DNA of 64,000 nt from the NCBI GenBank assembly GCA_004376055.2, contig CP049016.1, positions 372,001 through 436,000 of the forward strand, in the 5' to 3' direction. This document shows positions 1 through 64,000 of this stretch, piece after piece (within the stretch, counting starts at the first letter, position 1; every line of letters starts with the position of its first letter). This DNA comes from Nitrospirales bacterium LBB_01. GTDB taxonomy: Bacteria > Nitrospirota > Thermodesulfovibrionia > Thermodesulfovibrionales > Magnetobacteriaceae. A program made the position numbers and the translations under genes. The notes under the pieces are model-generated. The model did not search any database and was not told the DNA's origin. It saw only the letters and a program-made list of their open reading frames with translations.

Positions 1-874
1 CTAAGATAAATAACAGAAGGGTGGCGATAACAAGAAAAACACCTACAGCAAAATTAACATAAGGCTGCGTGTATAGGAGCTTTCCAACTAAATGGAAAAA
101 GTAATTTACAACTCGCCATGGATACTTAAACACGCTGTCGTAGGGAGGATGAAAAATACTTCTTCGGTAATCGTAGAAGTATAACAAGATAGTTGTTGAT
201 CCAAAAATGAACCATAAGAACAGCATAAGCATTTTCGTTTTAATGTTTGAAACCAATATTTGAAGAAACCCCACAGGCCAAACAAGCAGCCCTGAGGCCA
301 GAGAAAATGTGGCGCTTATAGCACTGATTATACTGAAAGAAAACTGTAAGGAGACCTTTTTCTTATTTTCAACACAAGCAAGCGACGAGATTAAATAAAA
401 GGTTAGCACACCGAAGAAGATAAAATAGTATCCGCAGCTCTGATTTGCCCATAAAATGCTCTCATGTTGTCTTAGGCTAAACATTAGGTAAGGAACAGGG
501 AGAAAAAAAATCATATGAGTTTCCAAATCAAAAGATTCCTTAAATTTTTTATAGAACAAAAGTAGAGTTATAATCATAGATAGCTGTGTAAAAGCCATTT
601 CTATCTTATTGTTATAGGATGTAAGTATGGCAAGCAAAAGCATCGCAGTTCTTTGAGTAGCAGGTCTGTGTTCGTTTTGCTGACTAAATAGATCTAAAAA
701 AACACTTTTGCCGCTAAGAAAAGAATCAACCCTTGCAACCTCATCCCATTCATCCCACCATGGAACGTTGACCCCATAATACCATATAAATACAAAAACC
801 ATAAAAACTGGCAATAAACACAAAAGGAGAACAATTAATTTGTTGTTTTTTCCTGTTGTTCTAAGACACTCCAT
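1..874 (-). CDS. GT-C-like polytopic membrane protein (3' end outside window)
   Basis: Reading left from an ATG at 874 gives an open frame to base 1 with no stop, so the C-terminus lies outside the window. The protein starts MECLRTTGKN and has a first membrane segment at about residues 12-32, followed by a periplasmic loop with WWDEWDE at about residues 39-45 and an NEHRP motif. Further hydrophobic segments follow. An acidic first loop after TM1 is typical of GT-C glycosyltransferase-like proteins (PMT/ArnT type) using polyprenyl-phosphate sugars, but no exact family is recognised. There is no clear Shine-Dalgarno, and an in-frame GTG lies 21 bases upstream. The gene fits the several other GT-C like genes in this window. 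Confidence 0.7.
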   Translation of the reverse strand, partial: MECLRTTGKNNKLIVLLLCLLPVFMVFVFIWYYGVNVPWWDEWDEVARVDSFLSGKSVFLDLFSQQNEHRPATQRTAMLLLAILTSYNNKIEMAFTQLSMIITLLLFYKKFKESFDLETHMIFFLPVPYLMFSLRQHESILWANQSCGYYFIFFGVLTFYLISSLACVENKKKVSLQFSFSIISAISATFSLASGLLVWPVGFLQILVSNIKTKMLMLFLWFIFGSTTILLYFYDYRRSIFHPPYDSVFKYPWRVVNYFFHLVGKLLYTQPYVNFAVGVFLVIATLLLFIL

Positions 875-932
875 GATATTGGATTGCTGAGACACAGTCA
901 AACCACCAGGATGTCAAGCACAGTTTTGTACA

Positions 933-2465
933 TTAGTGCACAGACCTGTCAAGAGCTCTGTACTGAATGGCCTCAGAGATGTGGTGGGCTTTTATATCTG
1001 AGGAGGCGTCAAGGTCGGCGATTGTTCTTGAGAGTTTTATTATTCTTGAGTAAGCCCTTGCTGATAGTCCAAGACGCTGCATAGCCATGTCAAGGAGCTC
1101 TGTGGCAGAGTCGTTAAGCAGGCAGTACTTTTTTATATGGCGGGTTTTCATTTGGGCGTTAGAGAAAATTTTGTCGTGAGCAAATCGCTCTAACTGAATT
1201 TTTCTGGCATCTGCAATGCGTTTTCTGATTTGCTCCGATTTCTCACCGGCATAGTTAGACGATAAGTCCTTATACGGCACAGCCGGCACTTCAATGTGTA
1301 TATCAAATCTATCCAGCAGGGGCCCTGAGATTCTTGCTCTGTATTTATGAATTTGCGGCGGCGAGCACGTACAGGCATGACGGTCATCGCCAAATCTTCC
1401 GCACGGACATGGGTTCATAGAGGCAATCAGCATAAAACGGGCAGGCAGATTAATTGTAGAGGCTACGCGTGAGACGGTTATCTCGCCGTCCTCCATGGGC
1501 TGACGCAGGGCCTCGATAACATTTCTTTTGAACTCCGGCAGCTCATCCAGAAACAACACGCCGTGATGGGACAGTGAGACCTCGCCGGGGCGCGGAATAT
1601 GACCGCCTCCAATTAAAGCGGCATCCGATATTGTGTGATGCGGGGAGCGGAATGGTCTGGTTGCTACAAGCGGTTGTTTATCTCTGAGAAGCCCTGCAAC
1701 ACTATAGATTTGAGTTGCCTCAATTACCTCGGTAACTGTCATAGGGGGCAAAATTGAGGGAATTCGGCGTGCGAGCATGGTTTTCCCTGAGCCCGGAGGC
1801 CCCATCATTATGATGTTATGACCGCCTGATGCCGCAACTTCAAGCGCACGTTTGGCGTGTTCCTGTCCCTTAACGTCCTGAAAGTCCTCTTCATACAAAA
1901 AGTCTTTCTCTCCCATTGCAACTATATCCACTGTCGGATAACTTGAAAGTTCCTGACCATTTAAGAAATCTATGACGCCGCTTAAGCTCTTTAATCCATA
2001 AACTGATACTCCATCAACAATTGCCGCCTCAGGCGCATTTTCAGCGGGCAGAATCACTCCCTTGAAGTTTAGTTCCTTAGCTTTTATAGAAACCGACAAG
2101 CTCCCTTTTACGGGTTTTATACTGCCGTCAAGTGAAAGCTCGCCGGTTAGGATGTAATCATTCAGTTTATCAGCAGGGATTGCGCCCTCAGCTGCCATAA
2201 TACCGATTGCAATTGCAAGGTCAAACGAGGCGCCCTCTTTTTTTAAATCAGCTGGGGCAAGGTTAACCGTGATTCTCTTCATTGGAAATGAAAACCCGAT
2301 ATTTTTAAGCGCCGCTCTAACCCGCTCCTTACTCTCTTTAACCGCCATATCGGGAAGCCCTACGATTGAAAACGCCGGCATTCCCTTTGACACTATATCA
2401 ACCTCCACCTCAACAATATAAGCGTCTATTCCTATAACAGTACTGCTGATTATCTTTGACAACAT
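933..2465 (-). CDS. yifB: YifB/ComM family Mg-chelatase-like AAA ATPase
   Basis: The 510-residue length is normal for YifB/ComM. An N-terminal Lon-protease-like ChlI domain (about residues 20-140) is followed by an AAA module with Walker A GPPGSGKT (about 220), the Walker B-like stretch LFLDELPEF, and a Cys-rich insert NPCPCGRFGDD..CTCSP that marks the family. In other bacteria ComM is a hexameric helicase promoting branch migration during natural transformation; that role is family knowledge, not shown here. The start ATG has no Shine-Dalgarno, but a good promoter ends nine bases before it, so the message is probably leaderless. The neighbours are unrelated in function. Confidence 0.95.
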   Translation of the reverse strand: MLSKIISSTVIGIDAYIVEVEVDIVSKGMPAFSIVGLPDMAVKESKERVRAALKNIGFSFPMKRITVNLAPADLKKEGASFDLAIAIGIMAAEGAIPADKLNDYILTGELSLDGSIKPVKGSLSVSIKAKELNFKGVILPAENAPEAAIVDGVSVYGLKSLSGVIDFLNGQELSSYPTVDIVAMGEKDFLYEEDFQDVKGQEHAKRALEVAASGGHNIIMMGPPGSGKTMLARRIPSILPPMTVTEVIEATQIYSVAGLLRDKQPLVATRPFRSPHHTISDAALIGGGHIPRPGEVSLSHHGVLFLDELPEFKRNVIEALRQPMEDGEITVSRVASTINLPARFMLIASMNPCPCGRFGDDRHACTCSPPQIHKYRARISGPLLDRFDIHIEVPAVPYKDLSSNYAGEKSEQIRKRIADARKIQLERFAHDKIFSNAQMKTRHIKKYCLLNDSATELLDMAMQRLGLSARAYSRIIKLSRTIADLDASSDIKAHHISEAIQYRALDRSVH

Positions 2466-2474
2466 TGTGTCGTA

Positions 2475-2504
2475 ATTATATAGTTAATATGATATAAAAT
2501 TCAA
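2475..2504 (-). promoter_or_regulatory. Sigma70-type promoter of yifB, near-leaderless
   Basis: On the minus strand TTGAAT (2504-2499) and TATAAT (2480-2475) are separated by 18 bases. The -10 hexamer ends nine bases before the ATG of yifB, so transcription should begin within a few bases of the start codon. No ribosome binding site lies in between. Confidence 0.6.
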
Positions 2505-2559
2505 TGTTAAAATTCTATGTAACACATTGTCGTTTCTGCCATTCACATCGGGACAAAAG

Positions 2560-2773
2560 TGCCTTATCCCGAGTTGCGTTCAAAGACATAAATAAAAAAA
2601 TGGATTCCTGCTTTCGCAGGAATGACAAGAAAAAAAGGAATGACAAAAAAAAGAAATGACAAAAAAAAGAAATGGCCCCCCTTTGTCATTCCCGCCTACG
2701 AGCGGGAATCCAGTCCTTTTAACTGTATCATTTGCTGACGGAAAAAAATCTACAGGAGTTAACTCAATAAGCA
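2560..2773. repeat. MITE-like element, copy 1
   Basis: The core has two REP-type hairpins, GATTCCTGCTTTCGCAGGAAT near 2603-2623 (written here as a 21-base region whose arms are ATTCCTGC/GCAGGAAT) and ATTCCCGC/GCGGGAAT near 2690-2710. They are separated by an A-rich spacer carrying two or three tandem units of the type GAAATGACAAAAAAAA. The right terminal repeat GGAGTTAACTCAATAAGCA ends at 2773; the left one (from TGCCTTATCCCGAGTT at 2560) is degenerate. Related copies occur near 9.3, 27.2, 33.7, 41.6 and 46.6 kb. It has no coding capacity, and the 64-residue frame across it is spurious. The element abuts a transposase relic beginning at 2776. Confidence 0.8.
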
Positions 2774-2775
2774 TT

Positions 2776-2867
2776 TAACGTATATTCGCATGAAGAAATG
2801 GTGTACCTATCTTGTAGCAATAATGGACTGGTATAGCCGTTACGCAGTGTCTCTGTGTGCGTGGGAT
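2776..2867 (+). pseudogene. IS3-family transposase OrfB relic
   Basis: About 90 bases align with the intact OrfB of the window's IS element around 43269-43350: both contain AACGTATATTCG followed by a stretch encoding MDWYSRY. The relic has small indels relative to that copy and no start or stop of its own, so it is a decayed remnant. It begins directly after a MITE-like element, suggesting the MITE landed in or beside an older IS copy. Confidence 0.7.
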
Positions 2868-2868
2868 T

Positions 2869-3048
2869 TTAGTCGTCAGGGGCTGCGACAGAGGTAGTTT
2901 TATAACCCGGGCAGCCTTCAAATCCTTTACAGCCTTTCTCTCTCAACCGGCACTCTTTATTTATACAGAAAGCCTTTACTTCACGTAACAATTTCCTTTT
3001 GCAGCGAGTTTGTGTCTCGGTTGTACTGCGCTTATAAACTATAGACAT
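2869..3048 (-). CDS. Small Cys-rich protein overlapping the end of the EAL gene
   Basis: An ATG at 3048, inside the last codons of the preceding GGDEF-EAL gene and in another frame, opens 59 codons ending at 2869. The product has four clustered cysteines in the C-terminal half ([19 protein letters not shown] followed by CPGY), plus one more near residue 16. The clustered spacing looks like a metal-binding or Fe-S site rather than chance. The 17-base overlap with the upstream stop would allow translational coupling. No family is recognised; the alternative is a chance frame or the tail of a decayed gene. Confidence 0.45.
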
Positions 3049-5857
3049 GCTCGTCCTCAAGCAGCTCCGCAAACTCATGCGCAGGAACAGGTTTGCTAAA
3101 GAGATAACCCTGAACCTCGTCGCAGTCAAAAGTACGCAGCAGCTCCAGTTGTTGAGTGTTTTCCACCCCCTCAGCTATCACTTTGATATTGAGACTGTGG
3201 GACATCGAGATAATGGTTGAGGTTATAACCGCATCGGAGGCGTCATACGGGCAGTTTCTGATAAAACTCTGATCTATTTTTAGAGTTTGAAGTGGAAAAC
3301 GCTTCAGATAAACCAAAGATGAATATCCTGTGCCAAAATCATCCACAGAAATTTTTACGCCCAGTTCTCTTATTTGCTGCATCACTTTGATGCTTTCTTC
3401 TACGTTTTTCATAATACCGCTTTCCGTAATTTCAAGCTCCAGATGCTCAGGTGATATGCCTGTCTCATCCAAAATGTCAGTTATCGTCGTTAGCAGCTCA
3501 TGGTGTTTGAAATGCTGTGCCGAAAGGTTTACTGAAATCACAATCGGCTTATATCCGGCATCGAGCCACTTGCGTCCTTGTCGGCAGGCTGCAGCTATCA
3601 CCCACTTACCAATAGGAACTATCAAACGCGTCTCCTCTGCTACGGGTATAAATTTGGCTGGAGATATTAGTCCAGACTCAGGGTGCTGCCATCTTATCAG
3701 CGCCTCACAGCCTGCTATCCTGCCCGTACTTATATCTATTTGCGGTTGATAGTGGAGCACAAACTGCTCAGCCTCTAATGCCTCAACAAGCGCTTTTTCA
3801 AGAGTTACACGCTCCGTTATGGCCTTATCCATAGACGAATCATAGAACCTGTAGTCGTTCTTTCCATGCTCCTTCGCCTGATACATGGCCACATCTGCAC
3901 ACTTGCTTAATGCCTCAAGCGTTTCGCCATCGCCGGGGAAAATGCTTATACCGATGCTGACCCCTACCTTGCAGGAATGCTCGCCAAGCACATAAGGTTC
4001 ATTTATGGTTGCTATAATCTTCTGAGCTATTGCGGCCACATCCGATGGCTGGACAATTTTTGAAACCAGAATTTGAAACTCATCGCCGCCCATGCGTGCC
4101 ACAGTGTCTGATTTCCTCACGCAGTCCTCAAGCCGCCACGCCACCTCTTTAAGTAAAAGATCCCCTATATTGTGACCAAGCGTGTCGTTAACCAGCTTAA
4201 ATCTGTCAAGGTCTAAAAACATCACTGCAAACGAGAAATTGTTTCTTGTAGCTTGAAGGACAGACTGTTTCACTCTGTCTTCAAATAGGGTGCGGTTAGG
4301 AAGCCCTGTAAGTACGTCATGGTGAGCAAGCTGTCTCAGGTGCTCCTCCATTCTTTTACGTTCCGTATCATCCAGCTTGACGGCAATGAAGTGCGTTATA
4401 TCTCCATTTGGGTTTTTAATCGGGGAGATTGACAGATACTCCCAGTAGAGTGTCCCATCCTTTCTCATATTACACAGATCGCCCCTGAATTCGTTACCGG
4501 CTTTTATGGTATCCCACATGTTTTTGTAAAATGCCGCATCATGCTTACCGGACTTAAGAATACGGGGATTTTTACCCTTTACCTCGGCAAGCGTGTAACC
4601 GGTACACTCGGTAAACTTCTGATTTGCAAATTCAATGTTACCGTCTATATCGGTAATAACAATAGAACTTACGCTTTGCTCAAAAGCCGTAGAGAGTTTC
4701 CTTAAATCCTCTTCATAGCGCTTTCTCTGAGTGATGTCGTTTGCCACACACACGATGTCGTTTCTGTCAGAGACCCGCATAAAGGAAAAACTACATTGCA
4801 CTGGAAATTTATCGCCGCTTATGGTTATAAAAGTGCCCTCAACATTACCTAATCCGCCTCTGCCAAGAGTGCCCATAGCTAAGGCCTCTTTCAGCTTACC
4901 ATCCACCATCGGTTTTTCAGCAGGAATGAATATATCAGTAACAGGCTTTCCAATCAGCTCATTGCGCCCAATCCCAAGCACGCTTTCGGCGGCATTATTT
5001 ACTGTCTTTATCTTTCCCGATGAGTCAACCACAAAAAGCATGTCAACCATAGCGTTAACCACGCCGTCTATATAATCTTTTGTTACTGTGGTATCATTTA
5101 AGCTCTGAGACATAGTGTTAAATGCAACTGCAAGGTCCCGTATCTCGTCGTTTGTTTTAGGGATGGTAATTCTCTGCTGAAAATCACCTTTCCCTATTTT
5201 AGCGGCAGATTTTGAAAGCTCACTCAGAGGTCTTACAAGTATATAGATTCTGTAGCCGCCCAAGAGGAAGATTAAAATATCCACTGCTGTCATCAAAAGC
5301 AGTACATTCATTAGAAGTTTGTGCTTTCTGTTAGAGATGTGTTCAAAACCAAGAGTTATTTTGTTGCTTATGTCAAGCAGAGCATTGTTGTTTACAAATT
5401 GTGTTCTAAGGGTATCAGTTATAACGCCTCCACCTTTTATGACATCAATGTCTTTTTTGAATGCGTCCCATATTCTAATGTTTTCCTCAAACAGCGCTGT
5501 CATTTCCTTCGGCGCATGTGTGATAACTACGTCGCCATATTGTCTGGGTTGTCCATTAGTAAAATCACTTGCGCCTTTACAGAGTATAGAAAGGCTTGAA
5601 TCATACTTGCTTACCGCCTCATCAAGCAGTTTTACATCCGTGCGGTTTCCGTAAGCCACTGACAAAGCGTACTTGCTGATTGTCTGAGAAAGCATCCGTT
5701 GACGGCCTGCTATGTTGATTATTGCTGCGTCATACTTTTGCGCCGACTGGTAATAATAAATAGCAAGTAACTCTGCTACCGCTATTAATGTCATAAAAAG
5801 AAGGAGAGCACTTATTTTACTGCCAAGCGATATTCTCAAAAACTGTTCCTCCAGCAC
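3032..5857 (-). CDS. Membrane PAS-PAS-GGDEF-EAL c-di-GMP regulator with PilJ-type sensor
   Basis: The 941-residue protein has an N-terminal TM (about 13-31), a periplasmic PilJ-type sensor region with the [11 protein letters not shown] motif, a second TM (about 183-203) and a HAMP domain. Two PAS domains (about 265-385 and 385-505) are followed by GGDEF (ARMGGDEFQ, intact) and EAL ([34 protein letters not shown], all catalytic positions present). Both diguanylate cyclase and phosphodiesterase activities are therefore possible; which one dominates cannot be read from the sequence. The PilJ-type sensor motif is related to nitrate-sensing NIT/PilJ regions. The gene stands alone on this strand apart from the small overlapping Cys-rich frame at its 3' end. 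Confidence 0.95.
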
Positions 5858-6029
5858 TCAGCGGTTTTCATATACTTTCTCTCTTTGCACACAACTTCAC
5901 TTAGCCAAATTATAGCACACATAATTTAATAAGTGAAAGCCGATACCTTTCTCCCGCATGCTAATACAAGGAATTTCGTGACATCTTGCCGCCTCAAGGC
6001 AATGTATGTTAGTATGGTGTTAGATAAAA

Positions 6030-7484
6030 GTGATAAATACAACTTATAAATACTACATTCCGATTATTTTATTAATAGTTTCCGCCTTTATTTTACTTCA
6101 GAGTCCATTAGCTCCCTTTGCAAATAAAATGGTCTATAATGATTCGGCTATTTATATCTATTCAGCTAAGGAAATCCTTAAAGGTAAGCTAATGTATAAG
6201 GAAATTTTCGATCACAAAGGCCCCATGCTTTATGTAATTAATATTATAGGACTCTGGATACTAAAAGGGAATCTGACTGGAATCTGGCTGGTAGAATTAT
6301 TTTTTTTATTTATCACGTCTCTGTACATTTTTAAAACAGCGAGATTTTTTGTTGATGATAAAGTGGCTGTTATCTCCTCTATATATCTTTTGTTTACTCT
6401 ACCCCCACTGATTTCACACGGCAATATCCCCGAGGAATACGCCCTGCCTTTTATGGCCGTCTCTGGTTATATTTTAACCGGTTATATAACAAAACAAAGG
6501 GTAATGAAGTACCTGGATGTATTGCTTGTTTCAGTCTGTTTTTCCATGACCTTTCTTTTGCGCCCGAATCTTGTTCCTCTTTGGACAGGTTTTGCTGTAG
6601 TTATTCTTTTTAGTTTAATCAGAGAAAGAAAATATAAAGACATATTTACATACTCCTCATTGGTTATCACCGGAGTTGTCTTAACCGTTTTGCCTTTCTT
6701 ATTGTACGCACTGAAAAATAAGATTCTCTCTGATGCAATATTTTGTATTTGGAAATTTAATATGGCATACTCAAACCACACATTAACTAAAATCATGCAA
6801 GCTGCATACAAATCCACAGAAGACATTAATAAAACCTATCTAACCATGCTCCTTCTTATTTATGTTTGGTATCTTGTTTTAAACTTTAAAAGGGAGGGTA
6901 ATAAGCTCCTACATGCTGTTGTTATAATAAACATAGTTCTTACTATGTTTATTAGCTGTGGGTTTGGCTGGTTTTTTGTTCATTATGCAGTTGCCTATGT
7001 TCCTGTTGTATGTGTTGCCGTGGTCTTGTGTTTTTCAATAATTGCAAAATATGGCAAGGGAATTATCTTTCCTTTAGGGGTCATGCTCATTCTAACCTTT
7101 CAGGCGCTTGTAGTACAATATACAAGCATTGTTGACGCCTATGTCCCAAAGCCAGGGATATCAAGTGTTACAAACTTTATCAAAGATGCGACAAAGGAGG
7201 GAGATACGATAGCTATAGTTGGAAATGATTCCAGATTTTATTTTATGTCTGGACGTAGTTCATGCTCAAAGTACCACTATCTGAATCCTCTTTTAGACGT
7301 TGCTGCTTATAATAGTCTAATCAGAGGCGAATTTTGTGCCGATTTAATCAAAAATAAGCCGAAACTGATAGTGGTTCACACTCAGTACGGCATGTCTGGC
7401 TGCATAGCTGAGATTATCGGAAAAGATTACAATCCATCTACACAACTCAGAAATGGATCGATGGTAATCTACTTATTAAAGTAA
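6030..7484 (+). CDS. GT-C-like membrane glycosyltransferase (PMT/ArnT-like)
   Basis: The 484-residue protein starts at GTG and has about 11-12 hydrophobic segments. After the first TM it carries YNDSAIYIYSAKEIL and FDHKGPMLY, the acidic first-loop signature of family-39-like glycosyltransferases, in which the Asp acts on a polyprenyl-phosphate sugar donor. A soluble C-terminal part begins at about residue 380. This supports transfer of a sugar to a lipid or glycan on the outer face of the inner membrane; the substrate is unknown. It is followed 46 bases later by another protein of the same general type. Confidence 0.75.
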   Translation: MINTTYKYYIPIILLIVSAFILLQSPLAPFANKMVYNDSAIYIYSAKEILKGKLMYKEIFDHKGPMLYVINIIGLWILKGNLTGIWLVELFFLFITSLYIFKTARFFVDDKVAVISSIYLLFTLPPLISHGNIPEEYALPFMAVSGYILTGYITKQRVMKYLDVLLVSVCFSMTFLLRPNLVPLWTGFAVVILFSLIRERKYKDIFTYSSLVITGVVLTVLPFLLYALKNKILSDAIFCIWKFNMAYSNHTLTKIMQAAYKSTEDINKTYLTMLLLIYVWYLVLNFKREGNKLLHAVVIINIVLTMFISCGFGWFFVHYAVAYVPVVCVAVVLCFSIIAKYGKGIIFPLGVMLILTFQALVVQYTSIVDAYVPKPGISSVTNFIKDATKEGDTIAIVGNDSRFYFMSGRSSCSKYHYLNPLLDVAAYNSLIRGEFCADLIKNKPKLIVVHTQYGMSGCIAEIIGKDYNPSTQLRNGSMVIYLLK

Positions 7485-7530
7485 TACTCCATGTATATCC
7501 GAGTAATGGAAATGCTACAATCTCAATATT

Positions 7531-9270
7531 ATGGGTAAGCTATCAGACAGGACAAATATCGTGACATTACCGGCCAGTGTATGCAGTAATATTTGCTCTG
7601 ATAAACGGATTGATTTCAGCCATATTTTTATAATTGCAGTTTTCCCCATTATTTTGTTAATAGTAAACAATAAGTGGATTTTTACAAACGCATTTTTTAT
7701 ATTTGTTGATCCATGGATATATTTGGGTTATTTTTTAGATTTCTCAGGACACCTTAATGCCTTTAAAGTGGATTTTTATACAAATTATTTTGGCACGCGT
7801 TTCCCGTGGATAGTGCCGGGCATATTGGCATACAAATTCTTTTCCCCTCTTGCAGCCAATTATGTGTTACATCTTGGTTTTTTATATGCCGCACTTTTTT
7901 CGGCATATTTTATTATTAAAAATATCCTAAATAAAAACACCGCCCTATTCACTACTGTTTTGCTTGGCTCATACTCATATTTCCTCTTTTCATTAGGATG
8001 GGATTACGTTGATGGCGCTGAGATTACTTATTTCCTAATTATAATACTGTGTCTGGTTAATTTAAAAAAAACAAATGAAAACTTAGCTTTTTTCATAGGC
8101 GTCTTTTATGCGCTTTTACTATATACACACTTGTATATGATAATTTATACCCCGGCTTTTTTAGTATTTCATGGAAATAGTGCGCTAAAAACAAATTTGA
8201 ACTTCGTTAAATTAATTACTTTTGTCTCTATCGGTTTCCTTCTTGTGACAATTTCTTTTTTCATTTTAAACTATGTTGTTTCAGGGCAGGTGGTTTTTTT
8301 TCTTCCTCAGATCAAAGTGGCAATGGACTTATCGCTTGGGCATCACAGGTGGAAACTCCCAATTGAGCAGTGGCTTTTCAATGCTGGACACTTGGTAATA
8401 CCATTCATTGCCTTTGTGATAAACTTTATACTTATGGTTTATTCCTTTTTTAGAAAAGCAAATGAAAAAAAAGTTCTCCTATTACGGTTATTATATATTT
8501 TAAGTTTTCTTATGGCCGTTGTTTTTGAATTACTCAAAAAGCCGGTACTTCAACAGATATTTTACGCTTCTAATCTAATCCCTTTTTTGTTTTTATCCAT
8601 AGCTACGTGGTTTTATCCTTTTTTGGAAAAACTTAATCGTAAACAAATGCTTCTTGTTGTGATGTGCTCAATCACCATCTTGCTTATTCCATTTGGTTTA
8701 TATTCTGATGCAGGTACCTATGTTATGATTAGATACAGGAAACTTTTAATGCTGCTTATTGTTGTTGCCGGCAGCGCTTTTATTTATTTTACATCAAACA
8801 CCAAAAGATATATTGCCTATGTGCTTTTCTTTTGTTTATCTTTCAGCGTTATAAACTATCTGTCCTCTTTCAGGGAGGTTTTTCAAAACAGTAATAACGT
8901 ACAGAGGGAGAGCGCTCATATTGCTGTTGTAAAAACAATAAAATACTTAATGGAAATCAACCCAAAGAGTGAATCATTGTTTTGGTATAACTCTGAAACT
9001 GATCCAATGGGGCGGTTGTTTCGTGCAGTTAACTCAGCATATATGTGGAGATACCGCAGGGTTAGCTCTGAATTCCCCAAAATTGACAAAAATATACATC
9101 CTGATAATTCCACTAAAATCGTTTTTCTTACCTCAAAGAACGAGGATTACGAAACGGCAGTTAATATCCTTAAAAACGTAAATTATAAAGCAAAACTTGT
9201 CTCCATGAAAACCATTGAACAAGATAATATAAATTTCAAAATATATTTTATCGCATATGACCAAAATTGA
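7531..9270 (+). CDS. Polytopic membrane protein, GT-C-like
   Basis: The 579-residue protein has about 12 TM segments and a soluble C-terminal domain from about residue 470. The loop after TM1 contains FVDPWIYLGYFLDF and DFYTNYFGTRFPW, again acidic as in GT-C enzymes. No precise family is recognised. It lies 46 bases after a related gene on the same strand, and a MITE-like repeat begins seven bases after its stop, so that repeat may influence transcript ends. Base composition is AT-rich like its partner, which fits glycan loci that are often exchanged. Confidence 0.65.
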   Translation: MGKLSDRTNIVTLPASVCSNICSDKRIDFSHIFIIAVFPIILLIVNNKWIFTNAFFIFVDPWIYLGYFLDFSGHLNAFKVDFYTNYFGTRFPWIVPGILAYKFFSPLAANYVLHLGFLYAALFSAYFIIKNILNKNTALFTTVLLGSYSYFLFSLGWDYVDGAEITYFLIIILCLVNLKKTNENLAFFIGVFYALLLYTHLYMIIYTPAFLVFHGNSALKTNLNFVKLITFVSIGFLLVTISFFILNYVVSGQVVFFLPQIKVAMDLSLGHHRWKLPIEQWLFNAGHLVIPFIAFVINFILMVYSFFRKANEKKVLLLRLLYILSFLMAVVFELLKKPVLQQIFYASNLIPFLFLSIATWFYPFLEKLNRKQMLLVVMCSITILLIPFGLYSDAGTYVMIRYRKLLMLLIVVAGSAFIYFTSNTKRYIAYVLFFCLSFSVINYLSSFREVFQNSNNVQRESAHIAVVKTIKYLMEINPKSESLFWYNSETDPMGRLFRAVNSAYMWRYRRVSSEFPKIDKNIHPDNSTKIVFLTSKNEDYETAVNILKNVNYKAKLVSMKTIEQDNINFKIYFIAYDQN

Positions 9271-9276
9271 AAAAAA

Positions 9277-9466
9277 TGCTTATTGAGTTAACTCCTGTAA
9301 AAAATTTTCATTCAACGAATGATACAGTTAAAAGGACTGGATTCCCGCTCGTAGGCGGGAATGACAAAGTGGGGACTATTTCTTTTTTTTGTCATTCCTT
9401 TTTTCTTGTCATTCCTGCGAAAGCAGGAATCCATTTTTTTTGTTTGCGGAGCTAACTGCATAGGCA
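9277..9466. repeat. MITE-like element, copy 2
   Basis: Inverted relative to copy 1. Left terminal repeat TGCTTATTGAGTTAACTCC starts at 9277, and the right one GGAGCTAACTGCATAGGCA ends at 9466; they match in 15 of 19 positions as inverted repeats. Inside are the same two hairpins, ATTCCCGC/GCGGGAAT (9342-9361) and ATTCCTGC/GCAGGAAT (9413-9432). The element lies between a rightward membrane gene and the leftward typA gene. The two overlapping frames of 62 and 87 codons across it are artefacts of the repeat. Confidence 0.85.
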
Positions 9467-9480
9467 ATTTGAAAAATGTT

Positions 9481-11292
9481 TTATTCGGTTTTCTTTTTGG
9501 GTCTTTTGTTTGCCTGAAGGATATCTTTCCTCAGTCTTATAGATTGAGGTGTAATCTCCACGAGTTCGTCTTCTTTAATAAACTCAAGGGCATTGTCAAG
9601 GTTCATAATCTTAGGCGGAACTAAAAGCAGCGCATCATCTGAGCCGCTTGCCCTCATGTTAGTAAGTTTCTTCTCTTTTGTGATATTAACGTCTATGTCG
9701 TTTTCTCTGGAGTTTTCACCGATAATCATTCCCTCATAGACCTGAGTGTTTTCTGTGATAAATAGGGTCCCTCTGGGCTGCAAATGAAACAGCGCATAGC
9801 CTGTGGTGCGTCCGGCTCTGTCAGCTACAAGAGCGCCTGTTTGACGCTTACTTATCTGCCCCTGCCATGGCTCATACCCATCAAAAATATGGTTTAGAAG
9901 GCCTGTTCCGCGAGTGTCAGTTAGAAACTGAGAACGGAAACCGATTAGTCCCCTTGATGGTATTTTATACTCAAGGCGCACGCGTCCAAATCCCTTATTG
10001 TGCATTTTCAGCATCCGCCCCTTACGAATTCCGATTTGTTTTGTGATAACGCCGACAAAGTCCTCTGGGACGTCTATTACCAGCACCTCCATAGGCTCAT
10101 AAGTTTTGCCGTCTATGTCTTTTGTAATTGTAGTAGGCATGGCTACCGATAGCTCATATCCCTCTCGGCGCATCATCTCTATAAGAATTGCAAGCTGAAG
10201 CTCTCCTCTACCCATAACCTCAAACGTTTCCATAGCGGAGAAATTAACTCGGATAGAGACATTATAAAGAAGCTCTTTTTCCAGCCTCTCCCTGAGATTT
10301 CTACTGGTTACAAATCTGCCCTCTTTACCGGCAAATGGGGATGTGTTTATGGAAAACAACATGGAAATAGTCGGCTCATCGACCTTTATGCGGGGTAGCG
10401 GCTTAGGGTTATCAACGCTTGTTACGGTGTCTCCGATGGTGATTCCCTCAATTCCGGCAAGCGCAATGATGTCGCCTGAGCACGACTCGTTAGTGTCAAC
10501 CCGTTTAAGTCCATCAAAAGTGTAAAGTGAGACCACCTTAGTTTTCATCGCCTCATCGTGGGCTCTAATTACGGATATGGTGTCTCCGACTCTGACTGTG
10601 CCGGAAAAAATCCGCCCAATGGCAAGTCTGCCTACGTAATCGTTATAGTCAATGTTGGTTACAAGAATCTGAAGGGTTTCGTCTCTTTTGTCCTCAGGGG
10701 GAGTAATCCGTGTTACTATGGCGTCAAAGAGAGCCTTAAGGTCAGTTGAGTCTCCGTTAATATCAGTTTTTGCCACTCCTTTTTTGGCATTTGTGTAGAT
10801 AATCGGAAATTCAAGCTGGTCTTCTTTAGCGTCAAGGTCTATAAATAGATCGTATATTTCGTTTAAAACCTCTGAGATTCTGGCGTCTGCTCTGTCTATC
10901 TTATTAATTACAACAATCTGAGGGAGATTGAGTTCAAGGGCTTTTTTCAGGACAAATCGTGTTTGAGGAAGCGGGCCCTCAGAGGCGTCCACAAGCAGGA
11001 GCACCCCGTCCACCATTTTGAGGGTTCTTTCCACCTCGCCTCCGAAATCGGCGTGTCCAGGTGTGTCAACAATATTAATCTTAATTCCGTCATAATAGAC
11101 AGCCGTGTTTTTAGCCATTATGGTGATCCCGCGCTCACGCTCAAGGTCAATGTTATCCATCGCACGGTCTTGAACCCTCTCGGTCAGCCGGAAAGTCCCG
11201 GATTGTCTGAACATCGCATCTACCAGTGTGGTCTTACCGTGGTCAACATGTGCTATTATTGCTATGTTTCTTAAATCATCTCTTTTTTTCAT
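9481..11292 (-). CDS. typA: Translational GTPase TypA/BipA
   Basis: The chosen start gives 603 residues, the usual TypA length. G-domain motifs are intact: AHVDHGKTT (G1), [11 protein letters not shown] (G3) and NKIDR (G4). Domains II, III, V and the BipA C-terminal domain follow ([30 protein letters not shown]). TypA is a ribosome-associated GTPase in stress adaptation and 50S assembly. The frame extends 28 codons further upstream, but the ATG at 11292 precedes the conserved N-terminus [20 protein letters not shown] and lies seven bases after a -10 box, so the longer form is rejected. There is no Shine-Dalgarno, implying a leaderless message. Confidence 0.96.
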
Positions 11293-11299
11293 AGCATCA

Positions 11300-11329
11300 A
11301 TAATAACAAAGTTTGCCTGATAATGTAAA
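11300..11329 (-). promoter_or_regulatory. Promoter of typA, leaderless arrangement
   Basis: Minus strand TTTACA (11329-11324) and TATTAT (11305-11300) have an 18-base spacer. The -10 ends seven bases before the ATG, so the predicted first transcribed base is at or next to the start codon. Confidence 0.5.
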
Positions 11330-11640
11330 AGTTTTTTTTTCATGTTGAGACAAAAATGTTCACATTTGCAACCCACTAAACTATTTTCTTGCTTTTTTTA
11401 CATCACTTATGCTAAGTTGTTTAACGTCTGCATCTGCAGAGCGCTTTCAATGACGATTTGTTGAGGAGGTATGAGTGGTTGTTTTTGCACAAGGCAAAAA
11501 CATGCTCTTAAGCGCTGACTCTATCCATACCTGTCTTAGCTGCAGCCTTGTAACCCCCATGAGAACCGACTGAGATGTTAGTAATTGGATTAAAATTAAA
11601 TATAGAGATACATGCTTTTGAATAAAGCATAAGAAAAACA
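11330..11640. other. Intergenic leader region between typA and the MCP gene
   Basis: About 310 bases without a supported gene. It contains short inverted stretches (GTTTTTGC at 11481 paired with GCAAAAAC at 11494, a perfect 8-base arm hairpin) and a run GAGGAGGTATG at 11463 that would start a 15-codon peptide with no spacing to the ribosome site. A cyclic-di-GMP riboswitch was considered here and not supported. It may be the untranslated leader of the chemoreceptor gene. Confidence 0.35.
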
Positions 11641-11659
11641 ACTTAAGTATGGAGGAAAA

Positions 11660-13315
11660 ATGCTTCAGAACATGAAAACAGGCACACGGTTAGGGTTGGC
11701 GTTTGGTATAGTTGTAGTTCTACTCTTAGTTATAGCAATTGTAGGCATAAGCAGACTTGCTGATCTTAACGATGAGATGTCAAATATAGTCAAAGTGGAA
11801 TATCCAAAGGTAGCGTATTGCAACGACTTGCTTGCGAGTATAAATCAGATAGCGCGTTCTATGCGTAATATGCTGATATTAGAGAATAAGGAACTAATAC
11901 AAAAGGAACTGGATAAAGTTCAGGATACAAGAAAAAAGATTGTCGCTGACTTAGAAAAACTTACACCTCTGGTTAAATCTGAGTCGGGTAAAGCCGGATT
12001 AAAGGCCATTCTTGATGCAAGAGCTGTGTATGTTACAGGTCAGGACGAATTTCTAAAACTTTCAGCTGATGGCAAGCAGTCCGAGGCGAAGGAGCTGCTT
12101 CTGACAAAGGTACGGGCACAACAGCTTGCCTACTTTGACGCCATTGAAAAGCTAAAAAAACACCAGGAAGAGTCAATGGATAAAAAGGCTAAGGGGGCAG
12201 AAGAGGCCTATAAATCTGCCCGCACACTGGTCATAGCGCTATCTGTAATAGCGATAGTTCTTTCAGTAGTGATAGCTCTGTGGATAACAATGACATTATT
12301 AAACCAGTTGGGAGGCGAGCCTCACTACATAATGAGCATAGCAGAAAGCATTTCTGCTGGAGATCTTACAATCAAGTTAGCATCAGGGAAAAAAGAAACC
12401 GGCATATTTTTGGCGATGAAAACTATGCTTGAAAAATTAACAAGCATAGTGGGTGAGGTCAACGTATCGGCGGATAACGTGTCATCGGGCAGTATGGAGC
12501 TAAGCAGTACGGCTCAGGTGATTTCACAGGGAGCCACTGAACAGGCAGCTTCAGTTGAGGAGGTATCCTCGTCAATGGAGCAAATGGCGTCCAATATTAA
12601 ACAAAATGCCGATAACTCCCAGCAGACAGAGCGCATGGCAGCTAAGGCCGCTCAGGATGCACAAGTGAGCGGAAAGGCCGTCGATGAGGCAGTAACGGCA
12701 ATGAGAGAGATTGCAAGCAAAATTTCAATAATTGAGGAGATAGCCCGTCAGACCAACCTGTTGGCGCTTAATGCGGCTATTGAAGCGGCACGTGCCGGTG
12801 AGCACGGTAAGGGTTTTGCAGTGGTTGCCTCAGAAGTCAGAAAACTTGCCGAGAGAAGCCAAAAAGCCGCTGGTGAAATCAGCACATTGTCATCTACGAC
12901 GGTAACGGTATCGGAAAAAGCTGGAACTATGCTTAAACAGTTAGTTCCCGATATTCAAAAGACAGCAGAGCTGGTTCAGGAAATCAGTGCGGCAAGTAAT
13001 GAGCAAAACGTGGGAGCCGAGCAGATAAATAAGGCAATCACACAGCTTGACCAAGTGATTCAACAAAACGCCTCAGCCTCCGAGGAGATGGCATCCACTT
13101 CTGAGGAGCTAACATCCCAGGCAGAGCAGCTTTCGGCTGCAATAGCTTTTTTCAGAACCAGCGAGCAAAGAAGAGCCATAGCAGCGCCAGCGAAAAAACA
13201 GCCGACTAAAATAGCACACTTAACACACGAAAAGATTAAACCTGCCGCTAGAAAACCGCAAAAGGTTGATTTAGCATTAGACCACAAAGATGACAGTGAT
13301 TTTGAGTCTTATTAA
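11660..13315 (+). CDS. Methyl-accepting chemotaxis protein
   Basis: The 551-residue chemoreceptor has TM1 at about 12-31, a periplasmic four-helix-bundle ligand domain (about 35-185, 4HB_MCP type), TM2 at about 189-211, HAMP, and a cytoplasmic signalling domain with the hairpin tip [20 protein letters not shown]. The tip sequence binds CheW and CheA. A GGAGGA ribosome site precedes the ATG. CheW follows 14 bases after the stop and CheV further downstream, so receptor and couplers are probably co-transcribed. No C-terminal CheR-tethering pentapeptide is visible (the protein ends SDFESY). Confidence 0.95.
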
Positions 13316-13329
13316 GAGGGGGTGTTAAA

Positions 13330-13827
13330 ATGGCAGATGAAAATGAAATGATGCAATTTCTAACATTTAAACTTGATGATGAGGTGTTTGCTCTTCACAT
13401 AGAAAAAATACGTGAAGTGTTGGAATTTACCAGTGTTACAAAAATGCCCAGAACCCCGGAGTATATGCGCGGAGTGATTAATTTGCGCGGCAGTGTAGTT
13501 CCCGTCATAGATTTAAAACAGAAATTTGGGATGTCACATACAAAAAAAACGGTGGACACATGTGTTGTAATCACAGAGGTCGAGATGGAGGGTGATAAAG
13601 TAATTCTGGGCGCTATGGTTGACAGCGTTAAGGAGGTTATGGAGCTTGAAAGAAGCGCAATCGAGCCCCCTCCTAAGATAGGAACGCAGTTAAGCAATGA
13701 GTATATCGAGGGAATGGGGAAGCAGGGTGAGGAGTTTATTATAATTCTGGATATTGATAAAGTGTTTTCAACAATTGATATGTCTGTGGTTGCTGAAATG
13801 AAAGGACAAGTACCTCCAGAGGAATAA
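13330..13827 (+). CDS. cheW: Chemotaxis coupling protein CheW
   Basis: 165 residues, the standard CheW length, with the family hallmarks LTFKLDDEVFALHIEKIREVL, MPRTPEYMRGVINLRG and VPVIDL. CheW links chemoreceptors to the kinase CheA at the cell pole; no cheA lies in this window. It follows the MCP gene by 14 bases with AGGGGGTG before the start and is probably in the same transcript. The gene is ordinary and intact. Confidence 0.95.
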   Translation: MADENEMMQFLTFKLDDEVFALHIEKIREVLEFTSVTKMPRTPEYMRGVINLRGSVVPVIDLKQKFGMSHTKKTVDTCVVITEVEMEGDKVILGAMVDSVKEVMELERSAIEPPPKIGTQLSNEYIEGMGKQGEEFIIILDIDKVFSTIDMSVVAEMKGQVPPEE

Positions 13828-13926
13828 GCTATTTTTGATTGGTGAACTGTTTCAATTTACTGAAGACAGCTATGTTAAATACCGATAAGTGTTTGTGGTG
13901 GTTAAATTAAATAAAGGAGATACCGT

Positions 13927-14880
13927 ATGACCGAGTTAATGGAGGAGGTGTATCAACGTGCAAATCTTGCATCTTCAAACCAGATGGAGATGCTCACGTT
14001 TTTTTTAACAGACAACCAGATATATGGAATAAATGTTTTTAAAATAATAGAAGTGATTGAATGTCCATCAAAAATCATTAAAATGCCTAATTCTCATCCC
14101 TCTGTGTGCGGAACAATCAATTTCAGGGGGAAAGCTATCACTGTCATAGAGCTCTCTGACGTTTTGGGGCTGGACGCTGTGGACTATAAAAACTCAATAA
14201 GCTACATAATAATATGTGAATACAATCAAAGCGTGCACGGATTTCTGATTAAAGAACCAAACGCCCTGATTAATAAAAGTTGGTCGGATATTAAAAGCCC
14301 ATCCTCTGTCATAAGCAAGTCGGCATACCTGACAGCGCTTACATACATAGAGGATGACAAAGCGGTTCAGATTCTTGACATTGAAAAAATCCTTTCTGAG
14401 GTAATAGGAATTGATGATGTTATTTCAAAAAACCTTAAAGCAGAACTAAAGGAGGGCAAGGTAGAATTTAAAGACTACCATGTGCTTGTTGTTGACGATT
14501 CAAGATCAGCAAGGGCTCAGATTCAGTCCGTGTTAGACCAATTTGGACTAACCTACACGCTTTTAGATAGTGCCATGAACGCATACCAGCTACTGGAGGA
14601 TTTTTCAAAAGAAAAGACGCCGATAACCGATAGATTTAATCTGGTAATATCTGACATAGAAATGCCAGGGATGGATGGTTTCACATTTGTCAGAAAAATA
14701 AGAGCAAATCCTAAGCTTTCTGACCTCTTTGTTTTTTTGCATAGTTCTATGACAGGAGAGTCAAACATTTCAAAAGCAATGCAGGCCGGAGCCAACGATT
14801 TTCTCGGAAAGTTTGACCCCGATAGAATTGCCTCTAAAATTCTTGAGAGGATTACCTCTTTAGCTGGTAAGTCAGCTTAA
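13927..14880 (+). CDS. cheV: CheV: CheW-receiver fusion coupling protein
   Basis: 317 residues. A CheW-like domain (about 20-160: MPNSHPSVCGTINFRG, AITVIELSD) is fused to a receiver domain (about 180-310: VLVVDDSRSARAQ, the phospho-acceptor in SDIEMPGMDG, and LGKFD with the conserved Lys). CheV couples receptors to CheA, and its receiver tunes adaptation. The usual Thr of the receiver is Ser here (LHSSMTG), which is an accepted substitution. An AAAGGAG ribosome site precedes the start. It lies 99 bases after cheW and ends the chemotaxis group. Confidence 0.93.
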   Translation: MTELMEEVYQRANLASSNQMEMLTFFLTDNQIYGINVFKIIEVIECPSKIIKMPNSHPSVCGTINFRGKAITVIELSDVLGLDAVDYKNSISYIIICEYNQSVHGFLIKEPNALINKSWSDIKSPSSVISKSAYLTALTYIEDDKAVQILDIEKILSEVIGIDDVISKNLKAELKEGKVEFKDYHVLVVDDSRSARAQIQSVLDQFGLTYTLLDSAMNAYQLLEDFSKEKTPITDRFNLVISDIEMPGMDGFTFVRKIRANPKLSDLFVFLHSSMTGESNISKAMQAGANDFLGKFDPDRIASKILERITSLAGKSA

Positions 14881-14915
14881 TATTAAAAAAAGAATCCTTT
14901 TATAATAATAGGACA

Positions 14916-16829
14916 CTAAAGATATGCGGCTCTTACGTCATATATCTTATAACTGTGGCCATTAATATTCACATCATACACTAAACTATACCGAGCAAGT
15001 TTGTCGTAATTTACACTGAGCGTTTCTAATTCATGATAGCTTACCATGATGTGTGTTATGTTATATTTTTTTATAAGCTCCGAGGTTGCGGTTAAATAAA
15101 TCTTGCCGACGTCCTCCCTTTTTCCATGGCTTTCATATCCCACCTCCCAGTTATATGCTCCATCAACGACAGCCCTTCCGGTAAGAGGGGGCACAAAATG
15201 TATCACACTGTTGCTTGTTAAAAAAACAGCATCCTTCGGTGTGTTTGATTTTATCCACTTTGCTGTAACCCTATCCCCGACACTGAATAACAGATGATTT
15301 GGTTTTGTAAAAATAATGTGGAACTCCGTTAAAAATGGCAATAGTGCCACAATCATTATAATTAACACTGCCGCCGATTTCTTAACAATGTTTCCCCGTT
15401 CAAACATATTACCCAGTTGCAGCCCGACAAAAAGCGACAATATTAAATCAAAATAAAAGAAAAACTTATTACTGTCTCCCCATGCAGGACTAAAACGATA
15501 AAAATTTAACAGGATAAAAAATGAAAACGTAACAGTAAGAGAAATTATGAGAAAAATGTTTTTTCTGCCCATTGCAACAGAGGACTCTTTATATCTTCTG
15601 AAATACAACACAACAGACACCAAGCCTACGATAAGGACAACGCCGGCAGCTCGAATCCAAAATATTATCCTTGAGACAATTTCTGAGTTAAACGGCTTTA
15701 TCTCATGCAGCCCGCCTCCAAGTTTATGAACATCAAATCCTGAATAATAGGATGGTTTTAAGCCTGAATACAAAAACACTATCTGAAACACACCTAATAA
15801 AATCGGGGACAGCGATATGAGCGCTCGCTTTGTATCTCTACACATATATAAACACATTATCAGTACAATCGGACAGACCACAAAGAAACTATGAATATGA
15901 AAAAGTGGCAATAGTCCTGTAAACAGTGAAATCATAAAGAGATTATCATAATCGGCATCGTCTTCTTTATTGAGTTCTTTGTATGCGGCAGTCAGTATTA
16001 TAAGAGCCAGAGGAAATCCAAACAGAAACGGTCTTTGAGGATGAAAGAGGTTTATAATGACATCCAAAAAATTATAAAACGGCTGCAGCATCTCCTCTCT
16101 GATACTAAGCAATGAGGAAAGTTTAAGCGGAGTATGAGTGACGGGAAACCCGATAAGCGCAAACAGAAGATTAAACATCCCGGTGTGTCCCATTATCAGG
16201 AGCGTTGAGGAAAAGAAAACCGCAGTTTCTGTCTTAAGCAGGGTTTTACAGAAATGATACAGAATGTTAACAAGAGCAAAACCATACAGGATCTGAGGGA
16301 TAATCACAGAAGAAAACATTGGCATTCCGCAGCGCATCAGTATTGCCGAGTTAAAGTTAACAAGATAGTGATACCTTAGCGCATCTCCGGCTGATTGCAG
16401 GTTAGCGGGCGGGAAATCCATTTTTTCTACGAATGATGTAATCATAGACATGTGGTAGGCCATATCCGTGTAGTTTCCTATATACATAACGCTGCCGTCT
16501 GCTTTCTCCCACATACCAAAAATAAAAAACGGCATAATTACCATAAACAGATATGCCTGTACGTGCGACATACCAAAGTCATGATTTTTAAGTGAGGAAA
16601 TGTCCAGAAAACGCACTGTAAGGAACAACATTATAACGCCGACACTCAGCACGGATACCATATTAAAACCAACAAGTGCCGATAAAATATAGACGCCCCA
16701 GGTAGAGAGCAAATTCCCGATAATTACGGCAAATGAGAGCCTTATCCAGAAGTTTTTGGAAAAATCAAAGCAACTCTCAATTATCAGTCCCAACAGTGTT
16801 GAAAGACAAATAAAGATGAGCGCTGTCAT
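14916..16829 (-). CDS. Large polytopic membrane protein, GT-C-like
   Basis: 637 residues with about 13 TM segments and a soluble C-terminal domain of about 120 residues (from about 510). A periplasmic loop carries NYTDMAYHMSMITSF and RYHYLV, resembling the acidic loop of bacterial GT-C membrane proteins that handle lipid-linked sugars. No exact family is recognised. It is the last gene of a leftward operon with 13 bases to the radical SAM gene upstream, so it likely works on the same glycoconjugate. The gene converges with cheV with 35 bases between the stops. Confidence 0.65.
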   Translation of the reverse strand: MTALIFICLSTLLGLIIESCFDFSKNFWIRLSFAVIIGNLLSTWGVYILSALVGFNMVSVLSVGVIMLFLTVRFLDISSLKNHDFGMSHVQAYLFMVIMPFFIFGMWEKADGSVMYIGNYTDMAYHMSMITSFVEKMDFPPANLQSAGDALRYHYLVNFNSAILMRCGMPMFSSVIIPQILYGFALVNILYHFCKTLLKTETAVFFSSTLLIMGHTGMFNLLFALIGFPVTHTPLKLSSLLSIREEMLQPFYNFLDVIINLFHPQRPFLFGFPLALIILTAAYKELNKEDDADYDNLFMISLFTGLLPLFHIHSFFVVCPIVLIMCLYMCRDTKRALISLSPILLGVFQIVFLYSGLKPSYYSGFDVHKLGGGLHEIKPFNSEIVSRIIFWIRAAGVVLIVGLVSVVLYFRRYKESSVAMGRKNIFLIISLTVTFSFFILLNFYRFSPAWGDSNKFFFYFDLILSLFVGLQLGNMFERGNIVKKSAAVLIIMIVALLPFLTEFHIIFTKPNHLLFSVGDRVTAKWIKSNTPKDAVFLTSNSVIHFVPPLTGRAVVDGAYNWEVGYESHGKREDVGKIYLTATSELIKKYNITHIMVSYHELETLSVNYDKLARYSLVYDVNINGHSYKIYDVRAAYL

Positions 16830-16842
16830 TTATTAACCGCTG

Positions 16843-18363
16843 TCAGCTTCCGGCAGCACCTGTTGAATGAACCTTCTTACGCCGAGTAAAGTATTTAAAC
16901 ACCTTGTTGACTAAAAAAACTGGGTCATTTTTCAACATGTAAAAAATTAGGTGTTTGCTTCGTTTAAGTTTTGTCGTAAATTTGTTGTTGTAATCGTAAA
17001 GCCATTTGGCTATCATGTTAACGTAGTTGTCAAAATCCTCTCTTTTAATATTTTTAACATAATAGGCGTCAGGCCAAAAGGGAAAGTTTGTCCAATCTGG
17101 ATTTTTTGGGACCAGTCCTTCAGCTATACACTTATCATACTCGGAGCTTCCCGGCATTGGATCAAAAATATTAAAGGCAAGCTCACCAGCCTTAAGTTCC
17201 TGCATAAGATTAAATGTGTCAGCAAGATCCTCCAGGGTTTCGTCGGGGAACCCTGCCATAAAAAAGCCGCCCACACCGATTCCCTTCTTTGAGATACGTG
17301 CAAACGCTCTTTTTATCTGCTCGTTTGAAACATCCTTAGAGATTATCTTTTTAATTCTCTCGCTGCCGCTTTCCACTCCTATTTCAAGCTTTACACACCC
17401 CGACTTTGTCATCAAATCAAGAAGCGGCTCATCTATCAAATCCGCCCGTGTGGCAGTTTTCCAGCTCACGTTTACCTTAGACTCTATGAGAGACTTGCAG
17501 TACTTTTCTATGACAGTCCTGTTTATAGTAAAGGAGTCATCCCAAAACATTATGAAGTTTGTGCCGTAGGTCTCCTTAAGTTGCTGTATCTCCTTAATGA
17601 CATTTTCCGGGCTTCTCATCCGCACTTTTTTATCCCAGAAATTCCTTGACGAACAGAACGTGCACCTAAATGGACATCCACGTGAGACAATCATACTGCC
17701 CAGTGACTTAAAATCAAATCTCTCAGGGTAGAGCACTGCATCACGGGCGGGAAACGGTATTGCATCCACATTTTCTATCGCTCTGCGCACGGGGTTATGA
17801 ATAATCTTTCCATTTTCCTTAAACGAGAGACTCTCCACTTGAGTTAAAGGCGTACGATTCTCAAGTGCTCTGCATAACTCAAGCGTGGAATATTCACCCT
17901 CGCCCCTTATTACAAAATCAACCACTGGCAGCGATAAACTCTCATCTGTTAAAAAACTCGGATGCAGCCCGCCCCAAAGAACATAACAATTGGGACTGTA
18001 CTCTTTCACAAGCTGACTAATCTTTAGCGATGAGCCAACCTCTACCGACAAAAGCGAAATGCCTACCATATCAGGCTTGTAATCCCTGAGTGTTTCTCTG
18101 ACCTCAGCCCAGACAAAGTGAGTGTCGTCTTTTAAGGCATCCAGATATCGGTGGTAGCTCTTTGAGCGGAAATTAAAACCTATATCGGCATCCGGCAAGA
18201 CGCATTCAGCGTTACTTTTAGGATTTTCGGCGTGATATATTGCCACCTCGTGACCGTTTTCCCTTAGCACTGCCGCAATGTAGCCAAGTCCCAGTGGAAA
18301 ATACGGAGATTGCCCCATCCCTTTTAACCTTGAGTACGGAGGTCTTATCAGTAATATTCTCAT
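16843..18363 (-). CDS. B12-binding radical SAM protein
   Basis: 506 residues. An N-terminal cobalamin-binding Rossmann region (about 1-170, starting MRILLIRPPYSRLKGMGQ) is followed by a radical SAM core with CPFRCTFC at about 230-237, the three cysteines that bind the [4Fe-4S] cluster. A C-terminal extension follows. Such enzymes do methylations or other radical chemistry on lipids, hopanoids and cofactors; the substrate here is unknown. Its place between an acyltransferase gene and a membrane GT-C gene points to lipid or glycolipid modification. Spacing is five bases from the upstream gene, in a single operon. Confidence 0.88.
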   Translation of the reverse strand: MRILLIRPPYSRLKGMGQSPYFPLGLGYIAAVLRENGHEVAIYHAENPKSNAECVLPDADIGFNFRSKSYHRYLDALKDDTHFVWAEVRETLRDYKPDMVGISLLSVEVGSSLKISQLVKEYSPNCYVLWGGLHPSFLTDESLSLPVVDFVIRGEGEYSTLELCRALENRTPLTQVESLSFKENGKIIHNPVRRAIENVDAIPFPARDAVLYPERFDFKSLGSMIVSRGCPFRCTFCSSRNFWDKKVRMRSPENVIKEIQQLKETYGTNFIMFWDDSFTINRTVIEKYCKSLIESKVNVSWKTATRADLIDEPLLDLMTKSGCVKLEIGVESGSERIKKIISKDVSNEQIKRAFARISKKGIGVGGFFMAGFPDETLEDLADTFNLMQELKAGELAFNIFDPMPGSSEYDKCIAEGLVPKNPDWTNFPFWPDAYYVKNIKREDFDNYVNMIAKWLYDYNNKFTTKLKRSKHLIFYMLKNDPVFLVNKVFKYFTRRKKVHSTGAAGS

Positions 18364-18368
18364 CAGTG

Positions 18369-19358
18369 TTACCCCTTTTGCTTTGCTAATAAAGTGTCCT
18401 CTTTTTTAAAATACGGCACATCGCCGCCATTTAGGGCTATTTTGCTGCGCCACGCAAGATAGTACATGTAGTGCCACGGATATTTTGCCACGTAGGACTC
18501 TAGCCTGCTGACAAAAGCGGCTGTGTAGTTTGTTATAGTTTCTGTCTTGTCGGCTCCTTCGGGGCAGACAAGAGGCTGCTCTATAATCATTGTGTGGCGG
18601 CTGTTGTGTCCACGTACCATAAAGACAGGCAGTATTACCGCATTTGTCCTGAGAGCTATATCAATGGCTCCGGTTGAATAAAGCGCACGCTTGTCAAAAA
18701 ACTCTACCTCTACCCAGTCCTTGCCGCCACCGCCATCAATTGCCACTCCAAGTATTTCATTTCTCTTCAGACACAAGAAAGCCTCCTTAAGAGATCCAAA
18801 CACGTTTATATGGGTCACGGGAAGGGTCTGTTCGTGCCGCCATTTGATTTCCATGTTTTTTCTTTTTATGTATGAAACATCGTCCTTATCGTTCCACACG
18901 GTGGCAGGCGCTCCCAATTGGCTCATCTTGTATCCTTTGTACCCAATTGCAGGCATCACCATCTGATTTGCCCCAAAGTGCGCAAAAAGTAAGATTACTC
19001 CACACCCTTGCTTAAGCGCAATATCCAGATTCTCAAGTCCCACATACTCTATAAACAAATCTATGTTGTCTTTGTTGATGTTAGGAAACATCAGCGTTTC
19101 AATTTCATTTTGCAGAAAATTCAGTAAAGTCTCTTTTGCAATGTTGCGTACCTCCTCATCTGGTATATTGGGAAAAAGCCTTTTAACTTCTTTTGAATAG
19201 GCAAACTCCTTCTTTTTATCAATTTTAAAACCGATACTCCCAAGAGCTTTAATCAGACGGTACGAAAGCGAAAATGGAAGCAGCCCGACAAGATACCTAA
19301 ACGGATAATAGTAAACAAACCTGAAAATATCCTTTACTACCTCTACTTTAAGACTCAT
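18369..19358 (-). CDS. LpxL/HtrB-like lysophospholipid acyltransferase
   Basis: 329 residues, the usual length for the lipid A acyltransferase superfamily, with a membrane-proximal N-terminus and the conserved region GVILLFAHFGANQM (about 136-149). Family enzymes add an acyl chain to lipid A or a related glycolipid from acyl-ACP. The active-site motif is normally HX4D/E; here it reads H-F-G-A-N-Q, so Gln stands at the acidic position. That could mean altered mechanism or loss of activity. The gene overlaps the flippase gene upstream by four bases and is followed by the radical SAM gene after five. Confidence 0.85.
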   Translation of the reverse strand: MSLKVEVVKDIFRFVYYYPFRYLVGLLPFSLSYRLIKALGSIGFKIDKKKEFAYSKEVKRLFPNIPDEEVRNIAKETLLNFLQNEIETLMFPNINKDNIDLFIEYVGLENLDIALKQGCGVILLFAHFGANQMVMPAIGYKGYKMSQLGAPATVWNDKDDVSYIKRKNMEIKWRHEQTLPVTHINVFGSLKEAFLCLKRNEILGVAIDGGGGKDWVEVEFFDKRALYSTGAIDIALRTNAVILPVFMVRGHNSRHTMIIEQPLVCPEGADKTETITNYTAAFVSRLESYVAKYPWHYMYYLAWRSKIALNGGDVPYFKKEDTLLAKQKG

Positions 19359-20857
19359 GGCCGCTGCAACACCCCCCTTTCTCGCACTTTTACCCTCCTC
19401 AGTATATCCATTATGTAGATTTTCTCATCCATCTTAAAAATCCCTCCCCAAACGGCTAATACAAGAAATATCACCTCTGTCGTTATGACAGCAATGTAGC
19501 TATTATACTCTTTTATCAAAATCCCTGCACAGACCGATATGGCTGAGTACGCAAGAGCTTTTACTAAGGTAAAAACAGGGAGCTTTAACACAGTCCTGTT
19601 TAGTACAAAAAGCGAAACAAGGAAATTTGAAAAATATGCCGCTAAAGAGGCTATCGCTGCCCCCCTGTACCCATACACCGGAACCAAAACAACAAGTAAA
19701 ACTGCTATGAGTATGAGGGAAACTAAATTACAAAGTATAAACTGCCTTTGCATCTTTAAGGAAATAAAAAACAGATGAGCAAAATTAGCCAAAAATAAAA
19801 ACACTACCGAATAAGAAATAACCCTTAGAATCATCCATGATGATTCATACTTGTGTCCATAGAGTATTACCATAGTTTCCCTTGAAAAGACAAAAAACAG
19901 TATTGAACCATTAAGAGCAAACACAAGAAGTATTTTAAACATCTTGTCTCCTATATCTTTCATTCTGTCTCTGTCCGCTAAATTGGCTAAAATAGAAAAC
20001 CGCGGCAAAAATACAGTCATAAGTACCTCGCTAAGAACCAGAGTCTGAATGATAATGCCGTGAGCTGTTTCAAAAAAAGCAACCTCCTCAGCCCCCTTCA
20101 TGTATTTCAAAAACAACGCCGGCAGCCTGCCAACAATTTGAACAAACAGGACGCCAAGCCCCAAACTGAAGGCGTCTTTAAGAAATATCCTGAGGTCAGC
20201 CATAGGAACCACTTTAGCTGGAACTACAAATTTCTTTAACATAATCCGAATGCTAAGGATAAACTGTACAATCTGAGCGGCTAAAATAGCGATAATAACA
20301 GGCATAAATCCGCTTTTGAAATAAACAATGATTGCAACAATAATAAGCAATATGGCTGAATAAACGGTTGTAAGAAACATTTCATATTGCATTTTCTCGT
20401 ATGCTCTGAAAACGTCTTTAGATAAATCCGAAAAGGCCCTGAATATTTCAGCAAAAGCCGAAAGGACAATTGCGATAAGAATAAGTTTATCTACCTTCAT
20501 GATAATTGCAACACCGATTACGGCGGCAAATGAGGCTAAGCCAAGCCAAACTCTGACCTTAAGCGCAATCCCTATATAAAGTGAGGCCTTATCCCTGTGT
20601 TGAGATACCTCGCGCACAAGAGCCTGCCCAACCCCGTAGAAAGCTATACTCATTACACTTGCCGTAAGGCTTACAACAAAGACAAAGTTGCCGAAATCCA
20701 CCACCGTAAGTACCCGTGCAAGGCCAAACAGCAATAACATCCCTGTGCCGATTCTAAGGATACGAGCAATAAAAATAAAAAGATAATTCCTCGCAATCAG
20801 GCTTACAGAGTCTTGCTCATCCGATAACAGGTCATCTCCGTGCAAAGGCGTGTTCAT
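19355..20857 (-). CDS. Oligosaccharide flippase (Wzx/PST family)
   Basis: 500 residues with about 12-14 hydrophobic segments and the N-terminal pattern of the polysaccharide transporter branch of the MOP superfamily (ARNYLFIFIARILRIGTGM; VDFGNFVFVVSL). Members flip undecaprenyl-linked oligosaccharides across the inner membrane. It is the first gene of a four-gene leftward operon and diverges from the STT3-type oligosaccharyltransferase gene 250 bases away. The pair could therefore supply and use the same lipid-linked glycan; this is inference from position. Confidence 0.88.
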   Translation of the reverse strand: MNTPLHGDDLLSDEQDSVSLIARNYLFIFIARILRIGTGMLLLFGLARVLTVVDFGNFVFVVSLTASVMSIAFYGVGQALVREVSQHRDKASLYIGIALKVRVWLGLASFAAVIGVAIIMKVDKLILIAIVLSAFAEIFRAFSDLSKDVFRAYEKMQYEMFLTTVYSAILLIIVAIIVYFKSGFMPVIIAILAAQIVQFILSIRIMLKKFVVPAKVVPMADLRIFLKDAFSLGLGVLFVQIVGRLPALFLKYMKGAEEVAFFETAHGIIIQTLVLSEVLMTVFLPRFSILANLADRDRMKDIGDKMFKILLVFALNGSILFFVFSRETMVILYGHKYESSWMILRVISYSVVFLFLANFAHLFFISLKMQRQFILCNLVSLILIAVLLVVLVPVYGYRGAAIASLAAYFSNFLVSLFVLNRTVLKLPVFTLVKALAYSAISVCAGILIKEYNSYIAVITTEVIFLVLAVWGGIFKMDEKIYIMDILRRVKVRERGVLQRP

Positions 20858-20922
20858 ATTGTGATTGTAAGATACTATTTTATGTGTGGTTTTTACAATT
20901 AATTACATAAGTTGAAAAAAAC

Positions 20923-21014
20923 TTGACAAAAACATAATGTTGTGATACGCTGTAATTTCTCCTTTACTTCACACCTCCTCAAAGAACAGGCCGTGCCCCC
21001 CTGCATGGCCTGTT
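20923..21014 (+). ncRNA. Candidate short transcript ending in a strong hairpin
   Basis: A TTGACA (20923-20928) with a weak extended -10 (TGTGATAC near 20941-20948) is followed by a 12-bp stem: AACAGGCCGTGC (20985-20996) pairs with GCATGGCCTGTT (21003-21014), with one G-U pair and a six-base loop. The hairpin is followed by TATAATC rather than a long T tract. It may be a small RNA, or a terminator or attenuator in the gap between the divergent flippase and STT3 genes. No RNA family is recognised. Confidence 0.4.
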
Positions 21015-21073
21015 TATAATCTCTGGCATCAGCACAAATCGTGATAGTTCCAGCATCTCCATATTTGCAACTC

Positions 21074-21101
21074 TTGACTTTTCATACTGAAATCATATAA
21101 T
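21074..21101 (+). promoter_or_regulatory. Promoter of the STT3-type gene, leaderless
   Basis: TTGACT (21074-21079) and a perfect TATAAT (21096-21101) are separated by 16 bases. The GTG start codon is at 21109, seven bases after the -10, so the message should begin at the start codon. No Shine-Dalgarno is present. Confidence 0.6.
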
Positions 21102-21108
21102 TTGCATA

Positions 21109-23541
21109 GTGACTGATAAGTTAAAATTTCTGAGGCCTAAAATCCGTGTCGGCGTTATTTCCATTGTCATTGCAGCAGCGCTCACATTTGTTCTCTCAAC
21201 TGCTGTAAGGTTAAATCAGTACCATATATGGAAACAAACTCCAGATATGTACTTCGTAGGTACAACTCCTATGATGACAACTGTTGACGCTTTCTACTGG
21301 ATTAGAATGGCAAGAGACTATCAAAACGGACGATACCACGCAGGACAGACTGATCCTCTGAGGTTTTTCCCCACAAAGGCGTATGATTACCCAGAGAAAG
21401 AACCTCTTCTGTGTTTCTTACTCAGACTGGTATCAAAGCTTACATCAGGAGATCTATATACTGCCGGCATTTATCTTATGCCGTTTCTTGCAAGTTTGTT
21501 CGTCATTCCTCTTATCATATACTTTTACAGGGCAGGGTATCCGGCACTTGGCATAACAGGGGGGTTGATTACAACTTTTTGCCAAAGCTACCACGTTCGG
21601 ACGTGTTTAGGACGCGTTGATACAGATTCGCTAAACCTGTTTTTTCCTTTTATGACCTCCTTGTTCTTATTGTTTACCATGAAGTCAAGATTTTTAAACC
21701 TGTATGCTGCTTTAGCAGGAATAACTATGTACATTTTCAACTTATGGTACCCAACAGAACAATTTGTTGAAATGTATTTTGCCGCTTTTGCGTTATGTCT
21801 CTTTTTTAACAAGGTCAACAAAATTGACATACTAGGAGCTTTGCTGATTTTTTTGTTTTTTTCAACTCCAGTTGGTTTTGCTAATTTATTTTTTAAGACT
21901 CCTGCCGGACTATCAAATGCTATGCTGCCTCCTGACTCTGTCAAGTCGCTCCTGCTGTTTTACCTTGCCACATTTGCTGGCAGTATGACACTTTATCTGA
22001 GTGTGTATTTGACGATGATTCCTTATGAGAGAGTTTTAGCAAAAAGGAGAGATTACATTTTACCGATAGCTCTGTTCTTTTTAGTATTCATTCCTGTAAT
22101 ATTGCTTAAGTTTACGTTATCACTTTCGGCGGCAGTGGTTTTTGTAACTGCGGCTGGATTCTATTACAGGAGCAAGTTTAAACTTTCTCACAGTATAGTA
22201 ATAGTATTAACGACACTTGCGGCCTTTTCATTAGAGAGATGGTCGGATGTTAAAACTCTCAGCTCTCACATATTTACAACATACATGCTTCCATATCTAT
22301 CAGCTTATGTGTTTCCGATACTGTCAAATTATGTATTTTTTGGGAAACACTCGTTTATGGGGGTTGAGTTTGGTGCTCAGAAGACAGCGCTCACTCAGGT
22401 ATCTGAACTCTACAAATATCCGTTTATGGAAACAATGGCTATGATTTTGCAAAACCCTGTTCTTACAGTTCTTGGGCTTATCTTCTTTGCTGTCTTTGCC
22501 GTACTTAACATTAAAAAAATGATACCGTTGTCACCGGTTTTGTTATTAGGGATTGTTGCTTTTTCAGGCTCTAACCGGTTTGCCATGTATCTGGCTCCGT
22601 TTGTAGGAGTGGGGTACGGTTATTTTGTCAGTTTGATTTTGGAATCATCATATCTGACATTTAAAATAAAAAAAGAAACCCTAAAGATGACAATTCTCTA
22701 CGCATCGGTTTTCGTTTTTTTTCTGATTATAATGAAGCAGACTGCCTTCTCTCTGGTGCCATCGCCATCCATTGCAACACCTTTATATTCGTCGTTTAAG
22801 ACGATAGGCAGGACACTGCCGGAGAAATCGGTACTTTTCACGTGGTGGGATTATGGCTATGCGCTTGAGGATATAACAGGTTTTGCCACGTATCATGACG
22901 GGGGTTCTCAGGAAACGATAAAAACACTGTTCATAGCACATGCACTAACGACAGACAGTCAGGTAGAGCTATACAACATCATGAGTATGCTTGGCAAGGG
23001 CGGCTCTACGGTTACTGAGGAGCAAATCATAAAAAACCTTGGACTGAAAAAGGTCTTGGATGACGTGAAATATGACAAGTCCTATATTTTATATACTGTG
23101 GACATGATAATGAAGCTCCCGGCCATTCTTACATTACGTGGGATAGATGCAGTAACAGGGGAGGCAGAAAGTAGTCAGCCATACTTTATGCCGATTAATT
23201 GTCAGTCTATCAGAGATAGAGTTTTTACGTGTGACAACAGCAAGATAGACTTAAAATCTGGGACGATAGATGGCCGCAGGATTCTTAACAGATCTGTAGT
23301 GGTTGAAGACGGACAGGTGTTAAACAGCATAGAGTATGGGAACAGCAAAGGACTGTTTTTTGAAGCTCTCGCAAAAAACGGCAATATTTTTGCAATATTT
23401 TTGTTTAACGATGAGGTGTTTAACTCCAACTTTAATCAGATGTACCTGCTTGGCAACTACGACAAAGACCTCTTCACCGAAATCTACAACTCATGGCCGA
23501 CAGCACGTGTGTTTAAAGTAAAAACACCTGTTGCAAAGTAA
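21109..23541 (+). CDS. STT3/PglB/AglB-type oligosaccharyltransferase
   Basis: 810 residues, starting at GTG. About 13 N-terminal TM segments are followed by a periplasmic domain. Diagnostic motifs: VDAFYWIRMARD (about residues 56-67), whose Asp binds the metal; WWDYGYALE at about 578-586, the WWDYG sequon-recognition motif; and an MI-type motif VDMIMKLPAI (about 664). These enzymes move an oligosaccharide from a polyprenyl-phosphate carrier to Asn in N-X-S/T sequons of exported proteins. Bacterial N-glycosylation is best known in Campylobacter and some delta/epsilon groups. The gene is divergent from a flippase operon. The length is greater than Campylobacter PglB (about 713) and closer to archaeal AglB. 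Confidence 0.9.
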   Translation: MTDKLKFLRPKIRVGVISIVIAAALTFVLSTAVRLNQYHIWKQTPDMYFVGTTPMMTTVDAFYWIRMARDYQNGRYHAGQTDPLRFFPTKAYDYPEKEPLLCFLLRLVSKLTSGDLYTAGIYLMPFLASLFVIPLIIYFYRAGYPALGITGGLITTFCQSYHVRTCLGRVDTDSLNLFFPFMTSLFLLFTMKSRFLNLYAALAGITMYIFNLWYPTEQFVEMYFAAFALCLFFNKVNKIDILGALLIFLFFSTPVGFANLFFKTPAGLSNAMLPPDSVKSLLLFYLATFAGSMTLYLSVYLTMIPYERVLAKRRDYILPIALFFLVFIPVILLKFTLSLSAAVVFVTAAGFYYRSKFKLSHSIVIVLTTLAAFSLERWSDVKTLSSHIFTTYMLPYLSAYVFPILSNYVFFGKHSFMGVEFGAQKTALTQVSELYKYPFMETMAMILQNPVLTVLGLIFFAVFAVLNIKKMIPLSPVLLLGIVAFSGSNRFAMYLAPFVGVGYGYFVSLILESSYLTFKIKKETLKMTILYASVFVFFLIIMKQTAFSLVPSPSIATPLYSSFKTIGRTLPEKSVLFTWWDYGYALEDITGFATYHDGGSQETIKTLFIAHALTTDSQVELYNIMSMLGKGGSTVTEEQIIKNLGLKKVLDDVKYDKSYILYTVDMIMKLPAILTLRGIDAVTGEAESSQPYFMPINCQSIRDRVFTCDNSKIDLKSGTIDGRRILNRSVVVEDGQVLNSIEYGNSKGLFFEALAKNGNIFAIFLFNDEVFNSNFNQMYLLGNYDKDLFTEIYNSWPTARVFKVKTPVAK

Positions 23542-23556
23542 GATGTTCAGGTATAT

Positions 23557-25266
23557 TCATTTACCTTTCTGATATAACGCATTAAGTCTCACACCAATCT
23601 CTTTATCTTCAGTAGTTAGCATGGCGGCTTTTTTTAATGCCGCTATGGCATCATCGTTTCTACCCATGTGTTCAAGTGCAGTTGCGATTAGTTTAAATGC
23701 CTCCACATCGTTTCTGTCTATTTGAAGAGTTTTTAAGAAGCAATTAAACGCCTCTTCATACTTTCCGTTTTTAAGCATAGTGCGGCCATACTGCTTATAA
23801 AACACACGCAAATCTCCGTTATACCAGACCGGTGCAGACGCTGCGTAGTATTTTCCAGCCTCCGTGTAACGCCCTAATCTTTTTAGAGTAATCAACATGT
23901 TGTAGTTTATCTCGGGGCTTTCAGGCATTATTTTATAAGCCTCAATGAAGTTCTTTAGCGCTGGTTCAAGATGCCCCTCTTTCAGGTAAATCTGCCCAAG
24001 ATTGCCGTATGCCACATAGTTTAGTTTAGCAGCATGGATGGCATGTGTGTATAAGCTCACGGAGTCTTTCCAAAACCCGACCTGCCGCTGAGTCATCACA
24101 AAAAGCGCTAAAATAATTGGCAGCAGTGCACATTTTGACAGCAGGTTAATTGTTCCGTTCCTCTTTCCAGCCTGAGACACGCCCCACACAATCAACATAA
24201 AGATGCCTACAATCGGCACGTACATGTATCTGTCGGCAGCAGAGGCGTAACCGACATGAATAATGCCGATTACAGGCATTAGTGCGCATATAAACCACAT
24301 TAGCCCCATCAGTATGTATGGCATCGTTTTTTTTAATTTTATAACTATTGCCGATGTGATTAAGATAACAATTCCTTCAACTGAGGCTATCGCTGTCTTG
24401 CTGTCGCCAATATACGGATAGAAACAAGACAGATTAAGCGGATACAGCACCTTTCCCATATAAAAAAACACTGAGTCAATGACATTTGGAATCCTTACGC
24501 TAAGAGGAATGATTTCAGTTGAGACAACAGAACCATAGCTGCCCTGTGACCAAATAGCAGAGAGTCCTCCTAAAATGGAAAAAACAAAAAAAGGAATTTT
24601 CTCAGGCAGTATTTTAAGCCATCCACGGGCTTTGAAACGTTCAAGCGGCCAAAAATCCAGTATCAGCATAATCACAGGGATAATCACGGCCTGCGGCTTA
24701 GAAAGCAGAGCAAGGACTTCAAAAAACAGCGCTAAAAGGAAATGCTCCCGCTTAGAATTCCGTGTGTATTTAACGTAAAAAATAAGACAAAGAAACCAAA
24801 ACAATGTAGAGAGCACGGTCTTTCTCTGAGTAGCCCACGCAACAGCCTCCACATTTAGCGGGTGTATTGCAAAAAGCGCTGCCACAATGAGGCTTTCCCA
24901 TTTTTTTGCAGTAAGTTTAAAAATGAGTATATAAAGAAAATAAACATTTGCTAAATGAAATAAAAGACTCACTCCATGATGAGGTCCTGCATTAAAACCA
25001 AATAACTCCACATCAAGCATATGGGAAAACCACGAGAGCGGATGCCAATTGGCAGCGTGTTGGGAAATGAGTGCCGCCGTTACAGCCTCTTTTGTAAAGG
25101 CGTCTTTAACTATCGGATTATTTATTATGTATTGGTAATCGTCATAACTTACAAATTCGTTATTAAACAGACCACGGTAGGCTATAATGGTAAATACAAG
25201 CACAGACATGAGAGATAGAGATAAAAGGTGGCTTTCAATATATTGTTTAGTTCTTCTTATCATCAC
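23557..25266 (-). CDS. TMTC-like membrane protein with C-terminal TPRs (paralogue A)
   Basis: 569 residues. About ten TM segments come first, with the acidic loop FVSYDDYQYIINNPIVK and WHPLSWFSHMLDVELFG, then HPLNVEAVAWATQRKTVLS. About four tetratricopeptide repeats follow (from about 420, e.g. YVAYGNLGQIYLKEG). The layout is that of TMTC-type O-mannosyltransferase relatives: a GT-C membrane body with a TPR tail. Donor and acceptor are unknown. It overlaps its paralogue upstream by 20 bases, so the two are co-transcribed and probably translationally coupled. Confidence 0.8.
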   Translation of the reverse strand: MMIRRTKQYIESHLLSLSLMSVLVFTIIAYRGLFNNEFVSYDDYQYIINNPIVKDAFTKEAVTAALISQHAANWHPLSWFSHMLDVELFGFNAGPHHGVSLLFHLANVYFLYILIFKLTAKKWESLIVAALFAIHPLNVEAVAWATQRKTVLSTLFWFLCLIFYVKYTRNSKREHFLLALFFEVLALLSKPQAVIIPVIMLILDFWPLERFKARGWLKILPEKIPFFVFSILGGLSAIWSQGSYGSVVSTEIIPLSVRIPNVIDSVFFYMGKVLYPLNLSCFYPYIGDSKTAIASVEGIVILITSAIVIKLKKTMPYILMGLMWFICALMPVIGIIHVGYASAADRYMYVPIVGIFMLIVWGVSQAGKRNGTINLLSKCALLPIILALFVMTQRQVGFWKDSVSLYTHAIHAAKLNYVAYGNLGQIYLKEGHLEPALKNFIEAYKIMPESPEINYNMLITLKRLGRYTEAGKYYAASAPVWYNGDLRVFYKQYGRTMLKNGKYEEAFNCFLKTLQIDRNDVEAFKLIATALEHMGRNDDAIAALKKAAMLTTEDKEIGVRLNALYQKGK

Positions 25267-27019
25267 TCAGCCCTTTGATAACTCCGATAAGAGCCGGATT
25301 AAGCTTTACTGCTTCTGCAAATTGATTTTCAGAGGCGGCAGTGTCGCCAATTTCCTTAAGTGTAAGCCCCATGTGAAGATGAAGGTCTGCCCTTTTGGGA
25401 TGGTTTTTGATGCCCGTTTGCAAAACTGCTTTAGCTCTTTCATAGTCTTTAAGAGCAAGGTATGACAGTCCCAGATAGTTAAAGTTATCGGCATCATTAG
25501 GGTTAAGTGTGGTAAGCAAAGAGAAATAGGCTGATGACATTGTGTAGTCGTGTTTCCGTATAAGTTTAACTGCAAGGTCTTTCAAGGCAGGGATGTTTCC
25601 TCCTTCAGTAAAAAGAGGAAGCGCTGCCTGTATGTGTCTTTGAGCCTCATTGGTTTTGCCAACTCTTAAGAGCACATCCCACATATTAAAGTTAAGAATT
25701 TTATTATTTGGAGCGTATCTGAGTCCCTCTTTAAACATATCAACAGCCGTGTTAATTTCTCCCTTGTCCTTAAGGTACATGCCGTACTCGTTATAGGCAA
25801 CGTAGTTACCCTCTGTAACATCTATGGAGTGTTTAAACAGCGCTCCTGAGTCTTTCCAGTACGAAAGCTGTTTGGCGCTAATAGAGCCAAGTGTGATAAT
25901 CATTATCATAAAAACAGACACGGCAAATTTCTGATTATTTTTAGTGACCGTGCTCCACGCTCCTATTGTAAGAGCGGTAAAAAGTCCAATCAAGGGCACA
26001 TAGGCGTAACGGTCAGAAAGTGAGGCACCCCCTATTTGAACTATCTGAGATACGGGTAGAAGTGTTACCAGATACCACAGAAATCCGGCAGCAATATACG
26101 GCGCTCTCTTTATCGTAACTACTGAGATAACGGTTACTGCCGTAAGGATTAAAATATCAGTGCCGACTGTCAGATAGTTTATCGTATCGCTATAAGGATA
26201 AAATACGGAAAGGTTAACGGGATAGAACATCTTTTTAATGTAACCGGCATAGGATGTAACGCCGTTTATGAGTCGCTCCGGAATTGTAACATCAGAGACA
26301 GCAACAATTGCGCCTGATTGTTTCTGAGAGATTATAGTAATTAAAGAGGCAGCAGCAGAGATAATGAACAAGGGGATTTTTTCATAAATCAGTCGTATCT
26401 TAACTTTTAAAGAGACACCTTGAAATCTCCTAAGCGGATAGAAATCCAAAATCAGTAGAGTGATGGGAAAAGTTACAAGCATTGGTTTAGCCATCAAGCC
26501 GATGATAAAAAGCACAGTCATGGCAATGTATGTCAACACTTTCGGTTTTTCAACATACTTGGTATAAGCCAACAGAGCTAAAAACCAAAACGTTGTTGAA
26601 AGAAGTGTTTTTTGTTGAGATACCCATGCCACCGATTCCACATTAAGCGGATGAACCACAAAAAGCAGTGCAGCAAAAAGAGACGGCACAGATTCATTTG
26701 AAAGCCTATACAAAACCGAAAAAAGCAGCGCCCCGTTAATGCCGTGCAAAAGAAGGCTGACAAAGTGAAACCCCTGCGGGTTAACTGCAAAAACCTGAGC
26801 CTCAGTCATATATAAAATCCACGTGGCAGGGTGCCAATTAGCAAAATAAACCGATTTTAAAGCCCAGACAATACCGTCAAGTGTAAGCCCAGCTTTAACT
26901 GCTGGATTTTCAACCACATAGTTAATATCGTCGTAGCTGATAAAGTCGTTGTGAATAATCCGAAAATATACAGCTATCGCAGTAAGGATAAGCAGCGGCA
27001 ATGCTGCCCAGAACGACAC
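25247..27019 (-). CDS. TMTC-like membrane protein with C-terminal TPRs (paralogue B)
   Basis: 590 residues, same architecture as the gene downstream: FISYDDINYVVENPAVK, WHPATWILYMTEAQVFA and HPLNVESVAWVSQQKTLLS in the membrane part, then about five TPR units from about 410 (YVAYNEYGMYLKDKG; ADNFNYLGLSYLALKD). The pair evidently arose by tandem duplication and has diverged, since the shared motifs are conserved but the rest differs widely. The likely role is protein or lipid glycosylation at the inner membrane, consistent with the nearby oligosaccharyltransferase. Confidence 0.8.
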   Translation of the reverse strand: MSFWAALPLLILTAIAVYFRIIHNDFISYDDINYVVENPAVKAGLTLDGIVWALKSVYFANWHPATWILYMTEAQVFAVNPQGFHFVSLLLHGINGALLFSVLYRLSNESVPSLFAALLFVVHPLNVESVAWVSQQKTLLSTTFWFLALLAYTKYVEKPKVLTYIAMTVLFIIGLMAKPMLVTFPITLLILDFYPLRRFQGVSLKVKIRLIYEKIPLFIISAAASLITIISQKQSGAIVAVSDVTIPERLINGVTSYAGYIKKMFYPVNLSVFYPYSDTINYLTVGTDILILTAVTVISVVTIKRAPYIAAGFLWYLVTLLPVSQIVQIGGASLSDRYAYVPLIGLFTALTIGAWSTVTKNNQKFAVSVFMIMIITLGSISAKQLSYWKDSGALFKHSIDVTEGNYVAYNEYGMYLKDKGEINTAVDMFKEGLRYAPNNKILNFNMWDVLLRVGKTNEAQRHIQAALPLFTEGGNIPALKDLAVKLIRKHDYTMSSAYFSLLTTLNPNDADNFNYLGLSYLALKDYERAKAVLQTGIKNHPKRADLHLHMGLTLKEIGDTAASENQFAEAVKLNPALIGVIKGLSDDKKN

Positions 27020-27126
27020 AGTCGTTTTAAGCAGTGTAGTTTCCCCCCCTGGTTAGTATGTTTATTCATTTTGTTGGCCGTACCTATTACATTTTAATGA
27101 AAATATGGCGTCAGATGCAAGTGTAA

Positions 27127-27345
27127 GCAGGGCAAACGCATTTCACAGGAAATAATAATATATTGCCAATGCAGTGTAGCTTCGCTAAAAAACTGGATTC
27201 CTGCCTGCGCAGGAATGACAAAAAAAAGACATATCCTTCCTTGTCATTCCCGCCTACGAGCGGGAATCCAGTCCTTTTCTCTAAAAATTCTGCCTTGCAA
27301 CAGAGAAGTCTTTTGCTGCTTTTTTCTCTAATGCGTTTCCCCTGC
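27127..27345. repeat. MITE-like element, copy 3, with outer inverted repeat
   Basis: The two family hairpins, ATTCCTGC/GCAGGAAT (27197-27215) and ATTCCCGC/GCGGGAAT (27246-27266), lie inside a larger symmetric unit. GCAGGGCAAACGCATT (27127-27142) is matched by AATGCGTTTCCCCTGC (27330-27345), 15 of 16 positions in inverted orientation. The unit sits in the divergent gap between a leftward TMTC-like gene and a rightward parA-like gene. No coding capacity. Confidence 0.75.
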
Positions 27346-27437
27346 AAGTGTAAGTAAGCCGTTTTACATCTTGCTTTTTTTAACAAATCGGTATTATCAT
27401 TATAAAGTGAAAAATATAATCGTGAGGCAATATGGTT

Positions 27438-28187
27438 ATGAGTAAAACAATAGCGATAACAAATCAGAAAGGCGGGGTCGGTAAGACAACCGTGTCTGTA
27501 AATCTGGCGGCAGGGTTAAGCAAAGCAGGCAAAAAAACTCTGCTTGTAGATGTGGATGCTCAGGGAAATGCCTCCGCATCTGTTGGACTTATGATTGAAA
27601 GCGGCGGCAAAACTGTCAAAGACCTTCTGACAAGCGGCGGCAGCCCTCGGGATTTTATAACAACCGTGGATTCTCTTGAAATCATACCGGCTAATAATGC
27701 ACTTAAAGACATGGAGGAGACACTGGTAAAAAATAAGTCCTTCGATGTCCTAAAAAAAGCTCTCGCACCAATTGTCAACGATTATGACTACATAGTGATA
27801 GATTGCCCGCCAAGCATTAACGCTTTTACTAAAAACGCTCTGACAATGGCCGAGCACATTATCATACCTGTGGATGTCGGATACTTCTCAATACTTGGCC
27901 TGAAGCAGCTTCTTGAAGAAATAGAACTTGAAAAGAAAATCCTAAATCCGGCTCTTTCCATATTGGGGGTTCTTGCCTGTAAGTTTGACAGAAGAACGTC
28001 TTTATCTCAGCAGGTGTTTGACACTCTGAGGGAGAGTTTCCCCGATAAACTCTTTAAGACTACTATTAGATTAAGTATAGACATAGTGCGCTCTCAAATT
28101 CAGCATAAGAGCGTTTTAGACTATAACCCCAAAAGCCTTGTTGCCCAGGACTTTCAACAACTAATTGAGGAGATATTAAATGGCTAA
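27438..28187 (+). CDS. ParA/Soj-family ATPase
   Basis: About 250 residues. Deviant Walker A NQKGGVGKTT (about 8-17) with the signature Lys, Walker A' DVDAQGNAS, and Walker B-like IVIDCPPS. Such ATPases dimerise on ATP, bind DNA nonspecifically and position plasmids, chromosomes or protein complexes. The ATG at 27438 begins the conserved MSKTIAITNQKGGVGK; an in-frame ATG six bases upstream (27432) is also possible. The next gene overlaps by eight bases, but it has no ParB fold, HTH or ParB box motif, so a cargo-positioning role (chemoreceptor or other complex) is as likely as DNA partition. Confidence 0.88.
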   Translation: MSKTIAITNQKGGVGKTTVSVNLAAGLSKAGKKTLLVDVDAQGNASASVGLMIESGGKTVKDLLTSGGSPRDFITTVDSLEIIPANNALKDMEETLVKNKSFDVLKKALAPIVNDYDYIVIDCPPSINAFTKNALTMAEHIIIPVDVGYFSILGLKQLLEEIELEKKILNPALSILGVLACKFDRRTSLSQQVFDTLRESFPDKLFKTTIRLSIDIVRSQIQHKSVLDYNPKSLVAQDFQQLIEEILNG

Positions 28188-28578
28188 AAAAATACAGGTG
28201 ATGGAGCGGTTAAGTGCCCTAAAACCGGCAGTTCCCACAAATACAAGACAACAGGCGGAACCCTCAAAAATCGAAGAGCCTGAGGTTGTAGCGGAGCCAG
28301 CAAAGCAATATTTGACCGTTAGCGCACCGGTACAGACGGATTCCTACACTATGACTGAGGTTAGACCGGGCTACATAAACCTTGCAGCCGAGAACATGAC
28401 CGCTATGCTTAAAATCCGCGAGATTTTACTGAATGAGATTGGGAAAATCAACGTCGTTATTATAGACACATGGAAACAATCAATGATTGTGTCTTTTGAT
28501 ATTTTTAGAACCAATGCTGAAACAATTTCAGATATTGTTAAGAGCGTGTTTTTGAACTCATCTAACGAGAAGAAGTGA
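28180..28578 (+). CDS. Small partner protein of the ParA-like ATPase, unknown family
   Basis: 132 residues, overlapping the ParA-like gene by eight bases, so co-translated. The first 50 residues are low complexity and charged (MAKKIQVMERLSALKPAV, then Pro/Glu/Gln-rich); basic N-terminal tails of this kind commonly stimulate ParA ATPases. The C-terminal 80 residues (NMTAMLKIREILLNEIG; VVIIDTWKQSMIVSFDIF) look like a compact alpha/beta domain with no recognised family. There is no ParB nuclease or HTH motif. Function is inferred only from position. Confidence 0.7.
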   Translation: MAKKIQVMERLSALKPAVPTNTRQQAEPSKIEEPEVVAEPAKQYLTVSAPVQTDSYTMTEVRPGYINLAAENMTAMLKIREILLNEIGKINVVIIDTWKQSMIVSFDIFRTNAETISDIVKSVFLNSSNEKK

Positions 28579-28581
28579 CAG

Positions 28582-30513
28582 CTAAGACCCCAGGTTTTTA
28601 TATGCCCTGTGTTTAACGTCTTCTGATTTGTCCTCCTCTTCCTCCTCCAGCGACTGAGCTGATTGTAAGAGGGCACTGCCCCTTATGTGGTCCATGGTTA
28701 TGACGTTGTTTGTGTATAGAGAGTCATCCACAGTGCCTCCGTTTGTGTAGCTTTTGATGTAAGCTGTCACATGTTCAACCATTTTTAGGTAAATTTTTTG
28801 ATCAGAGAAATACGATGGAAAATCAACAATATATTTCCGTATAAGCAAAAATAGCTCTCTGTTGCTGTAATCAAGCATACTGTAAGCACTGAAGGTCATG
28901 ATAATGCTTCCCTCAAAGGTGTTCCACATTTTGACGAGGCTCCTCAGAAGAGTAGCAGGCAGCAGATCTATATTTTTGAACAGTACGATATTGAAATAAG
29001 AAAACTGCTCAACGCTGAAATCCTCTGACATCAGGCTCTCGCATGGTAAAACGCAGCATAACTTTGTATTGAGTTCAAACTCCTCAGAGTCAAGTATTCT
29101 GCCCAGTATGTAATGGGTGTAGGTGTCATCCTCATACTTAATGACCAAACGTTTGGTATTTTTGAACTCATTGAAAGAGTTCAGAAATCTCTCGCTATAC
29201 GGCTCCTTTGCTAAAAATTCTCTTACTCTTATAGGCGTGCCGGTTATATTAATTCCTTTTAAATTGCCTCTCTTGCCTATATCGTTCATTACTTTGTTTG
29301 TGTTATTAACAATATCATCAAGAAACAGCAGTAATTTCTGCTCATCCATTCCAGTGCGTTTTAGTCTGTGTACTAAAACCGAGTTGGCATACTTGTCTTT
29401 TTCAATGAAAGCCTCTGTGGCAAGCATTGTCAGATTATAAATCAGAGAGAAGTTAAGAACGATTTTATTTAATGAGACTTTCATTGATTTATCAAGAATA
29501 ATGTGAGGGAAACGAGCAAGGTGTGCAAGTACATAGCCGTCGTAAAGAGCCATGGTGGGCTTTCTGACAGAGGTTATGTAAATCTTATTTACCTGAATTA
29601 AATCTTTTCCGAAATTGATTTTTTCAAGAAAACGTGTCACCTCTGAGTATATTTTGGTAGGTGAACCGTAAAATCTTGTAAAACTCTTGTTGCCTTTTTG
29701 GAGAAATATATCCACGCCCTTAGTTTCAAGGTTTAAAATGGCCTCGGCAAGGTTTTGATTGTCTTTATAAGCAAAAAAAGGAGCGAGCTTAGAAAAGAAA
29801 ACTGTTTTCAGGATTTTATATGAGTCATAGAAGTGTGCTCCCCACTCTGGAACCTCTATTTCCGAGGATTTCTTTTTTATATACTCAAGAGATACTTTTT
29901 TTACGGTATCTGTGCCCAGTCTTTTTATGGCATAGTCAACATCTTTTAGAGTTACTATTTCCTCTTCTGTTCTGATAATGTTGGCGCTTGCTGCAACCGC
30001 TTCTTTAAGACCGGGAAGTTTACAGACAAAGAGCTTCATCCGCTCCATATCACAGTGTGGAGCCTCAAGCTCAGCCATAAGATTAATCATGATGCCAAAC
30101 ATATCTTTCTCAACAAATCCTTTGATTGCCTCATCGGAGAGTCTTCTAAGCGGCCTAATGGTTATATCTCTGACCTTTTTTAAGTGCTTTGTGATAAACT
30201 CAGGAGCGTCAAACCCTCCCTGAAGTTCAAGCCCTATGTGTTTGTCATCCTGCCAGACCACTCTGCTTCTGTATTCATTTCCGGCGATTGTAACTTTAAT
30301 CTCAAGCTCATCTATGAGGTCTGGCGACAATTTTCTCAAATTGCATCCACCCTTGCCGATATTAACTAAAATGCCAGTCTGTCCTATAGGGACATCCTCT
30401 ACCAAATACCGGATGCTGCGGCGATTATTGAGGGGTTTCTCTTTTATCTCCGGCTGCTGAGGAACATTTTTTGCATTGTCGCTTTTACCGGAAAACGCAT
30501 TAAAGAATCCCAT
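28582..30513 (-). CDS. PilZ-domain protein with HDOD-like region
   Basis: 643 residues. An N-terminal PilZ domain (about 28-115) has the c-di-GMP motif RRSIR and then LVNIGKGGC, where the usual (D/N)xSxxG has Gly for Ser. An HDOD-like helical region follows (about 140-300: AASANIIRTEEEIVTLKDVDY). The C-terminal 300 residues match no family I recognise. c-di-GMP binding is plausible but the motif change weakens it. It converges on the ParA-like pair with three bases between the stops, so it is a separate transcript. Confidence 0.75.
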   Translation of the reverse strand: MGFFNAFSGKSDNAKNVPQQPEIKEKPLNNRRSIRYLVEDVPIGQTGILVNIGKGGCNLRKLSPDLIDELEIKVTIAGNEYRSRVVWQDDKHIGLELQGGFDAPEFITKHLKKVRDITIRPLRRLSDEAIKGFVEKDMFGIMINLMAELEAPHCDMERMKLFVCKLPGLKEAVAASANIIRTEEEIVTLKDVDYAIKRLGTDTVKKVSLEYIKKKSSEIEVPEWGAHFYDSYKILKTVFFSKLAPFFAYKDNQNLAEAILNLETKGVDIFLQKGNKSFTRFYGSPTKIYSEVTRFLEKINFGKDLIQVNKIYITSVRKPTMALYDGYVLAHLARFPHIILDKSMKVSLNKIVLNFSLIYNLTMLATEAFIEKDKYANSVLVHRLKRTGMDEQKLLLFLDDIVNNTNKVMNDIGKRGNLKGINITGTPIRVREFLAKEPYSERFLNSFNEFKNTKRLVIKYEDDTYTHYILGRILDSEEFELNTKLCCVLPCESLMSEDFSVEQFSYFNIVLFKNIDLLPATLLRSLVKMWNTFEGSIIMTFSAYSMLDYSNRELFLLIRKYIVDFPSYFSDQKIYLKMVEHVTAYIKSYTNGGTVDDSLYTNNVITMDHIRGSALLQSAQSLEEEEEDKSEDVKHRAYKNLGS

Positions 30514-30631
30514 TCTTCCCTCTTTTAACCTTTCTTGTCATTTGCCCTGCATTCAGCCAACAAATAATATCATCGGCACTTTTTGAGTAATGGTTTAGTG
30601 TAACATAAAAAAATAAAACAAATCTCAACTA

Positions 30632-31405
30632 TCACTTATCCATAGCAAGGCGAAACCCCAGTCAGTTGAGTATGCGCCCGGGTCCTGCGTCTTGTCTGTT
30701 AGGGCATCGTACGTACTCTACGATGCTGCTCCAACTGCCGCCGCGAATTACGTACTCTATGCCGGAGTCCTTATTTATAGGATTACTGCGGGTGTGTTTA
30801 CTATAGGCGTCGGTGTTATATAGATCGGCAACCCATTCCCACACATTGCCGCTCATATCGTAGATACACAAACCGTTAGATTTTTTCCTTCCCACAGGAG
30901 ACGTCCCATTTCCCGAATTGCTGCCATACCATGCGTACTTATCGGCAGCGTTGCCGCCTGAGTATTTTTCTTTTCGTCCACCGCTTCTGCACGCATACTC
31001 CCACTCTGCCTCTGTGGGCAGACGATACACCATTCCGGTCAGTTCATTTAACCGGTCTATAAATTTCATAACATCTTTTCGGCTAACGCGCTCAACCGGA
31101 TAGTTGTCGCCAAATTTAAACTCTGAGGGATTACTCCCCATAACGCTGACCCATTGACTCTGAGTTACCGGATATGTGCCTATATAAAAATCATCCACAC
31201 AGACTTCATGCACAGGTTTTTCATTTTTAAAGCCATCCCCAAACATATCCCCCATCTGGTAACAACCGCCCACAACAAACACAAACTCCATACCGGTAAG
31301 GACATCTGTGTATCTGATTACGTCTTTTTGTTCATTTATTTCTACATCGTCCATTGCAGTTTTCCCGGTTTCATAGTGATCCCTCCAAAGATACGCCTTC
31401 AGCAT
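30632..31405 (-). pseudogene. FGE/SUMF1-like protein with in-frame TGA before the C-terminal GFRL motif
   Basis: The first frame stops at 30662 after 247 residues. It holds the formylglycine-generating-enzyme fold motifs: MEFVFVVGGCYQMGD, YPVTQSQWVSVMG, YRLPTEAEWEYACRSGG, VWEWVADLY and IRGGSW. In this family the domain ends with a GFRL motif. Here the codon after RILN is TGA, and the same frame then reads LGFRLAMDK to a second TGA at 30632. So the conserved tail survives beyond a nonsense codon: a recent mutation, sequencing error, or readthrough. The two catalytic Cys/Ser of true FGE are absent, as in most bacterial relatives that act as binding or maturation factors. A start at the internal ATG (31354) is also possible. 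Confidence 0.75.
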
Positions 31406-31457
31406 GGTAGCACAAAAGAATTATTTTAGTAAAGGGGCAGCGCCACCCTTGTGCAAG

Positions 31458-32504
31458 TCAGCAATTCTGTATAGCCCTGACAGAGTTTCGCTCGGTAATA
31501 TCCTCAAGAAAGCCGATAGCGCCGCTTTCTATTTCTGCGGCATTTGCCTCGTCCGTGTCAATGTGCATATCAAGATTGAAATCCCTGTGCACTCTTACCA
31601 ACACGTTTCCAAAAATCAGCTCACGCCCCGTTTTTACTTTTACCATCACGACGTCCATATCGGTGACGTTATAAGTGCTTGCCTGATAGGGCGACATGTG
31701 GACATGACGTCTTGCGCAAATTACGCCTTTGTTTAGTTTAAGCTCACCGTTATCGCCCTGAAGGACAATTCCCGGAGTGCCTTCAATGCTGCCTGAGTCC
31801 CTAACCGGCGCATTAACCCCAAGTTTAAACTCCTCGGTTCTTGATATTTCCACTTGCGATTGGCTTCTGAAAGGCCCAAGAATCCGCACTCTTTCGACAA
31901 CCCCCTTTGGCCCTATAAGATTTACACACTCACAAGCTGCAAACTGACCGGGCTGACTAAGCATAGCCTTTGGGGTAAGCTCTGTTTTGCCGTTAAACAG
32001 TATGTGGAAATCCTCTTTGCTTAAATGCACATGGTGAGCCGATACGTTTATTGGAAAAGGATTATGCCATTGCTCAGGTTTGCCCTCACCAGGGAGCAGC
32101 TCTTCAATTGCTTTGATAACTCCCTCACCCTGCACATCGCTAAAAGCGTTAAGTACGACCTCGTCTATATTAGTGCCGCCAAACAGGCTGAAATATGATT
32201 TTATGTACTGCTTTGCCATATCGCAGTATCCAGACAGTGCCGCTTTTGCTGCCTCGTCTTTGCCCTCAGCCGTCTTAATTGCATATGCTATGTCCTCTGC
32301 TGTCTTATTTTCCCTGACATTTTTTTCGTTACCGTTTAAGACGTCCTCAATTTCAGTAATTACGCAGCCCATCCGCATTAAAAATATAACGTTATAGATG
32401 TACAAAATACTCTCCAGACGATCCTTAAGGGGAAATGCACGGTCATTTTCAAAACAAACTTTCAGAGATTTTTTCAGCTTGCCTATGTTTACCTTTCCGT
32501 TCAT
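31458..32504 (-). CDS. pduL: PduL-type phosphotransacylase with N-terminal extension
   Basis: 348 residues. The C-terminal 200 are a PduL domain: zinc-binding SAHHVHLS (about 153-160), GPFRSQSQVEISRT, ARRHVHMSP (about 262) and DFNLDMHIDTDEANAA. PduL converts acyl-CoA and phosphate to acyl phosphate and CoA; outside microcompartments it serves as a phosphotransacetylase for acetate metabolism. The first 145 residues are an extra alpha-helical region not usual for PduL (about 200 residues). No microcompartment signal or shell gene is visible. AAGGAGGT six bases before the ATG is a strong ribosome site. Confidence 0.88.
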   Translation of the reverse strand: MNGKVNIGKLKKSLKVCFENDRAFPLKDRLESILYIYNVIFLMRMGCVITEIEDVLNGNEKNVRENKTAEDIAYAIKTAEGKDEAAKAALSGYCDMAKQYIKSYFSLFGGTNIDEVVLNAFSDVQGEGVIKAIEELLPGEGKPEQWHNPFPINVSAHHVHLSKEDFHILFNGKTELTPKAMLSQPGQFAACECVNLIGPKGVVERVRILGPFRSQSQVEISRTEEFKLGVNAPVRDSGSIEGTPGIVLQGDNGELKLNKGVICARRHVHMSPYQASTYNVTDMDVVMVKVKTGRELIFGNVLVRVHRDFNLDMHIDTDEANAAEIESGAIGFLEDITERNSVRAIQNC

Positions 32505-32763
32505 CTGCCACCTCCTTGATTACTTAATCGTCCGACTATTTATCTTCTTAAGTGCCCTCTAAAACTTTAGCCCTCCTAAAAACTTTAATTACAGCCTCCA
32601 ATTATCCATATAACTATAATTAGCAAGGACTGTGCCAATTGAAATACCTTTAATTACAATGACTTAGAAAATGCCGGCTGGAAAAGTATTCCCTTTGATG
32701 TCAGAGTTTGCCGGTGAGAGTAAATTTTGCATTGTGGCATAGATAGTACATATTAGGTAAGCA

Positions 32764-32793
32764 TTGCCTCAATTGCAGGATAGATGTTATAAT
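32764..32793 (+). promoter_or_regulatory. Promoter-like pair before a 36-codon ORF
   Basis: TTGCCT and TATAAT with an 18-base spacer; the ATG follows six bases after the -10. The same -35 and spacer recur at 50272-50301. Confidence 0.45.
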
Positions 32794-32799
32794 GCAGCC

Positions 32800-32910
32800 A
32801 TGTTTCAGATATATAAACGCTTTTCAAAGAATGTCCGTTCGCTCTTATTGGCACTTGTAATTTGTCTTTCCTCTGTGTTTTTGATTAGTTATGCCGAGTT
32901 GCACTCATAG
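32800..32910 (+). CDS. Possible 36-residue single-membrane-span peptide
   Basis: The frame begins MFQIYKRFSKNVRSLLL and contains a basic N-terminus, a hydrophobic stretch (residues 14-31) and ends YAELHS. It looks like a signal anchor or signal peptide with nothing behind it: either a tiny membrane peptide or the surviving 5' end of a lost gene. The support is the well-placed promoter. No ribosome binding site. Confidence 0.3.
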   Translation: MFQIYKRFSKNVRSLLLALVICLSSVFLISYAELHS

Positions 32911-32919
32911 AAAACTTTT

Positions 32920-32990
32920 AACCACAGGTGGACACAGATAAATTAAATAATCCAAATCTGTGTTCTTCAGTGTTTATCTGTGGTTTATTC
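32920..32990. repeat. Palindromic intergenic repeat (ATCTGTGGTT type)
   Basis: AACCACAG and ACAGAT on the left are matched inversely by ATCTGTGTT and ATCTGTGGTTT on the right, with the arms interrupted. A degenerate relative (ATCTGCGTTCATCTGCGG) lies near 45580-45600. Repeats of this general form occur between genes in many bacterial genomes; the origin is unknown. Confidence 0.5.
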
Positions 32991-33058
32991 GGTTTTTGTT
33001 AATTTTCTTTTGTGCTATAACGATGGTTTTCTGCACCGCACACATTAACTTGGTATAT

Positions 33059-33538
33059 TTAGCCAGATCTCTGCGATATAACTATCAACGCTATCCCCTC
33101 TATGAGGACAATCATATTAAAGAGTACGGAAATTTGGTGCAGTCTTTTAAATTTCCTCCGTAGCAAACCTTCATCGGTTCTGTCAGGCATCGTTTTATCA
33201 AAGGAATGTATTTTTGCTTTCAGCTCCTTAACTTGCGGATGAATGACTACATAGTTAGATATGCTAAAGATAAAAGCAGAAACAAGTAAGCATAATGTAA
33301 TCGTTTGTAATCGTCTCAAAGGCCATGACAGAAGTAAGAGGTAAGATAAAAGAGAGAATCCGGACACGGCGACAACAAATGGAAAATACACAGGAAATAG
33401 ATAACCTACTATGGAACCGGCTGCGTCTTTGGTGTTATTTTTAAATAAAACAGGCGTTACTATAAGAGAAAACATAATCATTCCCCCAACCCATAAAGCT
33501 AAGGAAAGACTATACATTGTATTAAACAAACTTCTCAT
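33059..33538 (-). CDS. DUF4149-type small membrane protein
   Basis: 159 residues with four TM segments (about 9-28, 44-68, 76-97, 134-154). The opening LALWVGGMIMFSLIVTPVLF and the loop LRRKFKRLHQISVLFN resemble the DUF4149/TMEM205-like membrane family, whose biochemical role is not known. The gene stands alone between two long intergenic stretches and has no obvious partner. Confidence 0.65.
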   Translation of the reverse strand: MRSLFNTMYSLSLALWVGGMIMFSLIVTPVLFKNNTKDAAGSIVGYLFPVYFPFVVAVSGFSLLSYLLLLSWPLRRLQTITLCLLVSAFIFSISNYVVIHPQVKELKAKIHSFDKTMPDRTDEGLLRRKFKRLHQISVLFNMIVLIEGIALIVISQRSG

Positions 33539-33592
33539 AACTCAGATATACTGTAATATTTTGATTTATACATATACCACTTCATCGTAGGC

Positions 33593-33826
33593 TACTATAT
33601 CATATTGGATTACAATAAAAAAGTAGATGCCTATGCAGTTGACTCCTTTTTTTACGCTTTTAACATATAAACCTACCTCCTCAGAATCCTGAAAACCCTC
33701 TGCCGGAGTTAACTACGAAAGCATTTTGAAATATTGGTTTTATTTTTTTTGTTGCCCTTAACTGCATAGATTTATAAAAAAAATAAAGTAACACTTGATT
33801 TTACCGATAAAGTTACTATATCATAT
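33593..33826. repeat. 13-bp direct repeat flanking a decayed MITE-like region
   Basis: TACTATATCATAT occurs at 33593-33605 and 33814-33826, each preceded by TTGATTT 15-30 bases earlier. Between them lies the MITE-like element at 33628-33723 and a further end-like stretch TTAACTGCATAG (33759-33770). The duplicated AT-rich word may be a duplicated promoter or the trace of an insertion or duplication event. Confidence 0.45.
33628..33723. repeat. MITE-like element, copy 4, lacking the inner hairpins
   Basis: Left terminal repeat TGCCTATGCAGTTGACTCC starts at 33628; right terminal repeat GGAGTTAACTACGAAAGCA ends at 33723. The ends match the family, but the ATTCC-type hairpins are missing or decayed (only CAGAATCCTG remains). 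It lies upstream of the actin-like gene. Confidence 0.55.
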
Positions 33827-33906
33827 AGGCGTTGCGCCGACATTGTAAATATAAAGAGGGAAAACCTCAGAAAAACAATAGGTTAGTTGAAAAAGGAGGC
33901 ACTTAA

Positions 33907-35130
33907 ATGTCAGAAGAAAACGATCTTCAGTACGAGATAGAGAGGCTAAAATCAAGGCTGGGTGATATGGAATCGCAAAATGCGCAGAGTGCGCACGCAG
34001 CACCTTCATTCAGCGCGCCACCTCCACCACCTCCGGCATACGACAGACCGGTCTCGGATGCGCGGATTGAGTCAGCTTACAGAACAACCGAAAAAACTAC
34101 CGTTACATCAGACAAAGAACCCGGCTCCTCTGCCGAAAGCCCATTTGGCCCCATCGGAATGGACATCGGCACAAGTAATATCGTTATGGCGCAGAACAAA
34201 GGAAACAGTATCCACATTGTCAAACAAGTTAATGCCTTCTTTACAATCCCTCAGTCAAGATTTACAAAGTCAATTCTTAATAAAAACGAGGTTACATTCA
34301 TTGAATTTGATAAGCAATACTATATAATCGGTTATTCTGCGGAAAATTTTGCTAATATGTTTAATACCAATACAAGACGGCCTATGGAAAAAGGATTTCT
34401 AAGCTCCCGTGAAAATGAGGGCATAATCCTCATGCAGTCAATAATAAAAACCGTTGTGCAAAAACCAAAGAAGTTTGGTGAGATTCTCTGCTACAGTGTG
34501 CCTGGAGATCCAATAGGGAGCACTGTGCTTTCCATAGGGCATCAGTCAATTTTAAAAATGTTTTTTGAAAGTCTCGGATTTACCCCTGTGCCGATAAATG
34601 AGGGGCTTGCCGTTGTCATGTCGGAGCTTGCCGACAGTAACTTTACTGGAATTGGTATAAGCATGGGCGGGGGCATGTGTAACGTCTGTTTATCATACTT
34701 ATCTGTGCCTGTAATCACCTACAGCATCCAAAAGGGCGGAGATTATATTGATGAGTCAGTCAGCAAAGATGTAAACGAATCAGCCACGAAAATAAAAGTA
34801 ATAAAAGAGGAGGCGCTTGACCTTTCAGTCCTTCCCGTAAATAAAGTGGAAATGTCTCTTCATATTTACTACATGGATCTGATTAACTCACTGGTTAAGA
34901 GTCTGCAACAGGTGATATCCTCCTCTGATAAGGTACCCAAGATTACAGCCCCAATTCCGATAGTGTTAAGCGGTGGAACGAGTATGCCCAAGGGGTTAAG
35001 GGAGAGATTGGAAAAGGCGCTGAGTGCCTTGCGTATGCCTGTTGAAATATCAGAGGTAAGGATGGCAAAGGATCCGTTAAATGCCACATCTAAGGGCGCC
35101 CTTGTCATGGCTATGAGCGAGGAGCGGTAA
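33907..35130 (+). CDS. Bacterial actin-like ATPase with coiled-coil/proline N-terminus
   Basis: 407 residues. Residues 1-25 are predicted coiled coil (YEIERLKSRLGDMES), residues 30-75 a Pro/Ser linker with a run of six prolines, and an actin/HSP70-fold ATPase begins at about 80. Nucleotide motifs are present: phosphate-1 GMDIGTSN (about 84-91), phosphate-2 GIGISMGGGMCNV (about 249), and the adenosine motif LSGGTSMPKG (about 355). It is neither MreB, FtsA nor ParM by the motifs; it is closest in feel to MamK-like/Mad28 actins, but no magnetosome gene is nearby. AAGGAGG precedes the ATG. The next two genes, a pseudo-receiver and a MinD-like ATPase, follow closely. Confidence 0.8.
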   Translation: MSEENDLQYEIERLKSRLGDMESQNAQSAHAAPSFSAPPPPPPAYDRPVSDARIESAYRTTEKTTVTSDKEPGSSAESPFGPIGMDIGTSNIVMAQNKGNSIHIVKQVNAFFTIPQSRFTKSILNKNEVTFIEFDKQYYIIGYSAENFANMFNTNTRRPMEKGFLSSRENEGIILMQSIIKTVVQKPKKFGEILCYSVPGDPIGSTVLSIGHQSILKMFFESLGFTPVPINEGLAVVMSELADSNFTGIGISMGGGMCNVCLSYLSVPVITYSIQKGGDYIDESVSKDVNESATKIKVIKEEALDLSVLPVNKVEMSLHIYYMDLINSLVKSLQQVISSSDKVPKITAPIPIVLSGGTSMPKGLRERLEKALSALRMPVEISEVRMAKDPLNATSKGALVMAMSEER

Positions 35131-35138
35131 CTTTTTGA

Positions 35139-35561
35139 ATGCAGGCTTCGGTCATAATTTTCTCAGCAGATGAGATACGTGGAAATGTTTTATCAAAGAT
35201 ATTTAAGAAAGGCGGCTGTGAAAGCTTTTTACATAAAACAGTAGTGGATTTTGGTGCTGTGTCAGGGCAATTAAACCCTGACGTGGTTGTGTTGGATACC
35301 GGCAGTTTTTTCCAAAACGAACTGGAAGGTTTGGCAGGGAAGCTGTCTCAAGATATTAGAGCACACATAGTGCTTTTGTCAGAACCGGATGACACTGTTT
35401 TAAGTACACATGCCTCCGCACACTGTCCATTAAATCCATTTGATCCTGAGGGAATATTTACGGCGGCTGTAAAACTTATCGGCACGGAAAAAAAGAAAGA
35501 ACAATTGGGTCAATCTACATCACTGATAGATACTCTAAAAAATTATCTCCGGTTGGATTAA
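35139..35561 (+). CDS. Degenerate receiver-like protein
   Basis: 140 residues with the alternating beta-alpha pattern of a receiver domain: ASVIIFSADEIRGNVLSKIF, PDVVVLDTGSF (where the phospho-acceptor Asp is at VVLD), and AHIVLLSEPDD. The acidic pair after strand 1 is not conserved, and the Lys of the last strand is not evident, so phosphorylation is unlikely in the usual way. It lies eight bases after the actin-like gene and 34 before a MinD-like gene, suggesting a regulator or adaptor in that complex. Family assignment is tentative. Confidence 0.6.
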   Translation: MQASVIIFSADEIRGNVLSKIFKKGGCESFLHKTVVDFGAVSGQLNPDVVVLDTGSFFQNELEGLAGKLSQDIRAHIVLLSEPDDTVLSTHASAHCPLNPFDPEGIFTAAVKLIGTEKKKEQLGQSTSLIDTLKNYLRLD

Positions 35562-35595
35562 GTAATGAAGGCACAATCAACTCTTCACAGAAAAC

Positions 35596-36498
35596 ATGGA
35601 TAAGAAAACGATATGCTCAATTTTGGGGCCAAAGGGCGGCGTGGGAAAGTCCAATGTATCGGCAAACCTTGCTATAGCACTTGCTCAGATGGGCAAACGA
35701 GTTGTAGCTGTTGACCTGGATTTGGGCGGCGCTAATCTTCATGCGATTTTAGGAGTAAAAGAGGTTCGTTATACGCTTGAGGATTTAATTTTACGGAAAG
35801 TTAAGACACTTGAGGAGACGGCGATAGATTCCGGATTTAAAAATCTTAGAGTTATATGCGGCGGCACTGACGTTCACAATATAGCCAACATATCGTTTCA
35901 ACAAAAAGTAAAGCTAATAAACCACATTGCGCGTCTTGACTGTGACGTTGTAATTTTAGACCTTGCTGCAGGTTCTTCATACAATGTCGTGGATTTTGCC
36001 TTTATTGCTAATCGTAACCTTCTTGTGACTACCCCTGAGGTTACGTCTCTGATGAAAGTCTATACGTTTATAAAATCGGCGGTATTTAGACTTCTGACGG
36101 TAGTATTTCGCGAGGCAAAAGTGGTTGAACTGCTTGATATTGTTGAAAGAGCAAAAGATGTTACGGCAAATCCGCATTTAAAATCAATTGAAAGCGTGCT
36201 TAATGAGGCTGAAAAAATAAGCCCTAAGGCTGTGGCTTTTGCCCGCAAGAAACTTAGCGGTTTCATTCCCGATATAGTCATAAACCGTGTGCAGAGCAAA
36301 AATGATGCGCAGGTAGGAACAGTGGTTTCAAAGCTGCTTAAAGATTACGTTGGGATTGAAAGCAATGTTTTAGCATATATTCCTGAGGATGAGGCAGTAA
36401 AAAAAGCAATATTTACGCTGAAACCGGTTATGGCAACAAGTCCTCAGTCGGAGTTTTCAAAGTCCATCCTTAAAATAGCAGCTTCTCTAATTACATAA
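35596..36498 (+). CDS. MinD/FlhG-like P-loop ATPase
   Basis: 300 residues. Deviant Walker A GPKGGVGKSN (residues 11-20), Walker A' VDLDLGGANLHAILG, and VVILDLAAGSS (Walker B). The insertion of DLGGANLH and the long C-terminal half resemble FlhG/MinD-type regulators that set number and place of flagella or other polar structures. The C-terminus lacks an evident MinD-type amphipathic membrane-targeting helix. It is the third gene of the actin-like cluster (34 bases after the pseudo-receiver). The cluster as a whole has no described function that I recognise. Confidence 0.82.
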   Translation: MDKKTICSILGPKGGVGKSNVSANLAIALAQMGKRVVAVDLDLGGANLHAILGVKEVRYTLEDLILRKVKTLEETAIDSGFKNLRVICGGTDVHNIANISFQQKVKLINHIARLDCDVVILDLAAGSSYNVVDFAFIANRNLLVTTPEVTSLMKVYTFIKSAVFRLLTVVFREAKVVELLDIVERAKDVTANPHLKSIESVLNEAEKISPKAVAFARKKLSGFIPDIVINRVQSKNDAQVGTVVSKLLKDYVGIESNVLAYIPEDEAVKKAIFTLKPVMATSPQSEFSKSILKIAASLIT

Positions 36499-36568
36499 TA
36501 TCAAAGCGGAAAAATAGCGACACTGAAACGCTTGTCTGGTGTTACTAAAGGTTTTGCCCTGAATAACA

Positions 36569-36607
36569 CCAGCCTGTCTTACCCCCTGTGTAAATAAGAC
36601 AGACTGG
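36569..36607 (+). other. Intergenic hairpin
   Basis: CCAG-C-CTGTCTTA (36569-36581) pairs with TAAGACAG-A-CTGG (36595-36607), a 12-pair stem with one mismatch, 71 bases after the stop of the MinD-like gene. There is no T tract, so it is not a classical terminator. It precedes a larger paired domain. Confidence 0.5.
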
Positions 36608-36632
36608 CATTATCACACGGCTATATGGTGGG

Positions 36633-36758
36633 ATGGGAGCAGCCGGTTTATGGCACAATTATCGGAACATGGAGGTCGCTCCGACACTGATTCCATTACA
36701 AAGGTACATAGGCGCTTTTTTAGGGTAGGTTTTTTTTTAAAAGCTGCTCCCATTTTTC
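36633..36758. ncRNA. Candidate structured RNA domain
   Basis: ATGGGAGCAGC (36633-36643) is a perfect inverted match of GCTGCTCCCAT (36743-36753), closing a domain of about 120 bases; a small inner hairpin GGAGGTCGCTCC lies at 36680-36691. The right arm is followed by ATTTTTCC and preceded by a run of nine T. The length and closing stem recall 6S-like RNAs, but no family consensus is identified. The region lies in a 378-base gap between convergent genes, where untranslated 3' structure is also possible. Strand is unclear. Confidence 0.4.
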
Positions 36759-36876
36759 CTTAAAATCTCCTTCAAGTTTTATTACTCTGCTACCTTATAG
36801 TTAAGGGTAATACAAAGAAATGTATCAAATCAAGATAAATCTTGTTCTAAAAAAACGATATGTTGTGAATTATACT

Positions 36877-37548
36877 TCACATAAATCTTGGCGTCTCAAA
36901 TGATACCAGATACTTCTCAAGAATAAGAAGACTTTGATACACTTTTTGCCCTGGATCAGTAAGAACGTAGGTTTTGTTTATATCCTGAGAAATTATATTT
37001 GCGTCTTTAAGAATTCTTAGATGAAAGACCAGTTTTGTGTGGTCATATATTGAGAGTTCTCTGTTAAGTTCCATAAAGCGTACGGTTTTTTTCCGGTATA
37101 GAACTTTAATAACACTGCGCCTTATGGGATTTGACAGAGCCATCAGAATTTTATCCATTTCAAGCTCACCTACTTCTTTTTCAAAGGAGGATTCCTCTAT
37201 GACACGGCGAATTACTGTTAAAAAGTAGTCAACATTAAAAGGCTTTGTAACATAATCGCTTGCACCGCTCTTTATGGCTTCAACGGCATTCTCTATTGTG
37301 GCAAAACCCGTGATAACAATTATTTTCAAAAAAGGCTTGTTTCGTTTCAACTCTGAAAGAACATCCTGCCCTCTCATCTTTGGCATCACCATATCCAGAA
37401 TCACAACATCATAGTCATTGACACGAGCCATCTCAATAGCAGTCTGCCCGTTTGAGGCCACAGCGACAGTATATCCTGAACCGGCAAGTATCTCCTCCAT
37501 CAGCTCCCTCACCTCTGAATTATCATCAACCACAAGCACACTTTTCAT
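36877..37548 (-). CDS. Response regulator with ArsR-like winged-helix output
   Basis: 223 residues. An intact receiver (about 1-120): LVVDDNSEVRE, phospho-acceptor in VILDMVMPKMRG, ITGFAT and TKPF with the conserved Lys. The receiver is of the NtrC/PilR subtype by sequence. The output (about 130-215: MDKILMALSNPIRRSVIKVLY, FHLRILKDANII) is an ArsR/HTH-type winged helix with the ALSNPIRR start typical of ArsR-like repressors. This fusion is uncommon. No sensor kinase is adjacent; the HWE kinase gene 1.4 kb away is on the other strand. A clear promoter lies upstream. Confidence 0.88.
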   Translation of the reverse strand: MKSVLVVDDNSEVRELMEEILAGSGYTVAVASNGQTAIEMARVNDYDVVILDMVMPKMRGQDVLSELKRNKPFLKIIVITGFATIENAVEAIKSGASDYVTKPFNVDYFLTVIRRVIEESSFEKEVGELEMDKILMALSNPIRRSVIKVLYRKKTVRFMELNRELSIYDHTKLVFHLRILKDANIISQDINKTYVLTDPGQKVYQSLLILEKYLVSFETPRFM

Positions 37549-37623
37549 TAACCGGTACCTCTACAGTAACCTACCCACTGCCCTTTGTCTTAATTATATT
37601 TCCTAAAAGCCCTACGAAACTTA

Positions 37624-37652
37624 ATATAAACAATAATTGTGACTTTTGTCAA
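37624..37652 (-). promoter_or_regulatory. Promoter of the receiver-wHTH gene, with Crp/Fnr-like half palindrome
   Basis: Minus strand TTGACA (37652-37647) and TTATAT (37629-37624) with a 17-base spacer. The -35 overlaps TGTGACTTTTGTCA, a word also found at 50392-50405 upstream of the nos operon. The overlap suggests repression or activation by the same regulator. Confidence 0.55.
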
Positions 37653-37698
37653 GGATTGTTAAATAATTTTTTAGCATTAACTTAGACAATTTGCAGCC

Positions 37699-37728
37699 TT
37701 GACTTTTTTGCCATATTCTTTTTATACT
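37699..37728 (+). promoter_or_regulatory. Promoter of tpiA-secG
   Basis: TTGACT (37699-37704) and TATACT (37723-37728) with an 18-base spacer, 64 bases before the tpiA start, which has an AAAGGAG ribosome site. Confidence 0.55.
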
Positions 37729-37791
37729 TTTTTACGGTTTTAAAAAAGATTAATAAAGACTATAAAAATACACATAAAGGAGAATGGAATA

Positions 37792-38532
37792 ATGAGGAGA
37801 CCTTTTATATCAGCCAACTGGAAAATGTATAAGACAACGGGAGAGACGAGGGATTTTATAAATGCGTTTTTGCCAGCTGTTAAATCAGTATCGGATGTTG
37901 ACATAGTGCTGGCGCCGCCTTTTACATCATTGGCAGCAGCTGGTGAGCTTCTTAAGGGCACAAACGTTGACCTTTCGGCTCAGAACATGTACTTTGAGGC
38001 GGAGGGCGCTTACACGGGAGAGATTTCTGCTAAGATGATTCTTGATCTTGGCTCTAAGTACGTAATACTGGGACACTCGGAAAGACGCCAGTATTTTGGC
38101 GAGACGGATGAGTTTCTAAATAAGAAAGTCAAAGCTGCAAGAGCAGCGGGGCTTAGCGTCATATTTTGTATCGGCGAGACACTTGATGAGAGAAACAGCG
38201 GCAAGATGTTTGACATTATAAAACGTCAGGTTGTGGGCGGTCTAAAAGATGTTGATACCAATGGTCTTGTTATAGCATATGAGCCGGTGTGGGCAATAGG
38301 GACGGGAGTGACAGCTACTCCTGAACAGGCTCAAGAGGCACACAAATTTGTACGTGACCAATTGAGGAACGTTTACGGCGATAAGGCGGATGATCTCAGG
38401 ATCCTCTACGGCGGCAGCGTTAAACCAGACAACGTAAAGGAACTTATGGCAAAGCCCGATGTTGACGGCGCTCTTGTGGGAGGCGCCAGCCTTAAGCCGG
38501 ATAGTTTTGAAAAAATAGTGAAGTTCAGGTAA
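37792..38532 (+). CDS. tpiA: Triosephosphate isomerase
   Basis: 246 residues, the normal length. Catalytic positions are intact: Asn and Lys in SANWKMYK (about 9-13), His in ILGHSERR (about 95), Glu in VIAYEPVWAIGTG (about 165) and the phosphate loop YGGSVKPDN. It interconverts dihydroxyacetone phosphate and glyceraldehyde 3-phosphate in glycolysis and gluconeogenesis. secG follows seven bases after the stop, an arrangement found in many bacteria. Confidence 0.98.
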   Translation: MRRPFISANWKMYKTTGETRDFINAFLPAVKSVSDVDIVLAPPFTSLAAAGELLKGTNVDLSAQNMYFEAEGAYTGEISAKMILDLGSKYVILGHSERRQYFGETDEFLNKKVKAARAAGLSVIFCIGETLDERNSGKMFDIIKRQVVGGLKDVDTNGLVIAYEPVWAIGTGVTATPEQAQEAHKFVRDQLRNVYGDKADDLRILYGGSVKPDNVKELMAKPDVDGALVGGASLKPDSFEKIVKFR

Positions 38533-38539
38533 CACAGAG

Positions 38540-38899
38540 ATGCATATACTCTTACTAATAGTCCACGTGTTGGTTTGTGTGTTTTTGATTTTTGTTGTGT
38601 TGGTTCAAAGCTCAAAGGGTTCGCAGATGGGAGCGGCTTTTGGCGGCTCAAGTCAGACTATTTTTGGGGCAAGGGGTGCCGCTACTTTTCTTGCTAAGGC
38701 TACTACGGGTACAGCTGTTATTTTTATGATAACCGCTCTTTTTCTTGCAGTGTATGAATCAAGGAAAACATCGATTGTCACTGTGCCGCAGGCTGCCACT
38801 AAAAGTGCTCCAGCAGGGTCTAATCTTCCTTTAAGCGGCGCAGGGGTTGCACCTAAGAATGAGCAGGCAGCACCGTCAGATAAGTCTTCTAAGCCTTAA
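38540..38899 (+). CDS. secG: Preprotein translocase subunit SecG
   Basis: 119 residues: TM1 (about 3-22), the conserved cytoplasmic loop VLVQSSKGSQMGAAFGGSSQTIFG, TM2 (about 54-73) and a low-complexity Ala/Pro/Lys tail. SecG assists SecYE protein export. Being co-transcribed with tpiA is common. The tail is longer than in E. coli, where the whole protein is 110 residues, but typical of other phyla. Confidence 0.95.
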   Translation: MHILLLIVHVLVCVFLIFVVLVQSSKGSQMGAAFGGSSQTIFGARGAATFLAKATTGTAVIFMITALFLAVYESRKTSIVTVPQAATKSAPAGSNLPLSGAGVAPKNEQAAPSDKSSKP

Positions 38900-38939
38900 T
38901 TGCACTCTGCTACGAGTTGCTTTTTATAAATGCTAAAAG

Positions 38940-38962
38940 AGGAGGGCTCTAAGGGCCCTCCT
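38940..38962 (+). terminator. Terminator hairpin after secG
   Basis: GGAGGGC (38941-38947) pairs with GCCCTCC (38955-38961) around a seven-base loop, followed by TTATAAATA. The kinase GTG lies 24 bases downstream, so the hairpin may also affect translation of that gene. Confidence 0.6.
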
Positions 38963-38985
38963 TATAAATAGGTAATCTCAATTCT

Positions 38986-40485
38986 GTGGAAACTAAGCAT
39001 ACCGATGTGGTGTTATTCGTTGACAGCGACAGCGAGAGGTCTGCAGTCACAGAGAGTGTTCTTTCCCATGCTGGATACACTGTTGTAAGTGCTACCGATG
39101 TTGTTTCCGCTTTAATCCGTCTTCAGCAGCTGACCCCATCTGTAGTTTTGCTTGATGCGGCACTCTTTGATGCCGGAGGGCTTGAGTTTATCGGTATCTT
39201 AAAAAAGCACTACGGAAACCGTGTGGCATTCATTATTTTAACTTCTGAAAGTAATGATGCTGCCTTGAGTAAATTATCCAGTTTTGATATAAAGTCATTT
39301 CTTACTAAACCTGTCTCATCACATCAGTTACTTGGCCTTGTCAGGCTTAACTTAGAGCTGATACGAAAAGACCGCCGCATACTTGACCTTGAGGCATCCA
39401 GCACATCCACACAATGTTCTCCACAGTTAAGCGTGATACAAAAGGCTATAGATATAATTCAGGTGGGCGTTATGATTATAGACAAAGACATGCGGATAAA
39501 GTACGTAAATCATGCGCAGTCTGCTATGTTAAACACCGTGCCTTATGAGATGACAGACAAATATATACATGATTATATGCCGGAGCAGTACTGTGCATAT
39601 TCGGACGAAAAAGTGCACAGGAGCGAGCAGTTACTATTTAATAAAGAGGGCGGTTTTGTCCACATTCAACTTGTGTCGGATATGGTTTTGGATGACTTGG
39701 ATGAACCCGCAGCTTATGTTTATTGCTGTATGGATATTACGAAAATCAAGGAAATGGAAAAAGAGCTGTTTGATTACAATGACCACCTTCAACAAATGGT
39801 AGAGGAACGGACGGCGGAGCTTCAGGAGTCTAACAAGGCGCTTGCGGCGTCTCTTAAGGAAAAGGAGGTTCTCCTAAAAGAAGTCCACCACAGGGTAAGA
39901 AATAATCTTCAAATCATATCAAGCATGATAAATCTTAGCGTGATGAATGTGACCGACCCTCAATCGCTTTCAGTGCTTAAGAGCAGCTACTCAAGAGTTA
40001 AGGCAATGACGCTGTTGCACGACAGACTATATGAGTCAACAGACATGGCCTCGGTGGATGTTGCCGGCTATATCGAATCTCTCTCCGGTGAGCTTATATC
40101 ATCCTACGGAGCTTCTCAGCATAATTTGACTGTAAACACAAACATAGGGCCACTTAACATCAACATCATGATGCAATGTGCACTGATTTTAAATGAGCTA
40201 ATTTCTAACTCACTGCGACATGCTTTCTCTAAAGACGACCGAGGCGAAATAGTAATTACCTTTAACGTGCAAGAGGATGGCAGCTACATATTAAGCGTAA
40301 GCGACAATGGCTGCGGCTTTAAAGACTCTGGGGCGGCTCAGACTGACACATACTCAGGCCTTCAACTACTCCGTGATGTTGTAAAGATGAAACTAAAGGG
40401 TTCAATTACTTCAGACACCACACAGGGAACAAGTTTTACCATAACGTTTAAAGATGTCGGCGGACGGTACCACAATAAGGTTTAA
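38986..40485 (+). CDS. Receiver-PAS histidine kinase (HisKA_2/HWE type)
   Basis: 499 residues from a GTG. A receiver domain (about 8-125; VVLLDAALFDAGG, FLTKPVSS) is followed by a PAS domain (about 145-255), a coiled coil (about 255-300) and an HisKA_2/HWE-type kinase: the phospho-accepting His in LKEVHHRVRNNLQIISSM (about 302) and an ATPase domain with N box NELISNSLRHAF and G box DNGCGF. No transmembrane segment, so a cytoplasmic hybrid sensor. The partner regulator is not obvious. Confidence 0.9.
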   Translation: METKHTDVVLFVDSDSERSAVTESVLSHAGYTVVSATDVVSALIRLQQLTPSVVLLDAALFDAGGLEFIGILKKHYGNRVAFIILTSESNDAALSKLSSFDIKSFLTKPVSSHQLLGLVRLNLELIRKDRRILDLEASSTSTQCSPQLSVIQKAIDIIQVGVMIIDKDMRIKYVNHAQSAMLNTVPYEMTDKYIHDYMPEQYCAYSDEKVHRSEQLLFNKEGGFVHIQLVSDMVLDDLDEPAAYVYCCMDITKIKEMEKELFDYNDHLQQMVEERTAELQESNKALAASLKEKEVLLKEVHHRVRNNLQIISSMINLSVMNVTDPQSLSVLKSSYSRVKAMTLLHDRLYESTDMASVDVAGYIESLSGELISSYGASQHNLTVNTNIGPLNINIMMQCALILNELISNSLRHAFSKDDRGEIVITFNVQEDGSYILSVSDNGCGFKDSGAAQTDTYSGLQLLRDVVKMKLKGSITSDTTQGTSFTITFKDVGGRYHNKV

Positions 40486-40496
40486 GTATCAGGCTG

Positions 40497-41294
40497 CTAA
40501 AAAATGTCTGCATAAATTGTTGATACGGCTTTTACGGCGTCGTCTTTGTCTTTAGCTCTAAAGAGTATCTTGTAAGTGTTATATCCTTTGTCATCGCTAT
40601 ATAGGAGCACCACGTCGCCTCTAACAGTTGGTATCAGTGCCTTAAACTTTGTAACCGCTATCATCGCATTATTGTCTAACGTGATGATTTTCTTTGAAGA
40701 GTCAAAAACAATATTTTTAACATAGCTGCTAAACGCTGTTTCGTTTATATGTGCGCAGGTTAAAACAGCAACAGACATCATCGCTGGTAGTGACAACATA
40801 GCTGCCGTAATAAATAAAGACTCAAGGAAATTATATCGTTTGAAAGTTGGCGAACTCTTCAGCCGTTTTAGCAGTTTATTTACCGGATTCCACAAAACTC
40901 CAAATATAATCGCAGGATGCAGGGCTGCCAAAATAAACAGCAAAACATAAAGGTACCGATTTCTTGTTTGCGTATGAACGGTCAGTTTTTCTCCGTCTGC
41001 TATGAGAGTAGTTGTTGAGGTTTTGGTGTTTGTTGTGAATCCGTTAAGGGCTGTCTTATCAGGAGGACTGGTAGATGGCTGTTTTTCATATTGCTTACAG
41101 TCTGTAAGTTTAGCATTTCCAAAATATGCAAGCCGTGATTCTGTGGTGTTATCAGTGTGCTCTTTGGGCATGTAGAGTTTATCCATACAATTCATCTCGG
41201 TTTTTTTCACCTGCCCAAGAAATGCGGGAACTGCTATTAAACTTAACACTAAGACTAAGGTCAGCACTAAAATTTTATCCGTGTTTGGAGTCAT
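40497..41294 (-). CDS. Membrane protein of unknown family
   Basis: 265 residues. TM segments at about 9-26, 114-138 and 158-182; the region between residues 30 and 110 has two cysteines (about 36 and 72) and would lie in the periplasm. The C-terminal domain after TM3 (VFDSSKKIITLDNNAMIAV; VRGDVVLLYSDDKG) reads as a beta-rich soluble domain. No family is recognised. It converges on the kinase gene with 11 bases between the stops. The N-terminal part MTPNTDKILVLTLVLVLS may be a signal anchor. Confidence 0.65.
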   Translation of the reverse strand: MTPNTDKILVLTLVLVLSLIAVPAFLGQVKKTEMNCMDKLYMPKEHTDNTTESRLAYFGNAKLTDCKQYEKQPSTSPPDKTALNGFTTNTKTSTTTLIADGEKLTVHTQTRNRYLYVLLFILAALHPAIIFGVLWNPVNKLLKRLKSSPTFKRYNFLESLFITAAMLSLPAMMSVAVLTCAHINETAFSSYVKNIVFDSSKKIITLDNNAMIAVTKFKALIPTVRGDVVLLYSDDKGYNTYKILFRAKDKDDAVKAVSTIYADIF

Positions 41295-41514
41295 CTACTC
41301 TCCCTCCTTATGCAGCCCGCCTAAAAGTTAGCAGCCGTGTGACTTATCAACAGCACAGACTCCGGCATCTCAGCGCCAACGGCTATAGGTTGTTTCAATA
41401 TACAATTACTGATTTAGCTGTGTCAATGTTATTACCTCCTTTGTAGTTAACTCTGTCAATAAGGAACTGGGACACAACAATCACTTTAGTTCAAATAATT
41501 TCTGTAGTCTATCA
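41295..41514. other. Intergenic remnant with a coding-like tail
   Basis: On the minus strand, 41555-41485 reads IPQEIQQEVDDRLQKLFELK and then a stop, in a different frame from the HicB relic. This looks like the tail of a lost gene. A perfect hairpin CGCCGCTTGCGGCG sits at 41551-41564. Otherwise nothing is recognised. Confidence 0.35.
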
Positions 41515-41838
41515 TCAACCTCTTGTTGAATCTCTTGGGGTATTATTCCCCGCCGCTTGCGGCGTGAATGTTCGTTCAGATATTAGGTAGAGGTAGCGTT
41601 TACAGTGCAAATAAAGACTGGATTCCTGATTTCGCAGGAATGACAAAAAAAGAAGTGTGCTCTCCCTTGTCATTCCCGCCTCCGAGCGGGAATCCATTTT
41701 TTTCTGTATAAGTTGACTGTCCTTATCAATCGTTGCTGTAATCTCAACCGCTTCCTTGATATTTCTAATAGCCTCTAAGGAGTGACTTTGAGTTACCCAA
41801 TACCCATCATCTTTGGGATAAATCATTACTTGTCTCAT
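41515..41838 (-). pseudogene. HicB-like antitoxin relic, cut by a MITE-like element
   Basis: From an ATG at 41838 with GGAGG eight bases before it, the product starts MRQVMIYPKDDGYWV, the typical start of type II HicB antitoxins. Then come SHSLEAIRNIKEAVEI and about 15 more residues. The usual middle part with the conserved Pro-Gly-Cys stretch, about a dozen residues, is missing. At about codon 46 the frame runs into a MITE-like repeat and continues as nonsense to 41515. No HicA toxin is left next to it. Confidence 0.65.
41616..41700. repeat. MITE-like element, copy 5 (core)
   Basis: Carries the family hairpins, ATTCCTGA/CGCAGGAAT (41622-41641) and ATTCCCGC/GCGGGAAT (41672-41693), around the A-rich spacer. 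Terminal repeats are not clear. It truncates a HicB-like gene. Confidence 0.8.
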
Positions 41839-42595
41839 TTTTTGCCTCCACTTAATTATAATAACATTTAGGTTACTTGTCAAATGACTTATTCTTGCAA
41901 AATAATCATAGCATCTGTACAATAAACCAGTGGAATACATAAATCGACACATATTTGAAAAAAATTGAGGAGGCTTATTTCAAATGAATGAATCAAAGCC
42001 GTTAAGAGTAATTAATAAAACACGAAGAGATAATGATACAAAATTGAACCTGTCAGAGGAAGGACTAACGTCCCTGCCCCCAGAGATTGGAAATCTCACG
42101 AACCTTCAGTGGCTTATTATTAAAAGGAATCAACTAACAACTTTACCGCCCGAGATTGGAAAGCTCACGAAATTAGAAAAACTTTCTGTTTTTATAAATC
42201 AACTGACAAATCTGCCCCCTGAGATTGGACTGCTTACTAACTTACGTGAACTTTTCCTTAGAAGTAATAAGTTAACAAGTCTGCCCCCTGAGATTGGAAA
42301 ACTTATTAACTTACGCATACTTTATGTTGACATCAATCGTCTAACAACTTTTCCCCCCGAGATTTTAATGCTCAAAAATTTAGAAGAGCTTACTATGTCA
42401 AAAAACCAACTAACAAACCTTCCCCCCTGAGATTGTAAAACTTACGAATCTAAAAAATTTAACTGTCCATAACAACCCCCTTGTAACACCACCCATAGAG
42501 ATAGCAATAAAGGGGATTGATGCCATAATATAGTGGATCCCAAATATGAGACAATCAGTTAAGATAGAGCTGGTTGTAATGAATGGGAGGATAAA

Positions 42596-42889
42596 ATGAA
42601 AAACAGACGGAAGTTTGGCAAAGAGTACAAAGCAAAAGTAGCAATAGAAGCGCTCAAAGGTCAGAGGACAGCCAATGAGATAGCGCAGGAATTTGATATT
42701 CATGTGAACCAGGTGAATGAATGGAAAAAGCATTTAGTAGAAGGGGCGTCAACGTTATTTAATGGAGTGCAAGAAAATTCTCAGGCGGCATATGAATCAG
42801 AGCGAGAGCGGTTATATAGTCAAATAGGGAAGTTGCAAGTAGAAGTGGACTGGCTAAAAAAAAAGAGCCTGTTACTTGCGCAACGGTAA
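42596..42889 (+). CDS. IS3-family transposase OrfA
   Basis: 97 residues: an N-terminal helix-turn-helix (FGKEYKAKVAIEALKGQ, TANEIAQEFDIHVNQVNEWKK) that binds the element ends, and a C-terminal leucine-zipper-like region (LYSQIGKLQVEVDWLKKK). Near its end the nine-A run at 42856-42864 is a typical slippery site for -1 frameshifting into OrfB's frame. No stop intervenes in that frame before OrfB, so an OrfAB fusion transposase can be made. The gene is intact. Confidence 0.92.
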   Translation: MKNRRKFGKEYKAKVAIEALKGQRTANEIAQEFDIHVNQVNEWKKHLVEGASTLFNGVQENSQAAYESERERLYSQIGKLQVEVDWLKKKSLLLAQR

Positions 42890-42903
42890 GTGAGAAACGA
42901 GCG

Positions 42904-43731
42904 ATGATAGAGCCAGCAAATAAGGAATTGAGTATTCGTCAGCAGTGTAACCTGCTAAGCCTTCCACGCTCCAGTTATTATCGTCAGGCAGTACCGGAGA
43001 GCGAGGAGAATTTGAAGGTGATGAGGGCAATAGATGAGCAGTACACAATGCATCCATGGTATGGAAGCCGCACAATGGTTTACATTCTTTTCCGAGCAGG
43101 ATATAAAGTAAATCGCAAGCGAGTAAAGCGTTTGATGATGTTGATGGGTCTTGTATCTATAGCACCCAGAAAAAGAACGACAGTACGGAATAAGCAACAT
43201 AAAGTTTACCCTTATCTACTGCGATTATTAGATATTACTATCATCAACCAAGTCTGGTGCAGTGATATAACGTATATTCGAATGAGACATGGCTTTGTGT
43301 ATCTGACAGCAGTAATGGACTGGTATAGCCGCTATGTGCTGTCATGGGAGGTGTCAGTGACAATGGATGATGGTTTTTGCGTAAGTAGCCTTGAGCGAGC
43401 CCTTAGGCTCTATGGCAGTCCTGAGATATTCAACACAGATCAAGGCAGCCAGTATACAGGGGCAGCGTTTATCAATGTGCTTCAGAGCAATGGGATTCGG
43501 ATAAGTATGGATGGCAGAGGACGGGCTATGGATAATATCATGATTGAGCGGCTGTGGCGCAGTGTCAAGTATGAGGAGGTTTATATAAAAGATTATGAAA
43601 CTGTTGATGAGTTGATTAAAGCGCTAAGGAGCTATTTTGATTTTTATAACAATGAGCGTCCGCATTCTACGCTTAGAGGCAAAACACCTGCCGAGGTTTA
43701 TAAAAGCTCTGATTTTGCGATGGCGGCGTAA
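42904..43731 (+). CDS. IS3-family transposase OrfB (DDE integrase)
   Basis: 275 residues. The N-terminus MIEPANKELSIRQQCNLL leads to an rve-type integrase core with the DDE triad: Asp in WCSDITYIR, Asp in FNTDQGSQYTG and Glu in IERLWRSVKYEEVY. All are intact, so the element may be active. It reads -1 relative to OrfA and its frame is open back to the slippery run, consistent with programmed frameshifting. Closest in pattern to the IS407/IS51 groups. Confidence 0.93.
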   Translation: MIEPANKELSIRQQCNLLSLPRSSYYRQAVPESEENLKVMRAIDEQYTMHPWYGSRTMVYILFRAGYKVNRKRVKRLMMLMGLVSIAPRKRTTVRNKQHKVYPYLLRLLDITIINQVWCSDITYIRMRHGFVYLTAVMDWYSRYVLSWEVSVTMDDGFCVSSLERALRLYGSPEIFNTDQGSQYTGAAFINVLQSNGIRISMDGRGRAMDNIMIERLWRSVKYEEVYIKDYETVDELIKALRSYFDFYNNERPHSTLRGKTPAEVYKSSDFAMAA

Positions 43732-44356
43732 GGATGCATTACCCTATCCCTTACCCTTATACTAACAGACTAAATACCCTCTTAGAGGGCTATACCTTAA
43801 GTCCACTAAAAAGTGGTCTTGACAATGGGGTCCACTATATAAGAACGTATTTTGCTAGTGGCAAAACTGTTGTACCGAAACCTCTTAAGGAGCCTCTTGA
43901 ACATACCAAAAATTACGATGTGTTTATTTGCCACTCATCAGAGGATAAGGATTTCATCATCAACAATATACTGCCTGATTTCAAAAACAACGGGATAAGC
44001 TATTGGATTGATAATGAGCAAATAAAATATGGTGACCGTATAACAAATAAAATAACGGATGGCTTGAGAAATAGCAAGAGCATTTTAGTTTGTCTGAGTA
44101 AAAATTCTGCAAATTCAGATTGGATTCAAACAGAATATGGAGCAGCTCTACACAAAAATATAAAAATACTACCGACAAAAAAGTTATCCCTTTAAAGCTG
44201 GATAATTGCGATGACAATGATATTGATGATTTGATATATGATATAAAAAGGGCGAATTATTTAGACAAAAAATCCTATAACGAATTATTGGATTTTCTTT
44301 CAAGCGGAGTGGGTGCGGGTCAATAAACTGCTAATCGGCACTAAGGACATTAAACT

Positions 44357-45568
44357 CTAATCTACTGAGCTTAGCACCAAAACCGTATTAACGCCGCCAA
44401 AGCCAAAGCTGTTGGTTAAGCCGCAGCGGAATGAGCCTTTTAATTGTGACCCTGTGAGACTAACCGGGCAGCTCTCATCCTGTTCTTTAACGTTAATTGT
44501 CGGCGGCAAGATTCCCTTGCTTAAGGTCATTGCGGTAACCGCAGTTTCAAATGCCCCAGATGCCCCAAGCATGTGTCCTGTCATGGATTTATTTGCCGTA
44601 ACAGGTATTGCCTTACCAAACACCTTATTGATTGCCAGTGACTCGGCATGGTCACCCTCGCGGGTGCCGGTTGCGTGAGCGTTTATAAAGTCTATATCAT
44701 GAGCGGTTATGTTAGCATCCTTAATGGCAGCCTCCATTGCTTTAACTTCTCCAGCTGGGTTTGGTTTAACAATGTGAAACGCATCGGAGACATTCCCGTA
44801 GCCGATGATTTCAGCATACATATACGCTCTTCGGGCTGCTGCCCTTTCATAAGATTCTATGACCATAACGGCAGCTCCCTCAGACAGCACAAAGCCGTCC
44901 CGCGTTTTATCAAATGGTCTTGAAGCGTTTGGCGTAGAGGATTTTGAAAGAGCGCCGGATGCGCCGTATCCCATAAAACACAACCTGCACAGAGGCGCCT
45001 CTGTGCCTCCAGCTAATACTATATCACTGTAACCATGTCGTACTAATCGGAAAGCCTCTCCGATAGCCGTTGCCCCGGATGAGCAGGCATTAGAAATGCC
45101 CAGTGTGCGCCCTGCCATTTTAAACTTTTCTGAAATACAGGATGCCGCCATGCTTACTGTTGTCTTTGCCATCAAGTATGCGGATAACTTTTTTGCGCTG
45201 CCACTATAAAGTTTACTCATCGCATTATCTAAACTCGTTATCCCGCCACGGCTTGAACCTATTACAACTCCACAGTTTTCAAAGTATCCATCGTCTATAT
45301 TGTCGCTTAATCCGGCGTCTTTAAGAGCCATTGCTGCTGAGGCCAATGCGTAATGAATGAAAGGGTCAAGACGCAACACATCCTTATCGGTTAAATATGC
45401 AGAGGGTGAAAACTTCTTTAGTTTACCTGCTGCATTAACAATGCCTGTAAAATCGTCATGGTGCAAAGTTATTCCGCTGACGCCATTCAGTAGATTTCCC
45501 CATGACTCGCAAAACGTGCTGCCAATCGGAGTTACAGCCCCAATTCCGGTTATCACTACACGTGTCAA
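44357..45568 (-). CDS. fabF: Beta-ketoacyl-ACP synthase II
   Basis: 403 residues, close to the FabF norm of about 410. The catalytic triad is present: Cys in SNACSSGATAIG (about 162), His in NAHATGTREGD (about 300) and His in SMTGHMLGASGA (about 335). It elongates fatty acyl-ACP by condensation with malonyl-ACP in the cytoplasm. No acpP, fabG or fabD lies nearby, so it may instead serve a special lipid pathway. The N-terminus MTRVVITGIGAVTPIG is canonical. Confidence 0.93.
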   Translation of the reverse strand: MTRVVITGIGAVTPIGSTFCESWGNLLNGVSGITLHHDDFTGIVNAAGKLKKFSPSAYLTDKDVLRLDPFIHYALASAAMALKDAGLSDNIDDGYFENCGVVIGSSRGGITSLDNAMSKLYSGSAKKLSAYLMAKTTVSMAASCISEKFKMAGRTLGISNACSSGATAIGEAFRLVRHGYSDIVLAGGTEAPLCRLCFMGYGASGALSKSSTPNASRPFDKTRDGFVLSEGAAVMVIESYERAAARRAYMYAEIIGYGNVSDAFHIVKPNPAGEVKAMEAAIKDANITAHDIDFINAHATGTREGDHAESLAINKVFGKAIPVTANKSMTGHMLGASGAFETAVTAMTLSKGILPPTINVKEQDESCPVSLTGSQLKGSFRCGLTNSFGFGGVNTVLVLSSVD

Positions 45569-45644
45569 TGCGTACTCTCTTTATTCATATCTGCGTTCAT
45601 CTGCGGATAAAAGTTTTTCCTAAAATTATTGCCTAAATCTACAC

Positions 45645-45905
45645 TTAACTAAAAAAGCCGTTTATTACCTGCTCATCATATCCAACCATTACCTTTGCCC
45701 CGCCGTCTATTACAACGGTTGGAAAGGTTTCTCTTGGATTGTACTTTCTCAGCTCACCTAACAGTTTATCTCTTGAATCTGCATCAACCGTGTCCAGTTC
45801 AACAAGTATATATTCTAACCCTTTATCGTTTAAGAATGCCTTAGTCTTCTTGCAAGCAGGACATGTGCTTAGTCCAAAGAGAACTATTTTGCTTTTATTT
45901 TCCAT
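45645..45905 (-). CDS. Glutaredoxin-like protein
   Basis: 86 residues with the thioredoxin fold of small glutaredoxins: FGLSTCPACKKTKAFL has the CPAC redox pair, ETFPTVVID the cis-Pro, and GYDEQVI the usual end motif. It would reduce disulfides, possibly of the downstream flavoprotein or peroxiredoxin. It lies 33 bases after an Fe-S flavoprotein gene in the same direction. The CPAC pair differs from glutaredoxin CPYC and NrdH CVQC. Confidence 0.85.
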   Translation of the reverse strand: MENKSKIVLFGLSTCPACKKTKAFLNDKGLEYILVELDTVDADSRDKLLGELRKYNPRETFPTVVIDGGAKVMVGYDEQVINGFFS

Positions 45906-45938
45906 AATGGCGTCATCCTCCGATGTTTATTGTAAATC

Positions 45939-46508
45939 TTATTCAACGAGTCGCTTTGCAGCCTCATAAACTGTGCTCAGTGCCGTTATATGCTCCTTTA
46001 CTGCACCCATTTTATCAATACCATCAAAATAAATTGTCTCATGGACAGGTACGCTGATTGATCTAAAAAAAGCTGTCGCTGTTGCCCCACCGCTTTTAAA
46101 ACCAATCTCTTTCTTCATTCCCCCAACCATAATTAATAGTCCCTTTCTGCCGTGGGGCCCACCCTTTATTGGATTGTTAAGCAGATACTTTTCACACCAC
46201 AGCGCCTGTGCTCTGTCAATCAAGGCTTTAATCTGTGCCGTCAAACCAAAAAAGAAAATCGGCGAGGCAATTATAAATCTCTCAGATTCGTATATGGCTC
46301 TATAAACATCCGCCATATCGTCCGATATGACACAAAGGCCTGTTGTGTCGCATCCGCCGCAGTTGGTGCACGGCGATATGTTCATCTCAGAGGGGCGAAA
46401 CAGTGTCACAGTGTGTCCACTCTCCACAACTGCCCGCATCGCCTCATTTAATAGAATCTCCGTGTTGCCCCCCGCTCTTGGACTGCCTAAAATGGCTGTT
46501 ACTTTCAT
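45939..46508 (-). CDS. Iron-sulfur flavoprotein / NADPH-dependent FMN reductase family
   Basis: 189 residues. A flavodoxin-like fold with the FMN phosphate loop AILGSPRAGGNTE (about 5-17) and ASPIFFFGLTAQIKALIDRA. A compact Cys motif PCTNCGGCDTTGLC (about 46-59) matches the [4Fe-4S] site of Isf-like flavoproteins. Isf proteins pass electrons from ferredoxin and may reduce O2 or H2O2 in anaerobes, which suits the neighbouring peroxiredoxin, rubredoxin and flavodiiron genes. Operon with the glutaredoxin downstream. Confidence 0.88.
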   Translation of the reverse strand: MKVTAILGSPRAGGNTEILLNEAMRAVVESGHTVTLFRPSEMNISPCTNCGGCDTTGLCVISDDMADVYRAIYESERFIIASPIFFFGLTAQIKALIDRAQALWCEKYLLNNPIKGGPHGRKGLLIMVGGMKKEIGFKSGGATATAFFRSISVPVHETIYFDGIDKMGAVKEHITALSTVYEAAKRLVE

Positions 46509-46510
46509 AT

Positions 46511-46693
46511 TGCTCTTTATATTTTACTGATAAAAACTGGATTCCTGCTTTCGCAGGAATGACAAGAAAAAAAGGAATGACAAAAAAGAGACAATACCAT
46601 CCTTGTCATTCCCGCCTACGAGCGGGAATCCAGTCCTTTTTCCTACATCCTCAGATGAAAGAAAAACATTTGCAAAAACTAACTCCGTAAGCA
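46511..46693. repeat. MITE-like element, copy 6
   Basis: Family hairpins ATTCCTGC/GCAGGAAT (46541-46560) and ATTCCCGC/GCGGGAAT (46612-46629); right terminal repeat CTAACTCCGTAAGCA ends at 46693, and the left one (TGCTCTTTATATTTTACT from 46511) is degenerate. It lies between the Isf-like gene and the peroxiredoxin gene. Confidence 0.8.
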
Positions 46694-46705
46694 CCTCAAC
46701 TATAA

Positions 46706-47335
46706 TCAGCTTAACGCTTCAAACACTTTGCCTACTAAAGATGCGCCGGGTTTTAGAGTCTTATCTCCCTCTTTTTGCCACTTAGCAGGACATGTTTCCG
46801 CTCCGTGGTTAGACAAATATATGTTGGCTTTTAGTTTTCTTAAAAGCTCATCCATGTTTCTGCCAAGGTTGTAGAAGTTAATTTCTGAATTTAAAAGCGT
46901 TCCTTCAGGGCTTATTATAAAGCTGCCTCTGAGATCCAGTCCGTTTTCTTCGTTATAGACGCCAAACAGCCTTGATATATTACCGGTTGGGTCAGAACCC
47001 ATCGGGTATTTTACATTGGCCAGGGATTTTTCGTCTCTTTGCCAGGCTAGATGCACAAACTTAGTGTCGGTGCTGACTGTGATGACCTCTGCTCCACTCT
47101 TTTTAAAGTCCTCATAGAGTTCGGCAAGGGCTGCAAATTCGGTAGCACATACAAACGTAAAATCGGCTGGATAAAACACCAGCACCGTCCATTTACCTGC
47201 GGCTTTTAGTTTCTCCAGTGACACCTCACCAAAATCCCCTTTTGACGGCTCATACGTATCCATCGTAAAATCCGGCACAAGCTGTCCGGTCTTTAACCCA
47301 CAACACACTGCATCCAATATATCCTCTTGTGTCAT
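46706..47335 (-). CDS. 2-Cys peroxiredoxin (AhpC/Prx)
   Basis: 209 residues. Peroxidatic Cys in YPADFTFVCATE (about 67) and resolving Cys in HGAETCPAKWQ (about 185), so the typical 2-Cys class. It reduces H2O2 and organic peroxides. An extra N-terminal stretch (MTQEDILDAVCCGLKTGQ) with two cysteines precedes the fold. An AGGAGGGTTT ribosome site precedes the ATG. Its position beside rubredoxin, flavodiiron and PerR genes points to a joint oxidative-stress block; reduction by rubredoxin or glutaredoxin is inferred. Confidence 0.92.
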   Translation of the reverse strand: MTQEDILDAVCCGLKTGQLVPDFTMDTYEPSKGDFGEVSLEKLKAAGKWTVLVFYPADFTFVCATEFAALAELYEDFKKSGAEVITVSTDTKFVHLAWQRDEKSLANVKYPMGSDPTGNISRLFGVYNEENGLDLRGSFIISPEGTLLNSEINFYNLGRNMDELLRKLKANIYLSNHGAETCPAKWQKEGDKTLKPGASLVGKVFEALS

Positions 47336-47444
47336 CCTTAAACCCTCCTGTTGAAAATCGTTTTAAACTACTCTTCTGGTGAAAGCCGATGGCTTTCAGG
47401 CGTTATCACGCTCTCCCGTTGCATTTCATCCGTCTTACTATCTC

Positions 47445-47569
47445 ATACCAAGTTGTAGTCAGAAGCATAACAAGGCGGCAAGGAAAAAGCGACGGAGGCG
47501 TACTTTCTGTACGTTGAGGAGCTTTTGACGCTTGCCAACGAAGTTAGGCGATTGAATGCGGCTTGGTAT
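47445..47569. repeat. 125-bp inverted-repeat-bounded intergenic element
   Basis: ATACCAAG (47445-47452) and CTTGGTAT (47562-47569) frame a GC-richer body with AACAAGGCGGCAAGGAAAAA and a near palindrome GTACTTTCTGTAC (47500-47512). The right end touches the stop codon of the rubredoxin gene. The look is that of a dispersed repeat or short non-autonomous element; only one copy is in this window. Confidence 0.5.
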
Positions 47570-47697
47570 CAGGCCTCTTCAAACGCCTCCTTTGGCGCAT
47601 TACAAACCGGACAAGTATAGTCATCCGGCTGCTTGTCAAAGGGCATACTCTCTTTTGCATCGTCGTAAATCCAACCGCATACTGTGCATCTGTGCAT
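47569..47697 (-). CDS. Rubredoxin (short)
   Basis: 42 residues from an ATG with GGAGGG eight bases upstream: MHRCTVCGWIYDDA, then DDYTCPVCNAPKEAFEEA. The two CxxC pairs (Cys 4/7 and 29/32) and the WIYD/CPVC context define a rubredoxin Fe(SCys)4 site. It is shorter than the usual 52-54 residues: the loop between the pairs is reduced. It would carry electrons to the flavodiiron protein encoded just upstream. Confidence 0.88.
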   Translation of the reverse strand: MHRCTVCGWIYDDAKESMPFDKQPDDYTCPVCNAPKEAFEEA

Positions 47698-47719
47698 AAA
47701 CGTCCCTCCTATTTATAAT

Positions 47720-48964
47720 TTACTTTATACATGCCGAACTTGGCGCACCGTAGTTTTTTTCGTGAAACTCTTTGACTGCTTTGGCAAACGTCCTGCCATA
47801 TTCGTAACACTTTTCGTGGTCCTCATTTCTGAGGCGGTACTGTACCTGAATGCCAGGCTCAACTACCGGTAGTTTCATGCTTTTAAAGGTCTCATAGAGC
47901 CATTTAACTGCGCCACCTCCCCATCCGTAACTGCCAAATGCGCCCATCAGTCTATCCGATGGTCTTAAACCCTTAAGATGCACCATAAACTCGGCCACAG
48001 AAGGGAACACCTCGTTATTTAACGTAGGGGAGCCTACCAGACACGCCCTTGATTTCCAAAACTCCTTAATCGCCACACTCATAGGGGTTGCCCGCAGTTT
48101 TATTACCTTACACTGCACGCCGGCGTCTATTATTCCGCGCATGATGGGAAGCGTCATGTGCTCAGTGCTATGCCACATGGTGTCATAGATTATAGCAATC
48201 TGAAGCTTTGCCTTACCCTCAGCCATATCCAAGTACATGTTGAGGACTTTGCTGGGATCAGAGCGCCATATAACTCCGTGGTCAGGTGCTATCATGTCAA
48301 TATCAAGACCCATATCTTTTATTTCACATATCTTTGATTTTATTAGTTTACCGAAGGGCATAAGAATATTGGCATAGTAGTCAACAACGGAGTCCTCAAG
48401 TTCAGTCATTGAATTTGCGGCAACAAACTCATCGTCAAAACGGGTTGTAGAGGCAAGATGCTGCCCGAATGCGTCCTGAGAAATCAAGAGTTTAGCGCCT
48501 TCAACATAGGTCATCATGGAATCCGGCCAGTGTATCATAGGGGTTTCCACAAATCTCAGTGTGTATTTTCCTGTCTTTAGGGTATCGCCGGTTTTAACCT
48601 CTTTGATATTCCACGAGGCAGTATCAAAAAACCTGTCTATCCCCTGTCTGCCCCTTTTTGTTGTGTAGATTGTGGCTGAAGGGGATAGCTCCATTATTCT
48701 GTCCAAAGAGCCGAGGTGGTCATTTTCTATGTGATTAATCACGATATTTTTTATTTTAGAGGGGTCAATAAGGCTCCTTATGTTTGATACCCCGACCTCG
48801 ACAAAATCGTGCTTAACTGTGTCAACCAGGGTCGGCTCGTCATCCATTATAAGGTAGTTATTATACGTAGTTCCGCTTGGGGTAACGTAACCGTGAAAAT
48901 CCCTGACTGCCCAGTCAACTGCCCCAGTCCAGAAAATGCCTGGCTTTATTTCTATAACATTCAT
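47720..48964 (-). CDS. fprA: Flavodiiron protein (A-type flavoprotein, FprA)
   Basis: 414 residues. An N-terminal metallo-beta-lactamase domain with the diiron motif NHIENDHLGSLDRI (HxExD, about 85-92) and further ligands, then a C-terminal flavodoxin domain (about 265-400; YDTMWHSTEHM, GSPTLNNEVFPSV). The enzyme reduces O2 to water or NO to N2O using rubredoxin electrons. The rubredoxin gene follows 22 bases downstream, as in many anaerobes. NO reduction would link it to the nos cluster nearby, since it can produce N2O. Confidence 0.93.
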   Translation of the reverse strand: MNVIEIKPGIFWTGAVDWAVRDFHGYVTPSGTTYNNYLIMDDEPTLVDTVKHDFVEVGVSNIRSLIDPSKIKNIVINHIENDHLGSLDRIMELSPSATIYTTKRGRQGIDRFFDTASWNIKEVKTGDTLKTGKYTLRFVETPMIHWPDSMMTYVEGAKLLISQDAFGQHLASTTRFDDEFVAANSMTELEDSVVDYYANILMPFGKLIKSKICEIKDMGLDIDMIAPDHGVIWRSDPSKVLNMYLDMAEGKAKLQIAIIYDTMWHSTEHMTLPIMRGIIDAGVQCKVIKLRATPMSVAIKEFWKSRACLVGSPTLNNEVFPSVAEFMVHLKGLRPSDRLMGAFGSYGWGGGAVKWLYETFKSMKLPVVEPGIQVQYRLRNEDHEKCYEYGRTFAKAVKEFHEKNYGAPSSACIK

Positions 48965-49005
48965 TATCCAATTTCCTTGTATAGTTTATTTATCAAAATA
49001 TGCTC

Positions 49006-49161
49006 TCAGCTCTTAAGAGGTTTGCCGCACTCTTTACATACAGGGTTCTCCTCATCACTCCAGACCTCGTTTTCATAGCTGCAACTTTTGCAAAACAGAG
49101 TGTCAGGCACTACAGATTTTATACTGCAAGCTGGTTTTTCTTTAAACCGCGACTCTGTCAC
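49006..49161 (-). CDS. Small Cys4 zinc-ribbon / rubredoxin-like protein
   Basis: 51 residues from a GTG (49161) that overlaps the end of the preceding gene. The C-terminal half has FCKSCSYENEVWSDE followed by VCKECGKPL: two CxxC pairs spaced 16 residues, as in zinc ribbons and rubrerythrin-type rubredoxin ends. Its place between the flavodiiron and the unknown Cys protein suggests an electron-carrier or metal-site role. Start codon uncertain. Confidence 0.6.
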   Translation of the reverse strand: MTESRFKEKPACSIKSVVPDTLFCKSCSYENEVWSDEENPVCKECGKPLKS

Positions 49162-49594
49162 TGGCCTTTCTCCATCCCTGTTGTTTTAGTTTTTCCATTC
49201 TGCTGTTAGCCCACGATTTCATCTCAGAGAGGTATCTTTTGGGGTCAACTTTGGCAAGCGCCAGAATCTGCTCCCGTTCCTTGATGCTGTCTGTGTGGTC
49301 ACCCGGATACACTCCGCGCCATGAGCAGTAATCCTCATCAAAGATTAATTCAGGCGAAAGATTTTTCTTATGTTCAGAGGGCATACCGGCAGAAAGAAGG
49401 GTTGCTATATCCATCTCATACTCAAGTATCCAGCCATTGTCTTTAACCATTGTAGCAGGGTTAAACTCAACGCCTTTTGAACACTTTGGGCAATACACGG
49501 CAAGCAGTGTTTCAGGCGGCAGGATTTCGTTTTTAAGAGTTATACTGACCTCCTCGGAGGCACAGTTACATTTAAATGAGTGATCCATACACAT
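49142..49594 (-). CDS. Cys-rich protein of unknown family
   Basis: 150 residues. Cys-rich head MCMDHSFKCNCASEEV and a CPKC pair at about 35 suggest a metal site; the rest (WILEYEMDIATLLSAG; LAKVDPKRYLSEMKSWANSR) is helical and charged. I do not recognise a family. It lies in the oxygen-defence block, downstream of a rubredoxin-like gene and upstream of a small Cys4 gene with which it overlaps. A GAGGA-type ribosome site precedes the ATG. Confidence 0.75.
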   Translation of the reverse strand: MCMDHSFKCNCASEEVSITLKNEILPPETLLAVYCPKCSKGVEFNPATMVKDNGWILEYEMDIATLLSAGMPSEHKKNLSPELIFDEDYCSWRGVYPGDHTDSIKEREQILALAKVDPKRYLSEMKSWANSRMEKLKQQGWRKASDRVAV

Positions 49595-49611
49595 AAGGTT
49601 TTCCTCCTCTT

Positions 49612-49719
49612 TTAGTCTTGTTTTATCATAGTGCCCTTATCGCCGCAGGCTGGGCACTTCTGTGGTTTACATTTACCGTCTTTTACGGCGCCGCATTTTT
49701 CACATTTAAAAACAGCCAT
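49612..49719 (-). CDS. RCKP-type rubredoxin-like mini protein
   Basis: 35 residues: MAVFKCEKCGAVKDGKCKPQ, then KCPACGDKGTM. Two CxxC pairs around a CKP core match the short RCKP-type rubredoxin-like domain. It lies between perR and a Cys-rich gene, in the same direction, with GGAGGG upstream. It is too short to be found by length-limited ORF calls. Confidence 0.75.
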   Translation of the reverse strand: MAVFKCEKCGAVKDGKCKPQKCPACGDKGTMIKQD

Positions 49720-49749
49720 GTCTTAAAAATCCCTCCTAATTTAGAGTTG

Positions 49750-50172
49750 TTATATCTGATTTGCGTTTTCCCGGCACTGTGGGCAGAGACCATAAAACTC
49801 TATCCGATTACCGAAGATTTCAAATCCTAATCGTTCGTTCTCTAGTATTTCAAGCTCGTATTCCCGTTCCAAGTCGGCTATCTTTTTGCAGTTTGTGCAA
49901 AACAGATGATGATGAGGGGCTGTGACTGTATCGTATCGTTTCCTGTGCGGATCAATTATCAGTACCATAAGAGAGCCTTGCCGCTCAAGAGTTTCAAGGG
50001 TGTTATAAACCGTGGCAAAAGACATAGTAGGAAATTTCCTTGAGACGTATTTAAAAATCTCTTCAGCTGATGGATGCTGCCTGTTTTCTTTCAGATAATC
50101 TATAATCGCCATGCGTTGAGGCGTGAGCTTTAAACCTGTCTTTCTATACGTAGCAACACTTGTCATTGCCAT
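49750..50172 (-). CDS. perR: Fur-family regulator, PerR-like
   Basis: About 140 residues. Winged helix (LTPQRMAIIDYLKENRQHPS, FATVYNTLETLERQG) followed by a dimerisation domain with APHHHLFCTNCKK and CPQCREN, the four structural zinc cysteines of PerR/Fur. PerR senses peroxide by metal-catalysed His oxidation and represses peroxide-defence genes. The start at 50172 has GGGGG ten bases upstream; ATGs at 50166 and 50181 are alternatives. A PerR-type box overlaps the upstream region, implying self-control. The neighbouring AhpC, rubredoxin and flavodiiron genes are likely targets. Confidence 0.88.
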   Translation of the reverse strand: MAMTSVATYRKTGLKLTPQRMAIIDYLKENRQHPSAEEIFKYVSRKFPTMSFATVYNTLETLERQGSLMVLIIDPHRKRYDTVTAPHHHLFCTNCKKIADLEREYELEILENERLGFEIFGNRIEFYGLCPQCRENANQI

Positions 50173-50197
50173 TGTAAACATGCCCCCAAATTGCAAA

Positions 50198-50212
50198 ATG
50201 TAATGATTACAA
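50198..50212. promoter_or_regulatory. PerR/Fur-type box upstream of perR
   Basis: ATGTAATGATTACAA contains the perfect palindrome TGTAATGATTACA centred on G at 50205, close to the PerR consensus TTATAATNATTATAA. It lies 26 bases before the perR start. Confidence 0.65.
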
Positions 50213-50214
50213 CT

Positions 50215-50687
50215 TACTAAATGTTATCATATTAGAATTGTTTTGTCAAGGAGTTTTTTTAACGCTTGTCATTGCCTATACAACATTGTTTGTGCTATAA
50301 TTACACCTGTGTATCTCAGATAAGTTGATACCTGTTATTAGTAGATATAACCGAACATGGATGCAACACTGTTATTAAATGCTCAGTTATGTGTGACTTT
50401 TGTCACTGTCAAGGTCTCTGTGTAAGTGTTTATATGTCAAGGTAGTGTTGTATGGAAGAGGATTTAGTCGGGACAACGAAATCTGCAGTGCGGGTATTTG
50501 TTAGCCCATTTTTTAATTAAATAAAAAAAGGAGGTTGACGTACTAAAAGGATTGTGGAATTTTAAAGAGTAACATGTAAAAATGTCTCCATTTGGTAGTG
50601 CTGATACTGCGATGTTTATAGAGCAGCTATCTGTAGCCCGCTATTAGGAGACAGCGAAAATCAGGACAGGAATTGGGAGGGTAAGAA
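50215..50687. other. nos operon upstream region and leader
   Basis: About 470 bases. It holds a TTGCCT/TATAAT pair (50272-50277, 50296-50301), a Crp/Fnr-like site (50392-50407), a -10-like TTATAT (50430-50435), an AAAGGAGG (50527) with no start codon properly spaced, and a leader stem TGTCTCC (50583-50589) / GGAGACA (50647-50653). The predicted transcript start near 50442 gives a leader of about 245 bases. Confidence 0.45.
50392..50407 (+). promoter_or_regulatory. Crp/Fnr-type site of the nos operon
   Basis: TGTGA-N6-TCACT, with perfect arms GTGAC/GTCAC. Its centre is about 42 bases before the start predicted from TTATAT (50430-50435), the position of class II Crp/Fnr activation. The same word TGTGACTTTTGTCA occurs at 37639-37651. 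Confidence 0.5.
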
Positions 50688-51476
50688 ATGGTAAGAAATG
50701 CCGTGAGAATGAGCAGATTGCTTGTGTTTTTGTCGGTTTTTCTAAGTGTTGGATTAATATCTGCATGGCTGTTTGTAAATGAAGTCGGCGCTGCCGACGA
50801 ACTGGCACATGGTAAAAAGGTGTTTGAAAGCCGCTGTGTAATTTGTCACGGCGCTAAGGGAGACGGCAAAGGCTTGATGGACGTTGTGCACCGCAACGAA
50901 AAGAAGGGAATGGTTTGGTCTGTATTCCCGCGTGACTTCACATCAGGTGTGTTTAAGTTCAGAACGACTCCGACCGGTTGTCTGCCAACCGATGCAGACC
51001 TCGTCAGAGTGGTAACCGGAGGCATACCCAGAGCGTATATGCCCTCATCGGTCGATTTGTCCAAAGAGGATGTGAAGGCAGTTACAGGGTACATAAAGAC
51101 GTTTTCCAAGCGATGGACAGATGAAAAGGCCTGCAGCGCTATCCCCATAAAGAAGCCTTCTTTTGTAGGCTCACCTGATTCAGTAGCAAAGGGTGAAAAA
51201 ATATGGGAAAATATGAAGTGCTGGGAATGCCACGGTAAAGAAGGCAAAGGAGACGGCACTAAGGCCGATAGCTTAAAGGACGACTGGGGTGACAAGGTTA
51301 TTCCCTTTGACTTTACATCGGGTGCAACTAAGATGGGCTTTGCTCCTGAGAATGTTTACACCGCCTACACCACAGGACTGGACGGCACAGGTATGCCTTC
51401 TTATGCAGATTCTTTAAAAGAAGAGGATAGATGGCATCTGGTTTCTTATACATTAAAACTAATGGGAAGGCTTTAG
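50688..51476 (+). CDS. Diheme c-type cytochrome
   Basis: 262 residues with an N-terminal signal/anchor (about 10-33) and two CxxCH haem sites, CVICHGAKGDGKG (about 50) and CWECHGKEGKGDG (about 178). Distal Met ligands are likely in the PRAYMPSS and GTGMPSYA regions. It is a periplasmic or membrane-anchored electron carrier placed directly before nosZ (21 bases), so the likely donor of electrons to N2O reductase. GGGAGGG precedes the ATG. Confidence 0.9.
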   Translation: MVRNAVRMSRLLVFLSVFLSVGLISAWLFVNEVGAADELAHGKKVFESRCVICHGAKGDGKGLMDVVHRNEKKGMVWSVFPRDFTSGVFKFRTTPTGCLPTDADLVRVVTGGIPRAYMPSSVDLSKEDVKAVTGYIKTFSKRWTDEKACSAIPIKKPSFVGSPDSVAKGEKIWENMKCWECHGKEGKGDGTKADSLKDDWGDKVIPFDFTSGATKMGFAPENVYTAYTTGLDGTGMPSYADSLKEEDRWHLVSYTLKLMGRL

Positions 51477-51497
51477 CAGATAAGAGGAGGTAGAGAT

Positions 51498-53354
51498 ATG
51501 TCTTTTGATAGAAGAAGCTTTCTTAAGTATTTGGGAGTGGCAGGCGCAAGTGTTGGCGCAGGGATTGTTGCTCTTGAAAACGTAACGAAAGATGGAATAA
51601 AAAATACATTGTTGGGCACTAGCGAGGCTCAGGCTGACACTAAAGGCAGCGTTGGTACTCAAAACTATGATGTAAAACCCGGTGAGCTGGATTCATACTA
51701 TGGTTTCTGGAGCGGCGGTCATTCCGGTGAGGTTAGAATCCTCGGGGTGCCCTCTATGAGAGAGCTTAAGAGAATCCCCGTGTTTAATATGGACGTCGGC
51801 TCAGGTTATGGCGTAACCAACGAAAGTAAGGCGCTCCTTAAGGGGCGTTTCTGCGGTGACACTCACCACGTTCACGGCTCCTACAAAGACGGTATCTATG
51901 ATGCGAAGTACCTCTTTGTAAATGACAAACTCAACAACCGTGTAGCTCGTATCAGGATGGACTACATGGAGGTTGATAAGATTGTTGACGTCCCCAACAT
52001 TCAGGGAATGCACGGGCTGTTCACACAAAGATTTCCAAAGACCGATTGGGTAGTGTGTAACGGCGAGTTTCAGGTGCCGGTACCCAATAGCTCTGCTACT
52101 TCTACCGATGCTCCCAGCAAGTACTATGGTATTCACTCCATAATAGACGCCGAGAAGATGGAGGTCGTGTGTCAGATTATGATGGACGAGAACATGGATT
52201 TAGCTGCCACCGATTACGGCGGAAAGTATTCTATGACCACATCATATAACACTGAAAAAGGCGTTACGGTTTCCGAGATGCTCGCTAACGACAATGATGC
52301 AATGTTGGTGTTCAACTGGGAAAGAATTCGTAAAGCGCTGAGTGCCAACAATTACAAGATGATTAACGGAGTGAAGGTAATTGACGGCAGAGAGGGCAAG
52401 TCTGACATAGTGCTGCGTATTCCGATTCCAAAAAACCCGCACGGCATAAACGTTACCCCTGACGGCAAGTATGCAATATGTTCAGGTAAAGTGGCGCCGA
52501 TATGCTCGGTTGTTGAAATTGCTAAGTTGGATGAGGCGTTTAGCGGCAAAATCAAACCCAAAGACTGTATAGTTGCTCAGCCTTATATTGGTCTTGGGCC
52601 GCTTCACACAACGTATGACGGCAGAGGAAACGCCTACACGTCAGTGTTTATTGACAGCACCAATGTTAAGTGGAACATCCAGAAGGCTATTGATGCCGAA
52701 AAATTGGGCGCTGAAGAGAAAAAGAAAAACGCTCACATTATTGACGTTTTAGATATTCACTATCAGGTCGGACACATAATGGCCTCAATGGCTGAGACGA
52801 AAGAGGCCGATGGCAAATGGCTCATCTCTTTGAACAAATTTTCAAAAGACAGGTTCCTTAACGTGGGCCCAGCTAAAAACGAGTGCGAACAGCTCATTGA
52901 TATATCCGGCGAGAAGTTGAAACTTGTTCACGACTCAGCCATATACATTGAGCCGCATGACTGTATAATTGTAAGAAGAGACATCGTTGAAAAGGTCGTA
53001 AAAGACAGATACAACATGTTTGAGCATCCGCTTGCCGTAACAAAGAGCGGTGTGGAAAGAAAAGGAAACAAGGTTACTGTAAAACTTACAGCAAACGCCC
53101 CTGTGTTTGGCCTTCAAGAGGTTAAACTCAAAAAAGGTGATGACGTCACAGTTATTGTTACAAACAATGACGAGATTTCAGACCTGGGACACGGATTTGC
53201 GCTCTCCAATTACAACATCAATTTTGTTGTCTCCCCGTTTCAAACTAAGTCGGTAACGTTTAAAGCTGACAAACCGGGAGTTCATTGGGCATATTGCACC
53301 AATTTCTGCCATGCCCTCCACCTGGAAATGAGAATGAGGTTTATAATAACCTAA
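51498..53354 (+). CDS. nosZ: Nitrous-oxide reductase
   Basis: 618 residues. The N-terminus MSFDRRSFLKYLGVAG is a twin-arginine export signal. A seven-bladed propeller carries the CuZ histidines (THHVHGSY, NPHGINVTPDG, GPLHTTYDG, DIHYQVGH, IEPHDC). The cupredoxin domain ends with the CuA motif CTNFCHALHLEM (Cys 600, Cys 604, His 608, Met 611). All copper ligands I can place are intact. It reduces N2O to N2 in the periplasm. The neighbouring split nosR, nosD, nosF and nosY genes mature and drive it. GAGGAGGT precedes the ATG. Confidence 0.97.
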   Translation: MSFDRRSFLKYLGVAGASVGAGIVALENVTKDGIKNTLLGTSEAQADTKGSVGTQNYDVKPGELDSYYGFWSGGHSGEVRILGVPSMRELKRIPVFNMDVGSGYGVTNESKALLKGRFCGDTHHVHGSYKDGIYDAKYLFVNDKLNNRVARIRMDYMEVDKIVDVPNIQGMHGLFTQRFPKTDWVVCNGEFQVPVPNSSATSTDAPSKYYGIHSIIDAEKMEVVCQIMMDENMDLAATDYGGKYSMTTSYNTEKGVTVSEMLANDNDAMLVFNWERIRKALSANNYKMINGVKVIDGREGKSDIVLRIPIPKNPHGINVTPDGKYAICSGKVAPICSVVEIAKLDEAFSGKIKPKDCIVAQPYIGLGPLHTTYDGRGNAYTSVFIDSTNVKWNIQKAIDAEKLGAEEKKKNAHIIDVLDIHYQVGHIMASMAETKEADGKWLISLNKFSKDRFLNVGPAKNECEQLIDISGEKLKLVHDSAIYIEPHDCIIVRRDIVEKVVKDRYNMFEHPLAVTKSGVERKGNKVTVKLTANAPVFGLQEVKLKKGDDVTVIVTNNDEISDLGHGFALSNYNINFVVSPFQTKSVTFKADKPGVHWAYCTNFCHALHLEMRMRFIIT

Positions 53355-53377
53355 GCGTATAAAATCTACAGAGAAAT

Positions 53378-53410
53378 CTCGGGCGGCACACTCTTAGTGC
53401 CGCCTGAGAC
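53378..53410 (+). terminator. Hairpin between nosZ and the FMN-binding nosR part
   Basis: TCTCGGGCGGCAC (53378-53390) pairs with GTGCCGCCTGAGA (53398-53410), 13 pairs with one G-U, loop ACTCTTA. No T tract follows, so it is more likely a processing or attenuation structure giving nosZ higher mRNA than the downstream genes. Confidence 0.55.
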
Positions 53411-53439
53411 CCATCTTTATAACAAAAAGGGGTTTAACA

Positions 53440-54519
53440 GTGAAATTCAGAATAGTTATCAAAACGGTTGTATTGGCAGTGCTTTTTGCGTGTTCTATGG
53501 CGTATGCCGGAAATTGGTCGTATTTTGAGCATAGATATGAGTACAAGCCTGAGGACGTATTGAAGGCAGATAAGTTTGTACAAAAAGAGCATTATCTTGA
53601 AGGATTTATGGGCGGTAAACTTGTTGGTTATGTGATTAACTCAAAGGATTTCAGTTTAAATCATGTCGGGTATTCCGGTAAACACATTGAGACTTTGATA
53701 GGAATGGACACGGCAGGTAATTTGACTGGAGTCAAGGTGCTTTTTCACTCTGAGCCAATAGTGCTGATAGGGTTAAAAGAGGATAATTTTAAGGATTTTA
53801 TTACAAAGTACGTTGGTAAGAATGTAGTAAAAGGCGTATCGCTTGGTAACGATATAAAAATGGATGCTCTTACGGGGGCTACTGTTACCGCAGTAGTGGA
53901 AAATGCCATAATTTTGGAATCGGCAAAGAAGGTTGCTGTGGCAGCCGGCTTGATTAAATATAGCGAGAAAAAGGGTAAGAGACTCAGCAAGAAATTTGAA
54001 GCATTAGGATTTAGCGAGCTGGTAGCCTCAGGGGGAGTTAAGAACCTTGTCATAAACCCTAAAGACCTTGGAATTGAGGGTAAAGAAGCATTTTTGGATT
54101 TGTATGTTGGAGTAGTGTCTTCTCCCACAATCGGCAAAAACATTTTGGGTGAGCGTGCCTTCAATGAGCTAATGTCAACGTTAAAAGATGATGAGCACGC
54201 CATATTCATAGCAGCCCGCGGGAAGGGTTCGTTTAAAGGCTCCGGGTTTGCTCGCGGCGGTGTGTTTGAAAGATTCAGCCTTGAGCAGGAAAACAGAAGC
54301 TATGTGTTTACCGACAAGGACTATAAAATCCTGACTGAACTATCGGCTAAAGGCGCACCTGAAATTCATGAGGGCGGAGTGTTTATCATAAGAGGTAAGG
54401 ATTTTGATCCAGCATTACCCTTTAAATTAAAACTCATGTTAACGTTTAGAGAAGGAGTGACAAAGAAGTTTTATTCAACCACGGTTGACTATGAGCTTTC
54501 AGAAAGGTTTATGGAGTAA
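53440..54519 (+). CDS. NosR-like N-terminal half: periplasmic FMN-binding protein
   Basis: 359 residues with a signal peptide (about 1-24). An FMN-binding domain (about 55-170) carries the covalent-flavin motif LTGATVTAVV (about 144-153), where Thr is flavinylated. The rest (LTELSAKGAPEIHEGGVF, DPALPFKLKLMLTF) matches the NosR periplasmic region, which ends in a YELSERF-like segment just as this frame ends. NosR is normally a single protein of about 700 residues. Here the membrane part is in the next gene, overlapping by 29-35 bases in another frame. This may be a real split or a single-base frameshift. Confidence 0.85.
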   Translation: MKFRIVIKTVVLAVLFACSMAYAGNWSYFEHRYEYKPEDVLKADKFVQKEHYLEGFMGGKLVGYVINSKDFSLNHVGYSGKHIETLIGMDTAGNLTGVKVLFHSEPIVLIGLKEDNFKDFITKYVGKNVVKGVSLGNDIKMDALTGATVTAVVENAIILESAKKVAVAAGLIKYSEKKGKRLSKKFEALGFSELVASGGVKNLVINPKDLGIEGKEAFLDLYVGVVSSPTIGKNILGERAFNELMSTLKDDEHAIFIAARGKGSFKGSGFARGGVFERFSLEQENRSYVFTDKDYKILTELSAKGAPEIHEGGVFIIRGKDFDPALPFKLKLMLTFREGVTKKFYSTTVDYELSERFME

Positions 54520-55402
54520 TCCTGTGGATACCGCTCTTTGGAAAATCATCTGGGCACAGAAGACTGTACATATTTCGCTTTTTGCTGCCTTGATTGCTGC
54601 GGTCGTAGTTGTGTTTCTTTTGAAAAACCGACTGTCAAAGAAACCGGCGGTTTTTAATATAATCCGATACGGCATTTTGACAGCTTCGTTTTTCTATGTC
54701 GGACTGTATTTAAAAGCACAGCCAACCACAACAAATATCGGTATAGCGATAAGCTCTGCCAAAGATGGCAATTTTCCTCTTGAGTTGTTTCTTATGGAGC
54801 CGTTTATTTTTCTGTCTTTTGCGTTTATTATTGTGAGCTCCATAATATGGGGGCGCGGCGCCTACTGCGGGTGGCTCTGTCCTTATGGGGCTATGCTTGA
54901 GTTATTAAACGCAGTTATCGGTAAAAGGGTTAACCTTAAAGTGCCTCAAGGCGTGCACAAAGTGTTGCTAAAGTTAAAATACGCAGCGCTTGCTGCAATT
55001 GTTGGTGTTGCATGGTATAACTTCATGCTCTCTGAGTATCTGACAGAAGTGGAGCCTTTTAAAACCTTTGTGCTGAAACTAAACAGGCAATGGTATTTTG
55101 TGGCGTACTTTTTTGTGCTAACAATTCTTTCATTAATTGTATATCGGGCATTTTGCCGATACCTGTGTCCATTGGGAGCGGCAATATCAGTTCCGGCAGT
55201 TTTGAAAAAAATCCTTCCGATAAGCAGACTTAAACGAAGGGCGCTCTGCGTCAGTTGTAAAGTGTGTGCCAAATCCTGCGCCAGTGCGGCAATCAGCAGC
55301 ACTGGCGTCATCAACTATGCCGAGTGTATGCACTGCTTTGACTGCCAGATGATTTACCATGATACACACAGATGTACCGAGCTTATTGGTAAAAAAAGGT
55401 GA
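54491..55402 (+). CDS. NosR-like C-terminal half: polyferredoxin membrane protein
   Basis: About 303 residues. Five or six TM segments, conserved RGAYCGWLCPYGAM and FCRYLCPLGAA cysteine loops, and two ferredoxin-type Cys clusters at the end (LCVSCKVCAKSC; ECMHCFDCQMIYHDTHRC). This is the membrane half of NosR/NapH-like proteins that passes electrons from quinol to the periplasmic flavin. The start is the ATG at 54491 within the last codons of the FMN-binding gene, though a TTG six bases earlier is open. nosD begins four bases inside its end. Confidence 0.88.
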   Translation: MSFQKGLWSNPVDTALWKIIWAQKTVHISLFAALIAAVVVVFLLKNRLSKKPAVFNIIRYGILTASFFYVGLYLKAQPTTTNIGIAISSAKDGNFPLELFLMEPFIFLSFAFIIVSSIIWGRGAYCGWLCPYGAMLELLNAVIGKRVNLKVPQGVHKVLLKLKYAALAAIVGVAWYNFMLSEYLTEVEPFKTFVLKLNRQWYFVAYFFVLTILSLIVYRAFCRYLCPLGAAISVPAVLKKILPISRLKRRALCVSCKVCAKSCASAAISSTGVINYAECMHCFDCQMIYHDTHRCTELIGKKR

Positions 55403-56715
55403 ACATTATCCGGTTGATTTTCGTATCTATTGCTGTTTTTTTAGTTTCTACTGCAAGCGCAGAGTCCGCCGTATTAAAAGTCGGCAACGGCGGTTTTAAG
55501 ACAATTAATGCGGCTCTCGGTAAGGCAAAACCTGGGGATACGGTAGAGGTCAATGGCGGCACATACGCTGAGATACTTAAATTGGATAAGAAAATACATA
55601 TAAAAGGCGTCAATAATCCCGTTATAGTTTCCAAAGGCGGTAATATTGTTGACATACTCAGTTCAGATGTAACCTTTGAGGGCTTTACGCTTAAATATGA
55701 AGGAAAGCACGTTACAGAGGATGTGGCAGTAGCGATACACGGTGGAACTATGGGAGTACGAATACAAAACAATATTTTTAAAAACGTTATGTTCGGGGTG
55801 AAGGTTTTAGAGAGTTTTGATACTGCAATTACAGATAACGTAATAGAGGGTGTTGACGACAAAGACGAATCAAACCGCGGCACATGTATAACAGCAGTGG
55901 GTACATTAAACCTTGAGGTGAGCGGCAATAAGGTCACAAGCTGCCGCGATGGCATTTACATGGAGGTTTCACACTATTCAACGGTAACCGGTAATGAGGT
56001 GACAAAATCTCGTTACGCCATTCATACAATGTGGGTTGACTCCGGTAATTTCAGTGACAACACCGTCATTGACAATCTTGTCGGTATGGCCATCATGTAC
56101 ACCAAGCACACAGTTATAAACAGAAACGTTGCAGTTGGAAACAAGACTCACGGATTATTAATAAACCAGACGATAAGAAGCGAAATAAATGAAAACATAT
56201 CTATAGGTAACTCAAAGGGAATATTCCTGTACAATTCAATAGAAGATGAGGTAAAATCTAATCTCATAATGAATAACAACATTGGAATTCACAGTTGGGG
56301 AGGCTCAGAGGAAAATAAAGTAACAGGCAATTCTCTAATTGACAATGAAGTGCAGGTAAAGTATGTGGCAGCTAAAGACCAGGAGTGGAGCGGCAACTAT
56401 TGGAGCGACTATCTGGGCTGGGATATGACAGGCAAGGGCACAGGGGATATGCCCTATGAGTCAAACACAGTGGTTGACCATATTTTTTGGCGTTATCCTT
56501 TAGCTAAACTTCTCTACAGCAGCCCTGCTATGCATGTTTTAAAAATAATAGAAAAACAGTTCCCAATATTGAAAGTTCCAAAGGTGACAGACAAAGCTCC
56601 CTCGATGGTTCCTTTTCATAAGGATTGGAAAGCGTTGAAGGCAAAATACGAAAAATATCAACCCGCCAATTATCATATAGATTCAGTGAAACTCTCTAAC
56701 ACCGGAGGCATGTAG
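55399..56715 (+). CDS. nosD: NosD copper-maturation protein
   Basis: 438 residues from GTG. A signal peptide (about 1-21) and a right-handed parallel beta-helix of short repeats (FKTINAALGKAKPGDTVEV, NGGTYAEIL, many xNNIxxN units) typical of NosD/pectate-lyase-fold proteins. NosD is periplasmic and delivers copper, with the NosFY ABC complex, to the CuZ site of NosZ. It overlaps the upstream gene by four bases and the nosF GTG by one, so the genes are translationally coupled. Confidence 0.93.
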   Translation: MNIIRLIFVSIAVFLVSTASAESAVLKVGNGGFKTINAALGKAKPGDTVEVNGGTYAEILKLDKKIHIKGVNNPVIVSKGGNIVDILSSDVTFEGFTLKYEGKHVTEDVAVAIHGGTMGVRIQNNIFKNVMFGVKVLESFDTAITDNVIEGVDDKDESNRGTCITAVGTLNLEVSGNKVTSCRDGIYMEVSHYSTVTGNEVTKSRYAIHTMWVDSGNFSDNTVIDNLVGMAIMYTKHTVINRNVAVGNKTHGLLINQTIRSEINENISIGNSKGIFLYNSIEDEVKSNLIMNNNIGIHSWGGSEENKVTGNSLIDNEVQVKYVAAKDQEWSGNYWSDYLGWDMTGKGTGDMPYESNTVVDHIFWRYPLAKLLYSSPAMHVLKIIEKQFPILKVPKVTDKAPSMVPFHKDWKALKAKYEKYQPANYHIDSVKLSNTGGM

Positions 56716-57617
56716 TGAAAATTAGCTTCAAAGAGGTGACAAAACGTTACGGGGATTTTGTTGCGCTGGAAAAAATTAATCTTGAGATAGTGCAGGGCGA
56801 GACGTTTGGTCTTGTGGGGCCAAATGGCTCAGGAAAGTCAACCCTGATGAGGCTTCTGCTTGGCATAATAAAACCCACCGAGGGCACTGTGCTCTTTGAC
56901 GGAGTATCGCTTAGCGAAAAGGGCTGGATAGAGATAAGAAAACAGATTGGATATATGCCAGAACGGGTGTCCTTTTATGACAACCTTACGGGGCTTGAGA
57001 CACTGGAACACTTTGCCAGAATTAAGGGCGGCAGTGTTAGTAACATCAAAGGCGTGCTCGGAAAGATTCTTTCAGATGAGGCGCTAAATAGAAGAGTAGG
57101 GGGGTATTCTAAGGGTATGCGTCAGCGGATTAATCTGGCTCAGGCGCTTCTTAATAATCCCGCTCTTTTGGTGTTGGATGAGCCAACGTCAGGGCTTGAT
57201 CCGGTTGGAGTGCGAGAGCTATACGGAATCCTTGATGAGTTAAAAAGCGTAAGGAATATGACCATAGTGCTGTCCTCTCACATACTTGCTGAGATAGAGG
57301 AAAAAGTACAGCGAGTCGGGATTATGAAAGAGGGAAATATAAAGGCCACAGGCTCGCTTGAGGAGCTTTACCGTGGGTTTAATCTCCCGCTTAGACTGGT
57401 TATAATGCTCAAAGAAGACGGCGACAAGAGGATTGTTGAGCTGTTAAAGGCAGAGGGCATGGACAGTATGGTTATCAGAGACGGCACTCTTACAACTGAC
57501 CTGCCAAGAGATAAAAAAATGAGTGTGCTTAGCTGCATATTAGAACATAAGGATTCGTTTTCAGATTTCACAGTGCGGGAGCCAAGTCTTGAGGAGGTGT
57601 TTTTTGGTATTCACTGA
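56715..57617 (+). CDS. nosF: NosF ABC transporter ATPase
   Basis: 300 residues. Walker A GPNGSGKST (about 36-44), Q-loop, signature GYSKGMRQR and Walker B LLVLDEPTSGLDP followed by the switch His in LSSHIL. With NosY and NosD it forms the NosDFY complex that loads copper into NosZ. The GTG start shares its first base with the last of the nosD stop. Ordinary and intact. Confidence 0.93.
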   Translation: MKISFKEVTKRYGDFVALEKINLEIVQGETFGLVGPNGSGKSTLMRLLLGIIKPTEGTVLFDGVSLSEKGWIEIRKQIGYMPERVSFYDNLTGLETLEHFARIKGGSVSNIKGVLGKILSDEALNRRVGGYSKGMRQRINLAQALLNNPALLVLDEPTSGLDPVGVRELYGILDELKSVRNMTIVLSSHILAEIEEKVQRVGIMKEGNIKATGSLEELYRGFNLPLRLVIMLKEDGDKRIVELLKAEGMDSMVIRDGTLTTDLPRDKKMSVLSCILEHKDSFSDFTVREPSLEEVFFGIH

Positions 57618-58434
57618 TGCGCTAAGAGCGATGGCTGTCAAGGAGTTATCGGATAAATTAAAAAGCAAATGGGTCATTGTAATAACGCTTGTGTTTGCTT
57701 TTTTTACTTTGATAATTGCCTATTTTGGTTCGGTATCCTCTGGGGTTGTATCATTTACAAACATGAGCGCAACTATTGCAAGTCTTACAAGTCTTGCGGT
57801 TTATTTTATTCCCATTCTTTCCTTAACTCTTGGCGGCGGAATCATTGCTGATGAGAGAGACAGGCACACGCTTGATTTATACATGGCGTCGCCAATTTCA
57901 GTGTTTGAGTTTTTGGCGGGAAAATTCATTGGGCTTGCTGCCTCACTGACTATTCCAATTATTGTCGGGTTTTGTCTTCCAGGATTTATACTTGTCATTA
58001 AGGCAGGACCAGGGTCGTTTGCCAGTTTTTTGATGTTTGTCGTTAATTCTATCTTTCTTGGAATCATGTTTTTAAGCCTGTCGTTTCTTGTATCGGTTCT
58101 AATAGTGGAAAGAAGCAAATCCATTGCGTTTACGGTGTTTTTGTGGCTTTTGTTTACAATCCTATATGATTTAGCTTTGGTAGGGATGCTTATTGTCACA
58201 AAGGGAGTTCTTAGCCCAAACGTATTTTCCATCCTTCTGATGCTTAACCCTGTGGACGTCTATAGAATCCTTAATTTTATCACAATAGGGCAGTTCTCGG
58301 TAATTCTTGGACTTGCCTCAGTTGAGCTCCCCAGCTTTATGAGCAGGTATGTCTTGTGGGCTGTCAATCTGTTTTGGATTGTTACGCCGCTTTTGATTAG
58401 CTATTTTGTGTTCAAGAGAAAATACTTAAAATAA
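57604..58434 (+). CDS. nosY: NosY ABC transporter permease
   Basis: About 277 residues with six TM segments (ABC-2 type). Starts possible: TTG 57589, TTG 57604 or ATG 57631. The TTG at 57604 is favoured because GGAGG lies six bases upstream; the ATG would give a conserved N-terminus MAVKELSDKLKSKW. It is the membrane part of NosDFY. It overlaps nosF by about 14 bases. Confidence 0.9.
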   Translation: MVFTDALRAMAVKELSDKLKSKWVIVITLVFAFFTLIIAYFGSVSSGVVSFTNMSATIASLTSLAVYFIPILSLTLGGGIIADERDRHTLDLYMASPISVFEFLAGKFIGLAASLTIPIIVGFCLPGFILVIKAGPGSFASFLMFVVNSIFLGIMFLSLSFLVSVLIVERSKSIAFTVFLWLLFTILYDLALVGMLIVTKGVLSPNVFSILLMLNPVDVYRILNFITIGQFSVILGLASVELPSFMSRYVLWAVNLFWIVTPLLISYFVFKRKYLK

Positions 58435-58442
58435 AATGTATA

Positions 58443-59393
58443 GTGAAGGAGGATTTCCAAATGCGTTTAAAGACATGGAGTTTTTTAGCGGCGCTTACGT
58501 TAATGGCGCTAAGCTTGAGTGCATACGGTTACGACACGGTTGACGTTAAAAACGGAGCAACCATAAAAGGGGTTATACGCGGCGCCTCCCCTGCCGATGA
58601 GGTCATCAATGTAACCGAGGATGAGGCGGTCTGCGGAAAAACAATCACATCAGATAAGTATGCAATTTCCGACTCAAAGGTAAAAAACGTTGTTGTGTTT
58701 GTCACAGATGTTAAAAAAGGGATGGCAGTGCCTAAGAAAAATGTTGAGCTTACGATGGATAAATGCAAGGTGACGCCGCATGTTTCAATCGGTTTTTTAG
58801 GCGGCGAATATGTCATTAAAAATAACGATCCGATTTTACACACCGTTCAGCTAAAACTTGGGCTTGCCTACCAAAAAGAGGCTTCAACGCGCCCGCTTGT
58901 GGATGGTTCCACTATTTTAAATCTTGCCTTTCCCACACAAGGGATGGAACTAAAAAAACCGATACTGGATTTTCATAAGTTTACAAAAGAAACTGGCTAC
59001 ATTCGTGTTAAGTCAAACTCGCATCCATGGATGAGGGGCATAGTGTTTGTGTTTGATCACCCGTACGCTTCAGTTTCTAACGACAAAGGAGAGTATGAGA
59101 TAACAGGTCTTATGCCCGGTAAATATACGCTTAAGTTTTGGCATGAGGGACTTGGAGAGGTGGAAAAAACCGTGGTGGTATCAGAGGGGGAAACGAAAAC
59201 TCTTGATGTTGACTTAAGCGATAAATCTAAGACACAGGTTGACACTAACACACATGCGGGCCCTAAAATTCAATTTAAAGATAGTGTTTATAACTTCGGT
59301 ACAATCAAACAAGGCAAGAGTGTGAAACATACCTTTAAGTTTGAAAATACGGGAACAGATGTTCTTGTTATCAAAGACGTAGTACCGGCATGA
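58443..59393 (+). CDS. Carboxypeptidase-regulatory-like / DUF1573 protein, ending at an in-frame TGA
   Basis: 316 residues to the TGA. Signal peptide (about 1-22), a region shared with the 61222 gene (VDVKNGATIKGVIRG, CGKTI, HPWMRG, MPGKYTLKFWHEGLGEVEK) that contains a cupredoxin- or carboxypeptidase-regulatory-like beta fold, and then the first half of a DUF1573 domain (YNFGTIKQGKSVKHTFKF). DUF1573 normally goes on after about this point. Here the codon at the conserved Cys position is TGA, and the frame goes on without a stop to 59576. The protein is exported. Its role in N2O respiration is unknown; its position within the nos operon suggests copper or electron handling. Confidence 0.8.
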   Translation: MKEDFQMRLKTWSFLAALTLMALSLSAYGYDTVDVKNGATIKGVIRGASPADEVINVTEDEAVCGKTITSDKYAISDSKVKNVVVFVTDVKKGMAVPKKNVELTMDKCKVTPHVSIGFLGGEYVIKNNDPILHTVQLKLGLAYQKEASTRPLVDGSTILNLAFPTQGMELKKPILDFHKFTKETGYIRVKSNSHPWMRGIVFVFDHPYASVSNDKGEYEITGLMPGKYTLKFWHEGLGEVEKTVVVSEGETKTLDVDLSDKSKTQVDTNTHAGPKIQFKDSVYNFGTIKQGKSVKHTFKFENTGTDVLVIKDVVPA

Positions 59394-59576
59394 AGGCGGT
59401 GCACAAAGGCGTCTGCCAGTTCGGTGGAAATAAAACCCAGGGGGAAGTCTGATATAAAGGTTACTATCTTATTTGACGGCGCTCCCGGGCCTGCTAAAAA
59501 GACAGTAGAGGTGTGGAGTAATGATTCCAACACAGGAATGGTTACTTTAGTTACTGAAGGAACAGTCACAGATTAA
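59391..59576 (+). other. In-frame TGA and the C-terminal half of the DUF1573 domain
   Basis: After the TGA (59391-59393) the same frame gives RRCTKASASSVEIKPRG, then KSDIKVTILFDGA, WSNDSNTGMVTLVTEGTV and a TAA at 59574-59576. This matches the second half of DUF1573 (PG-K-I-V, ND, G-V). Where the family has a CGCT cysteine motif, the sequence reads TGA-Arg-Arg-Cys-Thr. So either the TGA is read as selenocysteine (U-x-x-C), or it is a nonsense mutation. A hairpin GGCGG/CTGCC can form at 59395-59419 right after TGA. Confidence 0.6.
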
Positions 59577-59625
59577 GGTATAATCTGGTGGTGTGCAATC
59601 TTAGAGTGATGATTTCCGGGTGGTG

Positions 59626-60630
59626 ATGAATAGGAGAGAGTTTGTAAAGGGAGCAGTCGGTGCCGTGGGGGCAGTGTTATTAAGCAAGGTACCGGTGTTT
59701 GGTAAAGCCGTAGAGGATGCCGCTGTAAAGAGTGTCTCCTTGAAGCTGACCTATAGGACTGAGTTTTTAAAACCAATTAAGAAGGAAAAAGTCTGCTTAT
59801 GGGTTCCCATACCGCAGAATGATTCATGGCAGCGCATTACAGATTTTGAAGTCAGCTCGCCTTTGAAATATAAGCCTTATGGTGATGATGCCGGGGCTTT
59901 TAAACTCCTCTATCTGGAATCAAAGGGCATTAAGGCCGGCGTTCCAGTTACCTTAAAATACAACATGAAAAGACTAACCGAGTCAGCGGCTCTGGATAAC
60001 AGTAAAAACCCGAAAGACTTCCTAAAACTTTCGGAGTGGGAAAAAATCAATGACAAAGTTGCCGCCTTTGCCGATAACCTTGCAGGAAACGAAAAGGACC
60101 CGGTAAAGATAGCCCGCAAGTTCTATGACGCCGTAATTGACAGGATTGAATATGTCCATGAGGCTTGCACACGCGGCGTCAGTGTGATGGCTTTTGAAGA
60201 GAAAGCCGGCCGCTCCGACGACTATAATGCTCTCTTTAGAACCATGATGATTCACAAGGGGATTCCTACAGTTTGGGAACAGGGAATTGCGCTTCCGTAT
60301 GTGTCTGAAATGAAAAAAACCGGACGGCTTGAGGCTGATTGTATAAACAGTTACAGTTGGGTTCGTTTTCTTACCGCTGACAACAAATGGTTTCCGGTTG
60401 ATTTGACTTATGGTAAAAGAAGACCAGATATTAGGGATTACTGTTTTGGACACGTTCCCCCAAACAGAATAAGAATGTCTATTGGGCGCGAGATTACCCT
60501 TACCCCGCCTCAAAAAGAGATTTTAAACACCTTTAGCAACACACATGTAGAGTCAAACGGCATTCCCCTTATATATGGACACCACTACAAGAATATGATA
60601 GACTATGAGCTGGTTGCAGTGGAGACATGA
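59626..60630 (+). CDS. Transglutaminase-fold protein without catalytic residues, Tat-exported
   Basis: About 334 residues; the ATG at 59626 begins MNRREFVKG, a twin-arginine signal (GTGs six and three bases upstream are also in frame). A transglutaminase-like domain covers about 150-270: the family's catalytic-Cys stretch reads KAGRSDDYNALFRTMM, with Ser where Cys is expected, and the His stretch reads SYSWVRFL, without His; the Asp in FPVDLTYG is kept. Catalysis is therefore unlikely; a binding or scaffold role in the periplasm is more likely. It lies between two nos-operon genes of unknown function. Confidence 0.8.
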   Translation: MNRREFVKGAVGAVGAVLLSKVPVFGKAVEDAAVKSVSLKLTYRTEFLKPIKKEKVCLWVPIPQNDSWQRITDFEVSSPLKYKPYGDDAGAFKLLYLESKGIKAGVPVTLKYNMKRLTESAALDNSKNPKDFLKLSEWEKINDKVAAFADNLAGNEKDPVKIARKFYDAVIDRIEYVHEACTRGVSVMAFEEKAGRSDDYNALFRTMMIHKGIPTVWEQGIALPYVSEMKKTGRLEADCINSYSWVRFLTADNKWFPVDLTYGKRRPDIRDYCFGHVPPNRIRMSIGREITLTPPQKEILNTFSNTHVESNGIPLIYGHHYKNMIDYELVAVET

Positions 60631-60633
60631 TTT

Positions 60634-61146
60634 ATGATAGGAAAAAATAAAATTAAAGCGCTTTACGTGATGCTTGTTTTTATGCTATCATTAACGGCTG
60701 TTGCGTATTCATCTGAGGGGGTGAGAGAGGGTGAGCCTCCGCCTACTTTTAAGATGATTGATGAAAACGGTAAGGAGTTTGATATAAAGAAACTTATGGA
60801 CAGACCAGCGATTATGTACTTTACTCACAACAGCTGTCATTATTGCACGCAGGTAGTAGCATTTTTAAAGCGGGCACAGAGTAAGTACGGTAAGGATAAG
60901 ATTAGCATTATGGGTATAAATATAATGGCGCGGGATGCAGCTTTGGTAAAAGCCTATAAGCGGGATTTGGGATTTACATTTCCCATGTTTGCCGGTAACA
61001 GACCTGATGTGCTTACGGCATACAGGATAAACTATGTGCCGGTGATTGTTTTCATAGATTCAAAGGGCTTGGTTTACAAAGTGGTTGGGCATTATATACA
61101 TGAGAAGGTGCTTGACCAGTATATAGAGGATATAATGAAGAAGTAG
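60634..61146 (+). CDS. TlpA/thioredoxin-like periplasmic protein
   Basis: 170 residues with a signal peptide (about 1-25). AhpC/TSA-type thioredoxin fold: PPPTFKMIDENGKEFDI, redox pair THNSCHYCTQ (CHYC, about 68-71) and VPVIVFIDSKG with the cis-Pro. Such proteins reduce cysteines of c-type cytochrome or copper-centre apoproteins. In a nos operon the CuA cysteines of NosZ are the likely client; this is inference. It begins three bases after the preceding gene. Confidence 0.88.
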   Translation: MIGKNKIKALYVMLVFMLSLTAVAYSSEGVREGEPPPTFKMIDENGKEFDIKKLMDRPAIMYFTHNSCHYCTQVVAFLKRAQSKYGKDKISIMGINIMARDAALVKAYKRDLGFTFPMFAGNRPDVLTAYRINYVPVIVFIDSKGLVYKVVGHYIHEKVLDQYIEDIMKK

Positions 61147-61221
61147 GGTAATTTGTATTGGCAAAATCTTGATTTTCAAGATGATTGAAAACATTAAAAG
61201 GTTTAAGCGGAGGTAAAGTAG

Positions 61222-61953
61222 ATGAAGAAGTTAGTGGCTCTAATGTGTGTAATGGTGTTTCTTTGTGTGAGTGCTGCGGCGATAGCAGCTGATAAGTATG
61301 AGGTCGTGGATGTAAAAGACGGCGGCAGCATTAAGGGAACAGTGAAGACCTCAGGTGCGCCTGCTGATCCAGTTCTTAACATCAATAAAGACACCGAGTT
61401 CTGCGGCAAGTCCCACCCTGCTGGAATGTATATAGTAGGAGCCGGCGGTGGAGTTCAAAATGTTATCGTAGCAGTAGAGGGTGTAACCAAGGGTAAAGCA
61501 GTACCTACAACTGAAACTGTTGTAGATAACCTCAAATGTGCTTTTCATCCGTTGGTAAGCATTGCTTATGTTGGTCAGAAGTATGTACTGAAAAACAGTG
61601 ACTCGATATTTCACAACACATCGCTTGGTTTAATACTGGGCGAGGGCAAAAAAAGAACAGTGTATAACTTAGCTCTTCCTAACAAAGACCAAAAAATAGA
61701 GAAACCTGTAAAAGTAGCCGGCCTCCAGAGTGTCTCCTGTGATGCACACGCATGGATGCGCGCATATGTTTATGCAACTCCGAACCCTTACGCAGCAGTC
61801 ACAGACGCCAACGGCGCATATGAGATAAAGGATCTCCCAGCCGGCAAGTACAAAGTTAAATTCTGGCATGAGGGCTTTGGCGAGGCGGTAGTTGATGTAG
61901 ATGTAAAGGCAGGAGCAGCTGCTACTCTTGACCACTCATTTGCAAAGAAATAA
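61222..61953 (+). CDS. Carboxypeptidase-regulatory-like protein, paralogue of the 58443 gene
   Basis: 243 residues with signal peptide (about 1-22). It shares layout and motifs with the first 240 residues of the 58443 gene: VVDVKDGGSIKGTVK, NKDTEFCGKSH, ITVTP-like spacing, CDAHAWMRAYVY and LPAGKYKVKFWHEGFGEA. Conserved Cys and His in both (CGK; DAHAWM/SHPWM) may bind a metal. The pair probably resulted from a duplication within the operon, one keeping a DUF1573 tail. A strong terminator follows 21 bases after the stop. Confidence 0.82.
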   Translation: MKKLVALMCVMVFLCVSAAAIAADKYEVVDVKDGGSIKGTVKTSGAPADPVLNINKDTEFCGKSHPAGMYIVGAGGGVQNVIVAVEGVTKGKAVPTTETVVDNLKCAFHPLVSIAYVGQKYVLKNSDSIFHNTSLGLILGEGKKRTVYNLALPNKDQKIEKPVKVAGLQSVSCDAHAWMRAYVYATPNPYAAVTDANGAYEIKDLPAGKYKVKFWHEGFGEAVVDVDVKAGAAATLDHSFAKK

Positions 61954-61973
61954 ATTATCCTTAATATGAAGCG

Positions 61974-62012
61974 GGTTCACCACGGAAATGTGGTGAACCT
62001 TGTTTCTTTTTG
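61974..62012 (+). terminator. Rho-independent terminator of the nos operon
   Basis: GGTTCACCAC (61974-61983) pairs perfectly with GTGGTGAACC (61990-61999) around GGAAAT, followed by TTGTTTCTTTTT. Confidence 0.9.
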
Positions 62013-62054
62013 ACATAGTGATGGTAAGACCAACTAAACGTATAGGAGATGAAT

Positions 62055-63806
62055 ATGGCAGACGTTAGCCCATCTAAAAGCCTGATAAAAGGGGTTATAA
62101 AGTTAACCTTGTTTTTGGGCATAGGTTTTGCTGTACTTTTTATCTTAAACAAAGTTCTTGCAGCACCCACGGAGGACGGTTACAGGTTTTTCCCTGTGAT
62201 TGGAAGCCGTGTGTGGGTGTGGGTAATAGCGCAGCTTCACCTTAATTTTGCTGCCTTTGTTTTGGGTGTTCCGATTTTTGCCGTTTCGATGGAGTTTATA
62301 GGCTGGAGGCGTAATGATGAGAGGCTGGATAGAATCGCTTACGATTTTACGAAGCTCTTTACACTTGCCTACACGCTTACGGCTGCTGTCGGTACGATAC
62401 TGTTGATAAGTTTACCCGTGCTGTATCCAAAGTTTATAGATCATTTGATGAAAATCCTTGGGCCTACGTGGTGGGTCTATGTGGTAGTGATGTATGTTGA
62501 AACGCTTGTCTGCTACTACTACTTCTACTCATGGAAGCAGATGAAAGGTAATAAAAAGGGAAAGCATGTAGCCCTTGGCGGCCTTCTGAATATCATGGGC
62601 ATGACCATGCTTCTAATTACCAGCGCATGGGTTGGGTATATGACAACGCCGGGCGGGGTTAGCGACACCGGCGAGCTTATAAACCGCTGGCACGCCATTA
62701 AGACCTACATGTGGATACCTCTTTCACTTCACAGACTTGTCGCAAATGTTGTGTTTGGCGCAGGTATTGCTGCAGCTTATGCAGCTTACAGATTTATAAC
62801 CGCTGAAAACGATGAGCAACGCGCCTATTACGACTGGATGGGTTATACATCGGCGATGATTTCTATCGGATTTTCACTGATTTTGCCCGGAGTTGGCTAC
62901 ATGTTGGGTGTTGAAATCTACACGTTTAACGAACAGATGGGAATTCAGCTTATGGGCGGATTTTTTGCGTGGCTGTGGGTTATGCAGGCAATTCTAATAG
63001 GTGCTATTCTTATGTTTGTTAACTACTACCTTTGGATTTCCCTGAATAAGATGCCAGGGGGCGAAAGGTATTTCAAATACGTAAAATTCCTGTTTATTGT
63101 AAACCTGCTGTCATATGCAGTGTGGCTTACGCCTCATAGCATAGCGCTTAGTCTTGAAGAGGCAAGACGCATGGGAGCATATCACCCGGTGCTCGGTAGT
63201 CTTGGTGTTATGGCCTCTAAAAACACGGCCGTTGTTGTGTCCTATATGGCCACGTTTTTAAGTTTTACCATCTTTAAAATAAGCAACAAAGAGCCTGTGG
63301 TCAGTTGGGCTAAGCTCGGGCATGCCATTAGAGCTTTCGTGATAGTAGGGTCAACCGTTGCTGCTATTGCCATAGGTATTTACAGTTATATGGTAACATC
63401 CGCGGTGAGAGTGAAGATTCTGTCGCCAATCCAGTTTGGGATATTTTTCCTCTCTATAATAATTCTCTTTGTGCTTGACTCTATGATGTATAAAGGAGCA
63501 AAGATTATTGGAGAGCCAAAGTGGGGCAAAATGCCGGAGCGGTCGCAGTATGCACTAATAGGAATTACTGTGACATTTACGTGGCTTATGGCAATGATGG
63601 GATACATGAGAAGCGGAGGCAGACAGTTTTGGCATGTGTATGGAATCATGAAAGACACAAGTCCGGATGCCTATTTACCAACGCATGGTTATGCTGCAGT
63701 TGTTTCCTCCATTGTCACAGTGATATTTTTTGCCCTGATAGGACTTCTGTTTTGGAGCATTATGAAACTTGAAAAAGCGTCAGAGAAGGGGGGGGCTAAA
63801 ACATGA
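62055..63806 (+). CDS. Cytochrome bd-like oxidase subunit I (Nitrospira type)
   Basis: About 583 residues with about 14 TM segments. Conserved histidines in IAQLHLNFAAFVLG (about 55) and RWHAIKTYMWIPLSLHR (about 210-226) fit haem-binding positions of CydA-like proteins; WGWNxxQ-type motifs of CydA are replaced. This group, known from nitrite oxidisers and other Nitrospirota, is called bd-like; its activity (O2 or NO reduction) is not settled. The ATG at 62055 is preferred: TAGGAG lies six bases before it, whereas the ATG at 62049 touches the ribosome site. The next gene overlaps by four bases. Confidence 0.8.
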   Translation: MADVSPSKSLIKGVIKLTLFLGIGFAVLFILNKVLAAPTEDGYRFFPVIGSRVWVWVIAQLHLNFAAFVLGVPIFAVSMEFIGWRRNDERLDRIAYDFTKLFTLAYTLTAAVGTILLISLPVLYPKFIDHLMKILGPTWWVYVVVMYVETLVCYYYFYSWKQMKGNKKGKHVALGGLLNIMGMTMLLITSAWVGYMTTPGGVSDTGELINRWHAIKTYMWIPLSLHRLVANVVFGAGIAAAYAAYRFITAENDEQRAYYDWMGYTSAMISIGFSLILPGVGYMLGVEIYTFNEQMGIQLMGGFFAWLWVMQAILIGAILMFVNYYLWISLNKMPGGERYFKYVKFLFIVNLLSYAVWLTPHSIALSLEEARRMGAYHPVLGSLGVMASKNTAVVVSYMATFLSFTIFKISNKEPVVSWAKLGHAIRAFVIVGSTVAAIAIGIYSYMVTSAVRVKILSPIQFGIFFLSIIILFVLDSMMYKGAKIIGEPKWGKMPERSQYALIGITVTFTWLMAMMGYMRSGGRQFWHVYGIMKDTSPDAYLPTHGYAAVVSSIVTVIFFALIGLLFWSIMKLEKASEKGGAKT

Positions 63807-64000
63807 AAGGCGGCATTCTGAAGTTATTGATAGTTGTGGTAGGGCTTAACATTTTCTTTGCCTATATTGGACTCTATTTCCTGCCTCAGTCTGAGTCACG
63901 CCCTCCTAAGGAGACAAAGATAGAGAAGGGAATAACGCAGGAGGACCTGATAGCGGTCGGTGAGCAAATCGTGTTTAGCAAAGGACAGTGCATGGTATGT
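63803..64000 (+). CDS. Membrane-anchored cytochrome c (partial)
   Basis: 66 codons before the window ends. A single TM (about 7-27), then a Pro/Lys-rich stretch and GQCMVC at the edge, the start of a CxxCH haem site whose His lies outside. It overlaps the bd-like gene by ATGA, so the two are co-translated: the cytochrome probably gives electrons to that oxidase. Confidence 0.75.
   Translation, partial: MKGGILKLLIVVVGLNIFFAYIGLYFLPQSESRPPKETKIEKGITQEDLIAVGEQIVFSKGQCMVC

Follow-up and report, generated by a model that had tools for sequence, protein, structure and literature searches.

A near-certain selenocysteine codon in a nos operon of the Nitrospirota and a possible part for selenium at the copper site of nitrous oxide reductase

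Introduction

It is less clear how nitrous oxide reductase (NosZ) receives copper at its Cu_A site than at Cu_Z, which NosL serves. NosL has been tied mainly to Cu_Z; Paracoccus nosL mutants retain Cu_A under sufficient copper, copper on its own suffices to reconstitute that site, and at low copper NosL may supply it (PMC6530538). For nosX, a report finds it dispensable for copper-centre assembly (PMC7660919). Nos clusters of Bacillus azotoformans have a SenC/SCO1 (Sco) gene adjoining the nos genes, read as encoding a Cu_A insertion factor (PMC3475470), and in Bradyrhizobium TlpA reduces both ScoI and CoxB, a Cu_A subunit (PMC6696091).

A nos locus from Nitrospirales bacterium LBB_01 is considered here against these systems. 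All six functions of the clade I nosRZDFYL cluster are found, with a Tat-type NosZ, but nosR is split in two and nosL is set apart from the other genes by a block of cydA-like and cytochrome genes. The locus further differs from that cluster by a transglutaminase-like protein, a TlpA, a cupredoxin and a protein predicted to contain selenocysteine (Sec). The likeness to the Bradyrhizobium TlpA–ScoI–CoxB system lies in a TlpA-type thioredoxin encoded beside Sco and a Cu_A enzyme in related loci, whereas here NosZ would be the client, a Sec domain joins the set and the locus itself has no Sco. A Sec domain is not described for the B. azotoformans clusters.

The domain in question belongs to the same family as the DUF1573/OS_HP2 selenoproteins (PF07610, NF041425), which have Sec at the corresponding loop. 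Their published motif is UGC or UxC, in contrast to U-x-x-C here; a further difference is the fusion of the domain to a cupredoxin-type protein or to Sco within nos operons, with up to two Sec residues per protein. DUF1573 selenoproteins are already known, but the fused U-x-x-C form and its link to nos appear to be unreported: no connection of selenoproteins or selenocysteine with nosZ, nitrous oxide reductase or SCO1 was found among the papers listed by searches of mainly open-access literature.

The nos locus and its genes

The window is a stretch of 64,000 nucleotides (CP049016.1, positions 372,001 to 436,000 of the forward strand), and its own numbering is used in Table 1. The open reading frames of a prior sequence-only reading were recovered at the same positions, and family models bear out its cytochrome c, NosZ, split NosR, NosD, NosF and NosY as well as the accessory families: two CarboxypepD_reg proteins (here CRL1-U and CRL2), a Transglut_core protein and an AhpC/TSA-like TlpA. 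The genes are tightly spaced (-35 to +95 nt), as had been described, and the hairpin reported after the last accessory gene is present.

Table 1. Features of the extended nos locus, in window coordinates
Feature	Position	Strand	Basis
Diheme (two-domain) exported cytochrome c, opening the run	50688..51476	+	Pfam Cytochrome_CBB3/Cytochrom_C, two stretches; upstream of nosZ in relatives too
nosZ, nitrous oxide reductase, Tat type (clade I)	51498..53354	+	TIGR04244, 814.5 bits (cut-off 625)
nosR N-terminal half (FMN-binding)	53440..54519	+	PF04205; NosR model positions 46-373
nosR C-terminal half (membrane, Fe-S)	54485..55402	+	PF12801; NosR model positions 386-679
nosD	55399..56715	+	PF05048, 132 bits
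nosF, ABC transporter ATPase	56715..57617	+	PF00005
nosY, ABC-2 membrane protein	57589..58434	+	PF12679
CRL1-U, predicted exported selenoprotein, 371 residues	58461..59576	+	Read-through frame, fused homologues, alignment A2, model and fold matches, DUF1573 at 71.1 bits
TGA, very probably read as selenocysteine, motif U-R-R-C-T	59391..59393	+	Invariant across 19 domains in 15 genomes; pN/pS
SECIS-like hairpin, 6-7 pairs, loop AGUUC	59412..59428	+	Covariation over 19 sites
Transglutaminase-like protein, Tat signal	59620..60630	+	PF01841; alignment of 21 relatives
TlpA/ResA-like thioredoxin, CHYC	60634..61146	+	PF00578; CxxC retained by relatives
CRL2, predicted plastocyanin-like cupredoxin with CarboxypepD_reg domain	61222..61953	+	Ligands H131, C173, H176, M179
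Terminator-like hairpin, T-rich tail	61973..62000	+	12 pairs
cydA-like gene, opening a block (cydA-like, three cytochrome c genes, nosL) that runs past the window end	62049..63806	+	PF01654; order same in relatives

Two earlier claims did not hold. NosZ had been assigned to clade II, but it passes the Tat-type model and fails the Sec-type one (TIGR04246, 475 bits, cut-off 625). It is of clade I, is accompanied by NosR in two halves and gives a near-full-length match to solved NosZ structures; Tat-type NosZ proteins of Nitrospirota have been placed within clade I (PMC11033732). NosL had been thought absent, but its gene lies 2.6 kb beyond the window end, at genome position C1:438691-439077 (PF05573, 153 bits, cut-off 24), after the cydA-like and cytochrome genes downstream of the terminator. 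NosL is encoded in 20 of the 23 genomes with a clade I nosZ, often directly after CRL2; the three that show none are all of one family, f26 (G104, G113 and G122). ApbE, the family of NosX, is encoded elsewhere in the LBB_01 genome.

A selenocysteine codon within the DUF1573 domain

The gene for CRL1-U had been described as ending in a DUF1573 tail at 59393. That frame covers merely 39 of the 98 positions of the model (36.9 bits); read through the TGA, the domain extends over 97 of the 98 (71.1 bits, cut-off 26.1), and the true stop is a TAA at 59574-59576. The TGA thus lies in frame inside an intact domain. All 19 domains compared, which come from 15 Nitrospirota genomes of several families, have TGA here, and 12 fused homologues have it at the same codon. 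The motif is U-[RK]-x-C. Purifying selection acts on both sides of the TGA, with pN/pS of 0.18-0.47 after the codon and 0.23-0.49 before.

Downstream is a SECIS-like hairpin that covaries among the 19 sites of alignment A1: 95.5% of cells are paired, three pairs have changed on both sides, and the covariation score was reached by none of 500 shuffles. The stem in the window itself is weak: two of its pairs are G-U, and the minimum-energy fold is a different one. Stand-alone DUF1573 members in related genomes have a hairpin with the same loop. The machinery is also present, as the genome encodes tRNA-SeC (tca) and SelB (351 bits, cut-off 242). The best match of the Sec domain in curated libraries is OS_HP2 (NF041425) at 56.6 bits, below the cut-off of 100; a related stand-alone protein likewise falls under it (72.9). 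A non-exhaustive look at these nos loci revealed no such domain with Cys in place of Sec.

Could the TGA be an ordinary stop, with CRL1 truncated and the rest of DUF1573 a decaying remnant? Standard gene calling does terminate there, and the domain has been lost in two relatives (G002 and G003). The same codon in 15 genomes of several families with the frame intact, the persistence of purifying selection, the hairpin and the Sec machinery make this very improbable. A frameshift or pseudogene was also considered for the DUF1573 tail, and was ruled out because the TGA is conserved and selection persists after it. From comparative sequence evidence, decoding of TGA 59391-59393 as selenocysteine is near certain; a role of the selenoprotein in nos is inferred. 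Annotation that treats every UGA as a stop will probably record this gene, wrongly, as truncated; the sequence-only reading did so.

The CRL proteins

CRL1-U consists of a cupredoxin-like domain, a CarboxypepD_reg domain and the DUF1573 domain (Ig/HYDIN-like) that carries U-x-x-C. Its cupredoxin part is degenerate, the Cys ligand having been lost (alignment A2). CRL2 is by prediction a plastocyanin-like type-1 cupredoxin in which all four copper ligands are present, and it is predicted to bind copper. The ligands are invariant in 18 relatives, and the fold matches plastocyanin (Z 11.7, rmsd 1.8, 83 aligned). Residues 96-187 resemble plastocyanin and amicyanin in fold and in having their ligands in the order His-Cys-His-Met; unlike these, CRL2 has an additional N-terminal part and a CarboxypepD_reg sandwich, and CRL1 is without the Cys ligand. 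PDB sequence searches with profiles of the CRL proteins gave short partial matches only.

Conservation of the accessory genes

The module was searched for in 396 Nitrospirota genomes. The accessory genes are found next to nosZ in related genomes as well; the set, with its gene order, occurs at clade I nos loci of eight families. At E<1e-50 the transglutaminase-like gene is present in 20 of the 396 genomes, each time within a clade I nos locus and with TlpA adjoining; the same threshold gave none in 373 other Nitrospirota genomes. In the sampled genomes its run also contains a Sco chaperone, the Sec domain or both. In three genomes the Sec domain and Sco, a copper chaperone, are parts of one fused protein; the runs of six further genomes and of G035 encode a separate Sco. 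Separate or fused, Sco belongs to the gene run at 10 related nos loci. At six nos loci Sco is present and the Sec domain is not. The window locus has no Sco gene, and Sco-family genes are encoded elsewhere in the genome. Several loci are without the cydA-like block yet keep the Sec domain, TlpA and the transglutaminase-like gene. The accessory set is dispensable in some relatives, since G002 and G003 have lost the Sec domain, the transglutaminase-like gene and TlpA yet keep nosZ.

The proposed link of a periplasmic accessory module to nos, and to copper or Cu_A, gains support from the conservation of the set in eight families and from Sco, which in many of them is a separate or fused part of it. 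The other half of that proposal, replacement of NosL and NosX, is unsupported for this genome because NosL is encoded downstream and ApbE elsewhere.

Possible roles of the module

What might these proteins do? Membership of the Sec protein in a conserved copper/thiol gene set beside NosZ suggests a part for selenium in the assembly or upkeep of a NosZ copper site. The most likely function of the module is to keep thiols reduced for the Cu_A loading of NosZ; this Cu_A role is plausible, if a little short of an even call. The fusion of the Sec domain to Sco, the Sco genes in related runs, the reduction of ScoI and CoxB by Bradyrhizobium TlpA and the retention of Cu_A by Paracoccus nosL mutants speak for it; the losses in G002 and G003, the loci with Sco and no Sec domain, and the ability of copper by itself to restore Cu_A, with NosL perhaps feeding the site at low copper, speak against it. 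Selenol and thiol groups of the Sec domain and TlpA would act as a relay and hold the two cysteines of the NosZ Cu_A site in the reduced state, along with those of Sco or a different copper carrier; Cu_A could then be loaded or repaired. NosL, encoded downstream, would serve Cu_Z; CRL2 would be a blue copper protein carrying copper or electrons to NosZ; and the transglutaminase-like protein, presumably inactive here, may act as a binding or scaffold partner. Taken whole, the selenoprotein, the Cu_A relay and the roles given to CRL2, NosL and the transglutaminase-like protein form a reading whose chances are evenly balanced. More tentative is the broader proposal that N2O reduction is selenium-dependent in many Nitrospirota, with a Sec-bearing DUF1573 domain on Sco or a cupredoxin-type protein, recharged by TlpA, as a dedicated Cu_A maturation or repair factor.

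Other roles can be drawn for a genuine selenoprotein. The module might deliver electrons to NosZ from CRL2, the cytochromes c and the cydA-like block, with the Sec protein and TlpA serving the cysteines of cytochromes and cupredoxin. The plastocyanin fold and ligands of CRL2 fit this, as do the co-located diheme cytochrome c and cydA-like block, and cupredoxins and cytochromes c are known NosZ donors (PMC6530538); but the fusion of the Sec domain to a copper-chaperone family, and the loci that drop the cydA-like block and keep the rest, make it unlikely. General periplasmic thiol or peroxide repair, guarding nos proteins from oxidation or NO without a part in metal loading, would account for the U-x-x-C and CxxC motifs, for DUF1573 selenoproteins away from nos and for the dispensability of the set in G002 and G003. 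It too is rather improbable, given the Sec domain–Sco fusion and a transglutaminase-like gene that, among the sampled genomes, occurs nowhere but at clade I nos loci. The original proposal that the four proteins replace NosL and NosX finds some support in the three genomes that show no NosL, which do have the transglutaminase-like gene, TlpA and Sco; with NosL encoded in this genome and in most others with clade I nosZ, and ApbE present, it is barely credible.

For Cu_A loading, the conserved set at clade I nos loci names candidates: the Sec domain, which can be fused to Sco, TlpA and the cupredoxin. If this is true, selenium supply would be linked to the consumption of a greenhouse gas, N2O.

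Further observations on the gene run

The window's transglutaminase-like protein is without the catalytic Cys and His, as first described: both are replaced, leaving the Cys-His-Asp triad incomplete. Most of the 21 aligned relatives keep the two residues. A tblastn search of plasmids with this protein gave no match. The window's TlpA scores 60.6 bits against the ResA model, under the cut-off of 170. An Rfam scan of the window returned no match. T-tailed hairpins occur at the same place as the terminator-like hairpin in three genomes of the same genus (G001, G002 and G003).

Selenocysteine coding in the DUF1573 domain

Read by the standard rule, the open reading frame of CRL1, the first carboxypeptidase-regulatory-like protein, stops at a TGA in the middle of its DUF1573 domain, with 39 of 98 model positions covered. 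Beyond the TGA the frame is unbroken, PA*RRCTKASASSVEIKPRGKSDIKVTILFDG..., up to a TAA, and with read-through the DUF1573 match is 71.1 bits over 97 of 98 positions. A TGA is found at the identical codon in homologues at nos loci, 12 of them CRL1 fusions and three Sco fusions. Could the genetic code have changed? TGA serves as an ordinary stop too in these genomes, e.g. 3' of the Sec (selenocysteine) domain in G004 and G011 (G numbers denote the Nitrospirota genomes compared, G000 being that of LBB_01), and a changed code is thus ruled out. Across ten genome pairs, pN/pS is 0.18-0.47 after the TGA (60 to 70 codons), as low as the 0.23-0.49 before it (45 codons), which indicates at the sequence level that the region after the TGA is translated.

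Features of the nos region and genomes carrying the Sec fusions
Feature	Position	Remarks
CRL1-U, selenoprotein form of CRL1	58461..59576 (+)
In-frame TGA of CRL1	59391-59393
TAA ending the read-through frame	59574
CRL2, second carboxypeptidase-regulatory-like protein	61222..61953 (+)
cydA-like gene and three cytochrome c genes	62049-63806, on to C1:438599	between module and nosL in many relatives
nosL	C1:438691-439077	153 bits (cut-off 24); downstream of the cydA-like and three cytochrome c genes
Third NosL-type domain (locus L003)	C1:3138276-3138599	within a 483-residue open frame
Sec domain fused to CRL1 (n=12)		G000, G001, G004, G010, G011, G013, G016, G035, G045, G361, G383, G403
Sec domain fused to Sco (n=3)		G044, G076, G316

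An ungapped alignment of 19 sites gives a SECIS consensus about 20 nt 3' of the TGA, with a 7-pair stem and a five-base loop (AGUUC, GGUUC or GGUCC; the G is invariant). Stem cells are paired in 95.5% of cases vs 35-47% with the partner strand slid; three stem pairs show two-sided changes, and the covariation score was reached by 0 of 500 shuffles. The case rests on the alignment because the LBB_01 stem by itself is weak, having two G-U pairs and differing from the minimum-energy fold. A tRNA-SeC (anticodon tca) is present, and SelB is over the cut-off in 26 of 27 genomes, G010 having a partial match only. Within the order, a hairpin with this AGUUC loop also accompanies stand-alone DUF1573 proteins whose TGA is at the corresponding place. 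At four loci of same-order relatives (L041, L042, L043, L045), stand-alone DUF1573 proteins with in-frame TGA (S-U-G-C-T) extend C-terminally into a stretch that bears two CxxCH heme motifs, possibly making a selenoprotein-diheme cytochrome c.

In four of the 15 fusion proteins (L081, L082, L083, L085) the same open reading frame carries a second, tandem Sec domain with UK[RK]A instead of U-x-x-C, which predicts two Sec in each of these proteins. Reviews describe DUF1573 selenoproteins with a UGC or UxC motif (PMC9312934, PMC13188914, PMC2398784). In the papers that a literature search listed, neither a U-x-x-C form nor a fusion to a Sco or cupredoxin-type protein was described, and nothing connected these selenoproteins with N2O reductase. 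Sco genes adjoining nos genes are already known from Bacillus azotoformans (PMC3475470).

Conservation of the module

All open reading frames named in the sequence-only reading are present at the coordinates given there, with families as expected; the window is C1:372001-436000 of the 3.27 Mb single-contig genome (G000). Its tight spacing is borne out by intergenic distances of -35 to +95 nt, and a terminator-like hairpin does lie 3' of the last gene. The assignment to clade II does not hold: NosZ scores 814.5 bits on the Tat-type model, above its cut-off of 625, and fails the Sec-type one, and such Nitrospirota NosZ belong to a sub-clade of clade I (PMC11033732).

A nosZ match was obtained in 25 of 396 Nitrospirota genomes; apart from two distant ones (38-39% identity), the remaining 23 are of clade I type. 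The transglutaminase-like protein has a strong match (E below 1e-50) in 20 genomes, which all belong to the 23, and every such match is at the nos locus (hypergeometric 8e-31, not corrected for genome relatedness). In all 20, TlpA adjoins or is near this gene, and a Sco gene and/or Sec domain is in the run. Six genomes (G237, G252, G389, G104, G113 and G122) have Sco in the position that separates CRL1 from the transglutaminase-like gene; in G035 it lies 3' of the latter. Within the 23, the transglutaminase-like gene is lacking in G002, G003 and G007. G002 and G003 kept nosZ and lost the transglutaminase-like gene by deletion; aligned with G000, one gap removes most of the Sec domain, leaving 44 nt around its 3' end, and another removes the transglutaminase-like gene and TlpA. 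In G007 the nos locus runs off the contig, with no copy found elsewhere in the genome. Genomic comparison establishes Sec coding, the fusions and the linkage of the module genes.

Structures and possible role

The CRL2 model has good confidence (mean pLDDT 89.4), and its residues 96-187 match plastocyanin/amicyanin (1bxu, Z 11.7, rmsd 1.8, 83 aligned; amicyanin, Foldseek E 5e-6). No variation was seen at His131, Cys173, His176 or Met179. CRL1 is built likewise, with Ser at the position of the Cys and a Met that varies. For its DUF1573 part, matches were to HYDIN, PapD-like and VesB-type Ig domains, and the model places the U-x-x-C between strands 302-309 and 315-319. In LBB_01 the Cys and His of the transglutaminase-like protein are gone; most relatives retain them.

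How might the module act? Bradyrhizobium TlpA reduces ScoI and the cytochrome oxidase Cu_A subunit ahead of metallation (PMC6696091). Paracoccus nosL mutants are Cu_Z deficient and retain Cu_A at sufficient copper, losing both when copper is limiting, and two Cys bridge the NosZ Cu_A site (PMC6530538). On these grounds the Sec domain and TlpA would serve thiols in Cu_A and in the carrier that supplies its copper; client, redox partner and copper transfer are all what we infer. The module may instead serve electron delivery, or general thiol repair.

NosL and neighbouring genes

NosL had been thought absent; the LBB_01 contig encodes it, and 20 of the 23 clade I nosZ genomes have a NosL that scores over the cut-off. 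A genome-wide search found none in the other three (G104, G113, G122, of genome family f26; L088-L090), where a clade I nos locus, Sco, the transglutaminase-like gene and TlpA are present. Several relatives keep the cydA-like, cytochrome c and nosL genes in the same order. One of the three cytochromes c has an ethylbenzene-dehydrogenase-type heme domain, and the block may be a quinol dehydrogenase feeding NosZ. At several nos loci (L079, L083, L085; matches in G361, G389, G403) the first NosL-family gene is followed by a divergent second one. The open frame holding the third NosL-type domain, found likewise in several relatives, is probably a larger fused protein.
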